Positions 1-64,000 of a stretch of 64,000 nucleotides of DNA are shown piece after piece (position 1 is the stretch's first letter; every line of letters starts with the position of its first letter). The notes beneath the pieces were generated by a model. The model worked only from the letters and a program-made list of their open reading frames with translations, ran no database searches and had not been told where the DNA came from. The DNA is from Candidatus Dadabacteria bacterium (GTDB taxonomy: Bacteria; Desulfobacterota_D; UBA1144; Nemesobacterales; Nemesobacteraceae). The translations under genes were made by a program, and so were the position numbers. Location: positions 1 to 64,000 of the forward strand of contig JAJDTG010000005.1 in the NCBI GenBank assembly GCA_022827275.1, in the 5' to 3' direction.

Positions 1-1
1 G

Positions 2-127
2 GCACTGCTTGACAATCTTGAGTGTGACGGCGATGAAAGTAAGCTTGTTGACTGTGAGCATTCGGGACTTGGCGTGGGTAATGCCTGTTCCATAAATAAT
101 ACCGCTGCTGTAAAATGTGGAAATTAA
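2..127 (+). CDS. C-terminal end of an SRCR-domain protein (partial, cut by window edge)
   Basis: The frame opens at base 2 with no start and runs 41 codons to a TAA at 125-127. The peptide (LDNLECDGDESKLVDC, then NACS and AAVKC) matches the last third of a scavenger receptor cysteine-rich domain: the LDN(V/L)xCxGxE step, a following L-x-x-C, and the closing VxC. SRCR domains mediate extracellular binding in animals and are rare in bacteria, mostly in host-associated ones. The four cysteines imply an exported, disulphide-bonded protein. Directly after the stop the same frame stays open for about 28 codons and is rich in cysteine, so the true end may once have been further on. The rest lies left of the window. 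Confidence 0.6.
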   Translation, partial: ALLDNLECDGDESKLVDCEHSGLGVGNACSINNTAAVKCGN

Positions 128-252
128 GTTCCGCACAGCAATACTGGCCAATGTTCCTGCGGCAGAGTCCCGGGAGGAGGAGAATGCTGGGCTGCTTCGC
201 ACTGCGACGAATAATGGGCTAAACAAAAACGAACAGAAACTTTTTAACAATC

Positions 253-258
253 AGGAGG
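253..258 (+). promoter_or_regulatory. Ribosome binding site of the Cache-like gene
   Basis: AGGAGG sits 8 bases before the ATG at 267 and favours that start over the in-frame ATG at 345, which has no good site. The 267 start gives a long N-terminal region before the hydrophobic signal segment. Confidence 0.6.
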
Positions 259-266
259 GATGAGAA

Positions 267-1772
267 ATGAATTACTTTGGGGTTTTGTCTTTGAGGTCTG
301 CGACATTGCGTCAGGATTGTTCTGATGCCTTGTCACGCAGGGTTATGGGGCATGCCATACCCTTCAAGCTTCTTGTTTTTGCTGCCTGCGTATCACTGTT
401 TCTGGGCGTTATTAATAACGCAGCGGCCCATAACGATCCGCATCCTGATTCTCCTGTTGTAACGACGGCCAAGGATGTTGTGCGTGCGGAGCCGGAAAAC
501 AGGAAAGAAGAACTTAAAAATTTTGTAAATCATGCCTCTCTTCATCTGCTCGGAACTTCGAGCTTTACCGAATCCCTTAATCTTATGAACAGCCTGAGAG
601 TCGAGGGCCAATGGCGTTCCGGTTCCGTCTACCTTATACTGCTCACGAAAAAAGGAGGCGTATACATTCATCCAGGGGACAGGGAGCTTGAAGATCAGGA
701 CTGGTCTGAAAAGCTTGTGGGATGTGAGGGAGAGAGCTGGAATGAACTGGTGAGCGGTGGTGGGGGATGCGTAAGGCATGTGGGGCAGGATAAGGATATC
801 CCTTCAGGTTACGCCGTAGTTACGGGCGGACCCTTTGTTCCTTTCAGCAAACCCGGTGTCGGCAATGAAGGGGGATTTGTTTTCATAGGAGGTCTTGATT
901 ACAGGCCGGAACCGGAGTCTTACGCCACCTTTGAAGAACTGAAAAACAGACTGATTGAAGACTTACTGACTGAAAACCCCAGTAGCACCAGTTCTGATGT
1001 TCCGGACGAGGAGGAAAATGTAGAAAGGGGGTGCCCTGGCACCAGTACAAATGTTTCGCCGGACGAGAGGGAGGAGAACTTAAGGATGTGCCTTGACAGG
1101 CTGCTTACCCCCAGCATAGATGCCGCGGACGTAAACACCCAGAGCCACATGAGAGAATTTCTTGTAGCAGCTTTCAATTTCATCACCTTCTCTTTTCATT
1201 TTGAACTGCTTGACTCCGTCATACTGCGCAAGATTTTCAGATACGACGGGGGACCATGGAGAAACGGATCCACTTATATCTATATCATGGATGATGCGGG
1301 CAACGTGGTATTCAATGGGGCCAACAGGAACATAGAGCAGACGGATCTCTGGAGTTTCGAAGGAGACCACAAGGAAGGCAGGGATCCGGACTATCGTTTC
1401 TTCATCCAGAGAATCATAAGAGCCGCGCAAAAACCCGGCGGTGGCTTCGTTGAATACGACTGGGACAATCCGAACGTTGAAGGAGATGAACCGGTCAACC
1501 TCGGTGACCCAGGCGGCGGTTCCTCCAAGCTCGGCTACGCGATACAGCTCCCCCCGGATGGCGAGCCCGGCAGGGTCTATGTTTTCGGCACGGGACTCTA
1601 CCTGAGTCAGGAAGAAGACGAGCTGGTTGATGAGGGCGACGACAGCGGATGTTCAGTTGCCGGTCCAGACAAAGAAGCTGGAAGCGCCGCGGCAAACTTC
1701 CTTGCGGTTATGGCTCTGCTTGCTCTTGCGTTTCTGCCGGGAATCGGCTTTTCAGGAAGGAAAGGCATCTGA
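267..1772 (+). CDS. Secreted tandem Cache-like protein with C-terminal sorting/anchor signal
   Basis: The 501-residue protein has a signal segment at about residues 32-54 ending in NNAAA. Two related sensor-like modules follow, at about 65-215 and 290-455. Each has a helix-rich start, then a W-R-x-G-S-x-Y stretch (QWRSGSVYLILL and PWRNGSTYIYIM) and a late F/V-x-G-(G/T)-L/G strand, as in single Cache domains that bind small ligands outside the cell. The C-terminus carries an acidic linker, the motif GCS, a hydrophobic helix and a basic tail (GRKGI). This three-part layout resembles MYXO-CTERM/JDVT-CTERM sorting signals. No kinase or methyl-accepting domain is attached, so it is a free-standing surface protein. 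An alternative start at 345 would shorten the signal peptide. Confidence 0.55.
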   Translation: MNYFGVLSLRSATLRQDCSDALSRRVMGHAIPFKLLVFAACVSLFLGVINNAAAHNDPHPDSPVVTTAKDVVRAEPENRKEELKNFVNHASLHLLGTSSFTESLNLMNSLRVEGQWRSGSVYLILLTKKGGVYIHPGDRELEDQDWSEKLVGCEGESWNELVSGGGGCVRHVGQDKDIPSGYAVVTGGPFVPFSKPGVGNEGGFVFIGGLDYRPEPESYATFEELKNRLIEDLLTENPSSTSSDVPDEEENVERGCPGTSTNVSPDEREENLRMCLDRLLTPSIDAADVNTQSHMREFLVAAFNFITFSFHFELLDSVILRKIFRYDGGPWRNGSTYIYIMDDAGNVVFNGANRNIEQTDLWSFEGDHKEGRDPDYRFFIQRIIRAAQKPGGGFVEYDWDNPNVEGDEPVNLGDPGGGSSKLGYAIQLPPDGEPGRVYVFGTGLYLSQEEDELVDEGDDSGCSVAGPDKEAGSAAANFLAVMALLALAFLPGIGFSGRKGI

Positions 1773-2129
1773 AAAACCCGGTGATGACAAGGCGCATCTT
1801 CCCACAGGGTTATATTTTTCCGCGGGCGCATGGAAAACAGGTCTCGCACAGAGAGTTCCCCGCGCCGATCAGTTCTCTATTGAATGTACCTCTAAAAATA
1901 CCCTTATATTCAGCTAGTGTATGAGCAACAGCAAAATTATACCAGCACCTTTTATGAGGGTAGGTAATTACTAAAATAGAGTCGGTTTTTTCAACTATCA
2001 CAGTTAAGAAGATTATACCTAAATTCCAGAGCATAGAGGGTGTTGGTGAACGCAAAGGTCATTTTGACAGAGATTCCGGTCTTTATACGGAACCTCTACA
2101 CTGCAGGCGCTCAATTAACGTCAAAGATG
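1773..2129. other. Intergenic region between two convergent genes
   Basis: This stretch separates the Cache-like gene from the 3' end of purQ. I find no convincing gene, RNA or hairpin-plus-T-run terminator. Short open frames here lack ribosome sites and recognisable sequence. Confidence 0.5.
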
Positions 2130-2906
2130 TCAATCAAGATCATAATCGAAACGCCGCCTAGGAATGGGACGGAGTTCGGGTTCGCTTCCTTTCAGCTTAG
2201 CAAGCGACAGCGCGGCTTCCCTCTGCTTGGAGAACTTTATCCAGGACACGACGCTCTCGAACATCTTCTTGCCATCCTCGGAACCGAATGCGTTTTCGAC
2301 GCCGCGCTCCGGATGGGGCATCATTCCCAGTACATTGCCCTGGGTGTTTGCCACTCCAGCTATGGCGTCCTGAGATCCGCTCGGGTTTGCTTCCTTGTCG
2401 ATCTCTCCCTGCGGCCCGCAGTAGCGAAGAACGATCCTCGGAGTCGCTCCCTCGCCCGGCACAAAGTTTCCCTGGGCATTTGCGACCGGCAGTTTCAGCA
2501 CTTCTCCCTCGCGCAGAAGGCAGGTAAAGGGTGTATCAATCTCTTCGACTCTCACGTGGTTCCATCTGCAGACGAATTTCAGAGAGGAGTTATGAAGAAA
2601 TGCGCCGGGAAGAAGACCCGACTCAACCAGAATCTGGAACCCGTTGCATATTCCTATGACGGGAACTCCCTCGGCGGCGAGTCGCGTCAGCGGCTCCATA
2701 ACCGGGGAGAATCGCGCTATGGCTCCCGCCCGCAGATAATCCCCGTAGGAAAACCCGCCCGGCACGACGACGCAGTCAATTCCTTCAAGGGAAGTTTCCT
2801 CGTGCCATATGAGATCGCAGGGCTGGCCCAGGATTTTTCTTATGGCGTGGTAGCAGTCTTCCTCGCAGTTAGACCCCGGAAAGAACAGAACTCCGAAATT
2901 AGGCAT
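2130..2906 (-). CDS. purQ: Phosphoribosylformylglycinamidine synthase subunit PurQ
   Basis: PurQ is the glutamine amidotransferase subunit of FGAM synthase. It releases ammonia from glutamine for PurL in the fourth step of de novo purine synthesis. The 258-residue protein has the class I amidotransferase triad: nucleophile Cys87 in GICNGFQ, and His198 and Glu200 in PHPER. The N-terminal FPGSNCEED and the PGGFSYGDYLRAG loop are typical of PurQ. The start overlaps the end of purS by 8 bases, so the two are translationally coupled; purL is not in the window. A basic C-terminal tail (PIPRRRFDYDLD) extends past the usual end. Confidence 0.95.
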   Translation of the reverse strand: MPNFGVLFFPGSNCEEDCYHAIRKILGQPCDLIWHEETSLEGIDCVVVPGGFSYGDYLRAGAIARFSPVMEPLTRLAAEGVPVIGICNGFQILVESGLLPGAFLHNSSLKFVCRWNHVRVEEIDTPFTCLLREGEVLKLPVANAQGNFVPGEGATPRIVLRYCGPQGEIDKEANPSGSQDAIAGVANTQGNVLGMMPHPERGVENAFGSEDGKKMFESVVSWIKFSKQREAALSLAKLKGSEPELRPIPRRRFDYDLD

Positions 2907-3162
2907 CTTGCTTCTCCACTACCTCTACCGAAGAATCTTCAATTACCGGATTGGAAAGGAGTCTGCGGCACATTTCATCCGCTTTGCCGCTTACCTCTTC
3001 GGCGGATTCTCCCTCCATGGTAAGTTCCACAACCTTTCCCACTCTCGCGTCGGATACTTCGCTGAATCCGAGACCGCCCAAGGCGTTTAGCACCGCTTTG
3101 CCCTGAGGGTCAAGCACCACGGGTTTAAGCTTGACCTCTATCTTTACTGAAAACTGTTTCAT
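2899..3162 (-). CDS. purS: Phosphoribosylformylglycinamidine synthase subunit PurS
   Basis: PurS is the small structural subunit that bridges PurQ and PurL in the three-part FGAM synthase. At 87 residues it has the normal size. The N-terminal strand (VKIEVKLKPVVLDPQGKAV) and the following GLGFSEVSDARVGK are family hallmarks. It lies directly upstream of purQ with an 8-base overlap and 27 bases downstream of parB, so parA-parB-purS-purQ may be one transcript. Confidence 0.92.
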   Translation of the reverse strand: MKQFSVKIEVKLKPVVLDPQGKAVLNALGGLGFSEVSDARVGKVVELTMEGESAEEVSGKADEMCRRLLSNPVIEDSSVEVVEKQDA

Positions 3163-3189
3163 TTCTGGTTCCCCCGCCTCGGCGTGATA

Positions 3190-4047
3190 TTACCCGCGCT
3201 CAAGGAGTATTCCAATAATCCTCTCAAGCTCCTCGGGAGAATAGTACTCTATTTCTATTTTCCCCCCTTTTCTGCCTGAGCTTATCTTTACTTTTGTCGA
3301 GAGCCTCCCGGCGAGTTCCTCAGTAAGTTCCTTGGTGAAGATATCTTCTTCTCCCCCTTTTGAAGTGAAGCCGCGGGACGGTTCCGTTGCTCCGCTTTTC
3401 TTTTTTACAAGTGCCTCGGTTCCCCTTACCGTAAGATTTTTCTTCAGAACTTCGTTGAGCAGGAAATCCATCTCTTCAGGAGAAGGGGCGGCTAGAAGCG
3501 CTATTGCGTGTCCTGTGGTTATGGATCCCGAAACAAGCGCTTCCCGCACGTTTCGGGAAAGTTTAAGAAGCCTCAGGCGGTTTGTGACAACAGAGCGATT
3601 TTTTCCCGTTTTTGCGGCTATTGCGTCATGGGTGAGACCGAAGCGCTCCGTGAGTTTTTCATAAGCCTCCGCCTCTTCAATGGGATTCAGGTCCTCTCTC
3701 TGTATGTTTTCTATCAATGTCAGTTCCGCCACTTCCTGCTCGGTTGCCGTTCGTATTACTACAGGCAGCTCCCCGAGTCCGGCTATTTTGGCCGCTCTCC
3801 ACCTGCGTTCTCCGGCCACTATCTCAAAGCCGCCGTTTTCCCTGCGGACGACAAGCGGCTGTATGACTCCGTTCTGCTTTATAGATTCCGCGAGTTCCTC
3901 AAGGGCGCTCTGCTCGAACTGTTTTCTGGGCTGGGACGGATTCGGGCGCAGCAGATCAGTGCTTACCATCCGGTACCCTGTGGCTTCCGTCTCAAGATTT
4001 TTCGGAATAAGCGAGTCAAGCCCTCTCCCAAGACTTCGTCTCTTCAC
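3190..4047 (-). CDS. parB: Chromosome partitioning protein ParB
   Basis: This is a ParB/Spo0J CTPase clamp that loads at parS sites and helps segregate the replication origin. The 285-residue protein starts with the basic RRSLGRGLDSLIP motif that stimulates ParA. The ParB/sulfiredoxin domain spans about residues 25-115, with the CTP-binding box GERRWRAA at 79-86 and ENIQRE at about 113-118. A helix-turn-helix follows at about 135-165, then a variable linker and a C-terminal dimer domain. It starts one base after the parA stop, an operon arrangement. I saw no good parS consensus in the window. Confidence 0.94.
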   Translation of the reverse strand: MKRRSLGRGLDSLIPKNLETEATGYRMVSTDLLRPNPSQPRKQFEQSALEELAESIKQNGVIQPLVVRRENGGFEIVAGERRWRAAKIAGLGELPVVIRTATEQEVAELTLIENIQREDLNPIEEAEAYEKLTERFGLTHDAIAAKTGKNRSVVTNRLRLLKLSRNVREALVSGSITTGHAIALLAAPSPEEMDFLLNEVLKKNLTVRGTEALVKKKSGATEPSRGFTSKGGEEDIFTKELTEELAGRLSTKVKISSGRKGGKIEIEYYSPEELERIIGILLERG

Positions 4048-4048
4048 G

Positions 4049-4834
4049 TCAGTTAACCTCCGCTTTCATTATTATCTCATTTGCGAGTTTCATGTAGTTC
4101 TGCGCTCCGGTCGACTTGATTTCGTAAAGCAGAAGGGGTTTTCCGTGGCTTGGTGCTTCTGCGAGTTTCACGTTTCTGCTTATTACGGTATCGAAGGTTT
4201 GCTCGGCAAAGTGACTTCTCACGTCCTCAGCCACTGAGTGGCATATGTTGTTTCGGGAATCGAACATCGTCAGAAGATACCCTTCAACTTCAAGCGAAGG
4301 GTTAAGTCTCTGCTTCGCAAGCGATATGGTTGTCTGCAGCTGGCTTATTCCTTCAAGCGCGTAGTATTCGCACTGAACCGGTATGATCACCCGGTCAGCG
4401 GCGGCAAGCGCGTTTATGGTGAGCAGGCTGAGAGACGGCGGGGAATCTATGAATATGTAGTCATATTCGGCCCTTATCTCGTCAATAACTTTTTTCAGGC
4501 GGTACTCCCTGCTCTCCGTTTCTATAAGGTGTATCTCTGCTCCGGTAAGTTCGTGATTCGCCGGACAAAGGTGCAGATAGCCGTTTAGAAGATCGGGATA
4601 GACGTCAATTACGGTGTCTGTGAGACTTGCTTCTCCAAGTATGACGCCGCAGATATTTTTCGAATTAACCGATTCCTTATCAACTCCAAGTCCGCCGGTC
4701 GCGTTCCCCTGCGAGTCAATATCTATGAGAAGCGTGCGGCGGTTTGCAACTGCCAGAGAGGCCGAAAGGTTGACCGCGGTTGTGGTTTTGCCTACTCCCC
4801 CTTTCTGATTTACCACGCATATTACTTTTGACAT
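4049..4834 (-). CDS. parA: Chromosome partitioning ATPase ParA (Soj)
   Basis: This is a deviant Walker A ATPase that binds the nucleoid cooperatively and is released by ParB, pulling origins apart. The 261-residue protein carries KGGVGKTT at residues 11-18, the second-box segment DIDSQGNATGGLG, and IDSPPSL as Walker B. Its length and the adjacent parB mark it as a chromosomal Soj rather than a plasmid type. A strong promoter-like sequence lies directly upstream, and parB follows after one base. Confidence 0.95.
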   Translation of the reverse strand: MSKVICVVNQKGGVGKTTTAVNLSASLAVANRRTLLIDIDSQGNATGGLGVDKESVNSKNICGVILGEASLTDTVIDVYPDLLNGYLHLCPANHELTGAEIHLIETESREYRLKKVIDEIRAEYDYIFIDSPPSLSLLTINALAAADRVIIPVQCEYYALEGISQLQTTISLAKQRLNPSLEVEGYLLTMFDSRNNICHSVAEDVRSHFAEQTFDTVISRNVKLAEAPSHGKPLLLYEIKSTGAQNYMKLANEIIMKAEVN

Positions 4835-4848
4835 TTGATTATAAAAAA

Positions 4849-4877
4849 ATGATAAACTTGCCGATGGTATCAGTCAA
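4849..4877 (-). promoter_or_regulatory. Predicted sigma-70-type promoter for parAB
   Basis: Read on the minus strand, TTGACT (4872-4877) and TATCAT (4849-4854) are separated by exactly 17 bases. The parA ATG lies 14 bases beyond the -10 box, so the leader would be very short. Each hexamer matches the consensus at five of six positions. Confidence 0.6.
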
Positions 4878-4929
4878 ATAAGTCTTGCTAAAGCCCCGCC
4901 CCCGCGGTCGGGGTTCCCGGGAGTCAGCT

Positions 4930-5382
4930 TTGATAAACAGGATATGCGTTGTTTTCTCTACTTTTTTCGGGGTGGGATACGTGCCCGGGGCCCCCGGAAC
5001 CGCCGGAACTCTAGGGGCGGTCGGGGTCGTGTACCTGCTCAGCCTCGCAGGCGGCGCGGTTTTTTATTCAGCATTCACGTTGGGACTGATTCTCGTCTCT
5101 TTTATCGCCGCTGGCCGTTGCGTGCGGATTCTTGAAAGGGAAGACCCGCCCGAGGTTGTGATAGATGAAGTATGCGGATTTTTGGTGTGCATGCTTTTCA
5201 TCACGCCGAACCCTCTTAATCTGGCAATCGGTTTTTTCCTGTTCAGGTTTTTTGATATAGCAAAGCCGTTTCCGATAAGAAAGGCCGAGAGTCTGCCGGG
5301 GGGCTACGGTATCGTGATGGATGATGTTCTGGCCGGGGTGTACGCTAATCTCTGCCTGCAGGTGCTTGTCCGGCTCTATTGA
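4930..5382 (+). CDS. pgpA: Phosphatidylglycerophosphatase A
   Basis: PgpA removes phosphate from phosphatidylglycerol phosphate in the inner membrane to make phosphatidylglycerol. The 150-residue product shows all family blocks: GVGYVPGAPGTAGTLGA, DPPEVVIDEVCG, RFFDIAKPFPI and the acidic GIVMDDVLAG, with several membrane helices between. I chose the TTG at 4930 because GGGAG (4919-4923) sits 6 bases upstream. A longer TTG start at 4885 would add 15 residues but lacks such a site. pgpA, cinA and recA often sit together; here a TA island separates pgpA from cinA. Confidence 0.88.
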   Translation: MINRICVVFSTFFGVGYVPGAPGTAGTLGAVGVVYLLSLAGGAVFYSAFTLGLILVSFIAAGRCVRILEREDPPEVVIDEVCGFLVCMLFITPNPLNLAIGFFLFRFFDIAKPFPIRKAESLPGGYGIVMDDVLAGVYANLCLQVLVRLY

Positions 5383-5415
5383 TGATGCCTGCCGTGTTCT
5401 TCGCGGAACCGGGTT

Positions 5416-5841
5416 TCACGCGTAAAGCAGAAACGGATTCTGAACGGTTACCGTGCCGTAGATGCGGCCGTGCTGGAAATCTTCCGAGAGCAGTTCCCTT
5501 ATGCCGTGAACTTCCGCGTAAGCCCAGATATGGGCGTCAAACCACGACAGGCCGTATGCCGCAGCACCGCGCAGGGCCATTCGCAATACAGCGTCATCGG
5601 GGTAGATGACCGGGAACTGGGACATCAGTTCTTCTGCTTCACGTATCGCGTCCGGAAGATCAAGTATGCGGTCCTCGGGCGCTCCCCGGGTTGTTGCTGA
5701 GACGAATTCAACGATTGACTGGTGGGCGAGGTAAGGACTGCTGTCGGCTATGCTGCCGCGAAGAACACTCTCAGCAATCCTTTGTTTGTCCGGGAATCGT
5801 TCGTCGTAACGGTAGACCAGCACATTGGTGTCAATCAGCAT
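5416..5841 (-). CDS. vapC: PIN-domain toxin (VapC-like ribonuclease)
   Basis: PIN-domain toxins are metal-dependent endoribonucleases that cut tRNA or rRNA and stop growth. The 141-residue protein starts MLIDTNVLVY with Asp4. It also has Glu45 in SIVEFV, Asp102 in SWFDAHIWAYAE and Asp121 in LLSEDF, so the acidic cluster is complete. It follows its antitoxin gene with an 11-base overlap, the standard vapBC order. It should be active if released from the antitoxin. Its target RNA cannot be told from sequence. Confidence 0.85.
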   Translation of the reverse strand: MLIDTNVLVYRYDERFPDKQRIAESVLRGSIADSSPYLAHQSIVEFVSATTRGAPEDRILDLPDAIREAEELMSQFPVIYPDDAVLRMALRGAAAYGLSWFDAHIWAYAEVHGIRELLSEDFQHGRIYGTVTVQNPFLLYA

Positions 5842-6127
5842 TCAGACTGCCCCGCGTGTAGAGTTCTTCCCGGGTCCAGCCTCGCTCAGTCGCTGGAGCC
5901 CGTGTCCTCCCCGCTTCACGTTTCCTTTGTCGGGCAGTTGCCTCATCAAACATGCGCAGACGCGTTTCAGTGTCGATCTCTTCTTCCTGCGTCCGGGCAC
6001 CTGCGGGCACCACGCGGATGGTTTCTCCCGCTGGCTCAAAACGTATATCATCTCCTGGCTGGATTCCGTAACGCTCGGCAATTGCTTTTGGCACCGTTAC
6101 CTGCAATTTGCTGCTTACTTTAGCCAT
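5831..6127 (-). CDS. vapB: AbrB/MazE-type antitoxin (VapB-like)
   Basis: This 98-residue protein has a swapped-hairpin AbrB DNA-binding domain at residues 1-45 (SSKLQVTVPKAIAERYGIQ, then PGDDIRFEP). A charged, probably disordered C-terminal half follows and would wrap the PIN toxin. Such antitoxins repress their own operon. A 17-base perfect palindrome lies 13 bases upstream of the start, inside the promoter, and is the likely operator. It overlaps vapC by 11 bases. Confidence 0.85.
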   Translation of the reverse strand: MAKVSSKLQVTVPKAIAERYGIQPGDDIRFEPAGETIRVVPAGARTQEEEIDTETRLRMFDEATARQRKREAGRTRAPATERGWTREELYTRGSLNAD

Positions 6128-6133
6128 ATCCTT

Positions 6134-6161
6134 ACTTTATCAAAGAAAGTTTCTTTGTCAA
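6134..6161 (-). promoter_or_regulatory. Promoter with internal operator palindrome for vapBC
   Basis: On the minus strand a perfect -35 box TTGACA (6156-6161) is followed after 16 bases by TAAAGT (6134-6139, four of six matches). The spacer contains the perfect palindrome CAAAGAAA-n-TTTCTTTG at 6141-6157. A repressor bound there would block RNA polymerase. The ATG is only 6 bases beyond the -10 box, so the transcript would be nearly leaderless. Confidence 0.6.
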
Positions 6162-6296
6162 AGATATGATAAGCCTTCGCATATTATTGTTGAGAACGGA
6201 CACTGTGCGGAATGTTTTTACCCGCATAAGTCTTTCCATGTCATGCTGTCGGGGGGCTATATAGCGGAAATGACAGAATTTGCAATTAAGAACTTG

Positions 6297-6325
6297 TTGT
6301 TGTCAATCAAAAAATCGGGTATAAC
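6297..6325 (+). promoter_or_regulatory. Possible weak promoter before the TnpB remnant and mntA-hepT
   Basis: TTGTTG (6297-6302), a 17-base gap and TATAAC (6320-6325) could drive the fragment and the mntA-hepT genes downstream. The -35 match is poor. Confidence 0.25.
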
Positions 6326-6330
6326 ATACA

Positions 6331-6726
6331 ATGATGATAAGGACTTACAATAACCGGGCGAAAGTGTTCGAGGCGGGGAGCAAGACATTCACGAGAGCGT
6401 TTGAAATGATCACTGAACCTTACAACGCCTACCTTGAAAAATGCGTCGGCTGCTGCAAAGAGGCGGGGAAGGAATACTTCTACTGCGACCAACGTCAAGC
6501 CCTGACCGAAATCCAGGCCCACAACCCCGAGCACGAAAACATAAGTCTTCAGGTGTTCCGTGGCGTGGCTGGTCGCATAGACAATGCGTTTCAGTCCTTT
6601 TTCAGGCAGGTGAAGGAGAAAGAGAAGGAGGGGTTTCCCCGGTTCGGGGGGAACGGGAACTCCTGTGCCATAGAGAAAGACTTGGTTTGGCTGGGATTTC
6701 GTCAAAACCGGGAGGGGGTGAGATGA
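6331..6726 (+). pseudogene. N-terminal fragment of a TnpB-type (IS200/IS605 OrfB) protein
   Basis: The first ~110 codons read like the start of TnpB, the RNA-guided nuclease of IS605 elements. They begin IRTYNNRAKVFEAG, then YNAYLEKC, and later the typical VFRGVAGRIDNAFQSFFRQV followed by EGFPRF. The family then continues for about 250 more residues with the RuvC nuclease and a zinc finger, but here the frame turns to unrelated sequence after FPRFGG and stops at 6724-6726. The nuclease core is absent, so this is a broken remnant. No TnpA gene is present and I could not define element ends. Its stop overlaps the mntA ATG. Confidence 0.6.
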
Positions 6727-7037
6727 TCCCTGCTATTGAAGAGCGGGCTGAGGAACTGAGGCGTCTCTGTCTCCGCTACGGGGTTCTGCGGCTCGACCTG
6801 TTCGGGTCGGCTGTAACCGGCCGATACGATCTGGAAAAGAGCGACTTGGACTTTCTAGTCGAGTTTCAGCCGTCGGCTTTCAACGCCTATGCGGACGCCT
6901 ACTTCGGCCTGCTTGAGGCTCTCGGGCGGCTCTTTGAACGACCCGTCGACTTAGTGGTGGAGTCGGCCATCAAAAACCCTTACTTCCTGCAATCGGTGGA
7001 AAAGACGAGGACTCCCGTCTATGAGTATGAGGCTTGA
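6723..7037 (+). CDS. mntA: MntA-type nucleotidyltransferase antitoxin
   Basis: MntA antitoxins attach AMP to a tyrosine of the HEPN toxin HepT and so silence it. The 105-residue protein has the minimal nucleotidyltransferase signature: Gly28-Ser29 in LFGSAVTGRY and the metal-binding pair Asp41/Asp43 in SDLDFLVEF. The ATG at 6723 is preceded by a purine-rich GGGAGGGGG site. Longer upstream readings run through the TnpB fragment and are not meaningful. It overlaps hepT by 17 bases. Confidence 0.87.
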   Translation: MIPAIEERAEELRRLCLRYGVLRLDLFGSAVTGRYDLEKSDLDFLVEFQPSAFNAYADAYFGLLEALGRLFERPVDLVVESAIKNPYFLQSVEKTRTPVYEYEA

Positions 7038-7377
7038 GACTCGAAAGCACCTGTATGATATCCAGTGCGCCGCCGGTCTGTTGAGAGAATTCACAAGCGG
7101 CAGAACATTTGCGGACTATGAAAGCGATGCAATGCTGCGGGCGGCTGTGGAGCGTCAGTTTGAGATCATTGGCGAGGCGATGACCAACCTCGCTAAAGTC
7201 GACAAGTCGGCGGCTGACCGAATCAGCCACTACCGGCGCATTATCGCCTTCCGCAATATCCTGATTCACGGATACGCCAATGTGGATGACCGTCTGGTGT
7301 GGGATGTGGTCAAGACCAATCTCCCGGTTCTTGAACGCGAGGTAGAGGCTCTCCTAGAAGAGAGCGAGGATGATTGA
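7021..7377 (+). CDS. hepT: HepT-type HEPN ribonuclease toxin (DUF86)
   Basis: This 118-residue HEPN-fold protein carries the catalytic R-x4-H-x-Y motif as Arg78, His83 and Tyr85 (RNILIHGY). The tyrosine is the residue AMPylated by the partner in the HEPN-MNT (type VII) systems. All key residues are present, so the pair looks functional. The first ATG (7021) gives the 17-base overlap; a second ATG at 7027 is also possible. Its 3' end abuts the broken end of a ParE-like gene on the other strand. Confidence 0.87.
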   Translation: MSMRLETRKHLYDIQCAAGLLREFTSGRTFADYESDAMLRAAVERQFEIIGEAMTNLAKVDKSAADRISHYRRIIAFRNILIHGYANVDDRLVWDVVKTNLPVLEREVEALLEESEDD

Positions 7378-7451
7378 CCAAAAACTAACTGGGAAGCGGC
7401 ATCAGATAGGTCTATTTCCGCTTCTTTGCGGAACCGGATTTTGTAGCTCAC
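7378..7451 (-). pseudogene. Truncated ParE/RelE-like toxin, N-terminal stub
   Basis: The minus-strand reading starts MSYKIRFRKEAEIDLSDA, the typical opening strand and helix of ParE/RelE toxins. After about 24 codons it runs into the complement of hepT and loses similarity. Family members are about 95-100 residues, so three quarters are missing, including the basic C-terminal region. It overlaps the upstream antitoxin gene by 4 bases, as an intact pair would. Confidence 0.6.
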
Positions 7452-7657
7452 AGTTTTCTGCGGATTTCCGAAATAACTTCGTCAGCGGGGCGTCCTGGAT
7501 CTTTGGTCGCTTCGTAAGCCTCAAGCCTTTTGTTCAGTTCGGCCTTTTGCGCGGAGCAAAGAGAGAGAGCGCTCTGATCGGAAGCGATGCTGTCCCACAG
7601 GTCTTCTACGAGACGAATCCGCTCACGTACCGGCAAATTCTTCAAACTGGAGTCCAT
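7448..7657 (-). CDS. Addiction-module antitoxin of the ParD-like short family
   Basis: The 69-residue protein matches the short antitoxins often annotated as addiction module component (TIGR02574 style): an N-terminal LKNLPVRERIRLVEDLWDSI block, then a helix and a C-terminal EVISEIRRKL. It lies directly upstream of the ParE-like stub with a 4-base overlap, so it has lost its toxin. It may remain as an orphan that could neutralise related toxins. Confidence 0.7.
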   Translation of the reverse strand: MDSSLKNLPVRERIRLVEDLWDSIASDQSALSLCSAQKAELNKRLEAYEATKDPGRPADEVISEIRRKL

Positions 7658-7781
7658 GCTTACAAAGTACCTCGAACTTCGCGGTCTGTAAAAAGCCGGG
7701 CGATTACCGCAATCAACTGATCCGTGTTCCCGTGAATTTATCTTACTACCGGGTTTTCTTTCCAGTTAGAATTACCCGGCA

Positions 7782-9026
7782 ATGTGCGTCGAGATAATCA
7801 CGACCGGAAATGAGATAATGAGCGGTCTTACCCGGGATACCAACTTCAGCTGGGTAGCCGCGGAACTGTCCTCATCCGGTATTGAGGTTAAGCATCACTG
7901 CGCGGTTGCCGATGACCTTAACGATCTTCTCGCTTCTTTTGCCACGGCGTCGAAGAGAGCCAGATTTGTCATAGTCACGGGAGGGCTTGGCCCCACCGAG
8001 GATGATCTGAGCGCGCTTGCCGCCTCGAAGTTTCTGGGAACTCCCCTTGTTTTTAATCCAGCGGTCTATGAAGACATTGCCCGAAAACTTAGGGAGAGGG
8101 GAAGGGAGCCCAACATCCATCATGAAAAACAGGCTATGTTTCCTGAAAAAACGGTGGTTATCGAAAATCCCGTTGGTACGGCTGCCGGCTTCAGTTTCGT
8201 TTCCGGCGACTCGAAATTCTACTTTCTTCCCGGTGTCCCGAGGGAATTTCGGCGGATGTTCAGAGAACATGTTCTCCCGGATATAAGTGGCGTTGCGGAA
8301 AAGGGAACCACCCTGCGCGTGAGAGTGCTCAGAACCTTTGGACTCGGTGAATCCGAGGTGGCGGAAAAACTGGAAGGCTTCTTCCCCGAAGGGGTGGATG
8401 TCGGATACAGGATCCGCCTGCCCGAGATTCACCTTCGGCTTACGGCCTCGGGCCATGACGGCGAGGTGCTGGATTCGCTGCTGGGCAATGCCTGCGCGGA
8501 TGCGAAAGAGAGGCTGGGGAATTTCCTCTTTTCCGAAGAGGACGAGCCCCTTGAGGAGGTGACGGCATCTTTGTTGCTTAAAAAAGACCTGACCCTCTCT
8601 GCCGCGGAGTCCTGCACGGGAGGGCTTTGCTCAAGCCGGTTCACTGACATTCCCGGGAGTTCGGCTTACTTTCTGGGCGGAGCGGTGGTCTACAGCAACG
8701 AATCAAAGGAAAAGCTTCTCGGGGTAAATGCGGATACGCTCACCCGGTTCGGCGCGGTGAGCGAGCAGGTGGTTTTCGAAATGGCCGAGGGGGCAAGAAA
8801 TCTTTTTGGAACCGATATTGGGATTTCTATATCCGGGGTCGCGGGTCCGGGAGGCGGAACCACGGAGAAGCCTGTGGGCACAGTGTGGTTTGGATTCAGT
8901 CACCTTTCCTCGGGGACTTTCTGCGAGAAACGGAATTTTGCCGGGACGAGGGATGAGATAAAAAACTTTGCCGCTTCTACGGCTATTGATATGGTTAGGA
9001 AGTTCTGCCTTGATTATGTAGGATAG
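7782..9026 (+). CDS. cinA: CinA: competence/damage-inducible protein, NMN deamidase
   Basis: CinA proteins recycle pyridine nucleotides. The C-terminal domain deamidates nicotinamide mononucleotide, and the N-terminal MoCF-like (COG1058) domain can act as an ADP-ribose pyrophosphatase. The 414 residues show the MoCF domain at about 1-170 (TTGNEIMSG, TGGLGPTEDD) and the CinA domain at about 255-410, with AESCTGGL near residue 275 and SGVAGPGGGT. The ATG at 7782 agrees with the family start, though no strong ribosome site is visible. recA follows 42 bases later, the common cinA-recA order. Confidence 0.93.
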   Translation: MCVEIITTGNEIMSGLTRDTNFSWVAAELSSSGIEVKHHCAVADDLNDLLASFATASKRARFVIVTGGLGPTEDDLSALAASKFLGTPLVFNPAVYEDIARKLRERGREPNIHHEKQAMFPEKTVVIENPVGTAAGFSFVSGDSKFYFLPGVPREFRRMFREHVLPDISGVAEKGTTLRVRVLRTFGLGESEVAEKLEGFFPEGVDVGYRIRLPEIHLRLTASGHDGEVLDSLLGNACADAKERLGNFLFSEEDEPLEEVTASLLLKKDLTLSAAESCTGGLCSSRFTDIPGSSAYFLGGAVVYSNESKEKLLGVNADTLTRFGAVSEQVVFEMAEGARNLFGTDIGISISGVAGPGGGTTEKPVGTVWFGFSHLSSGTFCEKRNFAGTRDEIKNFAASTAIDMVRKFCLDYVG

Positions 9027-9068
9027 TAATTTTAGAACCACAAAGACCAGAACGGAGATTAAGACGGA

Positions 9069-10100
9069 ATGAGCGATCTTGACGAGAAGAACAAGAACAT
9101 AGACGTAGCAATCAGCACCATAGAGAAGCAGTTCGGAAAAGGCTCCATAATGAGACTGGGGGAAGACGCTTCCCTCTCGGACATTCCGGTTATTACCTCG
9201 GGTTCCCTTGGACTTGATATAGCGCTTGGAGTCGGGGGGTTTCCCAGGGGAAGAATCGTCGAAGTTTACGGCCCTGAGGCCTCGGGCAAGACCACCATAG
9301 CGCTCCACGCAATCGCGGAAGCCCAGAAGGCTGGCGGAATAACCGCATTTGTCGATGCCGAGCATGCTCTTTCGACAAGCTACGCGGCGGCACTTGGGAT
9401 CAAGGTTGAGGATCTTCTTATCTCGCAGCCCGATTTCGGAGAACAGGCCCTTGAAATTGTCGATACTCTCATAAGAAGCAACGCGGTTGACCTCATAGTG
9501 CTTGACTCGGTTGCGGCCCTTACCCCGCGCGCCGAGATCGAGGGGGAGATGGGAGACACTCACGTAGGTCTTCAGGCAAGGCTTATGTCGCAGGCGCTTC
9601 GCAAGATAACGGCTAACGTGAGCCGCTCGAAAACCATAGTTATTTTCGTTAACCAGCTTCGCATGAAGATCGGGGTTCCGGCGTATATGAACCCCGAGAC
9701 AACCACCGGGGGCAACGCGCTTCGGTTCTATTCATCGGTGAGAGTTGATATAAGGCGCATCGGATCTCTTAAGGACGGCGACCGTATAATTGGCAACAGG
9801 GTCAGGGCTAAGCTTGTCAAGAACAAGGTCGCTCCACCTTTTAGGGAAGCGGAATTCGAGGTGGTTTTCGGAAGGGGAATATCAAAGCTCGGGGAGCTTG
9901 TGGATCTGGGAACCAAATTCAATGTGATAAAGAAAAGCGGAACTTGGTATTCCTATGAAGGGGAGAGGATAGGACAGGGCAGGGAAAATTCCAAGAAGTT
10001 TCTCCACGAACATCCGGAAATCCGCGAAAAAATAAGGGAGGGGATTATAAAGGCCTCGGGGATAGGTTCCGCGGGCGAAGAGAAAGCTGCGGAGTCATGA
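9069..10100 (+). CDS. recA: Recombinase RecA
   Basis: RecA forms filaments on single-stranded DNA, drives strand exchange and triggers LexA self-cleavage. At 343 residues it is full length. Walker A is GPEASGKTT at residues 68-76, and other RecA blocks are [30 protein letters not shown] and the NQLRMKIGV / [10 protein letters not shown] region. The C-terminal tail is acidic. I did not find a clear SOS box in the short gap after cinA. Confidence 0.97.
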
Positions 10101-10309
10101 TCCCGCTGCCTTGGGCCGCAAGGTGTAGACTTATGCCCTAAACGGTTTTAATCCTGGGTTCTGGGATAGGCAGACGCGATACAAGCGGGTGGGGTGACCA
10201 CATAGGGCTCAGGGAACGCACTTCCTTGTTTTCCCCTTCCTGTTAATGAATAATATAGGATACTTAGGAAGCGTGTAGAATTTGAGTAGGCGCTCATGGA
10301 TGCGTCGAA

Positions 10310-13300
10310 ATGAAATCGGAAAATTTTGAATTTCTCAGAGAGCGTTGGCCGGAACTTGCCTCATTAGGCGGTTTTGCTGAATCTTACACATATACCGACC
10401 CGACCAGCGCCCTTGTAAAGCTTAGATTGCTTGCTGAGAACCTTACCAGAGATGTCTACAGTGAACTTGCGTTCCCAAAACCACCCCACTCAAATTTCAT
10501 AAATCTTTTGGAAGAAAGTGCGTTTTGCGCCTTCATTCCCAAGGTGCTGCTGAACAAGCTCCATGCGTTGCGCATACACGGCAATAAGGCTGCCCACGGA
10601 GAATCCGCAGAACCGCAAACTGCGCTACGGCTTTTGAAAGAGGCGCATGACTTGACTCTTTGGCTTGCCGTGAATTTTGAAGAAGCCGACTCAGGAACAT
10701 TGCCCTCTTTCAACCCACCGCAGCAGCCTGATTCTAGCGCGTCAGCGGCGGAGAGGACTGAGCTCGAAAAACTGGCGTTGCAGGAAGCACAATTGAACGA
10801 TTTGTTGCTTGAACTGGACCAAGTGCGTGAGAGAGCTGAAACCGCCGAAAAGAAATCCGAGGAACTTGAAGAGTTGGCGGCTTCTGCAAAAACATCCGCG
10901 GACCTTCTTGAATTCGATGAAGCAACAACCCGGAATCGTATCATTGACGGTCTTCTTGCTTCTGCTGGCTGGGATGTCGGTCCCGACTTGCAGACAACGG
11001 ACAGCGTGGCGAAAGAATATGAGGTTGCCGATCAGCCGACGACAACGGGAAAGGGCTTCGTTGATTATGTTCTGTGGGATGAAGACGGAACGCCGTTGGC
11101 CGTTATTGAAGCCAAGAAAACATCCGTTGAACCGGAACTCGGACGCAAACAAGCCAAGCTTTACGCTGATGCCTTGGAAAAGGCGCATGGACAACGGCCG
11201 GTCATATTCTATACAAACGGATACGACATTTGGCTATGGGACGACATGGCGGGTTATCCGCCAAGGAGGGTTTACGGATACTACTCCAAGGACAGTTTGC
11301 AGTATCTTGCGAAGTTCCAGCGGGGGAATCGGGAGGACATTTCAGCAATGTCGCCGCAAAAGACAATAGTTGACCGCCTCTACCAAATAGAGACGATTAA
11401 ACGAGTCGCCGAGCGCTTTTTGTCTAAGCATCGAAAAGCATTGATCGTTCATGCCACAGGAACTGGCAAGACGCGTGTCGCCATTGCTCTTTCGGAACTG
11501 CTGATCCGCGCGGGATGGGCGAAACACGTGCTTTATCTCTGCGACCGACGCGAGCTGCGAAGACAGGCGAAAAACTCATTTACCGACTTTCTGCCTTCGG
11601 AACCGATCAGAATAGTCAATTCACGAATTTCGGGTGTGCCCAGCGAACGTGTTTTTATAGCCACTTATCCGGCTATGCTTAAGGTGTACCAGTCATTTGA
11701 TGTCGGGTTCTTCGACCTCATTATCGCCGACGAGTCCCATCGGAGCATTTACAATGTCTACGGCGATCTTTTTCATTACTTCGATGCCTTGCAGGTGGGG
11801 TTGACCGCGACGCCAGTTGATTTCGTGACGCGCAGTACGTTCAGTCTCTTTGGTTGCGACAGCCAGATGCCAACATCCAACTACGACCTTGAACGGGCCG
11901 TTGAGGAAGGGTACCTGACGCCTTTTGAGGTATTTGAGCACACGACGAAATTTCTACGCGAAGGAATTCGTTTAGATGGTCTGACTCAGGAACAAATTGC
12001 TGAGCTGGAGGAGCAAGGCGAAGACCCGTCGCAATATGATTTCGCTTCAGAGCAGATCGACAGGGATATCTACAACAAGGACACGAACAGGACGATTCTT
12101 CGAAATCTCATGGAAAACGGTCTGAGGGAAGCGACCGGCCAAGTCGTAGGAAAAACGATAATTTTCGCCCGGAATCACAGGCACGCCATACTCATGAACC
12201 GTCTTTTCGATGAGATGTATCCTCAATATGGAGGCCGGTTCTGCCAAGTAATTGACAACTATGATCCGCGGGCCGAACATCTGATTGACGATTTCAAGGG
12301 AGAAGGCGACAACCAGAATCTGACGGTCGCTATATCGGTTGATATGCTTGACACCGGAATTGACGTTCCTGAAATCCTCAATCTTGTCTTTGCGAAACCC
12401 GTCCGTTCGCCTGTCAAATTCTGGCAGATGATAGGTCGTGGCACGCGTCTCTGCCCAAATTTGTTCGGGCCCGGAGAAGACAAGACGGTTTTTCGAATCT
12501 TTGATCACTGGGGCAATTTTGAGCGCTTCGAAACTGGCTATCGGCCTGCTGAGCCGAGACAGTCCAAATCCCTTCTGCAGAGGCTGTTTGAGGAAAGATT
12601 GAACCTTGCCGAAGCGGCGCTTAAAAAAAGTGAAGAAGATGTTTTTGACCAGGCCATCAAACTGATTGAAGTTGATATAGCCGATTTGCCGGAAGAGTCT
12701 GTTTCAGTTCGCGAGCGCTGGCGGGAGCGGCGTTCAGTGCTTCAGGCGGACAGGCTCCCCCAATTTGCTCCCGCAACGGTCTCCATGCTCCGGACCGTCA
12801 TCGCGCCCCTGATGCAGTGGCGTACCAGACATGGTCTTGGCGATGCCCATGCTTTTGACTTGCTGGTGACGCAGATGCAGATTGCGGTTCTGAACGAAAC
12901 AGCGGCGCTTGCTGATCTTAAGATAGACTTCTTGGAGCGGGTTGAATGTCTTCAAATGCATTTGAATCCTGTTCGGGAGCGGGGCGAAATCATCAGGCGC
13001 GTCAAGTCAGATGACTTCTGGAAAGATGTTTCAGTTCAGGACTTGGAATTGGTACGTGGTCCCTTGCGCGAAATAATTCATTATCGGGAGAAGCAGACAG
13101 GCGCCGCCGTATTGCCTAAGATTATAGATGTTTCAGAAGAACCCGAGGATATCGTTATCTCACGGCGCAGAACCAATCTCAGAACCGTCGAAATGGAGGC
13201 TTATAAACATCTGGTGGAAGATGAACTGAAGAAGCACTTCGAAACCAACCCCGTTCTCAAGAAGATACGCATTGGAGAAACTGTTACCAAGGAAGATCTT

Positions 13301-13711
13301 GAGTCTCTGGTGTCACTTGTGCTGACGCAGAATCCGCATATCACCCGGAAAGATCTGAACGAGTTTTTCCGAGCGACTGCTCAACCGCTTTACGTAACGA
13401 TCCGTTCAATCGTCGGACTTGACCCCGAAGCCGTCAATGCGAAATTTTCTGACTTGGTGCTGAAGAATCCTTCACTGACTGCCAAACAGACACGCTTCCT
13501 TACTCTCCTGCAGAACCATATCATAAAGTTCGGATTCATAACGGTTGAAAAACTTTACGACCAGCCCTTTACCTTTGTTGACGCCGATGGACTAGAAGGC
13601 GTTTTCGACAAGCCCGAGGACATTGATGATCTGATAAAAATTGTTAATCTATTTGCACCGCCTCAAGAAGGCGGCGATGACGCCGACCAGAAAGACAGGA
13701 TAATGCACTGA
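10310..13711 (+). CDS. hsdR: Type I restriction enzyme subunit HsdR
   Basis: HsdR is the motor and nuclease subunit of a type I restriction system; it pumps unmodified DNA and cuts far from the site. In its 1133 residues an N-terminal DUF4145-like helical domain (1-130) is followed by a coiled coil (about 150-200). Next is the HSDR_N nuclease domain with VIEAKK near residue 265, and then a superfamily 2 motor with Walker A ATGTGKT (about 384) and DESH (about 474). The C-terminal EcoEI-type domain ends the protein. It is uninterrupted and appears functional. Arginine codons are mostly CGN, unlike the neighbouring core genes. Its last base is the first base of hsdM. Confidence 0.95.
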
Positions 13712-15234
13712 TGATTACAGGTGAACTCAAACGGGATATTGACGCGCTCTGGCTTGAGTTTTGGCAGGGTGGAATTACCAACCCGCTGACGGTGATTGAG
13801 CAAATCACTTATCTAATGTTTGCACGCTTGCTCGACGTGAATGAAGCGCGCGATGAGAATCGCGAGCGCCGTAGCGACAAAGCCTTCAAGAGACGCTTCG
13901 GCGAGGATGAGCAAGATCTGCGATGGTCACACTTCCGGCATTTGGGGGCTGATAATATGTTGTTCTTAGTGCGGGACAGAGTGTTCCCGCATTTTCGCAA
14001 GACTTCCACCAGCGGCACTTCTTTTGCCGAGTTTATGAAGGACGCGCAGTTGATGATCCAGAAGCCGAGCCTCTTGGTAAAAGCCGTTAACATGATCGAC
14101 AAGTTGCCGCTGACCGAGGGAGACACCAAAGGCGATCTTTATGAATACCTTCTCAGCAAGCTAACGACTGCCGGGATTAACGGACAATTCCGTACCCCGC
14201 GCCATATTATTCGTTTGATGGTGGACATGCTGGAACCGAAGCCGACGGATGTGATTGCCGACCCATCGGCGGGAACGGGTGGTTTTCTCGTTCAGGTGAT
14301 GGAACATCTTATGGAGAAATTCACCTCGCCTGAGGGAGTGATCGAGGAAACCGATCCGGATACCGGAGAGGAATACAATATCTACACAGGTGATTTGCTT
14401 GAAGAACACCGAAAGCATATCAGGACCGGCATGTTCCACGGGTTTGACTTTGACGCAACAATGTTGCGAATTGCAGCTATGAACCTTATGCTACACGACG
14501 TTGATAATCCAGACATACATTACCAAGACACGCTCAGCAACAGTTTCTCTGAGCGCTTCCCAAAAGCAGGAAAAGAAGCCTTCGATATTGTTCTTGCCAA
14601 CCCTCCGTTTAAAGGCAGTCTTGATTACGAGGATGTAGATGCTGATCTGCTGCGTCAGGTGAAGACGAAGAAAACGGAATTGCTGTTCCTTGTCTTGATC
14701 TTACGTATGCTGAAGCCTGGTGGCAGATCTGCTACTATCGTGCCGGATGGCGTACTGTTTGGTTCATCAATAGCTCATGTTGCATTGCGTAAATTGCTGA
14801 TCGATAAAAACCAACTCGAAGCCGTTATTTCTCTGCCTAGTGGAGTATTCAAGCCCTATGCGGGTGTATCAACTGGTATTCTGGTCTTCACGAAGGGAGG
14901 ACGCACGGACAATGTATTTTTCTATGATGTACAAGCTGATGGTTTCTCACTCGACGACAAGCGTGATCCTGTCGAAGAAAATGATCTGCCAGCTTGTCTA
15001 ATCCGTTGGCGTGCCCGGAATCTACGGAAGGACAATGAGCGGACGGACAAAGCATTTTTCGTATCGGCCAATGAGATAAGGAAGACGAACTATGACCTCT
15101 CACTCAATCGGTACAAGGAGGCGGTGTATCAGGAAGAGAAATATGATCCGCCGAAGGTTGTCCTAGAGCGAATCAGAACACTGAACGACGATATCGCTTT
15201 TGAACTTGCCGAATTGGAAGAAATGCTCAGATGA
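13711..15234 (+). CDS. hsdM: Type I restriction-modification methyltransferase HsdM
   Basis: HsdM transfers a methyl group from S-adenosylmethionine to adenine in the site read by HsdS. The 507-residue protein has an N-terminal helical domain (about 1-130), the SAM-binding [10 protein letters not shown] near residue 184, and the N6-adenine motif NPPF near residue 299. It overlaps hsdR by one base and hsdS by four (ATGA), so translation of the three is coupled. Confidence 0.95.
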
Positions 15235-16412
15235 AATTTGTTCCGCTTCTAGAGGTTGCTGACAATATAACGTGTAGTCCTCCGGTGTTTGATGGTACAC
15301 GCACCTATTATGCCACAGCCAATGTAGACGAGCAGAACCTGCTTGAAGGCACTCCTGTCACCTATCGGGAGCGACCATCGCGCGCAAATCTCGTAGCAGC
15401 AAATGATGACATTCTGTTCGCCAAGATGCAGGCTACCAACAAGATAATTCATGTAAATCCAGAGGCAGAAAACGCAATCTTTTCCACTGGTTTTTTCAAC
15501 CTCAGACCACGTCCTACTCGTTTACATTCGCGTTATCTTCTTTGGTTCTTGCGCAGTTCAATCTTTCAGAATGCTAAAGATCAGCTTTGTACTGGGGCAA
15601 CACAGAGAGCACTAACGCTTAGTGGCCTCCAAGAAATTGAAATTCCTTTACCTGCTACCATAGAAGAACAGAAGCGAATTACCACCATTCTTGACACAGC
15701 CGACAGTATCCGGCGCAAGCGGAAGAAAATGATAGCGATGACAGACACTGTCTTAAGCGCAACTTTTCTCCAAATGTTTGGTGACCCCCTTAAGAACCCG
15801 TTTAGTTTCAGCACAGATAGGATTGGTGAGCATCTTAGTGAGGAACGACCCGGCACACAGTCCGGACCTTTCGGGTCTGCTCTTAAGAAGCATGAGTACA
15901 TCGATTCTGGCATTCCTGTTTGGGGCGTTGATAACGTTCAGTCAAACGAATTTGTCGATACAGCAAAGTTATTCATCTCTGAGGAAAAGTTTGAGCAATT
16001 GGAACGATACAATGTTGAACCAGGGGATATACTTATTTCCCGTGCTGGCACAGTTGGGCGCATGTGTATCGCCGAGCCCAAGGTGGATAAATCAATAATT
16101 AGCACAAACCTTGTCCGCGTGGTGCTTGACTTAGAGTCATTGCTTCCCGAGTATTTTGTATCACTTTTCACATATTTTCCGCACCGGCTTGGCACCTTGA
16201 AGGCGAACAACAAGAAAAATGCGTTTACCTTTCTCAACCCGAGAACACTGAAGGCTTTAGAGATTGTCATTCCACCTATTGAGCTCCAAAAAGAATACCG
16301 TACGCTCAAGCACGCAATGAAAAGCCAGATTTCTAAAGCCGAGAAGCAGTTGGAAGAGATGAATCAACTAGTTGATTCGCTATCTCAACGAGCCTTCCAA
16401 GGCAAACTTTAG
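15231..16412 (+). CDS. hsdS: Type I restriction specificity subunit HsdS
   Basis: HsdS recognises a two-part DNA sequence and holds two HsdM copies and HsdR. The 393-residue protein has two target recognition domains (about 1-150 and 185-365). Each is followed by a conserved helix; the first begins with [23 protein letters not shown]-type sequence (residues ~136-160), and the last helix is [23 protein letters not shown]-type at the C-terminus. The target cannot be predicted by eye. It starts inside the hsdM stop and is followed by an ATPase gene after 9 bases. Confidence 0.93.
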
Positions 16413-16421
16413 GGTGCCACA

Positions 16422-18143
16422 ATGCGTCTGACACAAATCGAGATCGAAAATTTCAAAGGGATTGGTGAACGTCAAACGATTGATCTCAAGCCGATTACCT
16501 TGTTGTTCGGGCCGAACAACGCAGGCAAGAGCACAGTTCTGCAAGTACTACACTATATGCGGGAATTACTCGAACGCCAGAATCCGGACCCCGATCAAAC
16601 TATCGCAGGTGGCCTTATCGATTTTGGTGGATTCAGGGCGCTAGTCCACAATCACGAGTTGAATCGTGCCATCACAATTAAGCTCGTGATTGATCTGTCG
16701 GAGGATCTGGGGAACGACCAGCTACCACTTAATTCCGGCATACATCTCGGCGACACTGAATTTGCTAATCTGGATATCCTCTACATCTTTGGCGGAGATA
16801 CCGATTCTAACAAACACGCTATCGTACAAGAACTTGGTGTTATGGTAGAGGTACGTTGGAGCGATTTGCTCATGGGTCCCTATGTCTCTTTGCTTTCCTT
16901 AGATATGGATGGCACCCAGATTCTGTCAATCAAATCGCCACCGCAGAAAGGACGCGCAATTATCACTGATTTTAATTTTGAACACCCGCTACTTCAGCAG
17001 ATCATTTATCAAGATGATATTGTAGAGGATGACGAGTTTTATCAGGGAGATTTTCCCGGACACTTTGATGAAGGTGATCCGTTTGCGTCACCGCTTGGGG
17101 CTGAGATTTGGGAGCTCTCTCGTGATATGGCAAAAGGAACTCCCGCCTTTGCGGAAGATAACTTTAGGGTGACTGTCTCCACTCCAATGGGAGCCTTGCC
17201 GAACCCGAATAAGCCTCTGGACTTGGATTTACGCGACCCCGAAGTTGACAAGCCTGAACTAGAACAGAGCACATCTCGCGTTAGGGGACTGGCGACGTTA
17301 CTTGATGAACTGGTTCTCGGGCCGGTACGCGTTGCGAATGACTACTTAGGTAGCATGATCTATGTAGGTCCCTTGCGCGAAATCCCTACTCGAAACTTCC
17401 GACCACGCCTTTCGCCTGATGAATCACGCTGGGCGCGAGGTCTTGCCGCGTGGGATCTACTGTATTCTGATGTCAAAGGCGATCTTGTCGATGCCGTTAA
17501 CCAATGGCTTGGCGATGAGGACAAGCTCCGCACTGGTTACCAGTTGGAAAGGGTCGTTTTCCGCGAGATACCTGTATCGAGTCGGCTGAGTTTTCTGTTT
17601 GAGCGTGGCCTGACCGAAGATGATCTCGGCGAACTGCAGGAGCTCTACGAAAACTTGGAAACCCGGGTGGAAGTTGTGTTGCGTGATTTTGAAAAAGACA
17701 TTCTTGTTGCTCCCGATGATATTGGCATCGGCATTTCACAGATGATCCCGGTCGTTGTTGGATGCCTCACTGACAGTGTCAGTCTTCTTGCGGTGGAGCA
17801 GCCCGAACTCCACATTCACCCAGCCCTGCAGGTTGCGATGGGTGATCTCCTGATCCACTCGGCTTTCGGCAACCAGTCTGATTTCCTGTCCGGCAAATCT
17901 CTTCTTGTGGAAACGCACAGCGAGCATATTATGCTACGCTTGCTACGCCGGATCAGACAGACATCCGAAGGCGAAATGCCTCCTGACACCCCGTCTCTCA
18001 CCCCAGATGCTGTTTCTGTCATCTATGTTGAAGATGGCGAAGACGGCGTGAAGCTTTACTCGCTCAGAGTTGATGAAGAAGGGGAATTCATTGACCGCTG
18101 GCCGCAAGGCTTTTTCGACGAACGCGTGGAGGAGCTTTTCTAG
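16422..18143 (+). CDS. AAA/ABC-type ATPase with DUF3696 C-terminus, defence-associated
   Basis: The 573-residue protein belongs to the SMC/RecF-like AAA ATPases found in many defence systems. Walker A is GPNNAGKST at residues 30-38, just after IEIENFKGIG. A signature-like GIGISQMIPVVV and Walker B LLAVEQPELHIHP lie near 445-475, followed by the VETHSEHIMLRLLRRI switch segment. The C-terminus (GEFIDRWPQGFFDERVEEL) matches DUF3696. No TOPRIM domain follows, unlike the OLD nucleases or GajA. It begins 9 bases after hsdS, and its stop shares one base with the next gene's GTG. A role in sensing invasion with the next protein as effector is my inference. Confidence 0.75.
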   Translation: MRLTQIEIENFKGIGERQTIDLKPITLLFGPNNAGKSTVLQVLHYMRELLERQNPDPDQTIAGGLIDFGGFRALVHNHELNRAITIKLVIDLSEDLGNDQLPLNSGIHLGDTEFANLDILYIFGGDTDSNKHAIVQELGVMVEVRWSDLLMGPYVSLLSLDMDGTQILSIKSPPQKGRAIITDFNFEHPLLQQIIYQDDIVEDDEFYQGDFPGHFDEGDPFASPLGAEIWELSRDMAKGTPAFAEDNFRVTVSTPMGALPNPNKPLDLDLRDPEVDKPELEQSTSRVRGLATLLDELVLGPVRVANDYLGSMIYVGPLREIPTRNFRPRLSPDESRWARGLAAWDLLYSDVKGDLVDAVNQWLGDEDKLRTGYQLERVVFREIPVSSRLSFLFERGLTEDDLGELQELYENLETRVEVVLRDFEKDILVAPDDIGIGISQMIPVVVGCLTDSVSLLAVEQPELHIHPALQVAMGDLLIHSAFGNQSDFLSGKSLLVETHSEHIMLRLLRRIRQTSEGEMPPDTPSLTPDAVSVIYVEDGEDGVKLYSLRVDEEGEFIDRWPQGFFDERVEELF

Positions 18144-19084
18144 TGTATCAAGAGTACGCTGTTGAACCCGCCGCCATAGGATCAAGCTGGGAAACTTTCC
18201 GTTACCTGATCGAGAAATTTGGCTTTCAGGAAGGCCGGCTAATTTCCCGGTTTCCTTCAGAATGGGAACGCTCGGTCATTGAAGCGGCAAAGGCGGCAGA
18301 TGATATCGGTGATATAGCCTTCTCCAAAATCACGGAGAGGCTAAGAAAAGAAAAACGGACTAAAATTATAAATTCGGGTCGTGAGTACGATCCGAATCTC
18401 GGTAGCTGGATCGCAAACGCGCGCGTTGCGCATGGCGCAAAACCTTTCCACGCCATTATCGCACAAGGCAGCCATAAAGAGGATGAGATTGTTGCTCCTG
18501 AAGACTTGGAGGAAGACCACCTACTCATGATTGCCCCTATAAGCTGCAGTGTTCCGCGGACAAGCGAAAAGCTTGCGGAGGCCTTTCTGCCACTTCTCCT
18601 TTCCGCGCGTGAAGTCGATATCGTTGATCCCTTTTTTGGCCTTCGGAAGCCAAAATGTACGGGCCTCTTGAAGTTGTTGCTTTCATCGATGTACGACTCG
18701 AGGAAGAATAAGAAGAAAAATCTGCACATCAGAATCCATTTTCGAAGGGAGGGATGCGAGCCAAGTGAACAGTCTCTTCTTCAAAACCCCCGCAAGTGGG
18801 TACGCAACTGGATTCCCGAAGGCTTCGAGCTGCACCTATATGAATGGAAAAAGAAACCCGGCGGTGAAAAATTTCATGATCGTTTCCTTTTATGTGACTG
18901 TGGTGGATTGATGATCGGCCCGGGTTTCGAGGCAGTTGGACAGCATGAAAGCGCCACTATCACTCTGCTTGATTATCAGCATGTCCAAGAGTTGCGGGGA
19001 AATTTTGCGATTGGGGCAACAGTTTATGATAAGGTTGGAAACGCGGTTCGAATTAAGTCAAATGGGGAAGCAGACACGCTCTAA
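18143..19084 (+). CDS. Unfamiliar partner of the ATPase with a PLD/MIT_C-like HDR motif
   Basis: I do not recognise the first two thirds of this 313-residue protein. The last third reads KFHDRFLLCDCGGLMIGPGF: an HDR motif, then D-x-G-x-x-I-x-x-G-x-G. This is the pattern of the MIT_C phospholipase D-like domain and loosely that of PLD nucleases (H-x-K, then a GS-type loop). An upstream segment (EVDIVDPFFGLR) resembles the strand that opens such domains. The GTG start shares a base with the ATPase stop, so the two are coupled and likely act together. It could be a nuclease-like effector or only a binding module. There is no membrane segment or signal peptide. Confidence 0.5.
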   Translation: MYQEYAVEPAAIGSSWETFRYLIEKFGFQEGRLISRFPSEWERSVIEAAKAADDIGDIAFSKITERLRKEKRTKIINSGREYDPNLGSWIANARVAHGAKPFHAIIAQGSHKEDEIVAPEDLEEDHLLMIAPISCSVPRTSEKLAEAFLPLLLSAREVDIVDPFFGLRKPKCTGLLKLLLSSMYDSRKNKKKNLHIRIHFRREGCEPSEQSLLQNPRKWVRNWIPEGFELHLYEWKKKPGGEKFHDRFLLCDCGGLMIGPGFEAVGQHESATITLLDYQHVQELRGNFAIGATVYDKVGNAVRIKSNGEADTL

Positions 19085-19108
19085 CTTGAAAATATCTGGA
19101 TAATACAC

Positions 19109-19795
19109 ATGAAAATTCTGGGAATCGAAACGTCCACTTTCTCGGGAAGCGTGTCAATATCCGATGACGATACGCTTCTTTGCGAATATGTTTTCAACAC
19201 CGGTCCGAGACATAACGAGGTGCTTGTTCCCACGATCGAGCGGCTTCTTTCGGACTGCGGACTGGGGAAAGATGATCTGGATGCGGTCTGCGTGTCAGTG
19301 GGTCCGGGTTCTTTCACCTCTCTTCGCATAGGGGTCTCCACGGCGAAAACCCTTTGTTATTCCTTGGGAACCGACCTCGCGGGAGTTCCATCCCTTGAAA
19401 TTCTCACGTCAAACGCGCTTTGGTGCGGAGATGACGTGTGCGCCATGACCGACGCTGGCAGAGGGGAGGTTTTCTTTTCATTTTATGATTCCAAAGGCGA
19501 AGAGATAAACCCCGCGGAAATTGCCACACCGGAGTCTGTGTGCGCCGGAGTGAGAAGAAAGACCGTTTTTGTGGGTAGCGGAGCCCTGCTTCACGAAAAT
19601 CTCATACGGGATTCCATGGGAGAGAGGGCCGTGTTTCTGCCCGCGAATCTGAACACCCCGAGGGCGTCTGGCTGCGCGCTTTTGGGGAGAAAAAAGATTC
19701 TTTCCAGACAAAAGGACGATCCATTCACGCTAACTCCCTTCTATCTTCGTCGCTCCGCTGCGGAGCGCGAAGTGAAAGTGGCAAAGAGACGCTAG
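19109..19795 (+). CDS. tsaB: tRNA threonylcarbamoyladenosine biosynthesis protein TsaB
   Basis: TsaB partners TsaD and TsaE to make t6A at position 37 of ANN-decoding tRNAs. It is an actin-fold (ASKHA) protein, usually about 230 residues as here (228). The start MKILGIETSTFSGSVSI and the SVGPGSFTSLRIGVSTAKTL block are family hallmarks. It has no RimI fusion. It lies 24 bases after the defence cassette, which therefore sits between recA and tsaB. Confidence 0.9.
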   Translation: MKILGIETSTFSGSVSISDDDTLLCEYVFNTGPRHNEVLVPTIERLLSDCGLGKDDLDAVCVSVGPGSFTSLRIGVSTAKTLCYSLGTDLAGVPSLEILTSNALWCGDDVCAMTDAGRGEVFFSFYDSKGEEINPAEIATPESVCAGVRRKTVFVGSGALLHENLIRDSMGERAVFLPANLNTPRASGCALLGRKKILSRQKDDPFTLTPFYLRRSAAEREVKVAKRR

Positions 19796-19854
19796 TAACC
19801 TTTTTCCCTAGCGGTCTTGAAGTTGTATGCGCGCGGTGATAAATTAAGCGGATG

Positions 19855-19886
19855 GGTTGTTGTCATTCCACACTTTAAAAACAACC
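19855..19886 (+). promoter_or_regulatory. Stem-loop in the ilvB leader
   Basis: GGTTGTT (19855-19861) and AACAACC (19880-19886) form a perfect 7-bp stem with an 18-base loop, just before the purine-rich GGGAG ahead of the ilvB ATG at 19903. It could affect ribosome access. I see no leader peptide or known riboswitch. Confidence 0.3.
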
Positions 19887-19902
19887 AGGGAGATATAGTA
19901 AA

Positions 19903-21615
19903 ATGGCCAAGATGCTCGGCGCACAGATGTTCTTTGAGACGCTTCTTCACCAGGGTATTGACGTGGTCTTCGGACTGCCGGGAGGTTACGTTCTCAAGGT
20001 CTATGACGTGATGACCGATTACACCGACAGGATAAATCACGTGCTGGTGAGGCATGAGCAGGGAGCGACGCACATGGCCGACGGGTACGCAAGAGCCTCG
20101 GGAAAACCGGGAGTGGTGCTTTGCACCTCGGGTCCTGCGGCAACCAACACCGTTACCGGTATTGCGACGGCGCAGATGGACTCATCTCCCATAGTTATCT
20201 TTACGGGACAGGTTCCGACTCAGTACCTTGGAAGCGACGCCTTTCAGGAAGCCGATCATATCGGCATAACAAGACCCTGCACGAAACATAACTACCTTGT
20301 ACGAGAAACCCGGGATCTTCCGAGAGCGATGAAAGAGGCTTTCCACATAGCCGGCACCGGAAGACCCAGCCCTGTTCTGGTTGATATGCCAAAGGACGTT
20401 CTCATAGGAGAAGACGAACTTGTAATACCCGAGGATCACGAGATAGATATCAAAGGTTACAAGCCCACTATGAAGGGAAATCCTTCCCAGATAAAAAGGG
20501 CGGTGGAGATGCTGCTTGCCTCAAAGCGGCCCGTTATTTATTCCGGGGGAGGAGTTATCTGGTCCGGGGCTACGGATGAACTGCTTGAGTTCTGCCACCG
20601 GCTTCAGATACCTGTGGCTTCGACACTCATGGGTCTTGGGGGTTATCCGGCGAGCGATCCTCTTTTCATAAGCATGCTCGGGATGCACGGTTCCTACGCC
20701 GCCAATATGACGGTTACCGAATCGGACCTCGTTATCTCGATCGGCGGACGGTTTGATGACAGGGCTACGGGCGGGAACTTTGATGAGTTTGCTCCCAACG
20801 CGGAGATTATCCATATAGATATAGATCCCTCCTCGATAGACAAGAACATAACGGTTCAGTGTCCGATAGTAGGGGATGCCAAAGTTGTTCTGCGTCAATT
20901 GCTCGATGCTCTCCCTGGGGAGATTGACCTTGAGGGAAGGGAATCCTGGCTCAGGCGGATACGGGACTGGAACGAGAAGCATCCGCTCACCTATTGCCAG
21001 GGAAGCGAGAAAATTCTCACGACCTACGCCATAGACATGCTTTACAAGATCACCAAAGGGGACGCCATAATAGTTTCCGACGTAGGTCAGCACCAGATGT
21101 GGGTAGCCCAGTTCTACAAGTTCGAAAGACCGAGAACCCATCTTACCTCCGGGGGGCTGGGAACCATGGGATTCAGTTTCCCCGCGGCTATGGGAGCGAA
21201 ATATGCAAGGCCTGACGAGCAGGTTATATGCGTTGCCGGCGACGGAAGCTTCCAGATGAATTTCCAGGAGCTCGCGACTGCGGTTGAAAACAATCTGGAT
21301 CTAAAGATTATCGTTTTCAACAACCGTCACCACGGAATGGTAAGGCAGTGGCAGACCATGTTTTTTGAGGGCAATTTCTCGGCATCCCGGTTTGAAGTGC
21401 TGCCGGATTTCGTGAAGCTCGCAGAAGCGTTTGGTGCCCGCGGCCTTCGGGCGGTGAAGCCCGAGGAACTTGAGCCCACCCTCAGGGAAGGTCTCAACAC
21501 TCCGGGAGTTGTCCTCATGGAGATAGAAGTCGATTGTACGGAAATGGTTTATCCGATGATAGCCCCCGGTGCATCGATGGACAACATGATAATGATGCCC
21601 GCAGATCTTGCCTGA
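19903..21615 (+). CDS. ilvB: Acetolactate synthase large subunit
   Basis: IlvB joins two pyruvates, or pyruvate and 2-ketobutyrate, to start valine/leucine and isoleucine synthesis. The 570-residue protein has the ThDP-enzyme order: N-terminal pyrimidine-binding domain (FGLPGGYVLKVYD, RHEQGATHMADGYARASG), central FAD domain, and C-terminal pyrophosphate-binding domain with GDGSFQMNFQELATAVENN near residue 446. The pattern fits the anabolic FAD-dependent enzyme rather than catabolic AlsS. No ilvN regulatory subunit or ilvC lies nearby, so the small subunit must be elsewhere. Confidence 0.9.
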   Translation: MAKMLGAQMFFETLLHQGIDVVFGLPGGYVLKVYDVMTDYTDRINHVLVRHEQGATHMADGYARASGKPGVVLCTSGPAATNTVTGIATAQMDSSPIVIFTGQVPTQYLGSDAFQEADHIGITRPCTKHNYLVRETRDLPRAMKEAFHIAGTGRPSPVLVDMPKDVLIGEDELVIPEDHEIDIKGYKPTMKGNPSQIKRAVEMLLASKRPVIYSGGGVIWSGATDELLEFCHRLQIPVASTLMGLGGYPASDPLFISMLGMHGSYAANMTVTESDLVISIGGRFDDRATGGNFDEFAPNAEIIHIDIDPSSIDKNITVQCPIVGDAKVVLRQLLDALPGEIDLEGRESWLRRIRDWNEKHPLTYCQGSEKILTTYAIDMLYKITKGDAIIVSDVGQHQMWVAQFYKFERPRTHLTSGGLGTMGFSFPAAMGAKYARPDEQVICVAGDGSFQMNFQELATAVENNLDLKIIVFNNRHHGMVRQWQTMFFEGNFSASRFEVLPDFVKLAEAFGARGLRAVKPEELEPTLREGLNTPGVVLMEIEVDCTEMVYPMIAPGASMDNMIMMPADLA

Positions 21616-21708
21616 TCCTCTGTTGTTGGTAACGGGTGGCCACTTTGCTGTGTCTGTTGGACTGATGTAGTTTGACCTGTCAGTGCAGCATTCACTGTTC
21701 TCGCGGGC

Positions 21709-21714
21709 TATAAT
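21709..21714 (+). promoter_or_regulatory. Possible -10 box before the solute-binding lipoprotein gene
   Basis: A perfect TATAAT lies 28 bases before the ATG at 21743. No well-spaced -35 hexamer is visible; TTGACC lies too far upstream. Confidence 0.3.
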
Positions 21715-21742
21715 GGCAAGACAGTCTCTTTAAGACCCTGAA

Positions 21743-23008
21743 ATGAAAAACATCTGCTTGGTTCTGTACGTTTTCATCCTGGCCTGCATTCTGGTCTCTT
21801 CAGGTTGCCGAAGCGATGACTGCGCGGATGCTTCTCTCTGCATAGGGGTGCTCATTCCCGAGAGGATATTTGACGGCAGCTATGACACCAGGCGACAGGC
21901 GGTAGTTTCGGCCGTAGAAGATATCAATGCCGCAGGCGGCGATATAGAGCTTGTTTTTGGCCGCGACACTGACCGTTCTTTTGATTCTGATGCTCTGAGG
22001 GATGTTCTGAACAGGGGGGTTGACGGAATAATAGGTCCGGCTACTTCTGCCGATTCCGTGGGTCTTGTGGATGATCTTGCCAGAGCGAAGATGGTCGCGA
22101 TATCACCTTCGGCCAGTTCGGTTGAAATAAGCACTTTCGCTGATGACGGCTACTTCTTCAGGGTTATTCCATCGGACGCATTCCAGGCACCCATACTTGC
22201 CAGGCTGATAAAACAGGCCGAGGGGAAACGCGCGGCCATACTGTTTCGTGATGACAGTTACGGAAGAAACCTTAAGGACGGTCTTGTCGAATCCCTTGGA
22301 CAAGCGGGAATAAGCTTGATTGAGCCAATTGAGTACGAGGCAGATCCCGAGGCGGCGGTAAATGCCGTAGTCAGTGCGGCAAATGCCGAGGTTAATCCTG
22401 TAGACTCCGTGATTCTCGCGCTGTTTCGTGAAGGGGGAGCGAATTTTATGGCAAGTATGCTGAAGAGGGAGGAACTCAGTGGAAAGGTGAAATACTACGG
22501 GGCGGATTCATTGTCAATTGAGGGCTTTGCTGAAATAGTTGTCGCCCTTGACCCCGAAGTGCTTTCGCTTGAGGACATGGAAGGTTTTGTGACCACCATC
22601 GCGGGCCCTGATCCCTGCAGACTGGAAAACAGGAAGGAAATTTTTGATGAAGCGGGGAGATATGCAAGGCAGATATACGATGCTGTTGTGCTGATGAAGC
22701 TTGCATCCATTAAAAGCGCATCTTCTGATCCCGCTGAGTATGTCAGGGAAATGACAGGGGTAAGCAGGGATGGGACCAAATGCAGGACTTATGCAGAATG
22801 TGCGGGATTTCTCACCGACGGCGACAGTACCAACGATGATATCGATTATCACGGTTTTTCAGGCGAGATTGATTTCGATGCTAACGGCGACGTAACAAAG
22901 GGTTTTTACTACGTACACACTTATGATGACATGGGTGGAAGGCCTGACCCTGTTCTCGTTGACTTGGAAGGGAATCCCGCAGGCGAGTGTAAGGCGGACA
23001 ACAGATAG
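21743..23008 (+). CDS. Periplasmic-binding lipoprotein, branched-chain amino acid type (Peripla_BP_6)
   Basis: The 421-residue protein has a lipoprotein signal peptide with lipobox VSSGC; Cys22 would be acylated. The rest is a type I periplasmic binding fold. It has GVLIPERIFDGSYDTRRQAVVSA-type opening sequence (residues ~34-57), GVDGIIGPATSADSVGLVDDL, AISPSASS, FFRVIPSDAFQ and ILFRDDSYGRNL, as in LivJ-like ligand-binding proteins. No permease or ATPase genes flank it, so it may feed a distant transporter or act as a receptor. The ligand is unknown. Confidence 0.8.
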   Translation: MKNICLVLYVFILACILVSSGCRSDDCADASLCIGVLIPERIFDGSYDTRRQAVVSAVEDINAAGGDIELVFGRDTDRSFDSDALRDVLNRGVDGIIGPATSADSVGLVDDLARAKMVAISPSASSVEISTFADDGYFFRVIPSDAFQAPILARLIKQAEGKRAAILFRDDSYGRNLKDGLVESLGQAGISLIEPIEYEADPEAAVNAVVSAANAEVNPVDSVILALFREGGANFMASMLKREELSGKVKYYGADSLSIEGFAEIVVALDPEVLSLEDMEGFVTTIAGPDPCRLENRKEIFDEAGRYARQIYDAVVLMKLASIKSASSDPAEYVREMTGVSRDGTKCRTYAECAGFLTDGDSTNDDIDYHGFSGEIDFDANGDVTKGFYYVHTYDDMGGRPDPVLVDLEGNPAGECKADNR

Positions 23009-23236
23009 GGTCTGCTGAATTGTCAGAGGCCGTATTTCCGGTCGGAATATGCGGTTGCGACGAGGCAGCGGATGCCGGCGGACATGCGGGGTCGCAAGTT
23101 GAACCAAATCCGATTGCCATATGAAGACGGAGATTGGAAGGGGAAGTCGGACGGCTCTGGCAGAGAAAATTCCGAGTACTGCCTAATTAGATATACTTTC
23201 CCATAAGACCGCTCTTCGGGTCTTCTCGATATCGTT

Positions 23237-25660
23237 ATGGCCTCAGGAAAAATTGTTCAGGTAGCTTTGCCGATTCATTCCGAACAGCTTTTTCTATATT
23301 CGGTTCCAAAACATTTCCGAGAAGGGATTGCTACGGGGAAGCGAGTGTTTGTCCCCCTCGGAAACCGCAAGGCCATAGGATATGTGGTGGGAGATGCGGG
23401 AAAGCGGAAAGTCGATTTCGAGCTAAAGGATATAATCGACATCCTCGATGAATTACCGCTTTTTGACGAGAAGCGCTTGGAATTTTTCCGCTGGATTTCT
23501 GAGTATTACATGGCGCCTCTCGGAATCGTGCTTAAGTTCGCCCATCCTTTGGGGCTTGGTAAAAGCGTCGGGAAAACCGTGCGGATCACGGAGGAGGGGG
23601 AAAGCCGCCTTAAGGAAGCGGGCCCTGACCGCCTCGAGAAAAAAATCCTGCAAACTCTTCTGCTCGAAGGAGAACTCGCCTCGCAGAAGCTTCTCGAACT
23701 CAGTGCCGGAGCGTCGCTTGAGAATCTTAACTCTCTTAAGAGAAGAGGGCATATAGAATTTGATTACAGGGTCATAAGAGATGAGAAGGTAAAGTACGAG
23801 AAGGTCTACGGAATCTCCTGCGATCCCGACACAGTCTCGGAGGTTAGCCGGAAAAAACCGGCCAAGGGCGCCATACTTGAGTTCATAAGCCTCCACGGTC
23901 CCGTTCCCCGCTCGGAACTAAGGGAAATATTCGGTAATTTCGCAACTCACGTAAAGTGGCTTGTGGATAACGCTCTGGTCTCCGTGGAGCAAAAAGAGAT
24001 CGGAAGGGACCCCTACGGCGTGCTTGATTCGGAGGAAGAGCCCCCGAAGGAACTTACTCAGGATCAGCGTATGGCGATGGGGAAAATCCTTCCTTACGTT
24101 AAAAGGGAAGAATATCGCTGCTTCCTTCTTCACGGTGTTACGGGAAGCGGAAAGACCGAGGTCTACTTAAGGACCGTGAGCGAGATCATAGCCAGAGGGA
24201 AGCAGGCGATTGTTCTTGTCCCCGAAATAGCGCTCACCCCGCTTCTGGTAAGGAGGTTCCGTTCACGTTTTGCCGATTCCGTATCGGTGATTCACAGCGC
24301 TCTCAGCGAGGGTGAGAGGTTTGATGTCTGGAGAAAGGCTCGTAGCGGAGATCTGAGCGTGGTGATAGGTGCCCGCTCCGCGGTTTTCGCTCCGCTTGAG
24401 AATCTCGGCCTTGTGGTGGTTGACGAGGAGCACGAGTCTTCTTACAAGCAGAATGAAGTGCCCTGTTACAACGCCCGCGACGCCGCGGTCATGCTTGGAA
24501 CCATATACAGTTGTCCGGTGCTGCTGGGTTCCGCGACCCCTTCACTTGAATCCTATGCAAACGCGATCAGGGGCAAGTACGAATATCTTTCTCTTCCCGC
24601 GAGGGTGGGGACAAGCAGGCTTCCCGATGTTGAACTCGTGGATATGAAAAACGTGAATGAAACTGTTTTCTCACCGAACCTAAGGGATGCTCTGGCGGAG
24701 AATTTCAGCCGCGGGGAACAATCGATCCTTTTTATTAACAGGAGAGGGTTTTCAAGCTTTCTGGTCTGCGGGGACTGCGGTGAAATCTTCAGGTGTCCCA
24801 ACTGCTCCATAACCCTTACCTTTCACAAAAAGGATAATTCGATTAAGTGCCATTACTGTGGAATTATGCAGGAATTTGAGAACATCTGCTCAAGCTGCGG
24901 AGCCGAATACATGGGCAAGGGTCTAGGGACCCAGAAAGTAGAGGAACAGGTAAAAAGCATGCTTCCCGACGCCAGGGTTTTCGTTATGGACAGGGATTAC
25001 ACCCGCGGAAAAACCAAGCTTCTTGATCTTTACAAAAAGCTTGAGTCCGGGGAGGTGGACGTTCTTATCGGAACCCAGATGGTAGCCAAGGGACATGATC
25101 TGCCGGGGGTTACGCTTGTCGGTGTTCTCTCAGCCGACCATATGCTGGGGATTCCCGACTTCCGCTCTGGAGAAAGAACTTTCCAGGTCCTCACACAGGT
25201 AGCCGGAAGGACAGGCCGGGGAATGAAACCCGGGGTGGTTATTCTGCAGACATATAACCCCGAACATCCTTCGGTAAAATTTGCCATTACCCATAACAGT
25301 TCCGGTTTTCTGGATGAAGAACTGGAGCTTAGAAAGTCCCTTGATCAGCCTCCTTTATCGAGGTTCATATCCTTCAGGGCAAATGGACTTGATGAGGGGA
25401 AAACACGAGATTTTGCCGAAAGAATGAAACGTACGGCCGAGAGATTTCTCCTCAAGCTTCCGCCTGGGTCACTCCGGGTACTCGGCCCCTCCGAGGCTCC
25501 CATATACAAACTTAGAAACAGGTTCAGATGGCAGGTCATTATCGTGTCAAGTGATCTGGGGCTGCTTCGGAACTACGCCTCGGCACTTTACGATTCGTTG
25601 AAAAAACACGCCTCGGGAATTAAGCTTGTAGTTGATGTTGATCCCTATGATTTCATGTGA
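23237..25660 (+). CDS. priA: Primosomal protein N' (replication restart helicase PriA)
   Basis: PriA recognises stalled or repaired forks and reloads the replicative helicase. The 807-residue protein has an N-terminal 3'-end-binding domain (1-100), Walker A GVTGSGKTE near residue 300 and DEEH near 395. The eight-cysteine zinc region spans about 511-555 (CGDCGEIFRCPNCS, CHYCG, CSSCG). Helicase motifs IV-VI follow, including GTQMVAKGHDLPGVTLVG and TQVAGRTGRG. It is full length and shares its direction with glnE 9 bases downstream. Confidence 0.95.
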   Translation: MASGKIVQVALPIHSEQLFLYSVPKHFREGIATGKRVFVPLGNRKAIGYVVGDAGKRKVDFELKDIIDILDELPLFDEKRLEFFRWISEYYMAPLGIVLKFAHPLGLGKSVGKTVRITEEGESRLKEAGPDRLEKKILQTLLLEGELASQKLLELSAGASLENLNSLKRRGHIEFDYRVIRDEKVKYEKVYGISCDPDTVSEVSRKKPAKGAILEFISLHGPVPRSELREIFGNFATHVKWLVDNALVSVEQKEIGRDPYGVLDSEEEPPKELTQDQRMAMGKILPYVKREEYRCFLLHGVTGSGKTEVYLRTVSEIIARGKQAIVLVPEIALTPLLVRRFRSRFADSVSVIHSALSEGERFDVWRKARSGDLSVVIGARSAVFAPLENLGLVVVDEEHESSYKQNEVPCYNARDAAVMLGTIYSCPVLLGSATPSLESYANAIRGKYEYLSLPARVGTSRLPDVELVDMKNVNETVFSPNLRDALAENFSRGEQSILFINRRGFSSFLVCGDCGEIFRCPNCSITLTFHKKDNSIKCHYCGIMQEFENICSSCGAEYMGKGLGTQKVEEQVKSMLPDARVFVMDRDYTRGKTKLLDLYKKLESGEVDVLIGTQMVAKGHDLPGVTLVGVLSADHMLGIPDFRSGERTFQVLTQVAGRTGRGMKPGVVILQTYNPEHPSVKFAITHNSSGFLDEELELRKSLDQPPLSRFISFRANGLDEGKTRDFAERMKRTAERFLLKLPPGSLRVLGPSEAPIYKLRNRFRWQVIIVSSDLGLLRNYASALYDSLKKHASGIKLVVDVDPYDFM

Positions 25661-25669
25661 CCCGGTCTG

Positions 25670-28471
25670 ATGAAAAAGAAAAACCTTCTTCCCGACGAGG
25701 AAAACGCGCGCTTAACCGTTGAGAGATTCCAGGAGATAAACGGCAAACTCTCCGCGGAAAAGGAAAAAGTCCTAAACACCATCTCTTCGCACAGCAGGTT
25801 CCTCGGCAATTCAATCATAAGAAATCCACATGCGCTAAACGTACTTACTAATAAAAAAGCACTCGGGAGGAAGAAAACGATTTCTTCCCACCGAACTCCG
25901 CTCGGCTCGATTGTGAGGAATTCGCAGGATTCAGAGCAGCTCTCGGAAAGACTCAAGGAATACAAGTACACGGAACTCTCGAGGATAATCTACAGAGAAA
26001 TTCTGGGTCTCTGCACGTTTCGCCAGACCATGGAGGAGATTTCCGACCTTGCCGTTTCCGTGGTCAGGGCGGTGCTTGATTTCTACAGGTCCCGAATCGA
26101 GGGCGGAGACCAGTTTGAGTTCGTAGTGCTTGGCATGGGGAAACTGGGCGGAAGACTCCTTAATCTGAGTTCCGATATAGACCTCGTTTATCTCTACAGA
26201 AACGAGGAGTACGCCCGACAGATATTTACGCTTTCCTCATCAGTCACCAGAACGATAAGCTCCGTCACCCCCGGCGGTTTTCTCTACAGAGTCGATCTGG
26301 GTTTGCGTCCTGGGGGCAGCAGGAGTCCGGTCGCGGTGTCGGTTGACGCTGCACTTGAACATTATTACCACTGGGCCGAGACCTGGGAGAGGGCGGTCTT
26401 GCTCAAGGCGACCCCTGTTGCCGGGGATGTTGAGATTGGTCGCGAATTTCTCGGGGACCTTGAACCGGTAATATACCGCAAGCTGCTTGATTACGAATCC
26501 ATAGAGGATCTCAAGGACATGAAGGTCCGTCTCGAGGGCATCCGGAAGGAAAACGACGTGAAGCTCGGAAGGGGAGGAATAAGGGATATCGAGTTTTTCG
26601 TGCAGGCGACCCAGCTTATGAGCGGCGGGGCGGTGAAGAAGCTCAGGGGACTCATGAACACTATTGATGGCCTTGCCGCCATGGCGACGACGGGTTTCAT
26701 AACAGAACAGGTAAAGGAAGAGATGGAACATTGCTATCTTTTTCTTAGAAAAGTGGAGCATTCGATTCAGCTCTGGGATGAACTTCAGACGCACAGCATT
26801 CCCACGGAGGAGAACTCGCTCGCCAGACTCTCAAGGAGGATGGGTTTTGAAATGACTGCAGACTTCAAGGCTGCTTACGAAGAAATAACCTCGCTTGTCG
26901 TTAAGAACTGCGGGAACCTGTTCTCCGATCCCGGGGTGGAGCTTGAGGAAAAAGGCAGGGAATTCTGGGAGGTGGCGGATTTTATGGCCGAGGGAAATGT
27001 AAACCGCGAGGAAGCGATTTCGACCCTCGGAAATCTCGGGTTCTCGGCGCCGGACGACGCGATCGAAATCATATCGAGCCTGATGAATCCCCAAAGGGCC
27101 GGACTCACGGAAAGGGGAAGGATGCTTTCGAGAAAAGTGATACCGGCTTTTCTCTCAAACATAATCAAGTTCAGCGATCAGGACTCTGCGCTTTTAAATC
27201 TTGAAAGATTTATCTCCGGTCTAGGTTCCAGGATGTCGGTCTACTTTCTTCTGACTGAAAACCCAAAAATCATTCCTCTGCTCTCCAGGCTCTTTTCAAG
27301 AGGCGGCATGCTGTCTAATTTTCTTATCAGGCACCCAGAGTATCTTGACTCCATCATACTGAAGGACGTGACACAGTTTTACGATTCGAAAGATGCCATG
27401 GCGCGGGCTCTCGGGGAAGCCGTCTCGGAAGAGGAGTCCTTTGAGGGCAAACTCGACGCTCTTCGAAGCTTCAAGCACATTGAGTCCCTTAAACTTTGCT
27501 TCAAGGAACTTTCCGAGGACTTAGAACCTATCTACGTGGGAAAATACCTGTCGATGGTTGCGGACGTTGTGATGGACTCAAGCCTCGAACTTGCCAAGGA
27601 TTCCCTTAAGTGTTCTCCAAGAAAGAGAAAACTTCTTGATAATATGGTCGTCCTGGGACTTGGCAAGCTTGGAGGAGAGGAAATGAGCTACGCTTCCGAC
27701 CTAGACATAATCTTCATTTACGAGGGAGATGACCACGAGCTTTTCTCCAGGTACGGTCAGAGATTCATATCCAATCTTTCGGTTTACACTTCCAAGAGCT
27801 TCTGTTACAAGGTAGATGTGGAACTGCGCCCGTCGGGGAATTCGGGTGCCCTCGTCGCCTCGCTTGAGGCCTTTGAAGAATATCATAATTCAAGCGCTCA
27901 TACATGGGAAAGGCAGGCTCTTATAAAGGCCCGTGCCGTTGCGGGAAACCGCGCGCTCGGTGAGAAGGTAATGAAAGTCATAGAGAATTTTGTTTATGCG
28001 AAAGAGCTCGCTCCGGATTTTCCCAAGGAAATCCACAGGCTTCGCGGGAGGCTTGAAAAAGAACTCGCCAACGAGACGGAATCCAGGTTTAACCTGAAGA
28101 CGGGAAGGGGGGGATTGGTTGACATTGAGTTCCTCATCCAGATGCTTCAGCTTGCCCATGGTCCCGCAAACCCCGAGTTAAGAACGGCAAACACCATGGA
28201 GGCTGTCGGGGCGCTTTATGGGGCCGGGTTAATTAAAGGCGAGGAGGCCCTGACGCTTGGCGAAGGCTATCTATTTTTAAGAAAAATGGGAAATCTGCTG
28301 AGTCTTTTCAACGACAGGAGCAAAAACGAAATCACGCGGGGCGATTTTGACCGAATGGCGCCTGAGTTCGGTGGTTCCGGTGGAGAGGGAGGTTTTCTCA
28401 TGTCTGAATATGCGCGCGTGACCGGGGATATCAGGGAAATTTATAACAGGTATTTTACGGGAAGCACTTGA
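25670..28471 (+). CDS. glnE: Glutamine synthetase adenylyltransferase/deadenylase
   Basis: GlnE adds or removes AMP on glutamine synthetase according to nitrogen status, under PII control. The 933-residue protein contains both nucleotidyltransferase halves. The first has GMGKLGGR then SSDIDLVYLY near residue 168, normally the deadenylase. The second has GLGKLGGEEMSYASDLDIIF near 660-680, normally the adenylyltransferase. A helical regulatory domain follows each. Both acidic pairs are intact. Its TGA shares one base with the next ATG. Confidence 0.93.
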   Translation: MKKKNLLPDEENARLTVERFQEINGKLSAEKEKVLNTISSHSRFLGNSIIRNPHALNVLTNKKALGRKKTISSHRTPLGSIVRNSQDSEQLSERLKEYKYTELSRIIYREILGLCTFRQTMEEISDLAVSVVRAVLDFYRSRIEGGDQFEFVVLGMGKLGGRLLNLSSDIDLVYLYRNEEYARQIFTLSSSVTRTISSVTPGGFLYRVDLGLRPGGSRSPVAVSVDAALEHYYHWAETWERAVLLKATPVAGDVEIGREFLGDLEPVIYRKLLDYESIEDLKDMKVRLEGIRKENDVKLGRGGIRDIEFFVQATQLMSGGAVKKLRGLMNTIDGLAAMATTGFITEQVKEEMEHCYLFLRKVEHSIQLWDELQTHSIPTEENSLARLSRRMGFEMTADFKAAYEEITSLVVKNCGNLFSDPGVELEEKGREFWEVADFMAEGNVNREEAISTLGNLGFSAPDDAIEIISSLMNPQRAGLTERGRMLSRKVIPAFLSNIIKFSDQDSALLNLERFISGLGSRMSVYFLLTENPKIIPLLSRLFSRGGMLSNFLIRHPEYLDSIILKDVTQFYDSKDAMARALGEAVSEEESFEGKLDALRSFKHIESLKLCFKELSEDLEPIYVGKYLSMVADVVMDSSLELAKDSLKCSPRKRKLLDNMVVLGLGKLGGEEMSYASDLDIIFIYEGDDHELFSRYGQRFISNLSVYTSKSFCYKVDVELRPSGNSGALVASLEAFEEYHNSSAHTWERQALIKARAVAGNRALGEKVMKVIENFVYAKELAPDFPKEIHRLRGRLEKELANETESRFNLKTGRGGLVDIEFLIQMLQLAHGPANPELRTANTMEAVGALYGAGLIKGEEALTLGEGYLFLRKMGNLLSLFNDRSKNEITRGDFDRMAPEFGGSGGEGGFLMSEYARVTGDIREIYNRYFTGST

Positions 28472-29889
28472 TGGATAGAAGAAGATGCGTTTTCTTTCTT
28501 GCCGATGGCGCAAGAGTTGATGTGTTTGCTGAACTTCTAAAAAGAGGCGACCTTGAGAATATACAGAAATACGTTGTTGAGCCCGGAGAGTTCCTTAAGG
28601 GAATCACGGCTTTTCCTTCCACAACGGGTCCGGCCTATACTCCGTACCTTCTCGGCAAGTTTCCAGGCAGATGCAATCTCCCCGGAATAAGGTGGTTTGA
28701 CAGAAGGTATTACGGTGGGGTTCCGGTTTCCCTGCGAAGATTCAGAAGCTACGCTGGTCCCCAGTCCTTTCTTATTAATCGTGACATAGAGAGCGACTCC
28801 CCGACGCTTTTCGGCCTAGTTCCGGGAAGTATCAGCATCCTAAACGAGATAACCAAGGGTATAGGCCCCGCAGGGAAAAACAGGACCAAGTACCTTAAGT
28901 ATTACTTAGTCGTGAAAAGCCACTTCACGGATAAAAGTGACAGTGTTGAAGAGACTGCGGGAAGAATTCTGATTGATTCTCTTAGGGATCCTCCGCGTTT
29001 TATTTTCTGTGTTTTTCCCGGGATAGATGCTTACTCTCACCGCTACCATCCGTTTCACCGCAAAGTTCTGGAATCCTACAGAAGACTTGACCGGTACGTG
29101 GGGATGGTCGGGAAGAGGTTTGCGGAGCTAGGGGAGCTTGATGATGCTCTTTTCGTTGTTGGAAGCGACCACGGCCTTACGTCCACGCATTCCCATTTTG
29201 ACTCCCTAAGGTTCCTTCGCAGACGGGGCTTCAAACCGCTTTACTACACCAACGTTTTCAGGCATTACCTTGACGCCGATTCATCTGTCATGGTCTCTGG
29301 AAATGCCATGGCGCATTACTATTTCAAGAATTCCGATGGATGGGAAAGACACACCTTTTGCGAAGAAATACCGGATATAGTGGACGAACTCTCCGGGCGG
29401 CCGGAAGTTGATGTTGTCTGCGCCAGGACCGGCGGGGCGGGAGGGGAGGTGAAAATAACTAACCCTAGGGGAGAGGCTCTAGTCAGCATGGATGAAGAAG
29501 GTCTGATCCGCTACAACAATGTTTCGGGTGACCCTCTCGGCTATGGTTTTTCCTCAGAAAAGATGAATCCCTCGGAGTCGCTCCGACTCACGATCGATTC
29601 TGACTATCCGGATGCCCCCCTGCAGATTCTCCAGCTTTTCGAATCACCTCGAACCGGCGATGTGGTAATGAGTTCAAAACCGGGCTATGATCTTCGGGCC
29701 ACGCATGAGAACCCTGAACATCACGGTTCCCATGGCTCCCTGCACAAAGATCACATGGTGGTTCCCGTTCTTATAAGCCGTCCGGCCCGATACGACTGCG
29801 TACGAACCGCAGATATCTTCTCGAGCATCGTCCGTTATCTCGGGTTTGAAGTTCCCCGGGGCGTCGACGGAAGGGATATTCTTGAGTGA
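28471..29889 (+). CDS. Alkaline phosphatase superfamily protein (type I phosphodiesterase/nucleotide pyrophosphatase)
   Basis: The 472-residue protein has the metallophosphoesterase pattern of PF01663: an early acidic residue in VFFLADGARVD and the nucleophile threonine in FPSTTGPAYTP. Metal ligands follow in FPGIDAYSHRYHP, VGSDHGLTSTHSH and the later HGSHGSLHKDHMVVP. It lacks a signal peptide, so a cytoplasmic phosphodiesterase or phosphotransferase role is likely. The substrate is unknown. I chose the ATG at 28471, which overlaps the glnE stop by one base; a TTG one codon earlier is unlikely. Confidence 0.75.
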   Translation: MDRRRCVFFLADGARVDVFAELLKRGDLENIQKYVVEPGEFLKGITAFPSTTGPAYTPYLLGKFPGRCNLPGIRWFDRRYYGGVPVSLRRFRSYAGPQSFLINRDIESDSPTLFGLVPGSISILNEITKGIGPAGKNRTKYLKYYLVVKSHFTDKSDSVEETAGRILIDSLRDPPRFIFCVFPGIDAYSHRYHPFHRKVLESYRRLDRYVGMVGKRFAELGELDDALFVVGSDHGLTSTHSHFDSLRFLRRRGFKPLYYTNVFRHYLDADSSVMVSGNAMAHYYFKNSDGWERHTFCEEIPDIVDELSGRPEVDVVCARTGGAGGEVKITNPRGEALVSMDEEGLIRYNNVSGDPLGYGFSSEKMNPSESLRLTIDSDYPDAPLQILQLFESPRTGDVVMSSKPGYDLRATHENPEHHGSHGSLHKDHMVVPVLISRPARYDCVRTADIFSSIVRYLGFEVPRGVDGRDILE

Positions 29890-29895
29890 GCGGAT

Positions 29896-30393
29896 TTAGG
29901 AGAAGATTTCCTCTATCTGGCTGCTGACTTCTCCCTCTTTTTTCCTAAGTGATATGGAAAGTTCCTTAACTACATGGGAAAGGGCGTTTTCCATTATTCT
30001 TTTTTCACCGAAAGAGAGGTTTTTTACCTTTTTCAGATGGTGTATGTCCCTTAGGACCCTGGCTATTTCGTATATGTCGCCGCTTTTAACCTTATCAGCG
30101 TATTCCTTGTACCTCTTGTTCCAGCTCTGGACTCCCAGCTTGGGTGCTTCGCCGTTTTCTTCCTTTAGTATGTCAAGGATTTTCTTTACTTCCTTCTTGG
30201 GCACTACGGGCCTTAAGCCCACAGACTCTATGTTATCCGTGGGGACCATGAGTATTACGTTACTTTCAAGAACGTTAAGTATGTAAAAGGATTTTTTCGA
30301 ACCCAGTATTTCCTTTTCCTCAACCCCCTGAACCTCAACTACACCGTGAACCGGGTACACGGCGTTTTGTCCTGCTTTAAATTTCTTGCTCAT
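29896..30393 (-). CDS. carD: CarD-family transcriptional regulator
   Basis: CarD proteins bind the RNA polymerase beta subunit and promoter DNA and stabilise open complexes, often at rRNA genes. The 165-residue protein begins MSKKFKAGQNAVYPVHGVVEV, the Tudor-like RNAP-interacting domain. It then has a helical DNA-binding domain with WNKRYKEYADKVKSGDIYEIARVLRDI-like sequence (residues ~93-119). The start is set at 30393; longer readings add unrelated residues. It is divergent from the lhgO-like gene. Confidence 0.88.
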   Translation of the reverse strand: MSKKFKAGQNAVYPVHGVVEVQGVEEKEILGSKKSFYILNVLESNVILMVPTDNIESVGLRPVVPKKEVKKILDILKEENGEAPKLGVQSWNKRYKEYADKVKSGDIYEIARVLRDIHHLKKVKNLSFGEKRIMENALSHVVKELSISLRKKEGEVSSQIEEIFS

Positions 30394-30473
30394 TTTATTA
30401 AGTTTATATGAAACGGTCAATATACCTGATTTACACCCGGTTTGCCAGAAAACGGACGAGAAGGGTTGGAGTG

Positions 30474-31691
30474 ATGAAGAAAAGTTGCGATTTTCTTGTT
30501 GTCGGCGGAGGAATTGTGGGTCTTGCAATCACAAATGAGCTTCTTCTGCGTGGTTGTAATAACATCATTGTTTTGGAAAAGGAGAAGAGCCTGGGGGCGC
30601 ACTCAAGCGGCCGAAACAGTGGAGTTCTTCACGCCGGGATCTATTACACGCCCGATTCCCTGAAGGCGCGGTACTGCATTGAGGGGAACCGACTTATGAG
30701 AGATTTCTGCCGCGAAAACGGGGTCGCTATATCCGAATGCGGCAAGGTTATCGTGGCGGACTCCGAGGAGAAGCTTGAAGGACTGCAGGCACTTCAGCAG
30801 AGGGCGCAGAGAAACGGAGTGGAGTCGTATCTTATCGATGAAAAAGAGCTTGCAGAGATAGAACCGCATGCCGCTACGTTTGAGAAAGCCATATATTCTC
30901 CCGCGACATCGGTGTTTGACCCTATGGGTGTTTTGGAGGCTCTTTCCTCGAGGATTAAAAAAACAGGGAAAGCAAGTGTGCTTTTTGACACGGCCTTTGT
31001 TAGAAAAAAAAATGACCGCGTCGTCTTTACGAGCGCGGGAGAGATAGGGTACGGAAAACTCATAAACGCTGCCGGGCTCCACGCGGACGTAGTAGCGCGT
31101 CAATTCGAAGTGGGTCTTAGGTACAGAGCCATCCCCTTTATGGGTTCCTACAGGGAACTTACAAAGAAAAGCACTTACCTTGTCCGCGGAAATATCTATC
31201 CGGTTCCCGACCCGAGAATGCCCTTTCTGGGGGTGCACTTTACTAGGAGCACTTCGGGGCGGGTCTTTATCGGTCCTACCGCCGTGCCGGTTCTGGGAAG
31301 GGAGAGCTACGGATTTCTTGAGGACCTGGGGCTCGAGTCGTTCCGGTTCCTTTACAGAAACGCGTCGATGTTTGTAAGTGACAGCGGATTCAGGGTAAAC
31401 GCGCTCTCCGAGGTGAAAAAACATCTGGGATCCCATTTCTACTCGGAAGCCAGAAAACTGGTTCCCGGCCTCCTGCCCCGTCATCTAGTCTCTTCTGCGA
31501 AAACCGGTATCCGTTCGCAGCTTGTGGACTGGAAGGAGAAAAAACTCGTTATGGACTACGTTGTCTGCAAGGAAGAAGAAGACACTATTCACGTGCTAAA
31601 CGCCATATCGCCCGCTTTTACCTCCTCGATGTCGTTTGCCAAGCATGTGGCGGACATTCTGCTTGAGGAAGAAGCTCATCAGGCGCAGTGA
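30474..31691 (+). CDS. lhgO: L-2-hydroxyglutarate oxidase-like FAD protein
   Basis: This DAO-family flavoenzyme probably oxidises L-2-hydroxyglutarate to 2-oxoglutarate at the membrane. The 405-residue protein has the FAD-binding dinucleotide motif VVGGGIVGLAITNELL at the N-terminus. It then has SLGAHSSGRNSGVLHAGIYY, typical of LhgO, and INAAGLHADVVA in the middle. The C-terminal VKTGIRSQLVD-like (AKTGIRSQLVDWKEKKLV) part also fits. I chose the ATG at 30474, preceded by AAGGG; an upstream ATG at 30408 would add a basic leader inside the divergent promoter region. Confidence 0.85.
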   Translation: MKKSCDFLVVGGGIVGLAITNELLLRGCNNIIVLEKEKSLGAHSSGRNSGVLHAGIYYTPDSLKARYCIEGNRLMRDFCRENGVAISECGKVIVADSEEKLEGLQALQQRAQRNGVESYLIDEKELAEIEPHAATFEKAIYSPATSVFDPMGVLEALSSRIKKTGKASVLFDTAFVRKKNDRVVFTSAGEIGYGKLINAAGLHADVVARQFEVGLRYRAIPFMGSYRELTKKSTYLVRGNIYPVPDPRMPFLGVHFTRSTSGRVFIGPTAVPVLGRESYGFLEDLGLESFRFLYRNASMFVSDSGFRVNALSEVKKHLGSHFYSEARKLVPGLLPRHLVSSAKTGIRSQLVDWKEKKLVMDYVVCKEEEDTIHVLNAISPAFTSSMSFAKHVADILLEEEAHQAQ

Positions 31692-31819
31692 ATGTGACGC
31701 TTTTTATGCCCGGCCTTATTTTTTCCATTTTTCCTTGAAAAAATTCCGGCAATCGCATTTAATATTTATCCGTACTTATCCTTTTTTCCGTTGAGAAGTT
31801 GATTTAACCGGATTCAAAA

Positions 31820-33076
31820 ATGCCTGAGCAGAGAATCATAAGAAATTACGTCGATAGGCCTAACTCCTACACCATCGGGTCGTATCTGTCCTCGGGGGGA
31901 TACTCGGCACTCAGAAAAGCACTTGGGATGGCCCCGGGTGAGGTAACCGACACGGTCAAGAAATCAGGTCTGCGGGGAAGGGGAGGAGCTGGCTTTCCGG
32001 CGGGTATAAAGTGGAGCTTCATCCCGCCCGACTCCAAGAAGCCGGTTTATCTCTGCTGTAATGCTGATGAAAGCGAACCCGGGAGCTTCAAGGACAGGGA
32101 GATTCTGGAGAAAGACCCCCATCAGATGATAGAGGGCATAATAATCGCCTGCTACGCTATCCGCTCCCACAAGGCCTACATATACATAAGAGGGGAGATG
32201 CCCTACGGGGCCAAGAGGATACAGCAGGCAATAGAGGAAGCTTACGAGCACGGCTATCTAGGCGAAAACATACTCCTAAGCGGTTTTGATCTCGATATGA
32301 AGCTGTATATAGGCGCCGGCGCCTACATATGCGGGGAGGAAACCGGTCTTCTCGAGTCAATAGAGGGGAAAAAGGGAGAGCCGAGACCCAAGCCTCCTTT
32401 CCCGGCCCAGGTAGGCCTTTTCGGCTGTCCCACAATAGTCAATAACGTGGAGACGCTTGCATGCGTTCCCCATATAATAAACAACGGGGCGGACTGGTTT
32501 GCCTCGATAGGGACTCCCAGAAACACCGGAACCAAGATTTTCGGGCTGAGCGGGCATGTAAACAAACCCGGGCTTTACGAACTTCCCCTCGGAATAAACC
32601 TTCTTGAGCTGATTGAAGAGTACGGCGGAGGAGTTATCGGAGGAAGAAAAATAAAAGCAGTTTCTCCCGGCGGCTCTTCTTCCGCGGTTTTTTCCGCGGA
32701 TGAACTGGACATTGCGATGGATTTCGACACCGTGGCGGCCGCTGGCTCCATGCTTGGAACGGCAGGAGTAACTGTGATGGATGAAACGGTAAGCATGATC
32801 AAGGTAGCCCAGAACCTCGCCCATTTCTACAGAGATGAGTCATGCGGGCAGTGCGTTCAGTGCAGAGAAGGGACGTGGTGGCTTGAGAAGATACTGAGGG
32901 AGATTGACGAAGGCAAGGGATCCATTGAGCACCTCGACATAATACTTGACGCGTGCTCGCAGATGAGGGGAACGACCATATGCGCCCTTGCGGATGGCTG
33001 CGCCATGCCCGTTGAATCAATAGTAAGAAAATTCAGAGACGAGTTCGAAGAGCATATAAGAAGAGGATACGCTTAG
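31820..33076 (+). CDS. nuoF: NADH-quinone oxidoreductase subunit F
   Basis: NuoF holds FMN, the NADH site and the N3 iron-sulphur cluster of complex I. The 418-residue protein has the FMN/NADH segments GLRGRGGAGFPAGIKW and GAGAYICGEETGL. The cluster ligands are in ESCGQCVQCREGTWW (near residue 340), with a fourth cysteine in TTICALADGCAMP. Complex I or related hydrogenase and formate dehydrogenase modules share this subunit; no nuoE, nuoG or other partner is adjacent. A degenerate second copy of its last ~22 codons lies at 35008-35073, beyond the SulP gene. Confidence 0.9.
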   Translation: MPEQRIIRNYVDRPNSYTIGSYLSSGGYSALRKALGMAPGEVTDTVKKSGLRGRGGAGFPAGIKWSFIPPDSKKPVYLCCNADESEPGSFKDREILEKDPHQMIEGIIIACYAIRSHKAYIYIRGEMPYGAKRIQQAIEEAYEHGYLGENILLSGFDLDMKLYIGAGAYICGEETGLLESIEGKKGEPRPKPPFPAQVGLFGCPTIVNNVETLACVPHIINNGADWFASIGTPRNTGTKIFGLSGHVNKPGLYELPLGINLLELIEEYGGGVIGGRKIKAVSPGGSSSAVFSADELDIAMDFDTVAAAGSMLGTAGVTVMDETVSMIKVAQNLAHFYRDESCGQCVQCREGTWWLEKILREIDEGKGSIEHLDIILDACSQMRGTTICALADGCAMPVESIVRKFRDEFEEHIRRGYA

Positions 33077-33307
33077 CGCCTGTGGTTTAAGATAAGAGCG
33101 AGTGTATCTGAACGCTTATGGCTCGGTTAAGGAAGCAAGGAGTTTTAAGGGGAGAGAGGTAGGATTTTACAACGAGCTTTGGTGCCATCAGGGGATTGAG
33201 GGGCGTGCTCCGGATGAAGTTTGTTGAGACTTGGGTGGGAAGTTGCCGAAAAAGGAAGCAGCTTTAAATTGTTCGGGAAAAAAAAGGAAAACTCTTCTTT
33301 CGGGTCG

Positions 33308-34942
33308 ATGAGGCGCACCTTTCTAGGTGACGTATTCGGCGGTCTCACTTCCGCGATCGTAATGCTGCCGCTGGCGTTAGCCTTCGGGGTTGCCTCGGGG
33401 CTAGGGCCAGTTGCCGGAATCTACGGCGCCGTCGCGGTGGGATTCTTTGCCGCCATGTTCGGCGGTACGCCTGCGCAGATTTCCGGTCCCACCGGTCCGA
33501 TGACTATCGCCATGGCTGCGATTGTCACCCTGTATGCCCACGATCTCGCGACCGCATTCACCATCGTCATGCTGGCCGGCCTTATACAGATATCCCTGGG
33601 GTTTCTCCGGGTCGGACGCTTTGTGGGGTACACTCCATACTCCGTGATTTCCGGTTTCATGACCGGGATCGGCGTGATCATCATAATTCTTCAGGTCGTG
33701 ACTATCCTCGGCGCTGAGCCGATTCCGGGAGGGCCGCTTGCCCAGATTGCGGCTTGGCCGGAGGCAATCGCCAACCCCAATTCGCACGATCTTGCCGTTG
33801 GGTTAACCGCCTTGGCTATCTGCGTCTTCTGGCCCCGCCGGATGCGACGCTTCCTGCCCCCTGCACTGGCCGCCTTGACGATCGGTACCTGCATTGCGTT
33901 CTTCGGGCTCACCGAGGCACGAACCATCGGCGCGATTCCTGCGGGCCTGCCCGCTTTCCAGGTGCCGCAGATAGGGTTGGACTCAATCGGGCACTTCTTG
34001 GAGCCGGCACTGATTCTTGCGCTTCTCGGTTCCATCGACAGCCTGCTGACCTCGTTGATAGCGGATTCCCAGACCCGCACACGCCATAATCCCGACCGAG
34101 AGCTTGTGGGGCAGGGCCTCGGTAACCTGGCGGCCGGTATTCTGGGCGCGTTGCCGGGTGCGGGTGCCACTCTGGGCACCATCACCAACATCCGGGCCGG
34201 CGGGCGCAGTCCGCTGGCGGGCATCCTGACCGCGATTCTGCTGCTCGGCCTGCTGCTCGGCTTCGGCTGGATTGCCGAGCCGATTCCTCTCGCTGTTCTG
34301 GCCGGCATTCTCATTAAAGTCGGTTGGGATATTATTGACTGGCGCTTCGTTGTCCACCTGCGGGCGATTCGCCTTGAGTATGTCTTTATAATGCTCCTCA
34401 CCTTCCTTGTGACCGTGTTCGTTGATTTAGTCACCGCCGTCGCGCTCGGGTTGATCGCTGCGGGAGTGGTGCGCTCGAGAGACCTGACGCAGAACGAACT
34501 GGAAGGCGTGTTTTCCCTGCCGGTGTTGGACTTTGATTCTTTACCGTCTCTGGCGGATATCGATCCCTATAGCATGCCGGTCGGGTTCATCAAGTTGAGA
34601 GGAAGTTTCTCGATCGCTTCCGCAAACGAACTGACCCGGGTGATTGCTGCGGACATCGAGGATCACGACGTCATCATTCTCGACTTCTCCGAGACCACCA
34701 GCGTGGACGATAGCGCTGCGCTTGCAATCGAGGAACTCGTCCAATCTGCCATCGACGACGATACCACCTGCATCGTGTTGGGCCTGTCCGGTGACGTGGG
34801 CAGAGTTCTTCAATCTCTCGAGGTCTTTCACCGTGTTCCCGACGGGCATTTCGTGGATACCCTTGACGAGGCGAAGCAGTTGTCCAAGCATCTCCTCAAC
34901 GAGCGCAGTGCTGATGGAACGAAGTTCAGCGAGGAAAGATGA
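33308..34942 (+). CDS. SulP-family inorganic anion transporter with STAS domain
   Basis: SulP proteins carry sulphate, bicarbonate or related anions across the inner membrane. This 544-residue reading has about 12 hydrophobic segments. It starts with the sulphate-transporter block LPLALAFGVASGLGPVAGIYGA and the SGPTGPMTI motif, and has SIDSLLTSLIADSQTRTRHN in the middle. A C-terminal STAS domain (about 425-535) includes LDFSETTSVDDSAALAI. I chose the ATG at 33308; TTG starts at 33221 or 33269 would lengthen the cytoplasmic N-terminus. Arginine codons are mainly CGN and the gene is flanked by nuoF-like 3' ends, so it looks acquired. The substrate is uncertain. Confidence 0.85.
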   Translation: MRRTFLGDVFGGLTSAIVMLPLALAFGVASGLGPVAGIYGAVAVGFFAAMFGGTPAQISGPTGPMTIAMAAIVTLYAHDLATAFTIVMLAGLIQISLGFLRVGRFVGYTPYSVISGFMTGIGVIIIILQVVTILGAEPIPGGPLAQIAAWPEAIANPNSHDLAVGLTALAICVFWPRRMRRFLPPALAALTIGTCIAFFGLTEARTIGAIPAGLPAFQVPQIGLDSIGHFLEPALILALLGSIDSLLTSLIADSQTRTRHNPDRELVGQGLGNLAAGILGALPGAGATLGTITNIRAGGRSPLAGILTAILLLGLLLGFGWIAEPIPLAVLAGILIKVGWDIIDWRFVVHLRAIRLEYVFIMLLTFLVTVFVDLVTAVALGLIAAGVVRSRDLTQNELEGVFSLPVLDFDSLPSLADIDPYSMPVGFIKLRGSFSIASANELTRVIAADIEDHDVIILDFSETTSVDDSAALAIEELVQSAIDDDTTCIVLGLSGDVGRVLQSLEVFHRVPDGHFVDTLDEAKQLSKHLLNERSADGTKFSEER

Positions 34943-34997
34943 GCGGTGCCGCGTAAATGAAGAGTACGAAACATCGAAGGCGGTGAGCCAAGGTTCA

Positions 34998-35073
34998 GCC
35001 TGACTCCACGCCCATTGAATCAATAGTGAGGGAATTCAGGAATGAGTTCGAGAAGCATATAAAAAGAGGGCAA
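34998..35073 (+). pseudogene. Degenerate second copy of the nuoF 3' end
   Basis: From 35008 the sequence reads TPIESIVREFRNEFEKHIKRG, matching the NuoF C-terminus MPVESIVRKFRDEFEEHIRRG encoded at 33005-33070. By hand count 52 of 66 bases agree. Similarity extends about 10 bases further upstream with a one-base shift. The rest of the gene is missing. It is the scar of a duplicated or replaced nuoF, with the SulP gene between the two ends. Confidence 0.65.
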
Positions 35074-35162
35074 CCCCTCAGGCTGAGGGAAATTTCTGTG
35101 CATCTTCAACCTCGGCGGGCACTGCCGGATGCTTTCCTATAGCTGGGATTTTTACGTCAGAG

Positions 35163-35375
35163 TCAGTTGTCTTCGTTATCATCCGGGAAAATTTTTCTTA
35201 CATCTTTTTCCTGGACGATTATGCCGTTCCTGAAAATAGCTACCGAACCGGAGGTCTTTATGGCTCTGTGACATGCTAACTTGGCGGCTCTTAGCATTGC
35301 TGCCTCTACGTCAGTCAAATACTGATCCTGCGATTCTCTATCTAGGTTTAAACCTTGTTGTTTCTGCGTGGTCAT
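35163..35375 (-). CDS. Small partner of the zeta-type kinase (unknown, possible antitoxin)
   Basis: This 70-residue protein overlaps the 3' end of the zeta-like gene by 38 bases in another frame, the arrangement of a coupled pair. It has a charged, glutamine-rich N-terminus, a helical middle (LTDVEAAMLRAAKLACHRAI), a strand pair around VAIFRNGIIVQE and an acidic tail. It does not resemble classical epsilon antitoxin, whose gene normally precedes zeta. An antitoxin role is inferred from position only. Confidence 0.55.
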   Translation of the reverse strand: MTTQKQQGLNLDRESQDQYLTDVEAAMLRAAKLACHRAIKTSGSVAIFRNGIIVQEKDVRKIFPDDNEDN

Positions 35376-35895
35376 AGTTGACTCTCTGCTTTATAAGTAC
35401 AGGTTTTCCGCCTGAACTATCATACACCACCCATTCATCTACAATACCACGATAGATTAACTGGAAATTACTCCACCCGGAATCAAATCGGCGACGAATT
35501 GTTTGTTCTGGTACGTCGTGCCCTCCCTCCAAAACCCGCTGCCTGACGCGCGCTATAGCCATTTCAGGTGATGGCAATCTCAGGAAGAGCAGCTTTACCA
35601 GATACCCCTCTTTTTGCCAAAGAGGAATCAGGCGGGTGTAGCCACGTCCGCTCAGTGTGGTTTCAAAGGCGAAGTCCTCTTCTTTTTCTACGCAATCGTG
35701 AATCATTTTCAGCATCAGTCTGCCTGCCTGAATAGCTGCTAGGTCAGGTTGAGACGGATTCAGCTTGGCTGCTATCAAGTCCGCGTTTATGAAAATTGGG
35801 CAACGTGCCTCGTTAGGAAGAAACTCCGCTGCGAAAGTGGTTTTTCCAGCACCGTTAGGCCCGGCAATGATCAGCACCTTTTTTGAACTCTTCAT
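35338..35895 (-). CDS. Zeta-toxin-family P-loop kinase
   Basis: Zeta toxins phosphorylate UDP-N-acetylglucosamine and stop wall synthesis; relatives are general small-molecule kinases. The 185-residue protein starts KVLIIAGPNGAGKTTFA, with Walker A at residues 12-19, followed by FINADLIAAKLNPSQP, where the zeta catalytic aspartate region lies. FAFETTLSGRGY and a late RVRQRVLEGGHDVPEQTIRRRF substrate/base-binding region complete the pattern. It precedes its small partner. It may be a toxin or a harmless kinase; sequence alone does not decide. Confidence 0.75.
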   Translation of the reverse strand: MKSSKKVLIIAGPNGAGKTTFAAEFLPNEARCPIFINADLIAAKLNPSQPDLAAIQAGRLMLKMIHDCVEKEEDFAFETTLSGRGYTRLIPLWQKEGYLVKLLFLRLPSPEMAIARVRQRVLEGGHDVPEQTIRRRFDSGWSNFQLIYRGIVDEWVVYDSSGGKPVLIKQRVNYDHAETTRFKPR

Positions 35896-35954
35896 GATAC
35901 CGTCTTTTTTAGGGTTTCACGGTTGCGTGTGGTGTCCTATTTAGTGAAATTGTA

Positions 35955-37379
35955 TTATTCTAGGGATTTCCTGAGCATTCCGTTTACGATCGCTGGATCG
36001 GCCTTTCCTCTTGTCGCCTTCATCACCTGACCGACGAAGAAGCCGAGAAGCTTAGTATCTCCGGCTTTGTACCTCTCAACTTCCTTCGAATTTTCTTTGA
36101 TTATTTTTTCTATAATCGAAGAAATCTCACCTTCATCCGTGATCTGGGTAAGCCCCTTCTCCGCTACTATTTCTTCTGCGCGTTTCCCCCCGCTTATCAT
36201 CTCGGAGAATATTTCCTTGGCGGTTTTGCGGTTTATTTTTCCTTCCCCGATAAGGTTTAGCAGTTCGGCGAGGTTCTCGGGCTTAACGGGAAATTCGGCT
36301 ATTTTGTCTTCGTTTTCAATCTCTCTTAATAGCTCGTTTAAAATCCAGTTGCTTGCCGTCTTATTGTCATTTGCGTGTTTCGCGCACTCTTCAAAATATT
36401 CGGCAAGCGGTTTTGAGGATGAAAGCGTTTCCGCATCATTTTTCGGTAGGGAGAACTCGTCCACAAACCTGCTGAGTTTTTCGTCAGGTAGTTCCGGAAG
36501 GGAGAGACGGACTTGCTCTAGATGATCTTCCTCCACGACTACCGGCAGGAGGTCAGGATCCGGGAAATACCTGTAGTCATGAGCCTCCTCTTTTGATCTC
36601 ATTGCGAACGTGACCCCTTTTTGTGAGTCAAAAAGCCTTGTTTCCTGGACCACTTTCCCGCCACTTCGCAGAACCGCTTCCTGCCTCTTTATTTCGTATT
36701 CTATGGCCCTTTGTATGAAACGGAAGGAATTAAGATTCTTGATCTCGGTCTTAGTTCCGAGTTCGCTCTGTCCTGCCGGCCGCACGGAGACGTTCGCGTC
36801 GCAGCGCAGGCTTCCTTCTTCCATGTTCCCGTCACAAACCTCGATATATCTGAGGATTGTCCTAAGTTTCTTTACGTATTCAACCGCTTCTTCGGCGGTT
36901 GAGATGTCAGGCTCGCTGACTATCTCCACAAGCGGCACCCCCGCCCTGTTGAGATCCACATGGCTTTCAAAGTCAGAGTATTCGTGCACGAGTTTTCCCG
37001 CGTCTTCTTCCAGATGTATCCGGGTTATCCTGATCTTTTTTTTGCCGTCCCCCGAATCTATCTCGAGATGTCCTCTGAGGCAAAGCGGTTCGTCGTACTG
37101 CGAAATCTGGTAGCCTTTCGGGAGGTCCGGGTAGAAGTAGTTCTTTCTTGCGAATCTGGATTTCCGGGCGATTTCGCAGTTGGTCGCCAGTCCGGCCTTT
37201 ATGGCGTACTCAAGAACCCTTTCGTTAAAAACCGGCAACACCCCCGGCATGCCCAGACAGACCGGATTCACCTGGGAGTTGGGGGGACTTCCGAATTTCG
37301 TTGAGGAAGAAGAAAATATCTTGGATTCAGTGTCGAGTTGTGCGTGTACTTCGAGACCGATTACCGCTTCGTATTGCAT
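35955..37379 (-). CDS. gatB: Aspartyl/glutamyl-tRNA(Asn/Gln) amidotransferase subunit B
   Basis: GatB binds misacylated Glu-tRNA(Gln) or Asp-tRNA(Asn) and, with GatA and GatC, amidates it. The 474-residue protein starts YEAVIGLEVHAQLDTESKIF and has the family blocks PDLPKGYQISQYDEPLC, IHLEEDAGKL, DLNRAGVPLVEIVSEPD and RYFPDPDLLP. The C-terminal YqeY-like helical domain ends with GQVMKATRGKADPAIVNGML. It is full length and alone here; gatA and gatC are elsewhere. Confidence 0.95.
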   Translation of the reverse strand: MQYEAVIGLEVHAQLDTESKIFSSSSTKFGSPPNSQVNPVCLGMPGVLPVFNERVLEYAIKAGLATNCEIARKSRFARKNYFYPDLPKGYQISQYDEPLCLRGHLEIDSGDGKKKIRITRIHLEEDAGKLVHEYSDFESHVDLNRAGVPLVEIVSEPDISTAEEAVEYVKKLRTILRYIEVCDGNMEEGSLRCDANVSVRPAGQSELGTKTEIKNLNSFRFIQRAIEYEIKRQEAVLRSGGKVVQETRLFDSQKGVTFAMRSKEEAHDYRYFPDPDLLPVVVEEDHLEQVRLSLPELPDEKLSRFVDEFSLPKNDAETLSSSKPLAEYFEECAKHANDNKTASNWILNELLREIENEDKIAEFPVKPENLAELLNLIGEGKINRKTAKEIFSEMISGGKRAEEIVAEKGLTQITDEGEISSIIEKIIKENSKEVERYKAGDTKLLGFFVGQVMKATRGKADPAIVNGMLRKSLE

Positions 37380-37682
37380 TGATCGTTCCTTCGGGGGAAA
37401 TTTGATAAAGCAGTCGAGCGAAAATTATATATGTACTTGGCCAGCAGGCAACCTCTGGTCCGCGTATTTCTGTCCAGGACAGGGAATATATCTAGCGGAA
37501 AGCCCTCTCAACAGATTCATCGTTTCTTTTTGACCTTTTGTTTCAAAAACTTTATTCTTTCTGCCCATGGAGGTGTATCCTCCTGTTGATTAGTTTGAAT
37601 GAATTCAAATCAACCGGATATGCCGCTTTTTTTCAAACCCTCCGTGCACCAGATTTGAATATAACTCAGAGGAGGACATAAA
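37380..37682. other. Divergent intergenic region with inverted repeats before the porin gene
   Basis: Two short inverted repeats stand out. GGAGG/CCTCC (37569-37573 and 37579-37583) can form a 5-bp hairpin. TTTGAAT-ga-ATTCAAA (37594-37609) is a perfect palindrome with 7-base arms, extended by GTTGA and TCAAC on either side, and could be an operator. The porin ATG follows a strong AGAGGAGG site. I see no gene here. Confidence 0.4.
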
Positions 37683-38948
37683 ATGAGGATTTTAGCAGTT
37701 TTAGCTGTTTCTTTTTTCACTGTGCTTACCTTTATGTCACTTCCCGCCCAAGCGGGCGGCGACCAGAGCATAAAGGAGCAGATAGAGGAACTTAAGGAGC
37801 AGATAGAAAGGCTTGAGCAGCAGATGAACATGAAGGAGTACGAGGCCACGGCGAAAGATTCTAAGGCTTGGTACGACGAGATAAAGGTCAAGACCAAAAA
37901 AGGCGCGGGTCTTACTTTCAAGACCGCGGACAGCAACTACAAGCTCAGGATGCGCTTTTTTGGTCAGTTTCTGGGCAGCTACACAGATCCTGACGCTGGC
38001 GAAGAGGGTCTCGGTTTCAGTGTAAGAAACCTCTGGTTGATCTGGGACGGTAACGCTTTCGCTCCCTGGATGAAATACACGGTTCAGTATGATCTCGCGG
38101 GTGGAGCGCTAAAGGATATGAGGCTTTCGTTTGCCAAGAACAAGGCTTTTGTCCCCACGATAGGCCAGTACAAGGTTCCGTTTAGCAGAGAGTTTCTTAC
38201 CTCAATTACCGCCCTGCAGCTTGTGGGAGCCTCGATCATAGACGATTACTTTCGGTATGGCAGGGATATCGGTGGCGGTGTTTACGGTTTTCTTGGAGAC
38301 GGTATGATCCGCTATGATGCGGGTGTTTTCCAGGGAGAAGGTGCGAACCAGAAAAATGACAAGGGTGACACCGGTATGCTCTGGGCAGGAAGGGTTCAGG
38401 CGGCCATTATCGGCGGGAAAGCCAAGAGCGTGAAAGAGAATTTTGCCAAGAGGCCTACTCTTATGATTGGAGCCGCTGTAGCGGGCATAGATGTTGAGGA
38501 TGGAAATGACGGCAATATAGGGATTCCATCTGGAGAGAGAGACCTTGTAAGCGGTAGGGTCACTTCCTTTACGGCGGATATAAACTACAGGGACCCGATG
38601 TTCAATCTTACCGGTGAGTATGTCGGGAGGTGGGCCAATCCTGACGGGGGCGGAGTGGACACTGCCTATGATCAGGGTTTCAGGGTTCAGGGCGGTTTTT
38701 TCCTGCTTCCGAAGAGGGTAGAGCTTGCCTCAAGGTACGCGATGGTCATCTTTGACGATGGCGCCAATGTTCTCGGGGGAAATGACCTTGACAACGTATG
38801 GACGTTCACGCAGGGGCTTAGCTACTACCTGAGCGACAATCACAGGTGGAAAATACAGCTTGACTACACGTTCCAGAGAGAAGAGGATCTCGATGGCGCA
38901 GAGTCCGATGAATCAATCGTGAGAGCACAGGTTCAGACCTACTTCTAG
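37683..38948 (+). CDS. Outer-membrane porin of the phosphate-selective porin O/P type
   Basis: The 421-residue protein has a signal peptide (MRILAVLAVSFFTVLTFMSL, cleavage after AQA). A heptad-like coiled coil at about 28-48 may form a periplasmic trimer stalk. The rest is a beta-barrel with alternating aromatic strands and the OprO/P-like segments SVRNLWLIWDGNAFAPW and VPTIGQYKVPFSREFLTS. It ends in VQTYF, with a final Phe that is the BAM recognition signal. The solute is unknown; PhoE-like phosphate selectivity cannot be assumed. Confidence 0.82.
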   Translation: MRILAVLAVSFFTVLTFMSLPAQAGGDQSIKEQIEELKEQIERLEQQMNMKEYEATAKDSKAWYDEIKVKTKKGAGLTFKTADSNYKLRMRFFGQFLGSYTDPDAGEEGLGFSVRNLWLIWDGNAFAPWMKYTVQYDLAGGALKDMRLSFAKNKAFVPTIGQYKVPFSREFLTSITALQLVGASIIDDYFRYGRDIGGGVYGFLGDGMIRYDAGVFQGEGANQKNDKGDTGMLWAGRVQAAIIGGKAKSVKENFAKRPTLMIGAAVAGIDVEDGNDGNIGIPSGERDLVSGRVTSFTADINYRDPMFNLTGEYVGRWANPDGGGVDTAYDQGFRVQGGFFLLPKRVELASRYAMVIFDDGANVLGGNDLDNVWTFTQGLSYYLSDNHRWKIQLDYTFQREEDLDGAESDESIVRAQVQTYF

Positions 38949-39307
38949 GGATACATTTGGAGATATAGTCAAATCTGGTGTATAGGAGCATAATCAGATG
39001 GCGGTCTGATAGTCTGTTTTCACCTCTGTTGTTTTCTCCTTTGCCTGCTTGATTCCATCTTTGAATTTCCCTCTTTTACGTTTTGACGATATTGAACCTG
39101 GTTTGAGTCCTCATGCGTCTGAGCAATTTTCTGCGGTTCAGTGGAAACTTCGGAATTTCAGGGAACTACGAGATGCAAAATTAGGTGGTATGGGCCTTTT
39201 CGATGCTTTCTCGACAAAGCGCGCAACAAGGCATTATTGGTATTTTCCTAATTTGAGTTCACGGTGCAATTTAGATTCCGGTACTCTTTTCACTGAGAAG
39301 GACCGAT
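38949..39307. other. Intergenic region, no gene seen
   Basis: The stretch between the porin and the PIG-L gene is AT-richer than its surroundings. It holds one open frame without a ribosome site or recognisable sequence. No clear hairpin terminator was found. Confidence 0.5.
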
Positions 39308-39973
39308 ATGCAAGAGACAAAAGCCCTTATAGTTTCTCCGCACCCGGATGACCTTGAAATAGGCATGGGAGGAACTGCCTGCCTGCTTCTGGAAAAAGGT
39401 GTTAACGTGGTTTCCGTTGTCGTTACGGATGGAAGGAGAAGCGCGAACCCCCTTGGTATCTCGCAGGAAGAACTTGTGCAGACAAGGGAACGGGAAGTCA
39501 GGGCATCCTCAGAGATACTCGGGGTGGAAATTTCTCTTCTGGGGTTCTCCGATATGGAATCCGATTCGAACAAACGTGAATTCAGCTCCAGAATGGCGGA
39601 AATAATAACATATCTCCGCCCGGGGGAGATATACCTCCCGCATCCCGAAATTGACAAGCACAGAACCCACAGGGCGGTTTCCTGCCTGACACTTGATTGT
39701 CTTAAAGCGGCGGTTGAGGAGAGCCCTTTTGACTGCGAATGCTGGTTTTATGAGGTATGGACGCCTTTTCCTTCATACGATCGCATCGAGGATATAACGT
39801 CTTTTGCCGACCGCAAGCGTCGGGCGATCGAGGCGCACAGGAGTCAGACGGCCTACAAAGATTATACAGACGGCATAATGGGCCTTAACAGGTACAGGGG
39901 GGTCTTTCACGACACTGCGGACGGATTTGCGCCACTTTGGGCCGAGGTCTTCATAAAGCACGACTCCGGGTGA
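39308..39973 (+). CDS. PIG-L family N-acetylglucosaminyl deacetylase
   Basis: PIG-L (LmbE) enzymes are zinc hydrolases that remove acetyl groups from GlcNAc conjugates, for example in bacillithiol or mycothiol synthesis. The 221-residue protein starts ALIVSPHPDDLEIGMGGT, with the zinc motif HPDD. The second ligand region is PHPEIDKHRTHRAVS, and later KRRAIEAHRSQT is typical. The length fits BshB1-like members. The actual substrate is unknown; no glycosyltransferase lies nearby. Many such proteins act on antibiotics or glycans. Confidence 0.82.
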   Translation: MQETKALIVSPHPDDLEIGMGGTACLLLEKGVNVVSVVVTDGRRSANPLGISQEELVQTREREVRASSEILGVEISLLGFSDMESDSNKREFSSRMAEIITYLRPGEIYLPHPEIDKHRTHRAVSCLTLDCLKAAVEESPFDCECWFYEVWTPFPSYDRIEDITSFADRKRRAIEAHRSQTAYKDYTDGIMGLNRYRGVFHDTADGFAPLWAEVFIKHDSG

Positions 39974-39975
39974 TC

Positions 39976-40626
39976 TTACCTCGGAACATATTTTCTTTTC
40001 CTTGACCAGAGAAGCAGATCAAATTCATCAAGGCTGATTCCCAGCTCGTGAGCGGTTTCCGCCATAAGGCTTTCAGTTTCGAGGTATCTTTTTTTCGTCA
40101 GTGGATATTTCGTTTCGCCTATAACCCCCAGTTCGAAAAGGGATGCCAGGTTGTTTCGGTCAAGAATCGCATAGCCGGAGAATCCCAGATTCCTCAGAAA
40201 ATGGCTTGCCTGCATGTATCCGAGTCCTCTTATTCCAGGGTTTTCTGCGAAGAAATCCCTTCTTTCCACTCTGTCTTCAAAGGAGCCGACAAGTGATTTC
40301 AGGAGAAATCGGTGTTCTTCCTTAAGATATTCTCTGGTAAAAACAATATAGCGAGAAGCGTTCTCAGCGTATTTGTGAATTGGGCCAATGCATCCCAGCA
40401 GTTCGTTTCTTTCTCCGTCCACGAGTTTTTTCCCTATGGCGCTCATGCATTGGCCAGCTACTTTGGGCCCGACCCCGGAACTCAGTATGCAGAATGAAAG
40501 TTCACGGAAGATCTGGTGGTCGTCGGCCTCCTGAAAAGCCTGTTTGAATTCCAGAAGCCGGTTCTGTATCTCTTCTTTTTTAAGCTCGTAGAGTTCTAGA
40601 AGTTCCCGTCTTTCTTTTTCCGTCAT
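39976..40626 (-). CDS. Ogg2-type DNA glycosylase paralogue lacking the catalytic lysine
   Basis: The 216-residue protein has the helix-hairpin-helix glycosylase fold of archaeal-type Ogg2 enzymes: RDFFAENPGIRGLGYMQASHF, then GYAILDRNNL. In this family the lysine in the G-x-K-E-A-S-H-F motif forms the Schiff base; here that position is Met138 (YMQASHF). The partner aspartate, Asp156, remains 18 residues later. The DRH(I/Q)L motif is also changed to DRNNL. It stands next to a second copy that keeps the lysine. It may be a lyase-dead glycosylase, a damage sensor, or an inactive relic with intact frame. Confidence 0.75.
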   Translation of the reverse strand: MTEKERRELLELYELKKEEIQNRLLEFKQAFQEADDHQIFRELSFCILSSGVGPKVAGQCMSAIGKKLVDGERNELLGCIGPIHKYAENASRYIVFTREYLKEEHRFLLKSLVGSFEDRVERRDFFAENPGIRGLGYMQASHFLRNLGFSGYAILDRNNLASLFELGVIGETKYPLTKKRYLETESLMAETAHELGISLDEFDLLLWSRKRKYVPR

Positions 40627-40651
40627 ACGTGAGACCCTGTTGTCCGAGCCG

Positions 40652-41296
40652 TCATTTCAGTATCTCGCCTGTTTTCTCGCTCCAGAGAAACAGATCCATT
40701 TCATCGAAATCAAATCCGTTTTTCTCCGAGAATCTCTTAAATTTGTTTTCAATTTCAATGTATTTTGATCTTGAATGCGGTGCCTTGGCGGACTCCGTTA
40801 TGCCTAGTTCCAAGAGACACTGAAGTATGTGCTTGTCAAGAATCGCGTAGCCGTGAAAACCAACATTTCTTAAAAAATGGCTTGCTTCCTTGAAGCCAAG
40901 CCCCTTTATGTCCTTGTTAAGTGCGAAGAAGTCTCTTCGCTCTGCCGGGTCTTCAAAGGAGAGAAGAAGGGGCCTTAACTTGAGTCCATACCTGCTGGCC
41001 AAATAGTTTCTTGTGTGGACCACGTGTTTTGAGCGCACGTTTGGAAATCTGTAAACTCCCCGTAGTTTTGCCTTCAGTTCGTCCTCGCTTGCCCTCGGGA
41101 GTATGTTCCTTACGGCACTAAGCGCGCTCAGTCCCATTCTTGCGCTCGTTCCGGCCGTGAATATGCAGAAGACGAGTTCTTCGAAGATTACTTCTTCGGA
41201 GGCGTTTTTGATGATATTCTCAAATTCCCCGAGTTTCTTCTTTATTTCCGGGGCTTTGCGTGGAAGGTCTTTTCTTATTGACCGTACTGTCAGCAT
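40652..41296 (-). CDS. ogg: N-glycosylase/DNA lyase, Ogg2 family (catalytic residues intact)
   Basis: This 214-residue Ogg2-type enzyme would excise 8-oxoguanine and nick the abasic site. The catalytic pair is complete: Lys136 in GLGFKEASHF and Asp154 in AILDKHIL, spaced 18 residues apart as in the archaeal enzymes. A C-terminal DEMDLFLWSEKTGEILK segment matches the family end, including a terminal lysine. It lies 25 bases upstream of its paralogue on the same strand and 7 bases beyond the end of the LysM gene, so all three may be co-transcribed. Confidence 0.85.
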   Translation of the reverse strand: MLTVRSIRKDLPRKAPEIKKKLGEFENIIKNASEEVIFEELVFCIFTAGTSARMGLSALSAVRNILPRASEDELKAKLRGVYRFPNVRSKHVVHTRNYLASRYGLKLRPLLLSFEDPAERRDFFALNKDIKGLGFKEASHFLRNVGFHGYAILDKHILQCLLELGITESAKAPHSRSKYIEIENKFKRFSEKNGFDFDEMDLFLWSEKTGEILK

Positions 41297-41303
41297 CCGG
41301 GGA

Positions 41304-42947
41304 TTATTTGTAGATGACGAGGTTTCTTCCAGCGATCAGTGTGGTTGAGGACATGTTGTTCCATCTCTTGATCTGGGAAACCGACACCCTGTAACGAAGC
41401 GCCAGCTCGCTCAGTGTGTCGCCGGGGATTATCTTGTGGTGCACCTTCTTCGGAACGTCCCGCGGCACGTAAGTATAGGAAAGTCTTTGTGGAATGGAAA
41501 GGGTTTTTCCCGCTATTATAAGGGAGCCCTTGAGGTTGTTAGCCCTTTTTATCTCGTCGATTGAAGTTCCGTATTTTTTGGCCAAGACGTAAATATTTTC
41601 TCCGGGGCGGATCTTGTGCTTTACGTATATGACGTTCCCTCTTGTGGGTATTTTGAGCCTCTGCCCGGGGCGTATGATCGAACTCGAGAGGTTGTTAGCG
41701 TACTTGAGTTTCTCGACGGACGTTCCGAATTTCCTAGCTATCTTCCAGAGGCTGTCGTCGGTCCTTACCCTGTATCTTACGGGCTTTGTTCTGAAAGGAG
41801 TCTGAACATTCTTGAGTGTCTCCACTTCACTTTTGACGGCAATGAGTTTCTCCCCGTAGCCCTTGGGAACCTTAAGTTCATAGTTCTTTCCCGGGGGAGT
41901 GGAAAGTCCGACGAGTGAAGGATTGTATTTTGAGATCTCCTTGTATCCCATGTCGAGCAGGTTGGCGATTTCTGCGAGACTTTTTCTGGGCGGAACGCTC
42001 ACGGCTTCATAATCTTTCCCTGTTTCCGTAATCCTGAAACCGTATTTCTCAGGGTTTTGGGCTATTATCAAAGCGGCGTTGAACTTCGGTATGTAGTTTC
42101 TTGTTTCCCTGGGAAGCCTTTTTGATACTGTCCAGAAGTCGGTTGAACCTGTTCTCTTAATAGCCCTAGCCACTCTCTTCTCTCCGCAGTTGTAGGCGGC
42201 GAGTGCAAGTTCCCATGAACCGAATTCGTCAAACAACTTGCTGAGATATCTGGCCGCCGCCAAGGTCGATTTCTCAGCGTGCATTCTCTCATCTACCCAG
42301 TAGTTTATTTTCAGTCCGTATTTTAGTCCGGTCGGTCTTATGAATTGCCATAGACCGACGGCGTTCTTTTTTGAGACGGCACGGGGATTAAACCCGCTTT
42401 CTATAATAGGCAGATACGCGATTTCTTGGGGAACACCCTCGGAGCGGAGCGTTTCCCTGATATCCGGAAGGTATTTCCCGGAGCGTCTGAGAATCACGGC
42501 GAAATTTCCTTTTCCTTTTCCCGAAAACCGTCGGATATAGCGCTCAACCTTTGAGTTCCTTTTTACATCGAATTTTACGTCCTCGTAACTCTGCAAAGTG
42601 TCTTCGGGCTCGGCCTCTGAGATCTCTTCGGTTCCAGGCTCTGTCTGTTGGGCCAGCGGGGTTTGTTTCTGAGGACCAAGAAGTGATTGAGCTGCGGGGT
42701 TCGTATCTGTTTTTGCGGTTTCTTCAGCCTCTTTGCTTTCGTCTTCGTGACTCCGCAAAGTGTCTGTAGGTTCAGCTCCTGAGACTTCTTCGGTTAGATT
42801 GGTGGATTCTGCCTTTGCTTCTTGGGAGCGCTCAGGGAGTTGCGTCAGGCTTGATGCGGTGACGGATGCCCAAGGGAGAAAAACGGCGAGGAGAATACAA
42901 AGTATGACTGTTGAATTCATGTTAACTTTCGTCTGCGGAAACCCCAT
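41304..42947 (-). CDS. mltD: Membrane-bound lytic murein transglycosylase with three LysM domains (MltD type)
   Basis: MltD cleaves the glycan strands of peptidoglycan and forms 1,6-anhydro ends. The 547-residue protein has an N-terminal signal segment (VILCILLAVFLPWASVTA) and a low-complexity acidic linker. An SLT domain follows at about 165-290, with catalytic Glu183 in PIIESGFNPRAVS and the AVGLWQF motif. Three LysM modules sit at about 393-437, 445-490 and 502-546. The linker holds a duplicated 17-residue block (residues 53-69 and 107-123). An ATG at 42920 would also keep the signal peptide. It lacks a clear lipobox cysteine. Confidence 0.88.
   Translation of the reverse strand: MGFPQTKVNMNSTVILCILLAVFLPWASVTASSLTQLPERSQEAKAESTNLTEEVSGAEPTDTLRSHEDESKEAEETAKTDTNPAAQSLLGPQKQTPLAQQTEPGTEEISEAEPEDTLQSYEDVKFDVKRNSKVERYIRRFSGKGKGNFAVILRRSGKYLPDIRETLRSEGVPQEIAYLPIIESGFNPRAVSKKNAVGLWQFIRPTGLKYGLKINYWVDERMHAEKSTLAAARYLSKLFDEFGSWELALAAYNCGEKRVARAIKRTGSTDFWTVSKRLPRETRNYIPKFNAALIIAQNPEKYGFRITETGKDYEAVSVPPRKSLAEIANLLDMGYKEISKYNPSLVGLSTPPGKNYELKVPKGYGEKLIAVKSEVETLKNVQTPFRTKPVRYRVRTDDSLWKIARKFGTSVEKLKYANNLSSSIIRPGQRLKIPTRGNVIYVKHKIRPGENIYVLAKKYGTSIDEIKRANNLKGSLIIAGKTLSIPQRLSYTYVPRDVPKKVHHKIIPGDTLSELALRYRVSVSQIKRWNNMSSTTLIAGRNLVIYK
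42581..42633 (-). repeat. Imperfect direct repeat, copy A, in the transglycosylase linker
   Basis: This 53-base block recurs at 42743-42795, 162 bases away and in the same frame. About 41 of 53 bases agree by hand count. It encodes EEISEAEPEDTLQSYED, a local duplication within the gene. Confidence 0.6.
42743..42795 (-). repeat. Imperfect direct repeat, copy B, in the transglycosylase linker
   Basis: Partner of the block at 42581-42633, encoding EEVSGAEPTDTLRSHED. The shift of 54 codons keeps the frame, so the linker grew by duplication. Confidence 0.6.
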
Positions 42948-43182
42948 CCATCTTAACTAGTGTGATTATTAAGTCAAAGATGGGACGACAATATCCCACG
43001 GAGGAACTTCCGGTTTATTTTTCCGTAAGTTATTTGTACAATAATTCTAACCACATAGTTTCAATAGTCAAAGTATGTTATGGAAAATTTAGTAATAACT
43101 GGTAATAACCAAATTTTTTCGGGTTGTTGTTTTTCAGAGTTTTTCATGAAATCTTTTCCTTAAGTATGTTGGGGGTCACAAA

Positions 43183-44295
43183 TTGAGCAGAAAAACGATA
43201 GCGGTTCTTTTCGGCGGTGTTTCGGTTGAGCATGAAGTGTCGCTTGTTTCATCGAAATTTATCATCAGCAACCTCGATCCTTCAAAATTTTCTCTGTTGC
43301 CGGTCTTCATCTCCAAGAATGGCAAATGGCAGAGGGCGGTTCTTGAGAACTGGCAGGAGGGGCATTCTCCGGCCTTGGTTCCTGACTCCGAGATCGTTCC
43401 CATGCTCTACGGTTCTCCCCCCGGCCGTTTCGCTGAAATAGTTAAGGGAGAGATTAATGAGATTTTTTCTGTGGACGTCGTTTTCCCCGTTCTTCACGGA
43501 ACCTTCGGCGAGGACGGATCGGTACAGGGCCTCATCGATCTTATGGGTGTTCCCTGCGTGGGAGTGGACTTGCTAGGGTCTTCGCTTTGCATTGATAAGA
43601 TAGTATCAAAGGCCATCCTCAGGGATAGCGATATTCCGGTTGTCCCGTTTTTCGGTATAGCAAAAACCGACTGGCAGAACTGTAAGGAAACAGTTCTCCG
43701 CCGCGTAGAAGAGGAAATAGGATTTCCCTGCTTCGTTAAATCCTCAAATCTGGGTTCAAGCGTGGGAGTTTCAAGAGTGAGTTCTCCTGAGGCAGTTACC
43801 GATGCTGTTGAGGCTTCTTTTGATTTTTCTGAAAGGGTAATCGTTGAGCGGGCCGTGGTGAATCTGAGGGAAGTTGAGGTAAGCGTAATAGGGAATCAGA
43901 ACCCGCGGGCGTCGGTTCCGGGGGAACTGGTTGTGGAAGGAGGCTTTTACGATTATGAAAAGAAGTACCACGACGAGTCAACGGAATTCCGGATTCCATG
44001 CGATCTTGCCCCCGAGACTCAGGAGAAGGTTAGAACCCTCGCTCTTGCTTCCTATACTGCTCTCTGCTGCACCGGTATGGCGAGGGTGGATTTTCTGGTT
44101 GATGCCGATACAGACCAGGTATTTGTGAGCGAGATAAACACAATCCCTGGATTTACTCCCATAAGCATGTACCCGAAACTGTGGGAGGCAAGCGGGCTTT
44201 GCGTCGGGGAGATGCTTGAGATGCTTGTTGAGCTAGCCGAGCAGAGGCATCGGATGAGAAGGGAACTCAGAACGGATTTTTCCGGTTCCAGCTAG
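43183..44295 (+). CDS. ddl: D-alanine--D-alanine ligase
   Basis: Ddl makes D-Ala-D-Ala for the peptidoglycan stem. The 370-residue ATP-grasp enzyme begins IAVLFGGVSVEHEVSLVS, and VLHGTFGEDGSVQGL and VKSSNLGSSVGVSRV bind substrates and ATP. ARVDFLVD and EINTIPGFTPISMYPKLW end the active site. Tyrosine in FTPISMYPK suits D-Ala rather than lactate specificity, but this is weak evidence. The start is TTG at 43183 with GGGGG 7 bases upstream. Its size is that of the longer Ddl group. Confidence 0.92.
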   Translation: MSRKTIAVLFGGVSVEHEVSLVSSKFIISNLDPSKFSLLPVFISKNGKWQRAVLENWQEGHSPALVPDSEIVPMLYGSPPGRFAEIVKGEINEIFSVDVVFPVLHGTFGEDGSVQGLIDLMGVPCVGVDLLGSSLCIDKIVSKAILRDSDIPVVPFFGIAKTDWQNCKETVLRRVEEEIGFPCFVKSSNLGSSVGVSRVSSPEAVTDAVEASFDFSERVIVERAVVNLREVEVSVIGNQNPRASVPGELVVEGGFYDYEKKYHDESTEFRIPCDLAPETQEKVRTLALASYTALCCTGMARVDFLVDADTDQVFVSEINTIPGFTPISMYPKLWEASGLCVGEMLEMLVELAEQRHRMRRELRTDFSGSS

Positions 44296-44298
44296 GAT

Positions 44299-45210
44299 TC
44301 ACTTGCCGAGAATGTCGTTTTTCTGTCCCCGGAAAAGCACGAGGAAGACGACCCCCGCAATTATTGAGGCTCCGCCGAGAAGCTTCGTAACAGATGGCAG
44401 GTCGTCGAAGAAGACATGTGCTAAGATCAGCACGAAGATCGATTCCATCGGCATGACGGCGGTTGTTCGTGAGATGTCGAGAAGCTTTATGGCGTGAAAC
44501 TGGCTTCCTTTTGCTATATACGCTCCGCACGCACCTCCGCACGCCATCACAAGTGCCTGTTTTAGGCTTGGAGGCTCGAATGTCCCGGTGAGTATGAGGT
44601 AAATGAAGAGGACTATAGAGACTCCAAGGGTTCTAAGCGTCGCGACTGTCAGCATGTTCAGATCCTGCGCTATTTTCTTTACCATGAAAGAGAGAAAGGA
44701 ATATAAAAAAGCGGCCCCGAGGGCCATAGCGGTTCCGAAGATGAGATAATCCTCTCTCTGGTAGGCGACCACTGCTCCGCCGGCCACCGTCATAGCTATT
44801 CCTATGCTCTCCCCCTTGTTAAGCCTTTCACCGAGAAAGATTATGCCGAGCAGAAGCGCGAAGAGCGTCTGGGCCTTCATCAGGAACGAAGTAAGGGCTG
44901 GCCCGATCGTCCAGAGTGCAACCATCCACAAGGCGGCTCCCGCGGAGGTTATAACGGAACTCCAGATAAAAATGGCGCGGTACTCGCGGATTCTTCTGAG
45001 TTCCTTTCTCTGCGAGCGAAGAAAGGGGAACAGGATTAAGGCGACCACAAAAGCTCCGAAGAACCAGAAAAAAGTGGTGGTCTCGGGATGAAGGTCGCTT
45101 CGCTCAAGAGCTTTTCCTATTGCGTAGGAAAGCGCCGTGAAAAAAGCGGTTGCTATCAGAAAGAGGTACCCTTTTATGGGAAGTTTTTCTTTTTTGTCAG
45201 TTTTGTTCAT
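44299..45210 (-). CDS. EamA/DMT-superfamily transporter
   Basis: The 303-residue membrane protein has about ten hydrophobic segments in two EamA repeats. The first repeat ends with the glycine-rich FLGERLNKGESIGIAMTVAG motif; the second contains AVMPMESIFVLILAHVFFDD and ends LLGGASIIAGVVFLV. Members export metabolites or amino acids; the substrate is unknown. Its start overlaps the end of the BASS gene by 14 bases, so the two form an operon, and it is convergent with ddl. Confidence 0.8.
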   Translation of the reverse strand: MNKTDKKEKLPIKGYLFLIATAFFTALSYAIGKALERSDLHPETTTFFWFFGAFVVALILFPFLRSQRKELRRIREYRAIFIWSSVITSAGAALWMVALWTIGPALTSFLMKAQTLFALLLGIIFLGERLNKGESIGIAMTVAGGAVVAYQREDYLIFGTAMALGAAFLYSFLSFMVKKIAQDLNMLTVATLRTLGVSIVLFIYLILTGTFEPPSLKQALVMACGGACGAYIAKGSQFHAIKLLDISRTTAVMPMESIFVLILAHVFFDDLPSVTKLLGGASIIAGVVFLVLFRGQKNDILGK

Positions 45211-46147
45211 TAACCCTTTTGTTTCTCCATAACCAAGCTATAGTGGCGCCTGAGATATTGTGCCAGATGCTGAAAAGCGCGGCGGGAAGGGCGGAGAGAT
45301 AGCCGAAGTGCATCTGGGAAAGAGCTGCCGCGAGCCCCGAGTTCTGCATTCCTACCTCAACGGATATCGCCCTGGCGCTGCTTTCTCCGAAACCCATAGC
45401 CTTTGCTATTAGATAACCACATGTGAGGCCAAGAGCGTTATGGATTATCACTATGAGGAAAACCACCGCACCGATGGTTTTTATAGATTCCGCGTTCAAA
45501 GCCACTATTATTCCCACCACAAGAGCTATGACAAGAGAGGATACTGAGGGCAAAAAGGGCAGTATGGCCTCTGATCTTCTCCCGAGCAGTTTCCTCAAGG
45601 CAACTCCAAGAAGCACCGGTAGCAGTACTATCTGAAGCGCGGAGATAAAAAGGTCAGCGACCGGAACATCTACCCATCTTCCCGCATAAACGTACATGAG
45701 TGCGGGCAGGAGAAACGGGCAAAGTAGCGTTGAAACCGAAGTCAGTGTTACGGAAAGCGCGAGATCGCCCCTTGCCAGATAGGTGATCACGTTTGACGCC
45801 GTTCCTCCGGGGCATGAACCCACGAGAACGACTCCGGCGGCGATCAGGGGGCTTGTACCGAAGGCGAAGACAAGCAGGAAACCCAAAAGAGGCATCACGG
45901 CGTATTGAGCGAAGACGCCTGTCAGGATCTCAAGCGGTCTTGAAAAGACTCTCCTGAAGTCATCCGTTCTGAGGGTTATTCCCATAGCGAACATTATCAC
46001 CGCGAGCATGGGTACGATGAGGAATCCTAGATTTCGAAAAACGGAGGGAAAAAAGTACGCTACGGCTGAGAACAGAATTATCCAGAGGATGAAGAACCTT
46101 GTTACGAGGTCTGTAAGCGAAGTTAAAGCGCTTTTCGTTGAACTCAA
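45197..46147 (-). CDS. Bile-acid/sodium symporter (BASS) family transporter
   Basis: The 316-residue protein has about nine or ten membrane helices. The BASS core motifs are present: MFAMGITLRTDDFRRV, GVVLVGSCPGGTASNVITYLARGD with the unwound-helix sodium site, and SVEVGMQNSGLAAALS near the C-terminus. Relatives carry bile acids, pantoate, pyruvate or glucosinolates. Its partner EamA gene overlaps by 14 bases. The substrate is unknown. Confidence 0.88.
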   Translation of the reverse strand: MSSTKSALTSLTDLVTRFFILWIILFSAVAYFFPSVFRNLGFLIVPMLAVIMFAMGITLRTDDFRRVFSRPLEILTGVFAQYAVMPLLGFLLVFAFGTSPLIAAGVVLVGSCPGGTASNVITYLARGDLALSVTLTSVSTLLCPFLLPALMYVYAGRWVDVPVADLFISALQIVLLPVLLGVALRKLLGRRSEAILPFLPSVSSLVIALVVGIIVALNAESIKTIGAVVFLIVIIHNALGLTCGYLIAKAMGFGESSARAISVEVGMQNSGLAAALSQMHFGYLSALPAALFSIWHNISGATIAWLWRNKRVNEQN

Positions 46148-46196
46148 TTTTGTTTGTTACCGTCAGGGCCGCCGGGGAAGCGATTGCAGGGGAGTT

Positions 46197-46595
46197 TTAT
46201 CGCTTCGGCTCAACCCCGATTGCTATTTTCGAGAATCCCTGGGTTTTCGCCAGGTCCATGGTGCTTACCACCGGGCCGTGCAGGGCCTCGGAATCCGCCC
46301 TTATTATTACCAGGGTGTCTTTGTTGGGTATCTTCTGAAACTCCCGCTTCAAGGAGTTGGCGGAGCGCATAAGCATGTCGTTGAAGTAAACTTTTCCGTC
46401 TTTGGCAATGTGTATGTTTACGTCTTTTATCTCAACGATTTCGCCGGTCGCTTTCGGGAGGTTGACTTTTATGCCGCTCGATATGGCGAAATTCAGCGTA
46501 AGGGCAAAGAAAATGAGGAGGTTAAAGACCACATCCACTATAGGGGCGAGATCTATGCCGCCTTTGTCTGAACCTCTTTTCTGTGTGAATCTCAT
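46197..46595 (-). CDS. exbD: Biopolymer transport protein ExbD/TolR
   Basis: ExbD/TolR proteins form, with ExbB/TolQ, a proton-driven motor that energises outer-membrane transport or division. This 132-residue protein has one membrane helix near the N-terminus with the essential aspartate in IDLAPIVDVVFNLLIFF. A periplasmic domain follows with IIRADSEALHGPVVSTMDLAK. It overlaps exbB by 4 bases. No tonB or tolA gene is near, so the exact system is open. Confidence 0.87.
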   Translation of the reverse strand: MRFTQKRGSDKGGIDLAPIVDVVFNLLIFFALTLNFAISSGIKVNLPKATGEIVEIKDVNIHIAKDGKVYFNDMLMRSANSLKREFQKIPNKDTLVIIRADSEALHGPVVSTMDLAKTQGFSKIAIGVEPKR

Positions 46596-47212
46596 AGGGA
46601 TGCCTTTGCGGAAAAAGCTTCAAGTATTTTCTTGCCTTCCTCCTCAAGCTCGGAGATCAACTCCCGAAATTTCCCATCAGTGTACTTGTAGGCTATGAGC
46701 GCCGGGATCGCTATCGTGAGTCCCAGGGCCGTAGTATAAAGGGCTTCCGAGATACCTCCCGCGAGGGAAGGCGGATCCACTATATCCTTCTCCGATATGA
46801 CGGCGAACACCTTTATCATGCCGGATATCGTTCCGAGAAGGCCGATAAGGGTGCTTATGCTGCTTATGGTGAGCAGAGTCTCAATATATTTTTCAAGGCC
46901 CTGCGCCTCGGCCTTTCCGACCGTTTCAATGGCTTCGTGCATTTCCGCCTTCGATTTGCCTGAGTTCTGAGCGGCCGCGAGAGCCATTTTTGCTACCGCA
47001 GAGTCGTTTGATGCGGAAAGGGATTTTGCCCCTTCAAGCCCCTTTGTCTCTACCGTCTCGTACAGGTCTGAAAGAAATTCTTCGGGAAGAAGCTTTTTCC
47101 TCTGAAGGAGATGAAGCTTTTGAAGAAAAATCGCAAGTCCGAATATGGAACATAAAATCAGAGGGAAAATATATATTCCGCCTTTGGTAAACAGATCAAT
47201 AATTGCGTCCAT
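46592..47212 (-). CDS. exbB: MotA/TolQ/ExbB proton channel family protein
   Basis: The 206-residue protein has three membrane segments (about 12-30, 105-130, 148-170) and the ExbB/TolQ signature LLTISSISTLIGLLGTISGM followed by GISEALYTTALGLTIAIPAL. It is the pentameric ring of the ExbBD motor. A promoter-like sequence lies about 65 bases upstream. exbD follows with a 4-base overlap. Confidence 0.88.
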   Translation of the reverse strand: MDAIIDLFTKGGIYIFPLILCSIFGLAIFLQKLHLLQRKKLLPEEFLSDLYETVETKGLEGAKSLSASNDSAVAKMALAAAQNSGKSKAEMHEAIETVGKAEAQGLEKYIETLLTISSISTLIGLLGTISGMIKVFAVISEKDIVDPPSLAGGISEALYTTALGLTIAIPALIAYKYTDGKFRELISELEEEGKKILEAFSAKASL

Positions 47213-47276
47213 TGGGGTTTATCCTTAAATAGAGAGGTTTTTGCTCCGGAGTCTGGGTTTTCGATACAACGAAACC

Positions 47277-47304
47277 ATTATAAAACAAATCCTAGTTTTG
47301 TCCA
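47277..47304 (-). promoter_or_regulatory. Predicted promoter for exbBD
   Basis: On the minus strand TGGACA (47299-47304, five of six matches), a 16-base spacer and a perfect TATAAT (47277-47282) lie about 65 bases before the exbB start. This leaves a leader of about 58 bases. Confidence 0.5.
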
Positions 47305-47451
47305 AGCAAAATTTGAGGAATCACTTTATTCGCTTGGTAACAGTTGATGCCCCGAGCTTGCTGAGCTTTCCCTGGCTTCGGATTCCATAAATTGTTTTCC
47401 ACCGTTTTTTTCGGGTAGATTTTCTAGCTTCAAACCCGCGGAGACTACATC

Positions 47452-48714
47452 ATGACTTCCGATTTCGAATATACTGACGGCGAACTTTACGTTGAGAAAG
47501 TTCCCGTGAGGAAAATATGTGAGGATTTTGGAACTCCGGTCTATATCTATAGCCACAATTCCATCCGCTCAAGCTTCCTTGAGTACAAGGAGGCGTTCTC
47601 TGAAATCGACCCCCTGATCTGCTACTCAGTAAAGGCGAACTCTAATATATCCGTGCTCAAGATTTTCTCCTCCATGGATTCCGGTTTCGATATAGTCTCG
47701 TCGGGGGAACTCCAGAGGGTTGTTGCCGCTGGGGGAGACACCTCGAAAGTGGTGTTCTCGGGAGTCGGAAAGACTGAAGAGGAGATAGAGGCAGCAATTC
47801 GCTCCCGGATACTCTTTTTCAACGTGGAATCTGAAGCGGAGCTTCAAAAGATAAACGATGTGGCCGTCTCGATCGGAGAGAAGGCCCCGGTCGCGATAAG
47901 GGTTAATCCTGATGTTGACCCCGACACCCATCCGTACATATCGACGGGTTTTGAGAAAAGCAAGTTCGGAATCGCGATCGAAAAAGCAGCGGATGTATAC
48001 AGAAACGCTTCACTGATGGGGGGAATTGAGATAAGGGGAATTGATGCCCATATAGGTTCCCAGATATTTGATCTTTCCTCCTTCTCAGAGTCCATATCGA
48101 AGCTTGTCTACCTAGCCGACAGACTCGGGAGTGACGGGATTGAAGTTTCCTACATAGATATAGGAGGGGGTCTTGCGATAAGCTACGAGAGCGAGGAAAC
48201 CCCCCCGGCGAAATCCGAGTACGCGCGGGTTTTCGAGGAGCATCTTCGCGATACCAGTTACGGGCTGGTCCTTGAGCCCGGGAGATCAATGGTAGGCAAC
48301 GCGGGAATAATGTCCACTAGGGTGCTTTACGTTAAGGAAGGAACCTCAAAGAAATTTGTAATAGTGGACGCTGCAATGAACGACCTTGTGAGACCCGCGT
48401 TTTACGATTCGTTCCACCGAATAGAGCCGGTGAGTGTGGGAGGTTCTGAATCTCGCGAGGTGGTGGACATAGTCGGCCCGATATGCGAGTCGGGCGATTT
48501 TCTGGCCAGAGACAGGAGTTTTCCCGAAGTTTCCGCAGGAGAACTGCTTGCGGTTTTCAGCGCGGGGGCGTACGGTTTCGTAATGTCATCTAATTACAAT
48601 ACGAGACCCCGGGCTGCCGAGGTTCTTGTAAGCGGTGATAGGTACTGCGAGATAAGGGCTAGGGAAACTCTCGAGGACCTGTTGAAAGCTGAGAGCATCG
48701 CGGAATTTCTTTAG
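47452..48714 (+). CDS. lysA: Diaminopimelate decarboxylase
   Basis: LysA removes CO2 from meso-diaminopimelate, the last step to lysine. The 420-residue protein is a fold-III PLP enzyme. Lys61 in CYSVKANSN binds PLP, and VNPDVDPDTHPYISTGFEKSKFGI, HIGSQIFD and DIGGGLAISYE bind cofactor and substrate. The C-terminal YGFVMSSNYNTRPRAAEVLV region is typical. It precedes the haem operon by 28 bases, with no functional link. Confidence 0.93.
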   Translation: MTSDFEYTDGELYVEKVPVRKICEDFGTPVYIYSHNSIRSSFLEYKEAFSEIDPLICYSVKANSNISVLKIFSSMDSGFDIVSSGELQRVVAAGGDTSKVVFSGVGKTEEEIEAAIRSRILFFNVESEAELQKINDVAVSIGEKAPVAIRVNPDVDPDTHPYISTGFEKSKFGIAIEKAADVYRNASLMGGIEIRGIDAHIGSQIFDLSSFSESISKLVYLADRLGSDGIEVSYIDIGGGLAISYESEETPPAKSEYARVFEEHLRDTSYGLVLEPGRSMVGNAGIMSTRVLYVKEGTSKKFVIVDAAMNDLVRPAFYDSFHRIEPVSVGGSESREVVDIVGPICESGDFLARDRSFPEVSAGELLAVFSAGAYGFVMSSNYNTRPRAAEVLVSGDRYCEIRARETLEDLLKAESIAEFL

Positions 48715-48742
48715 TATCGAAACGGCGCCTGGTAGTTAAATC

Positions 48743-50704
48743 ATGAAGCAGGGTTTTAGCGGGCTTAAGGTAACGTCTTTTGAGAGTCGCCGTTGCGAGG
48801 AGATGAAGAAACTCATCTCCTATCACGGCGGTGTGCCAAGAGTAGCGCCCTCGATGAGGGAAGTCCCCGATCTTAAGAGTCCTTACGTTGCCGGGTTTGC
48901 CGACGATCTCTTCTCGGGCAACATCGATCTTCTTGTTCTCATGACGGGGGTAGGCACGCGGATACTCTCCGACATCGTAATTGCCGAGTCGGGAGAAAAG
49001 AAATATGTGGATGCCCTGCGCGCGACGACGATTCTTGCCAGGGGTCCTAAGCCCGTCGCGGCCCTTCGAAAATTCGGGATAAGACCGGATATAACCGTTT
49101 CCGAGCCCAACACGTGGAGGGACATACTTTCCACTTTTGACCAGAGGGACATGTCGCTTGAAAACCTGGTCGTGTACGTTCAGGAATACGGGGTTTCCAA
49201 CGATGAGTTTCTCGCTTCTCTTGAAAAAAGAGGGGCTGACGTAAGAAGAATTCCCATTTACAGGTGGGCGCTGCCCGAGGACCTGGGTCCCCTGCGCGAT
49301 GCTGTAAGATCCGTATCCCAGGGGGAGGAGGACTGTCTCCTGTTCACGAGTTCGCGGCAGGTATCCAACCTTTTTGAGGTAGCGGCCGGGGAAGGATGTG
49401 CCGACGACTTCATTGAGGGAATGAAGAAAGCGCTTGTATGTTCGATCGGACCGACTACCACGGAGACGCTCAGGGAAAACGGAATATCCGTTGACTATGA
49501 GCCCGACAGTCCGAAAATGGGAAACTTGGTGAGAGAGGTGGCCAGAAGGTCAGCGGCGCTTCTCGCCAAGAAAAGAACGGCTTTTCAAAACGGGGTGGAT
49601 ACCCGGAACTGGAACCGCACGCAGATGGTCTGGCCGGAGGACGGCGCGCAAGACCAAAGGAGAGAGATCACTTCTGCGGGGGCATTTATGAAAGCGTGTC
49701 GGCTTGAAGAAACCGACTATACTCCCATCTGGCTTATGCGCCAGGCTGGCAGGTTCCTTCGGGAATACAGGGAGGCCCGCTCCCGCGTTTCTTTCAAGGA
49801 GTTTTGCAAGACCCCGGATATGGCCTCGGAAATTACGCTGATGGTGGTTGACCGCTTCGGGGTGGACGCGGCCATTATTTTCTCAGACATACTTCTCATA
49901 CTGGAACCTCTGGGACTTTCCCTTGAGTATTCAAGCGTTGACGGTCCCGTGATAGCCAAGCCTCTTAGGACCCGAAGGCGCATAGAGGCCCTGAGGGACT
50001 TTGATCCCGAAAGCATGGATTTTGTCTACGAGGCTTTGCGTATCACGAGAAAGGCGCTTGCCCCTGAAGTTTCGCTTATTGGTTTTAGCGGCGCTCCGTT
50101 TACCGTGGCTTCCTATGCGGTTGAGGGAAGCGGTTCAAAAAACTACGTAAACACGAAAAAACTCATGTACGGAGACCCTTCCCTGTGGGGAAGACTCATG
50201 GAGATTCTGACCGAGAGCATTTCGGATTATCTCTGCGCCCAGGTGGATGCCGGGGCCGATGCCGTGCAGATTTTCGACAGCTGGGTGGGTTGTCTTTCCC
50301 CGGCGGACTACCAAAGATTCGTCTTTCCGCACGTAAAGAAACTTATCTCGGCGCTTCCGCCGGGAGTTCCGGTAATATTGTTCGGAACCGCAACTGGTTC
50401 CTTGCTCGAACTTATGGGGGAGACCGGGGCTGGAGTTATCGGTCTTGACTGGAGGGTCGATATTCTTGACGGTTGGCAGAGGGCAGGAAATTCTCTTGCG
50501 GTTCAGGGGAATCTTGATCCGGTTTCAATGCTCTCAACCCCGTCTCATGTTGTGGGAGAGGCGAGGAAGATACTGGACAGAGTGGGAGGGAGGCCCGGAC
50601 ATATATTCAACCTGGGTCACGGAGTACTTCCGCAAACACCGGTTGATAATGTTCTGAGGCTGATTGATGAAGTTCATGAGTATTCCGCGCGAAGAGAGGT
50701 TTAG
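48743..50704 (+). CDS. hemDE: Fusion of uroporphyrinogen-III synthase (HemD) and uroporphyrinogen decarboxylase (HemE)
   Basis: The 653-residue protein joins two consecutive steps of haem synthesis. Residues 1-270 form a HemD: FESRRCEEMKKLISYHGG at the start, then DLLVLMTGVG, LFTSSRQVSNLF and SIGPTTTETLRENG. A charged linker (275-312) leads to a HemE with PIWLMRQAGRFLREYREAR at 328-346, FSDILLILEPLGL, GFSGAPFTVASYAVEGSG and HGVLPQTPVDNV at the end. The frame is open throughout, so it is not an artefact of two overlapping genes. The two enzymes are normally separate. Channelling of the unstable intermediate is my inference. hemH follows after 11 bases. Confidence 0.9.
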   Translation: MKQGFSGLKVTSFESRRCEEMKKLISYHGGVPRVAPSMREVPDLKSPYVAGFADDLFSGNIDLLVLMTGVGTRILSDIVIAESGEKKYVDALRATTILARGPKPVAALRKFGIRPDITVSEPNTWRDILSTFDQRDMSLENLVVYVQEYGVSNDEFLASLEKRGADVRRIPIYRWALPEDLGPLRDAVRSVSQGEEDCLLFTSSRQVSNLFEVAAGEGCADDFIEGMKKALVCSIGPTTTETLRENGISVDYEPDSPKMGNLVREVARRSAALLAKKRTAFQNGVDTRNWNRTQMVWPEDGAQDQRREITSAGAFMKACRLEETDYTPIWLMRQAGRFLREYREARSRVSFKEFCKTPDMASEITLMVVDRFGVDAAIIFSDILLILEPLGLSLEYSSVDGPVIAKPLRTRRRIEALRDFDPESMDFVYEALRITRKALAPEVSLIGFSGAPFTVASYAVEGSGSKNYVNTKKLMYGDPSLWGRLMEILTESISDYLCAQVDAGADAVQIFDSWVGCLSPADYQRFVFPHVKKLISALPPGVPVILFGTATGSLLELMGETGAGVIGLDWRVDILDGWQRAGNSLAVQGNLDPVSMLSTPSHVVGEARKILDRVGGRPGHIFNLGHGVLPQTPVDNVLRLIDEVHEYSARREV

Positions 50705-50715
50705 AAAAAAGTTTT

Positions 50716-51657
50716 ATGCAAAATAATTTTGACGCCGTAATGATGATTGGATACGGGGCTCCCGAGAAAAAAGAGGACATAATGCCCTTCCTGAGAAATG
50801 TGGCTAGCGGGAGACCGATACCCGAGGACAGGCTGCGGGAAGTTGCCCATCACTACGAAATCTTCGACGGCAAATCTCCGCTCAACGAATTCACTTACAA
50901 GCAGGCCCAGAAACTTGAAAAGCTTCTTTCCAGGTGGGGGTACAATCTCCCGGTTTATGTCGGGATGAGAAACTGGCACCCGTTCATTAAGGATTCGCTT
51001 GAGCAGATGCGGGAAAATGGCGTGAAGAACCTAGTGGGCCTCATAATGGCTGTTTACCGCTCCGATGCGAGCTGGGAGAGGTACATGAGAGATGTAAGCG
51101 AGGCCTGCGAAGATCTCAAGATGGAGCTTCACGTGGAATATGTTCCTCCGCTGTTTAACCATCCTCTTTTCATAGAAGGTTCAGCGGCCAAGGTGACGGA
51201 ACAAATGCGCGAAATTCCAGAGAGCAGGCTCGATACCACCATGCTGGTCTTTACAGCTCACAGCATTCCCGAGAGGATGTCGGATTCATCTCCCTATGCC
51301 CTGCAGTTTGAGACTTCCTCCATGCTGGTGGCGGACAGGGTCGGGCACAAAAAATGGATGATCGCCTACCAGAGCAGGAGCGGTTCTCCGAATGAGAAAT
51401 GGCTTGAACCGGACATATGCGACGTGATAGGAAACCTTGCCGATCAGGGCTTCACGGATATCGTGATTCAGCCGATAGGATTTGTCTGTGATCATATCGA
51501 GGTGCTTTTCGATATAGGGGTTGAGGCAACAGAGGCCGCGCGCAAGTACGGGGTGAATCTCTACAGGGCCGAGACCGTGAACGACGATGACCGCTACATA
51601 AAGGCTCTCGGCGACGGGGTTTTGAGGCTCATCGATTCAGAAAACTCCCGGCAATAA
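50716..51657 (+). CDS. hemH: Ferrochelatase
   Basis: HemH inserts ferrous iron into protoporphyrin IX (or coproporphyrin III in the CPD route). The 313-residue protein has the active-site His182 in FTAHSIPERM and Glu262 in FVCDHIEVLFDI, plus AYQSRSG. The N-terminal AVMMIGYGAPEKKEDIMPFLRN is diagnostic. It sits between the hemDE fusion and the HemY-type oxidase with 11- and 15-base gaps, one operon. No hemQ is visible, so which end-route is used is open. Confidence 0.92.
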   Translation: MQNNFDAVMMIGYGAPEKKEDIMPFLRNVASGRPIPEDRLREVAHHYEIFDGKSPLNEFTYKQAQKLEKLLSRWGYNLPVYVGMRNWHPFIKDSLEQMRENGVKNLVGLIMAVYRSDASWERYMRDVSEACEDLKMELHVEYVPPLFNHPLFIEGSAAKVTEQMREIPESRLDTTMLVFTAHSIPERMSDSSPYALQFETSSMLVADRVGHKKWMIAYQSRSGSPNEKWLEPDICDVIGNLADQGFTDIVIQPIGFVCDHIEVLFDIGVEATEAARKYGVNLYRAETVNDDDRYIKALGDGVLRLIDSENSRQ

Positions 51658-51672
51658 GTAAGATAATTCGTT

Positions 51673-53070
51673 ATGAAAGTTGCGATTGTCGGCGCTGGGA
51701 TCTCGGGTCTTTCCTCGGCTCACTATCTGAGAAAGCTTTGTCGGGAGGGTAATACTCCCCTTGAACTTGTTCTTTTCGAGTCCTCCGCGCGCCCGGGCGG
51801 GGTTCTTGATACCGTAAAAACGGGGGACATGGTTCTTGAACTCGGGCCCGACTCTTTTATAACTTCAAAGCCCTGGGCCCTTGATCTTGCAACAGAACTC
51901 GAACTTGAGGACTCGCTCCTTGGGGTGGGATACGGCAAGGGAAAAAACACGTTCGTCTATCAGGCGGGAAGACTCTGGGCTCTTCCCGAAGGTTTTTTCC
52001 TGATGGCTCCCTCAAAGCTTCTCCCCTTTCTGCGCAGCGGACTGTTCAGTGCCGGAGCCAAGCTCAGGGTGCTTCTTGAGCCTCTGGTTCCGCGCGGTGG
52101 GGGAAGGGACGAAAGCGTCCGCTCTTTTGTGGAAAGGAGGTTCGGAAGGGAAATCTTCGAGAAGGCCGCGCAACCTCTTCTCGGCGGAATTTACATGGCC
52201 GATCCCGAAAAACTGAGTCTTTCAGCCACAATGCCCCAGTTCCTCGAGATGGAGAAGCGAAGCGGAAGCGTTCTTCGGGACCTTCTTCGCAATCCTCCGA
52301 CTTCCCGCGGGGAAAGCGGTGCCAGGTACGGTCTTTTTCTCACTCCGGCGGAGGGCATGTCCGTTATCGTCGAGAGACTTTGCGGAAGTGCCGAATTTGC
52401 GAGGCAGGATTACAGGACCCCGGTCCTTTCCCTCAAAAAATCAGAAAAGGGATGGCTTGTCGGTTCTGACCGCGGAGAAGAGGAGTTTGATGCTGTCATC
52501 CTGTCTGTCGGGTCCGATACGGCCGGCCGGCTGCTTTCCGATGTCGATCCGCAGCTTGGAACCAGGCTCTCTGGCGTGCGCTATGTTTCTTCCGTCGTTG
52601 CGACTCTTGTTTTTGATGAGAAGAATTTCCGTGGTCTTCCAGACGGCTTGGGGATCATAATTCCTTCGAAGGAGGGAATGAATCTCGTGGCTTGCTCGCT
52701 TTACAGCAGCAAGTTTCCAGGAAAGTCCGGGAGCGGAAAAGTAGTGATAAGGTGCTTTCTCGGAGGAGAGCTTAACCCTGATGCGGTGCTTTGGGATGAG
52801 GAAGAAATAAAATCTGTCTTAAGGGAAGAACTTGCGAGAGTCTTCGGATTCGATAACCATCCGACGGAGGTTTATATCAGGAGATATAAGATGTCCATGC
52901 CGCGCTTTGCACTGGGACACAAAGAGGAAATCTCAGCCGTTATGCACCGGCTTTCACGTCACTCGGGGCTTGCGCTTTGCGGGGCGGCTTATTTTGGAGT
53001 TGGAATTCCCGATTGCGTGCGTTCAGCGGAACTTGCAGCCAGAAAGATTCACGTGGATATGGAACGCTGA
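51673..53070 (+). CDS. hemY: Protoporphyrinogen/coproporphyrinogen oxidase (HemY type)
   Basis: This FAD-dependent oxidase removes six electrons from the porphyrinogen before iron insertion. The 465-residue protein starts with the dinucleotide motif VAIVGAGISGLSSAHYLRK, then SSARPGGVLDTV and LELGPDSFITSKPWAL. It ends with GLALCGAAYFGVGIPDCVRSAE, the typical FAD-binding close. It is soluble HemY-like rather than HemG or HemJ. It is last in the hemDE-hemH-hemY run. Confidence 0.9.
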   Translation: MKVAIVGAGISGLSSAHYLRKLCREGNTPLELVLFESSARPGGVLDTVKTGDMVLELGPDSFITSKPWALDLATELELEDSLLGVGYGKGKNTFVYQAGRLWALPEGFFLMAPSKLLPFLRSGLFSAGAKLRVLLEPLVPRGGGRDESVRSFVERRFGREIFEKAAQPLLGGIYMADPEKLSLSATMPQFLEMEKRSGSVLRDLLRNPPTSRGESGARYGLFLTPAEGMSVIVERLCGSAEFARQDYRTPVLSLKKSEKGWLVGSDRGEEEFDAVILSVGSDTAGRLLSDVDPQLGTRLSGVRYVSSVVATLVFDEKNFRGLPDGLGIIIPSKEGMNLVACSLYSSKFPGKSGSGKVVIRCFLGGELNPDAVLWDEEEIKSVLREELARVFGFDNHPTEVYIRRYKMSMPRFALGHKEEISAVMHRLSRHSGLALCGAAYFGVGIPDCVRSAELAARKIHVDMER

Positions 53071-53152
53071 TATAAAACACGATACGCTCACGCATGTTTG
53101 ATTATATGCTCTTAGGTCCTATATGCTCAGGGTGATTATTAAAGAGATCATG

Positions 53153-53180
53153 TTTACAAAGACTTTTACTGTGGCAAAAT
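53153..53180 (+). promoter_or_regulatory. Predicted promoter of the tRNA-Thr gene
   Basis: TTTACA (53153-53158), a 16-base spacer and CAAAAT (53175-53180) would start transcription about 9 bases before the tRNA. Five and four of six bases match the consensus. Confidence 0.4.
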
Positions 53181-53195
53181 TAAAAGCTTATTACT

Positions 53196-53267
53196 GCCGA
53201 TGTAGCTCAGTGGTAGAGCAGCTCATTCGTAATGAGCAGGTCAGGGGTTCGAATCCCCTCGTCGGCT
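53196..53267 (+). tRNA. tRNA-Thr with anticodon CGT
   Basis: The 72-base sequence folds as a standard cloverleaf: acceptor GCCGATG/CGTCGGC, D arm GCTC/GAGC with GTGGTA, and anticodon stem GCTCA/TGAGC around TTCGTAA. The T arm is AGGGG/CCCCT around TTCGAAT. Anticodon CGT reads ACG, so it carries threonine. The discriminator base is T and CCA is not encoded. Confidence 0.95.
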
Positions 53268-53285
53268 GTATAGTAGCCTCAGTTC

Positions 53286-53298
53286 CCCCTCGGCGACT
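53286..53298 (+). repeat. Imperfect copy of the tRNA 3' end
   Basis: The 13 bases CCCCTCGGCGACT match CCCCTCGTCGGCT at the tRNA 3' end (53255-53267) at 11 of 13 positions. It lies 18 bases after the tRNA. It might be an old attachment remnant, or chance. Confidence 0.25.
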
Positions 53299-53316
53299 AA
53301 CTACGTGATACAGCCA

Positions 53317-55011
53317 ATGGCGAGTCTTTTATCAAAGGAACGTATCGTTAGAGGTCCGGAATTCAACCGCTGGCTGGCTGTGCCTCCGTCTATTGCGGTT
53401 CACCTGTGCATTGGTTCCGTTTACGCCTGGAGCATATATAATCCCGCGTTAATTGAAGTGCTTGGCGTTGCCACTAGTGCGGGGGACGACTGGACCCTGC
53501 GTCAGGTAGTGTGGATATTCAGCGTCGCGATCGCGTTCACCGGGCTTACGGCGGCGTTTGCCGGCAAATGGGTTGAGGAGGTGGGACCACGCATGGTCTG
53601 TGTGGTGGCGGCGTGTTTCTGGGGTGGCGGCTACATGCTCAGCAGTCTCGGTGTTACTTTGCATCAACTGTGGCTGATTTATTTGGGTTACGGAGTGATC
53701 GGCGGTATCGGTCTGGGTTTAGGTTATGTTTCTCCGGTCAGCAATTTAATTCGCTGGTTTCCGGACCGACGCGGCTTGGCTGCCGGAATGGCGATCATGG
53801 GCTTCGGTGGTGGGGCGATGGTTGCGGTGCCGCTTAAGGAGTTTTTCCTCCAGTATTTTTACAAAGCGCCTCAATACTTAGGAACAGTCGACGCCGTCGA
53901 TATGATCACCCGTTCGGGCCGACGCTTTGTTGAAGTCGGCGGTCAGCTCAGAGAGGTTGTCGTCGCGGGGGCTGCCGAGGCGGCGCATGTGCTGGCGCCC
54001 GGTACCGAAGCGGCCGGGGTATATGTGGTTGGCACAGGTTCTGCGGGAGTTTCCCAGACCTTTCTTTTCTTCGGAGTGATTTATTTTCTTGTGATAATGG
54101 TCTCGGCGTTTTTATATCGTGTCCCGGTTCCGGGGTATAAACCGCAAGGATGGGAGCCGCCGACCGCCAAGGATTCCAGCAAGCGAATGATCAGTCGGAA
54201 GGATGTGCATATCGATCAGGCGTTAAAAACGCCTCAGTTCTACCAGGTGTGGGCTGTGCTGTGCCTTAACGTTACAGCCGGTATCGGGATTATCTCAGTC
54301 GCCAAGACAATGATGACCGAGATATTCAGTGACGCGCTCCCGGGTGTTGTTGATGTTACCTTTGCTGCCACTTACGTCTTGATGATCGGCATGTTCAACA
54401 TGCTGGGGCGCATTATGTGGGCGAGCGCATCCGATAAACTAGGGCGACGCAATACGTGTTCGATATTTTGCGCGGCCGGTCTTTTGTTGTATTTGTCCAT
54501 TCCCGTGGCCGCCCACCAAGTGAGTCTTAACCCTTCGATTCTCTGGCTGTTAATGTTTTATGCGGCGACAATGATAATTTTTACTTTCTATGGAGGCGTT
54601 TTCGCTACCGTTCCGGCATATCTTGCCGACCTGTTCGGTACCCGTTACGTCGGTGGAATCTACGGGCGTTTGCTGACCGCTTGGAGCGTCGCCGGCGTGC
54701 TCGGTCCCTTGGCGGTCACCTCGCTTAGAGATCGTTCGCTTATGGCCGAAATCAATCGCCTCGCCGAAAAGGTATCGCCAGATGAATTCGTCAAGACTTT
54801 CGGAGCCGGAGTTAGCGACCTTGAGATACTCGTGCAAAATAAGACCGTAACGCTTGCGAAACTTATGGATATCGCGCCTGAAGGAACAGTGGACCCGACG
54901 GCTTCCTTGTACAACTCGACGATGTATGTGATGGCAGCGTTGCTAATAATCGCTCTGATAAGCAACCTCCTGATAAAACCGGTTGACGAAAAACATCACA
55001 TAAAGGACTGA
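53317..55011 (+). CDS. MFS transporter of the oxalate/formate antiporter (OFA) family
   Basis: The 564-residue protein has about 12 membrane helices. The OFA family pattern is clear: AVHLCIGSVYAWSIYNPAL in helix 1, GLGLGYVSPVSNLIRWFPDRRGLAAGM, and the MFS-like KLGRR motif in the cytoplasmic loop. An unusual ~90-residue extra loop with REVVVAGAAEAAHVLAPGTE lies between helices 5 and 6 (about 185-250). I chose the ATG at 53317; a GTG four codons earlier is possible. Arginine codons are mostly CGN, so it may be acquired. It follows the tRNA-Thr gene. The substrate is unknown. Confidence 0.82.
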   Translation: MASLLSKERIVRGPEFNRWLAVPPSIAVHLCIGSVYAWSIYNPALIEVLGVATSAGDDWTLRQVVWIFSVAIAFTGLTAAFAGKWVEEVGPRMVCVVAACFWGGGYMLSSLGVTLHQLWLIYLGYGVIGGIGLGLGYVSPVSNLIRWFPDRRGLAAGMAIMGFGGGAMVAVPLKEFFLQYFYKAPQYLGTVDAVDMITRSGRRFVEVGGQLREVVVAGAAEAAHVLAPGTEAAGVYVVGTGSAGVSQTFLFFGVIYFLVIMVSAFLYRVPVPGYKPQGWEPPTAKDSSKRMISRKDVHIDQALKTPQFYQVWAVLCLNVTAGIGIISVAKTMMTEIFSDALPGVVDVTFAATYVLMIGMFNMLGRIMWASASDKLGRRNTCSIFCAAGLLLYLSIPVAAHQVSLNPSILWLLMFYAATMIIFTFYGGVFATVPAYLADLFGTRYVGGIYGRLLTAWSVAGVLGPLAVTSLRDRSLMAEINRLAEKVSPDEFVKTFGAGVSDLEILVQNKTVTLAKLMDIAPEGTVDPTASLYNSTMYVMAALLIIALISNLLIKPVDEKHHIKD

Positions 55012-55140
55012 TGTGCGCTAGAGCGGAATAACAGAAGTTAAGAAAAATCATTGTAAAACCAATAATAAGGTTTTTTGCTTTTTGTCAGCCTTTCTCTACA
55101 ATTACCCTAAGTTAAAAATAGCCTTAAGGGGGATATAAGC

Positions 55141-56166
55141 ATGAAATTCGGCATTGGTTATTACAGTCTTCAATCACCTTCTCACCATCCAAGACCACAT
55201 AGTGAGCTGTACAGCGAAATGCTGACTGAAGTGGAGATGGCGGATCAGATGGGGTTTGACTCCGTATGGCTGACGGAGCATCACTTTCTCGACGATGGAT
55301 ACTGTCCCTCAATGCTTATAGCCGCTTCGGCAATCGCCGCTAGGACTAAAAATATCCGTATAGGTACAGGTGTGTTGCTGATACCCCTTCATGACCCGAT
55401 CCGAATAGCGGAAGATGCTTCCGTTGTTGATCTCATTTCCGGCGGAAGATTTATACTGGGACTGGGACTGGGTTACAGAAAAGAAGAGTTTGATGGATTC
55501 GGCAGGCAGTTAAAGCAGCGCAGGGGCAGGATTGAAGAAAGCCTTGAGATACTGAACAAGAGCTGGAGTGATGATCCGTTCAGTTTTGATGGAAAATATT
55601 ATCAGATAGAGAATTTGAATGTAACTCCCAAACCCGTTCAACAGCCAATACCCATATGGATCGGTGCTTTCACAGAACCCGCCATAAGGAGAGCAGCTCG
55701 GATTGGTGCTCCACTTTACGTTCCGGCAATCGGCGTAATACCGATTATCAAATACCTTTTTGATATGCATTCATCTTTCTTGAAGGAATATGGCAAAGAC
55801 CCCGACGAAGTTGAAAAGCCAGTTGTCAGAGAAATTTATATTTCCGACAAAAAAGCCGACGATGCTTGGGAGGATATAAAGGAGCATGTTACTTATACGG
55901 CCAAGGGATATGCTTCATGGGGTTCAATGGTGGATACTGAGGGCAACTTGCTGAGTGATCCGTCAGATCCGATCTTGTATGACCTTGCAAGGCAGCAGTC
56001 AATTATAGGAACCCCCGAAGAATGTGTTGAGACTATCATGAATTACCGGGAAAGCTTACCTATAGACAACCTGATATGTAGATTTAAATTCCCGGGTATT
56101 TCGCATGAAGAAGCAGTAAGGTCAATGAAGTTGTTTGTGGACAAGGTGTTGCCTGAAGTAGGATAG
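55141..56166 (+). CDS. LLM-class (luciferase-like) flavin-dependent oxidoreductase
   Basis: The 341-residue protein is a TIM-barrel flavin monooxygenase of the luciferase-like group. It shows MADQMGFDSVWLTEHHFLD, TKNIRIGTGVLLIPLHDPIRIAEDASVVDLISGGRF-type sequence (residues ~74-109), GLGLGYRKEEFDGFG and PIPIWIGAFTEPAIRRAARIG. These fit alkanal/alkane or F420-type relatives; the flavin cannot be told. AGGGGG lies 10 bases before the ATG. No reductase gene is adjacent. Confidence 0.85.
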   Translation: MKFGIGYYSLQSPSHHPRPHSELYSEMLTEVEMADQMGFDSVWLTEHHFLDDGYCPSMLIAASAIAARTKNIRIGTGVLLIPLHDPIRIAEDASVVDLISGGRFILGLGLGYRKEEFDGFGRQLKQRRGRIEESLEILNKSWSDDPFSFDGKYYQIENLNVTPKPVQQPIPIWIGAFTEPAIRRAARIGAPLYVPAIGVIPIIKYLFDMHSSFLKEYGKDPDEVEKPVVREIYISDKKADDAWEDIKEHVTYTAKGYASWGSMVDTEGNLLSDPSDPILYDLARQQSIIGTPEECVETIMNYRESLPIDNLICRFKFPGISHEEAVRSMKLFVDKVLPEVG

Positions 56167-56489
56167 CTCGGCTATTTCTCAAACTATTATTTTTATGTTT
56201 TTTAAAACCGGCCTGCAATGAATTGACGTTAAGAAAATACTGTTCAAACCCTGCTATCCAGCTAAGCTGCTTCTCTGACCTTTGTTTATTTGTCTCAGAA
56301 CAAAGAAAAATATTATCAGTGTTTAAAGGTAAGGAAATACAACCAATCCACAACCCAGGATGTTTTCCATCTCAATAAGTACTAGGCTGAGCTATGTCAA
56401 AGCCTTGGATCTACCCAAGAGTGATTGGGTTATTATTTTCGGTTTCGGTATCTAGACGACCGTGCTGGAAACGAACGTAGCGTGTGGCG
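56167..56489. other. Intergenic region, convergent, no gene seen
   Basis: It separates the LLM oxidoreductase from the 3' end of the phosphofructokinase gene. It is AT-rich with no recognisable protein or RNA and no obvious terminator. Confidence 0.5.
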
Positions 56490-57737
56490 TCAGCGGAAGA
56501 CTTTTGAGAAGTACTCCCTGAATTCGCCGCTGCTAAGGCTGGTCTGTCTGGAGAGTTCTTTAAGAGTTGCGGGCGTTTCGATATCCTCGCGTCTTAACTT
56601 GATCATGTATTTCTGCGAAACTTCGTAGGCTTCGGTGTTCCTGTCCATATATCTCACTTTAATGCTGTTTGTCTTTTTATCTATTAGTTCCTGAAACGGG
56701 ATCGCCTGTATTTTCCCCGTTCTTACGTATACAAGAGCCCCGCCTCCCTCTCCGCCGAGCAGGTACTTTACGGCGCAGTAGCCGAGCTTTCGTGTATAAT
56801 CGACGTCAAATGGAATCGGATTGGCCGAGCGCATTTCATAGCCAAGCCTCTTGTGCACCAGTTCCGCTTCGACTCCTTTCTCGGACAGTTTTTCGCCAAG
56901 AGCCTTTTTCAGAAGCTGACCGAAATTAACGTCAACGTATCTTATTCTTCCCATGCCGTCTTTGTCCATAAGTCCCAGGTCAACGGGGTCTATCTTGTCA
57001 AGCATCCCTTCGGCGAGTATGGCCACTCCGTACTCCCTCCCCATGCTCATTCTTTTTATTATGGAGCCCTCAAGAATGGCTACGACCTTCTCAAGCGGCA
57101 CTTTTTCCTCTTCGAAATCCTCGGGGATTATCGTTATTGTAGCTCCTGCTGACTGCCCGATTCCAAGAGCTAGGTGACCCGTTCTCCTGCCCATGGTTAT
57201 AACCAGAAACCACCTGCCCGTAGTTCTCGCCTCTTCCATTATGTTATTCATTATCTTCGCCCCCACATCCCTTGCGGTCTCGAATCCGAAGGTTGATATG
57301 TAGTCGGGAAGGGCAATGTTGTTGTCTATTGTTTTGGGCAGATGCGCTATTTTTAATCTTCCCCCAAAGTGTTCGTAAAGCGTTTTTGCGAGAAACATTG
57401 TTCCGTCGCCGCCTATGGTTATCAGGCTGCCTATGCCGAGTTTCTCAATCGAGGAAACCGTGTTTTTAAAGGTTTGCTCAGTTGCGAGGGGGTTTTGTCT
57501 TGATATTCCGATAATAGAACCGCCGGCCGTATAAATCCTCGAAGTGTTCTGGATATCAAGATCTAGAACCTTCGAGGTGTCTCCCCTGGAGATCCACTTA
57601 AACCCGTCGAGAATTCCAATTACTTTTTTCCCCCTGTTTTTGGCCTCGATAGTGGCCGAGCTTATCACGCCGTTTATCCCCGGTGCGGGTCCTCCGGCCG
57701 CTATTATTCCCAGATTGTCCATTTTCCTGCTAGTCAT
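56490..57737 (-). CDS. pfkA: 6-phosphofructokinase
   Basis: The 415-residue protein phosphorylates fructose 6-phosphate in glycolysis. It opens LGIIAAGGPAPGINGVI. The donor-site residues are mixed: GGDGT at 109-113, where Gly favours ATP, and PKTIDNN at 134-140, where Lys is usual in PPi-type enzymes and ATP-type hybrids. MGRRTGHLAL and the active-site EGML follow. The combination suggests an ATP-using member of the PPi-PFK-like clade, an inference. The ATG at 57737 overlaps the rhomboid stop by 8 bases; an ATG at 57722 is also possible. Confidence 0.87.
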   Translation of the reverse strand: MTSRKMDNLGIIAAGGPAPGINGVISSATIEAKNRGKKVIGILDGFKWISRGDTSKVLDLDIQNTSRIYTAGGSIIGISRQNPLATEQTFKNTVSSIEKLGIGSLITIGGDGTMFLAKTLYEHFGGRLKIAHLPKTIDNNIALPDYISTFGFETARDVGAKIMNNIMEEARTTGRWFLVITMGRRTGHLALGIGQSAGATITIIPEDFEEEKVPLEKVVAILEGSIIKRMSMGREYGVAILAEGMLDKIDPVDLGLMDKDGMGRIRYVDVNFGQLLKKALGEKLSEKGVEAELVHKRLGYEMRSANPIPFDVDYTRKLGYCAVKYLLGGEGGGALVYVRTGKIQAIPFQELIDKKTNSIKVRYMDRNTEAYEVSQKYMIKLRREDIETPATLKELSRQTSLSSGEFREYFSKVFR

Positions 57738-58446
57738 TTTCTCCGTACCATCCCGTTCCGTAACCGGCCTTGTATTTTTTACTTCGGTATCCCCGCGTGT
57801 AAAGAAAACTCCCTCCGGCTATGGCTCCGCAGGCGAATCCCGACATGTGCGCCCACAGACCCTCGGTTCCGGCGTCACCAATATAGCCGATTCCGGTCAG
57901 AAACTGAACGGCAAACCAGAAAATTATGAAAAGATAAGCCCTTATGCGTATGAAGTAGACAAACACCAGGACTATGAGAAGTGTAAGAATCCTTGATCTT
58001 GGGAAAAAGAGCATGTACGCGCCCAGGACTCCGGAAATCGCCCCGCTTGCCCCTATTACCGGAACCGCGGAGAGGGAGTTTAAAGCCACCTGGATAAATA
58101 CGGCTATCAGTCCGCAAACGAGGTAGAAAAGCAGGTATCTGGCGTGCCCCAGCAGATCTTCGATAGCGTTTCCGAATATGTAGAGAAAGATCAGGTTCCC
58201 GGCCAAGTGAAGCCAGTTTTCATGGATGAACATGGAACTGAAATATTTTGCCGTTCTGCCAAGGAATCCGTAGGCCTCAAGGGTGGTTATCTTGCTGGGG
58301 ACTATACCGTGCGTCTGGTAGAACATCTGAAGTGATTCCCCCGTAAGAAAAAGGGTATACACAAATACCAGCACGTTTACGGTGAGAAGCACGTAATTCA
58401 TATAGGGGACGATTTCGGTTTTTATTGTGCTTCTAATCGGTATCAT
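57730..58446 (-). CDS. Rhomboid family intramembrane serine protease
   Basis: Rhomboids cut membrane proteins inside the bilayer. The 238-residue reading has about six or seven membrane helices, the catalytic Ser135 in GASGAISG and His200 in WAHMSGF. The oxyanion-helping FIHENWLHLAGN segment lies near residue 80. The length follows from the ATG at 58446; a longer start at 58497 overlaps the divergent gene. The substrate is unknown. It ends inside the phosphofructokinase start. Confidence 0.88.
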   Translation of the reverse strand: MIPIRSTIKTEIVPYMNYVLLTVNVLVFVYTLFLTGESLQMFYQTHGIVPSKITTLEAYGFLGRTAKYFSSMFIHENWLHLAGNLIFLYIFGNAIEDLLGHARYLLFYLVCGLIAVFIQVALNSLSAVPVIGASGAISGVLGAYMLFFPRSRILTLLIVLVFVYFIRIRAYLFIIFWFAVQFLTGIGYIGDAGTEGLWAHMSGFACGAIAGGSFLYTRGYRSKKYKAGYGTGWYGEND

Positions 58447-58536
58447 TATTGTAACAATTATACTTAAAGCAGTTGAGGGAGTTAGGGTAAATTGCAAAGA
58501 CGTCGCACGGATATTCTGACAAGGATAAGGACTGAC

Positions 58537-58995
58537 ATGGAAAAAAGGTTCCGCGAGGCCACCTGTCTTCTGATAAATGTCGCGGTGTTCGACTTTGCCT
58601 CAAGCGGCGATCTCGGGATTCCTGAGAACCTATCACCGCCCGAGCTTCTTCGGGAGCTTGGTTCGCTTGGAGCGGAGATCGTCTTTTACGGTTCCGGTGA
58701 CGGGGACTTTGCCTCGACAAGCGGGTTTGGAAACCTGATCGAAGAAGCCGGTCACCGAATAGCTGGCGACCGCGCTTACGTTCTGGACAGGGCGGGGAGA
58801 AAGGACTGCGTGCTTCTGGGCTCCGAGATCTCCGACATTGATTTTTTTCTCTCCGGGGTTTTTTCCGTGGTGCCAAATTCCGCTCCGCTTGACCTCAAGA
58901 CGGTCTCGGACTACGTGTCTAACTTTGACGGAGAAGCGGTTTTCACGGAGCTTGGAAACCTGATTGTTAGCTCAAAAAGCGAAGACTGGGAATAG
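58537..58995 (+). CDS. Degenerate KdsC-like HAD protein (catalytic residues lost)
   Basis: KdsC is the HAD phosphatase that releases phosphate from KDO-8-phosphate in LPS synthesis. The 152-residue product keeps the KdsC scaffold, especially at the end: VLLGSEISDIDFFLSG matches Y(V/I)GDDxxDxPxxxxVG, and PLDLKTVSDYVSNFDGEAVF matches ADYVTxxxGGxGAVRE. But the first DxD is replaced in FDFASSGD and the late GDD by GSE. It would lack phosphatase activity and perhaps bind or stabilise a partner. The ATG at 58537 follows AAGGA; a TTG at 58492 is an alternative. queG follows after 6 bases. Confidence 0.55.
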   Translation: MEKRFREATCLLINVAVFDFASSGDLGIPENLSPPELLRELGSLGAEIVFYGSGDGDFASTSGFGNLIEEAGHRIAGDRAYVLDRAGRKDCVLLGSEISDIDFFLSGVFSVVPNSAPLDLKTVSDYVSNFDGEAVFTELGNLIVSSKSEDWE

Positions 58996-59001
58996 GTTTT
59001 T

Positions 59002-60138
59002 ATGAAAGAAGCTACGCGACTCTCGACGCTTATAAAGAACCGTGCGTTTGCCCTGGGCTTTGACCTTGTGGGAATAAGCCCGGCCGAGAGCCATTACGCG
59101 GAAGCGGACCTTTTTGAGCGCTGGCTCGGGCGGGGTTACGCGGGAGAGATGAACTATCTTGAGAGGGGGCTTGTTAAGAGAAAGGAAATGGAGAGGGTTC
59201 TCCCCGGCGCCCGGTCAGTCGTTTCCTGCGCCGTTAACTACAATACGGAGAATCCACGCTCGACGGAAGCTTCGGGAGGTGGCTGGATATCAAGGTACGC
59301 TTGGGGGGATGATTACCACGACGTAATGGGAGAAATGCTCGGCGGGCTTGCAGACTACATAACGGATCTTCTTCCCGAAGAAACCGGCGTCAGGGCTTAC
59401 GTGGATACGGGGCCGGTTCTTGAGAAAGTCCACGCGAGCCGCTCGGGAATAGGGTGGGTGGGTAAAAACACCTGTCTTATAAATCAGAGGGTCGGTTCCT
59501 GGCTTTTCCTCGGAGAGGTGATAACCGATATCGAGCTTGATTACGACTCGGCGGCTGAGGATCGCTGCGGTACCTGCACAAGGTGCATAGACGCCTGTCC
59601 CACCGATGCCATAGTGGAGCCTTATGTGCTTGACGCCAGGAAATGCATCTCCTATCTCACGATAGAGCTTAAGGGAAAAATGCCGCTTGAGCTGAGAGAA
59701 GGGGTGGAAAACAATGTTTTCGGATGCGACGTGTGTCAGGATGTATGTCCGTGGAACCGCGATGCTCTCTTTACTCTCAAGGAAAGCTTCCGGCCGCGCC
59801 AAAAACTGCTCAGTCCCGATTTCAAATGGCTTCTCGAACTTGACGGGGACGGTTTCCGGGATGTTTTCAGAAAAAGTCCGGTCAAGAGGGCCAAGCGCAG
59901 GGGTTTCATGAGAAATGTGCTAGTGGCTGTTGGAAATTCGGGAAATAAGGAGTATATAAAATACGCAAGGAGCCTTCTCGGAGATGATGAGCCGATCGTA
60001 AGGGCTCACGCGGTCTGGGCGCTCTGGAGACTGGGGGGAGAGGATTGCCGGGGTGAGCTTGAGTGCCTGCTTGAGACCGAAACCGACGGGGAAGTGCTGG
60101 AAGAAATTCATCATGCTATTGGTTCCCCGCGAAACTGA
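59002..60138 (+). CDS. queG: Epoxyqueuosine reductase QueG
   Basis: QueG reduces epoxyqueuosine to queuosine in tRNA using cobalamin and two 4Fe-4S clusters. The 378-residue protein has the N-terminal DUF1730-type domain (YAWGDDYHDVM), then YVDTGPVLEKVHASRSGIGW with the active aspartate. The ferredoxin-like ligands are CGTCTRCIDACPTDAI and CDVCQDVCPWNRD. A C-terminal HEAT-repeat segment (GDDEPIVRAHAVWALWRLGG) is typical for tRNA binding. It lies 6 bases after the KdsC-like gene. Confidence 0.92.
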   Translation: MKEATRLSTLIKNRAFALGFDLVGISPAESHYAEADLFERWLGRGYAGEMNYLERGLVKRKEMERVLPGARSVVSCAVNYNTENPRSTEASGGGWISRYAWGDDYHDVMGEMLGGLADYITDLLPEETGVRAYVDTGPVLEKVHASRSGIGWVGKNTCLINQRVGSWLFLGEVITDIELDYDSAAEDRCGTCTRCIDACPTDAIVEPYVLDARKCISYLTIELKGKMPLELREGVENNVFGCDVCQDVCPWNRDALFTLKESFRPRQKLLSPDFKWLLELDGDGFRDVFRKSPVKRAKRRGFMRNVLVAVGNSGNKEYIKYARSLLGDDEPIVRAHAVWALWRLGGEDCRGELECLLETETDGEVLEEIHHAIGSPRN

Positions 60139-60150
60139 GGTTTGTTTCTC

Positions 60151-61591
<1,441 letters not shown>

Positions 61592-61663
61592 TCATCTCGC
61601 CGGGGCTTCGGTCTTGCGGATGGTCTGGAGGTTTTTCGGACGACCCCCCTCCGGGGCGAAGCC

Positions 61664-62086
61664 CTAGAGTTGTTTTTGATGCTCCGTTATGTCCTTTTTT
61701 ACGTTTCCCGTTATGCCTTCCCAGTATCTCCACCAGTAGGAATCCGGTTCGTGGTTTGTTTTCTGCTGTTCGGCCCAGATGAGAACCTGCATGTGGTCTC
61801 CGTGATATAGCACCAGTTTCTTCGCGGCGTCTGCAACCTCTTCCTCGTTTATCGGAAGCTTGTTGAGCTCCCCGTCAAATATGGCTTTTATCTCTTTTAT
61901 GTAAGGCGCCGCGGCGCTTGAAATTTCCTTGATTCTCTCAGCCGGGGTCGCCACATCTCCCGGAAAAGATTCCTTTATGTTTTTCATGAGGTCTACGAAG
62001 TCAAGAAGATTATCAAGAGAGTCCTGCGCCTTCTTAACTTCCTTAAGACATTGCGTTAGTTCTTTTACGTTTGTCTTTAAAGACAT
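61664..62086 (-). CDS. Uncharacterised helical protein
   Basis: I do not recognise this 140-residue protein. It appears mainly helical: a coiled-coil-like N-terminus (VKELTQCLKEVKKAQDSL) and an acidic middle. A tryptophan-rich part follows (MQVLIWAEQQKTNHEPD, then SYWWRYWEG), where an aromatic cluster might bind a ligand or membrane. There is no signal peptide. The ATG at 62086 has a strong AGGAGG site; a start at 62143 is less likely. It sits between obg and the DUF1460 gene, all on one strand. Confidence 0.6.
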   Translation of the reverse strand: MSLKTNVKELTQCLKEVKKAQDSLDNLLDFVDLMKNIKESFPGDVATPAERIKEISSAAAPYIKEIKAIFDGELNKLPINEEEVADAAKKLVLYHGDHMQVLIWAEQQKTNHEPDSYWWRYWEGITGNVKKDITEHQKQL

Positions 62087-62151
62087 TAACCTGCCTCCTT
62101 GGTTACGATCATGCCCCGCCCGGGGCAGTTCTGATTCTAACACATAATCGA

Positions 62152-62967
62152 TTATTTTACCCTGTATACAAGAAGCCCGGGCTTGTTTTTCATGTAGGCG
62201 GCGAGTTCCTCGTCCAGCACTTTTCCGTGTACCGTGGAAGCGTGGCGCAGGTACACCACTCCGTCCTTTCTAACGGCTATTCCCGTGTGAGAGACGTCAA
62301 GGCCGTCTTTATCGGAGTAGATCCCGAGATAGTCCCCCGTTTTTATCCCTTGGAGTACAGGAGGGCTTAATTTCTCCGATGGGACATAGCTTACGTTCCT
62401 TTTTACCGTCGCAAGTCCCGGAAGCCAGAGAGAACCGTCTGTTTTTCTGTTAAGCTCTTTGGTCACCGTTGCTGTTGCATCGCCCCCGATTTCCCGGGTC
62501 ACATCACGCGCGTTCGTATCATTTCCGCTAACCCAGTCGGAGAAAAAATGTCTCCTGTTCTCCCACCGCACAGCGCCGTCTTTGTATCTGGTTTTCACAA
62601 GTTTTTTCTTAAACTCCCCGAAGCTTCCAGAAAGCCTGAGCGACTCCACGTAGTCGATATAGGTAAAGCAATCAAGCCCCGAGAGATCCACCGTAAGCTG
62701 CTCCGCCTCGCCACTTGCTCCCCCAAGGGTGTTTCCGGCATACGGAGTCCCGAGAAATTTCTCCGAGAGAAATTCTATTTTGGCTTCGGGACCGTCTTTT
62801 AAAGCTGCCTGTTCCATAAGGGTTTCTATCTCCTGCTGCGTCCAGTCTCCAAGAATCATTTTTTCTGAGTGTGCGGTCGAGAAGTCTTTTCCAAAGACCG
62901 TAAGCAGGAACTTTGCCGCGATAACTATGATGACCAGAAGAAAAAGATTTTTTATTATCCTGTTCAT
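62152..62967 (-). CDS. DUF1460 (NlpC/P60-like) peptidase/amidase homologue
   Basis: The 271-residue protein has an N-terminal membrane anchor (residues ~6-27) and a DUF1460 domain. The catalytic Cys is in LSGLDCFTYI near residue 100. His in DVSHTGIAV and RHAS near the end complete the papain-like set. DUF1460 proteins act on cell-wall peptides or N-acetylmuramoyl-L-alanine bonds; the target here is unknown. It lies 4 bases from the prepilin peptidase. Confidence 0.8.
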   Translation of the reverse strand: MNRIIKNLFLLVIIVIAAKFLLTVFGKDFSTAHSEKMILGDWTQQEIETLMEQAALKDGPEAKIEFLSEKFLGTPYAGNTLGGASGEAEQLTVDLSGLDCFTYIDYVESLRLSGSFGEFKKKLVKTRYKDGAVRWENRRHFFSDWVSGNDTNARDVTREIGGDATATVTKELNRKTDGSLWLPGLATVKRNVSYVPSEKLSPPVLQGIKTGDYLGIYSDKDGLDVSHTGIAVRKDGVVYLRHASTVHGKVLDEELAAYMKNKPGLLVYRVK

Positions 62968-62971
62968 GGTT

Positions 62972-63838
62972 TTACCCCGGCGACCCGATATTTATTCCGG
63001 CAAGGAGGAAAAGATCATCTCCGAGCAGGTAAAGGATGGCCGAAAGCGAAAGAAAGGGGCCGTAGGCTATGGCATGTCCCGGATCTTTCCTGCGCAGTAT
63101 TATAACCGAGAGTCCGATCAGGGTTCCGAGGATGGAACTCAGAAATATTACGACCAGCACCCCCCACATTCCGAAAAAAGCTCCCAGCATCGCGACAAGC
63201 TTTACGTCGCCCATTCCCATTCCTTCCTTTTTTCTCAAGTTCCTGTATGCCGTGGCGATCAGTAAAAAAGCTCCCCCTCCGAGCAGCGCTCCCCCTATGG
63301 AATTAAAAATGGCGATACTGGCCGTTGCAGGCAGAAAGTCCGCAAGGCCGGAGGAGAAGACCACCTCGGCCGCGGCTCCCCAGTCGGTCCTGAGCGCGTT
63401 TAGCGCAACCCCGGCTGCTATTCCGGGAAACGTTATCATGTCGGGAATAATGAGGTGCTTTATGTCTATCATTGTTATGGCCACAAGCCCGGTGCAGAGT
63501 GCCAGGTAGAAAAGCAGTTCAAGTGACACTCCGAACTCCCTGTAGAGAAAAACCGCCAGCACCGCGCAGAGAAGTTCTACAAGCGGATACTCGGCCGATA
63601 TGCGCTCTTCGCAGTAGGCACACCTGCCTCCGAGCAATAGCCAGCTCAGGATCGGAATGTTGTGATAGATCTTTATGGTGGTTTTGCAGCTTGTGCAGTG
63701 GGAACGGGGGGAGACTATGGATATCCCGGCCGGAACTCTCCTCACGCAGACGTTTGCGAAGCTTCCAAGTGCTGCTCCCAACATGAAAAACCATATTTCG
63801 GGAACGATGCTATGAAGAAAGAAAGAAGAACTTTCCAA
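62972..63838 (-). CDS. pilD: Prepilin leader peptidase/N-methyltransferase
   Basis: PilD cleaves type IV pilin-like leaders and methylates the new N-terminus. The 288-residue protein has about eight membrane helices, the four zinc-binding cysteines Cys48, 51, 73 and 76, and the catalytic aspartates in DIKHLIIPD (Asp125) and GMGDVK. It implies type IV pili or type II secretion elsewhere in the genome. It is the gene upstream of the DUF1460 gene. Confidence 0.93.
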   Translation of the reverse strand: MESSSFFLHSIVPEIWFFMLGAALGSFANVCVRRVPAGISIVSPRSHCTSCKTTIKIYHNIPILSWLLLGGRCAYCEERISAEYPLVELLCAVLAVFLYREFGVSLELLFYLALCTGLVAITMIDIKHLIIPDMITFPGIAAGVALNALRTDWGAAAEVVFSSGLADFLPATASIAIFNSIGGALLGGGAFLLIATAYRNLRKKEGMGMGDVKLVAMLGAFFGMWGVLVVIFLSSILGTLIGLSVIILRRKDPGHAIAYGPFLSLSAILYLLGDDLFLLAGINIGSPG

Positions 63839-63867
63839 GGTGACTCCTGTCCCAATTGCGGCTTTCG

Positions 63868-63999
63868 TTAAGCGTTTCTTTTCTGCAGTTCCGAAAGCGC
63901 TAGGTCAAAATGTCTTCTGCAGAGCTTGATGACTTTCCTGTTTCTTCCCAGGTGTTCTTTTATGGCGTGAAGAGAAGCCCTGTTGCATACGAGCCTTAC
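63868..63999 (-). CDS. C-terminal end of an unknown protein (partial, cut by window edge)
   Basis: The minus-strand frame enters at 63999 and ends with TAA at 63868-63870, giving 43 residues. The tail is basic and helical (NRASLHAIKEHLGRNRKVI and then RRHFDLALSELQ). It lies 29 bases upstream of pilD on the same strand. I do not recognise the family. Confidence 0.5.
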   Translation of the reverse strand, partial: VRLVCNRASLHAIKEHLGRNRKVIKLCRRHFDLALSELQKRNA

Positions 64000-64000
64000 A

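Follow-up and report, generated by a model that had tools for sequence, protein, structure and literature searches.

A conserved Ogg2 paralogue without the catalytic lysine, adjacent to canonical Ogg2, in Candidatus Dadabacteria

Two neighbouring genes in a Candidatus Dadabacteria genome encode members of the same DNA glycosylase family, and one of them has methionine at the position of the lysine on which the Schiff-base chemistry of the family depends. This raises the question of whether the lysine-less copy is a genuine, conserved protein, and what such a protein might do beside its canonical sister.

Two adjacent Ogg2 genes

The window analysed here is a stretch of 64,000 nucleotides of contig JAJDTG010000005.1. 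Its source is a bacterium of the Candidatus Dadabacteria, and the family in question is known as archaeal Ogg2. The two copies, A and B, and the residues discussed below are located in Table 1. Transcription on the minus strand runs from the MltD-like gene through A to B, with intergenic gaps of 7 and 25 bases, and the reading frames of both copies are intact. The original prediction, made from the bare sequence, of a tandem Ogg2 pair with Met in place of the catalytic Lys in one member is borne out by the Pfam and NCBIfam matches and by the intact frames, and the residues it named (K136 and D154 in A, M138 and D156 in B, with an altered DRH motif in B) agree with the sequence. It called the Lys-bearing copy downstream, which is right in plus-strand coordinates only; in transcription A is the upstream gene and the first to be transcribed.

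Table 1. Positions in the window of the genes and diagnostic residues of the Ogg2 locus.
Feature	Position	Strand	Description	Basis
MltD-like lytic transglycosylase with LysM repeats	41304..42947	-	Next gene upstream of A; neighbour conserved on the A side	
Ogg2 copy A	40652..41296	-	214 aa, C-terminus ...TGEILK; canonical Ogg2 8-oxoguanine DNA glycosylase/AP lyase	PF22175, 164 bits; NF002305 above curated cut-off; K136, D154, DKH, C-terminal Lys
Ogg2 copy B	39976..40626	-	216 aa, C-terminus ...RKYVPR; Lys-less Ogg2 paralogue	PF22175, 127 bits; AlphaFold2 pLDDT 96; Foldseek
PIG-L family deacetylase	39308..39973	+	Convergent with B; neighbour conserved on the B side	
Copy A Lys136 codon	40889..40891	-	Catalytic Schiff-base Lys, in the HhH hairpin (MjaOgg K129)	Alignment to 3FHF/3KNT
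Copy A Asp154 codon	40835..40837	-	Catalytic Asp (MjaOgg D147)	Alignment to 3FHF/3KNT
Copy B wedge loop S50-P54	40465..40479	-	SSGVGP; TAGTSA in A	
Copy B Lys85-Tyr86	40369..40374	-	Arg-Phe in A; R84/F85, the opposite-base contacts, in MjaOgg	Roles from PMC3397491
Copy B Met138 codon (ATG)	40213..40215	-	At catalytic Lys position	
Copy B Gln139	40210..40212	-	Glu in A	Gln in 35/35 B
Copy B Asp156	40159..40161	-	GPD-loop catalytic Asp, kept	35/35 B
Copy B Asn158	40153..40155	-	Replaces phosphate-contacting His of D-x-H	34/35 B
Copy B C-terminal Pro215-Arg216	39979..39984	-	Position of the 8-oxoG-sensing C-terminal Lys of Ogg2	Role from PMC3397491

Both proteins match the Ogg-HhH family PF22175 (cut-off 27), and against NF002305, the N-glycosylase/DNA lyase model, A lies above the curated equivalog cut-off (183 bits) and B below it (148.7). 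They share 40% identity over 195 residues that align without a gap. Copy A has all of the Ogg2 sequence features that were checked, namely the domain, the Lys, the Asp, the D-x-H motif and the C-terminal Lys. The Ogg2 fold of B is a confident prediction, with a mean pLDDT of 96.1 in the AlphaFold2 model. A Foldseek search with this model returned seven significant matches, all of them Ogg2 structures (best 3KNT, 3FHF and 3N0U) with TM values of 0.80–0.87, and the MjaOgg-DNA complex ranked first.

Residues that distinguish the two copies

Residue correspondences between A, B and the known Ogg2 enzymes were taken from sequence alignment. The catalytic Asp, the Trp and Asp equivalent to residues 198 and 194 of MjaOgg, and the His of the ASHF motif are unchanged in A and B. 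Among B sequences no variation is seen at the catalytic Asp, the base-stacking Trp or the base-contacting Asp, the glycines of the HhH hairpin are also kept, and Trp207, Asp203 and His142 of B are retained residues of the Ogg2 8-oxoG pocket. The columns that are fixed differently, in the direction A to B, are A48 to S50, S51 to G53 and A52 to P54 in the wedge loop; R83 to K85, F84 to Y86 and N86 to E88 in the opposite-base region; K136 to M, T, V or L, E137 to Q139 and H156 to N158 at the catalytic Lys, its neighbour and the phosphate-contacting His; and L213 to P215 at the C-terminus. In the window the catalytic Asp motif thus reads D-K-H in A and D-R-N in B, and the proteins end in EILK and YVPR, respectively. 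All 41 A sequences end in Lys, while the last residue of B is Arg (16), Lys (11), Val (5), Leu (1) or Ile (1), so that 23 of 34 are not Lys.

By alignment, these fixed differences map onto the parts of Ogg2 known to contact the lesion, the opposite base and the phosphate. In MjaOgg, Arg84 touches the opposite base and Phe85 lies beside it, and the His of Ogg2 makes a phosphate contact that moves with Trp198 (PMC3397491). The carboxylate of the C-terminal Lys is the 8-oxoG sensor, and its removal abolishes 8-oxoG excision with lyase activity retained (PMC3397491).

An alternative lysine supplying the missing chemistry was considered and set aside. No column is Lys across all 35 B sequences, and the only B-specific Lys that is nearly invariant, K85 (34 of 35), sits at the opposite-base site and not at the sugar; K179, which is Lys in 32 of 35, is structurally still conceivable.

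Conservation and selection

Within the order to which the window's genome belongs, 36 genomes carry copy B: 12 of the 14 in the genus (that of the window included), the only further genome in the family, and 23 from the rest of the order. The Lys column can be read in 35 of these, having been lost at a contig end in the remaining genome (G037), and is occupied by Thr (14), Met (13), Val (5) or Leu (3), never by Lys; all 41 A sequences have Lys there. The Ogg2 family was sampled outside the order across bacterial families, and archaeal relatives were sought by an indexed scan with two peptide patterns. Lys is found in all 58 sequences from outside the order, among them every Ogg2 found in other bacterial families, and in the one archaeal relative returned by the scan (LSGIGLKQASHFLRN). 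Family f8, another family of the class with genomes of about 1 Mb, has a single strong Ogg2 match with Lys in each of 14 genomes, and no out-of-order genome among the 387 surveyed has a second strong match.

Judged from these alignments, the conserved trait of B is the lack of Lys, and Met is one of several tolerated residues. The conservation of Met138 itself, which had been singled out for checking, holds within the same family and breaks down elsewhere, where Thr, Val or Leu takes its place. Lys in close relatives, which would have marked Met138 as a local error, occurs in none of the 35 readable B orthologues, and the sequence gives good support to the view of B as a paralogue that is conserved yet lyase-dead, there being no invariant replacement Lys. 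Purifying selection acts on B: within the genus its median pairwise dN/dS over 12 sequences is 0.15, against 0.11 over 14 sequences of A. An alignment of 15 B sequences has 41 invariant positions.

Copy A is found in nearly all of these Dadabacteria genomes. In one genome (G010) the order MltD-A-PIG-L-GatB is kept with B cleanly missing, in another (G003) A is followed by other genes and B is absent at the locus, and family f6 has A only. Since it has been cleanly lost in some relatives, B is dispensable and not essential.

In the species-level genome collection, relatives of B are mostly labelled Candidatus Dadabacteria, and the others, which carry the labels Deltaproteobacteria, Desulfobacterota, Thermodesulfobacteriota or Bacterium HR37, are members of the same order. 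A whole A-B pair, with B at 88% identity, was also seen in a bin labelled Candidatus Poribacteria (L125, JAGWBU010000215.1), which is probably a misbinned Dadabacteria contig.

Duplication and gene conversion

The gene order around the copies differs between families. In the f8 genome L089 a single Ogg2 copy lies between MltD and PIG-L/GatB, and families f1, f5 and f7 mostly have MltD-A-B-(PIG-L)-GatB. In family f3 A and B are unlinked, with A adjoining MltD and B adjoining PIG-L or GatB, as expected from a rearrangement that broke between the copies. Because of these arrangements, A and B would have arisen by one tandem duplication, in place, of a single Ogg2 gene in the ancestor of one Candidatus Dadabacteria order. 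In the tree, B forms one group with a support of 80/95 that leans on the diagnostic columns; strict monophyly of B was not obtained from the background sequence, two changes being needed once those columns were removed, and for this reason it is synteny and the shared residues that support a single origin. Gene conversion mixing A and B is the likely reason for the weakened monophyly.

Such conversion can be followed in HRbin37 (L049), a single metagenome-assembled genome on which this pattern is based. The DNA of its A and B is nearly identical through most of the final 125 codons (windows of 0.96, 0.88, 0.99 and 1.00) and again at codons of about 25–49. The copies differ in an island that spans the wedge loop to the opposite-base contacts, in a second where AAG GAA in A faces ACT CAG in B (K/T and E/Q) with older synonymous differences around it, and in a third at the C-terminus (EILK versus HIPR). 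This is best explained by selection for two functions, the islands having been kept while conversion homogenised the rest. The B copy of HRbin37 has Thr at the Lys site but retains D-K-H, with the His common to both copies, and the Asn of D-x-N is therefore not indispensable to B.

The only Ogg2 found in genome G015 (L048; C67, 1999-2670, minus strand) has mixed A and B features. Its Lys is kept but is followed by Gln (KQASHFLRN), its wedge (CILTSNAGA) includes part of the B wedge loop, and the opposite-base site reads RY. The gene may have been left over from the transition, or recombination may have produced it. Two unrelated genes on the minus strand (1296-1898 and 969-1256), one of which resembles a TPR-type repeat protein, separate this Ogg2 from GatB in the place where one would expect B and PIG-L.

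Comparison with known glycosylases

Copy B resembles the Ogg2 enzymes MjaOgg (3FHF/3KNT), SsoOgg (3FHG) and TmaOgg (3N0U) in family sequence, predicted fold, catalytic Asp, base-stacking Trp, base-contacting Asp and HhH, and differs from them in the absence of the catalytic Lys, in D-x-N for D-x-H, in its wedge loop and opposite-base residues, and in its C-terminal position, where the Lys sensor that is strictly conserved in those enzymes is not conserved in B. The characterised Ogg enzymes are all described as bifunctional (PMC3397491).

Within the HhH superfamily the Lys marks the bifunctional enzymes, and its site is occupied by Trp in AlkA, Tyr in MIG and Ser in MutY (PMC11754123). When B is aligned with MutY of E. 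coli and MIG of M. thermautotrophicus, all three have a non-Lys nucleophile site and D-x-N, MutY having Ser and DGN and MIG having Tyr and DAN, while Nth and Ogg have Lys and D-x-H. The Asn in MutY, Asn146, next to Asp144, is itself catalytic and forms bonds with the DNA backbone and with the catalytic Asp (PMC12871665). The combination in B suggests convergence on a monofunctional active site. MutY and MIG nevertheless belong to another HhH subfamily, and B has neither the cysteine-rich (Fe-S) tail nor the MutY C-terminal domain. They also have a Glu in the helix before the wedge, which in MutY is the general acid, and the aligned residue in B is Cys46, as in A. No match of B to the MutY family was obtained, its sole NCBIfam match at E ≤ 0.001 being NF002305 and not TIGR01084. 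At most, then, B may function like MutY or MIG, and it is not a member of that family.

The same Lys is missing, with the Asp and the lesion-binding fold kept as in B, from hOGG1 K249Q and K249H, MjaOgg K129Q (3KNT) and AGOG K142Q. These are laboratory mutants, however, whereas B represents a natural, lineage-wide change in which neighbouring residues are altered as well (E to Q and H to N). Base excision is dead in hOGG1 K249Q, and K249H acts at low pH as a monofunctional glycosylase that excises 8-oxoG without lyase activity (PMC12318605). NTHL1 K220Q binds damage without excising it (PMC13022620), and AGOG requires the equivalent Lys (PMC9638937). Given that Lys to Gln alone kills excision by hOGG1 and NTHL1 and that AGOG needs its Lys, B would need compensating changes.

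Proposed activity of copy B

Our preferred explanation, which we put at about an even chance, is that B is an Ogg2 paralogue kept as a monofunctional HhH DNA glycosylase of changed specificity. In such an enzyme the retained HhH would serve to bind and kink DNA, a base would be flipped against the retained Trp207, and Asp156 would act with water to break the N-glycosidic bond; without the Lys there would be no Schiff base and no strand cut, and the abasic site would pass to endonuclease IV. The retained Asp, the D-x-N motif and the altered lesion-reading parts favour a protein that acts on another base or pairing. Since the C-terminal sensor, the wedge loop and the opposite-base contacts have all changed, we infer that the substrate is probably not 8-oxoG handled in the canonical Ogg2 manner but a different base, damaged or mispaired, with A remaining the 8-oxoG enzyme. 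Cys46 in place of the MutY/MIG Glu, the D-K-H of HRbin37 B and the dispensability of B all count against this explanation.

The chief rival, possible if a good deal less probable, is that B is a non-catalytic pseudoenzyme that binds lesions or mismatches and marks damage or assists A by protecting a lesion or handing it over. The behaviour of NTHL1 K220Q and hOGG1 K249Q is in line with this, as are the lack of the MutY/MIG Glu, the tandem arrangement with A in most families and the free variation among T, M, V and L at the Lys site, as if any residue other than Lys sufficed. A pure binder, however, would have no need of a catalytic Asp that is invariant in all 35 sequences; the unlinked copies of f3 imply that co-transcription with A is not required, and the 8-oxoG sensor and opposite-base contacts have changed as well. 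That B still excises 8-oxoG, now as a monofunctional enzyme sharing the labour with A according to context (opposite base, single strand or speed), we regard as improbable. The retained pocket residues Trp207, Asp203 and His142, the R/F to K/Y change at the opposite-base contacts and the activity of hOGG1 K249H (PMC12318605) are compatible with it, but the terminal Lys has given way to Arg, Val, Leu or Ile, preceded by Pro, in 23 of 34 B sequences, truncation of the tail abolishes 8-oxoG excision by Ogg2 (PMC3397491), and hOGG1 K249Q is inactive. A decaying duplicate or pseudogene, with which the absences in G010, G003 and f6 would fit, and a sequencing or assembly error behind Met138 are refuted for practical purposes by the 36 assemblies that carry B, the lack of Lys in every readable one, frames intact save at contig ends, the dN/dS of 0.15 and the 41 invariant positions.

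Neither a Lys-less Ogg2 nor base excision repair in Dadabacteria was the subject of any paper found in the open-licence literature searched, and B is a real, conserved Lys-less Ogg2 paralogue previously undescribed there. The role of the Ogg Lys in base excision as against strand cutting is still debated (PMC3397491), and a natural, conserved Lys-less lineage paired with a canonical sister offers a ready-made test of it. Natural intermediates, such as HRbin37 B and the single Ogg2 of G015, make it possible to test in which order the changes came. If active, B would show how a bifunctional enzyme for oxidised bases becomes monofunctional.

Repair genes and genomic neighbours

The scan for MutY covered 35 genomes of the class and one outside it, 36 in all, and detected none above the family cut-off; an Fpg-type protein was found in one of 35 only. 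The classic bacterial GO system thus seems largely missing in the scanned Dadabacteria. With no MutY and almost no Fpg in this survey, A is probably the main 8-oxoG glycosylase. Endonuclease IV and UDG-family proteins are present in most of the genomes scanned.

With MutY missing, a part in mismatch repair is an attractive idea for B, though it falls short of proof. In its most specific form, the proposal would be that in one order of bacteria an Ogg2 has become a mismatch-type glycosylase that is monofunctional and resembles MutY and MIG in its active site (non-Lys, D-x-N), and that this enzyme may serve in the repair of adenine or base mismatches; we think this rather unlikely. Families without B also lack MutY, and the idea of B as a required stand-in for MutY is weakened by f6 and f8, which have neither. 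The neighbouring genes gave no functional clue: MltD-like, PIG-L and GatB are housekeeping or transport genes in an ancestral order, and the f3 neighbours (DUF4396, a Na/Ca exchanger and Zip) are likewise housekeeping or transport genes.

The genome of the window also encodes two Nth-like proteins and one MagIII-like protein. A third Ogg2-like HhH glycosylase, very divergent and with the Lys present, occurs in one genome of the genus (L108; G005, C9:142595-143104), where it is a protein of 239 aa (GLGPKQSSLFLRN...VLDVHVL).
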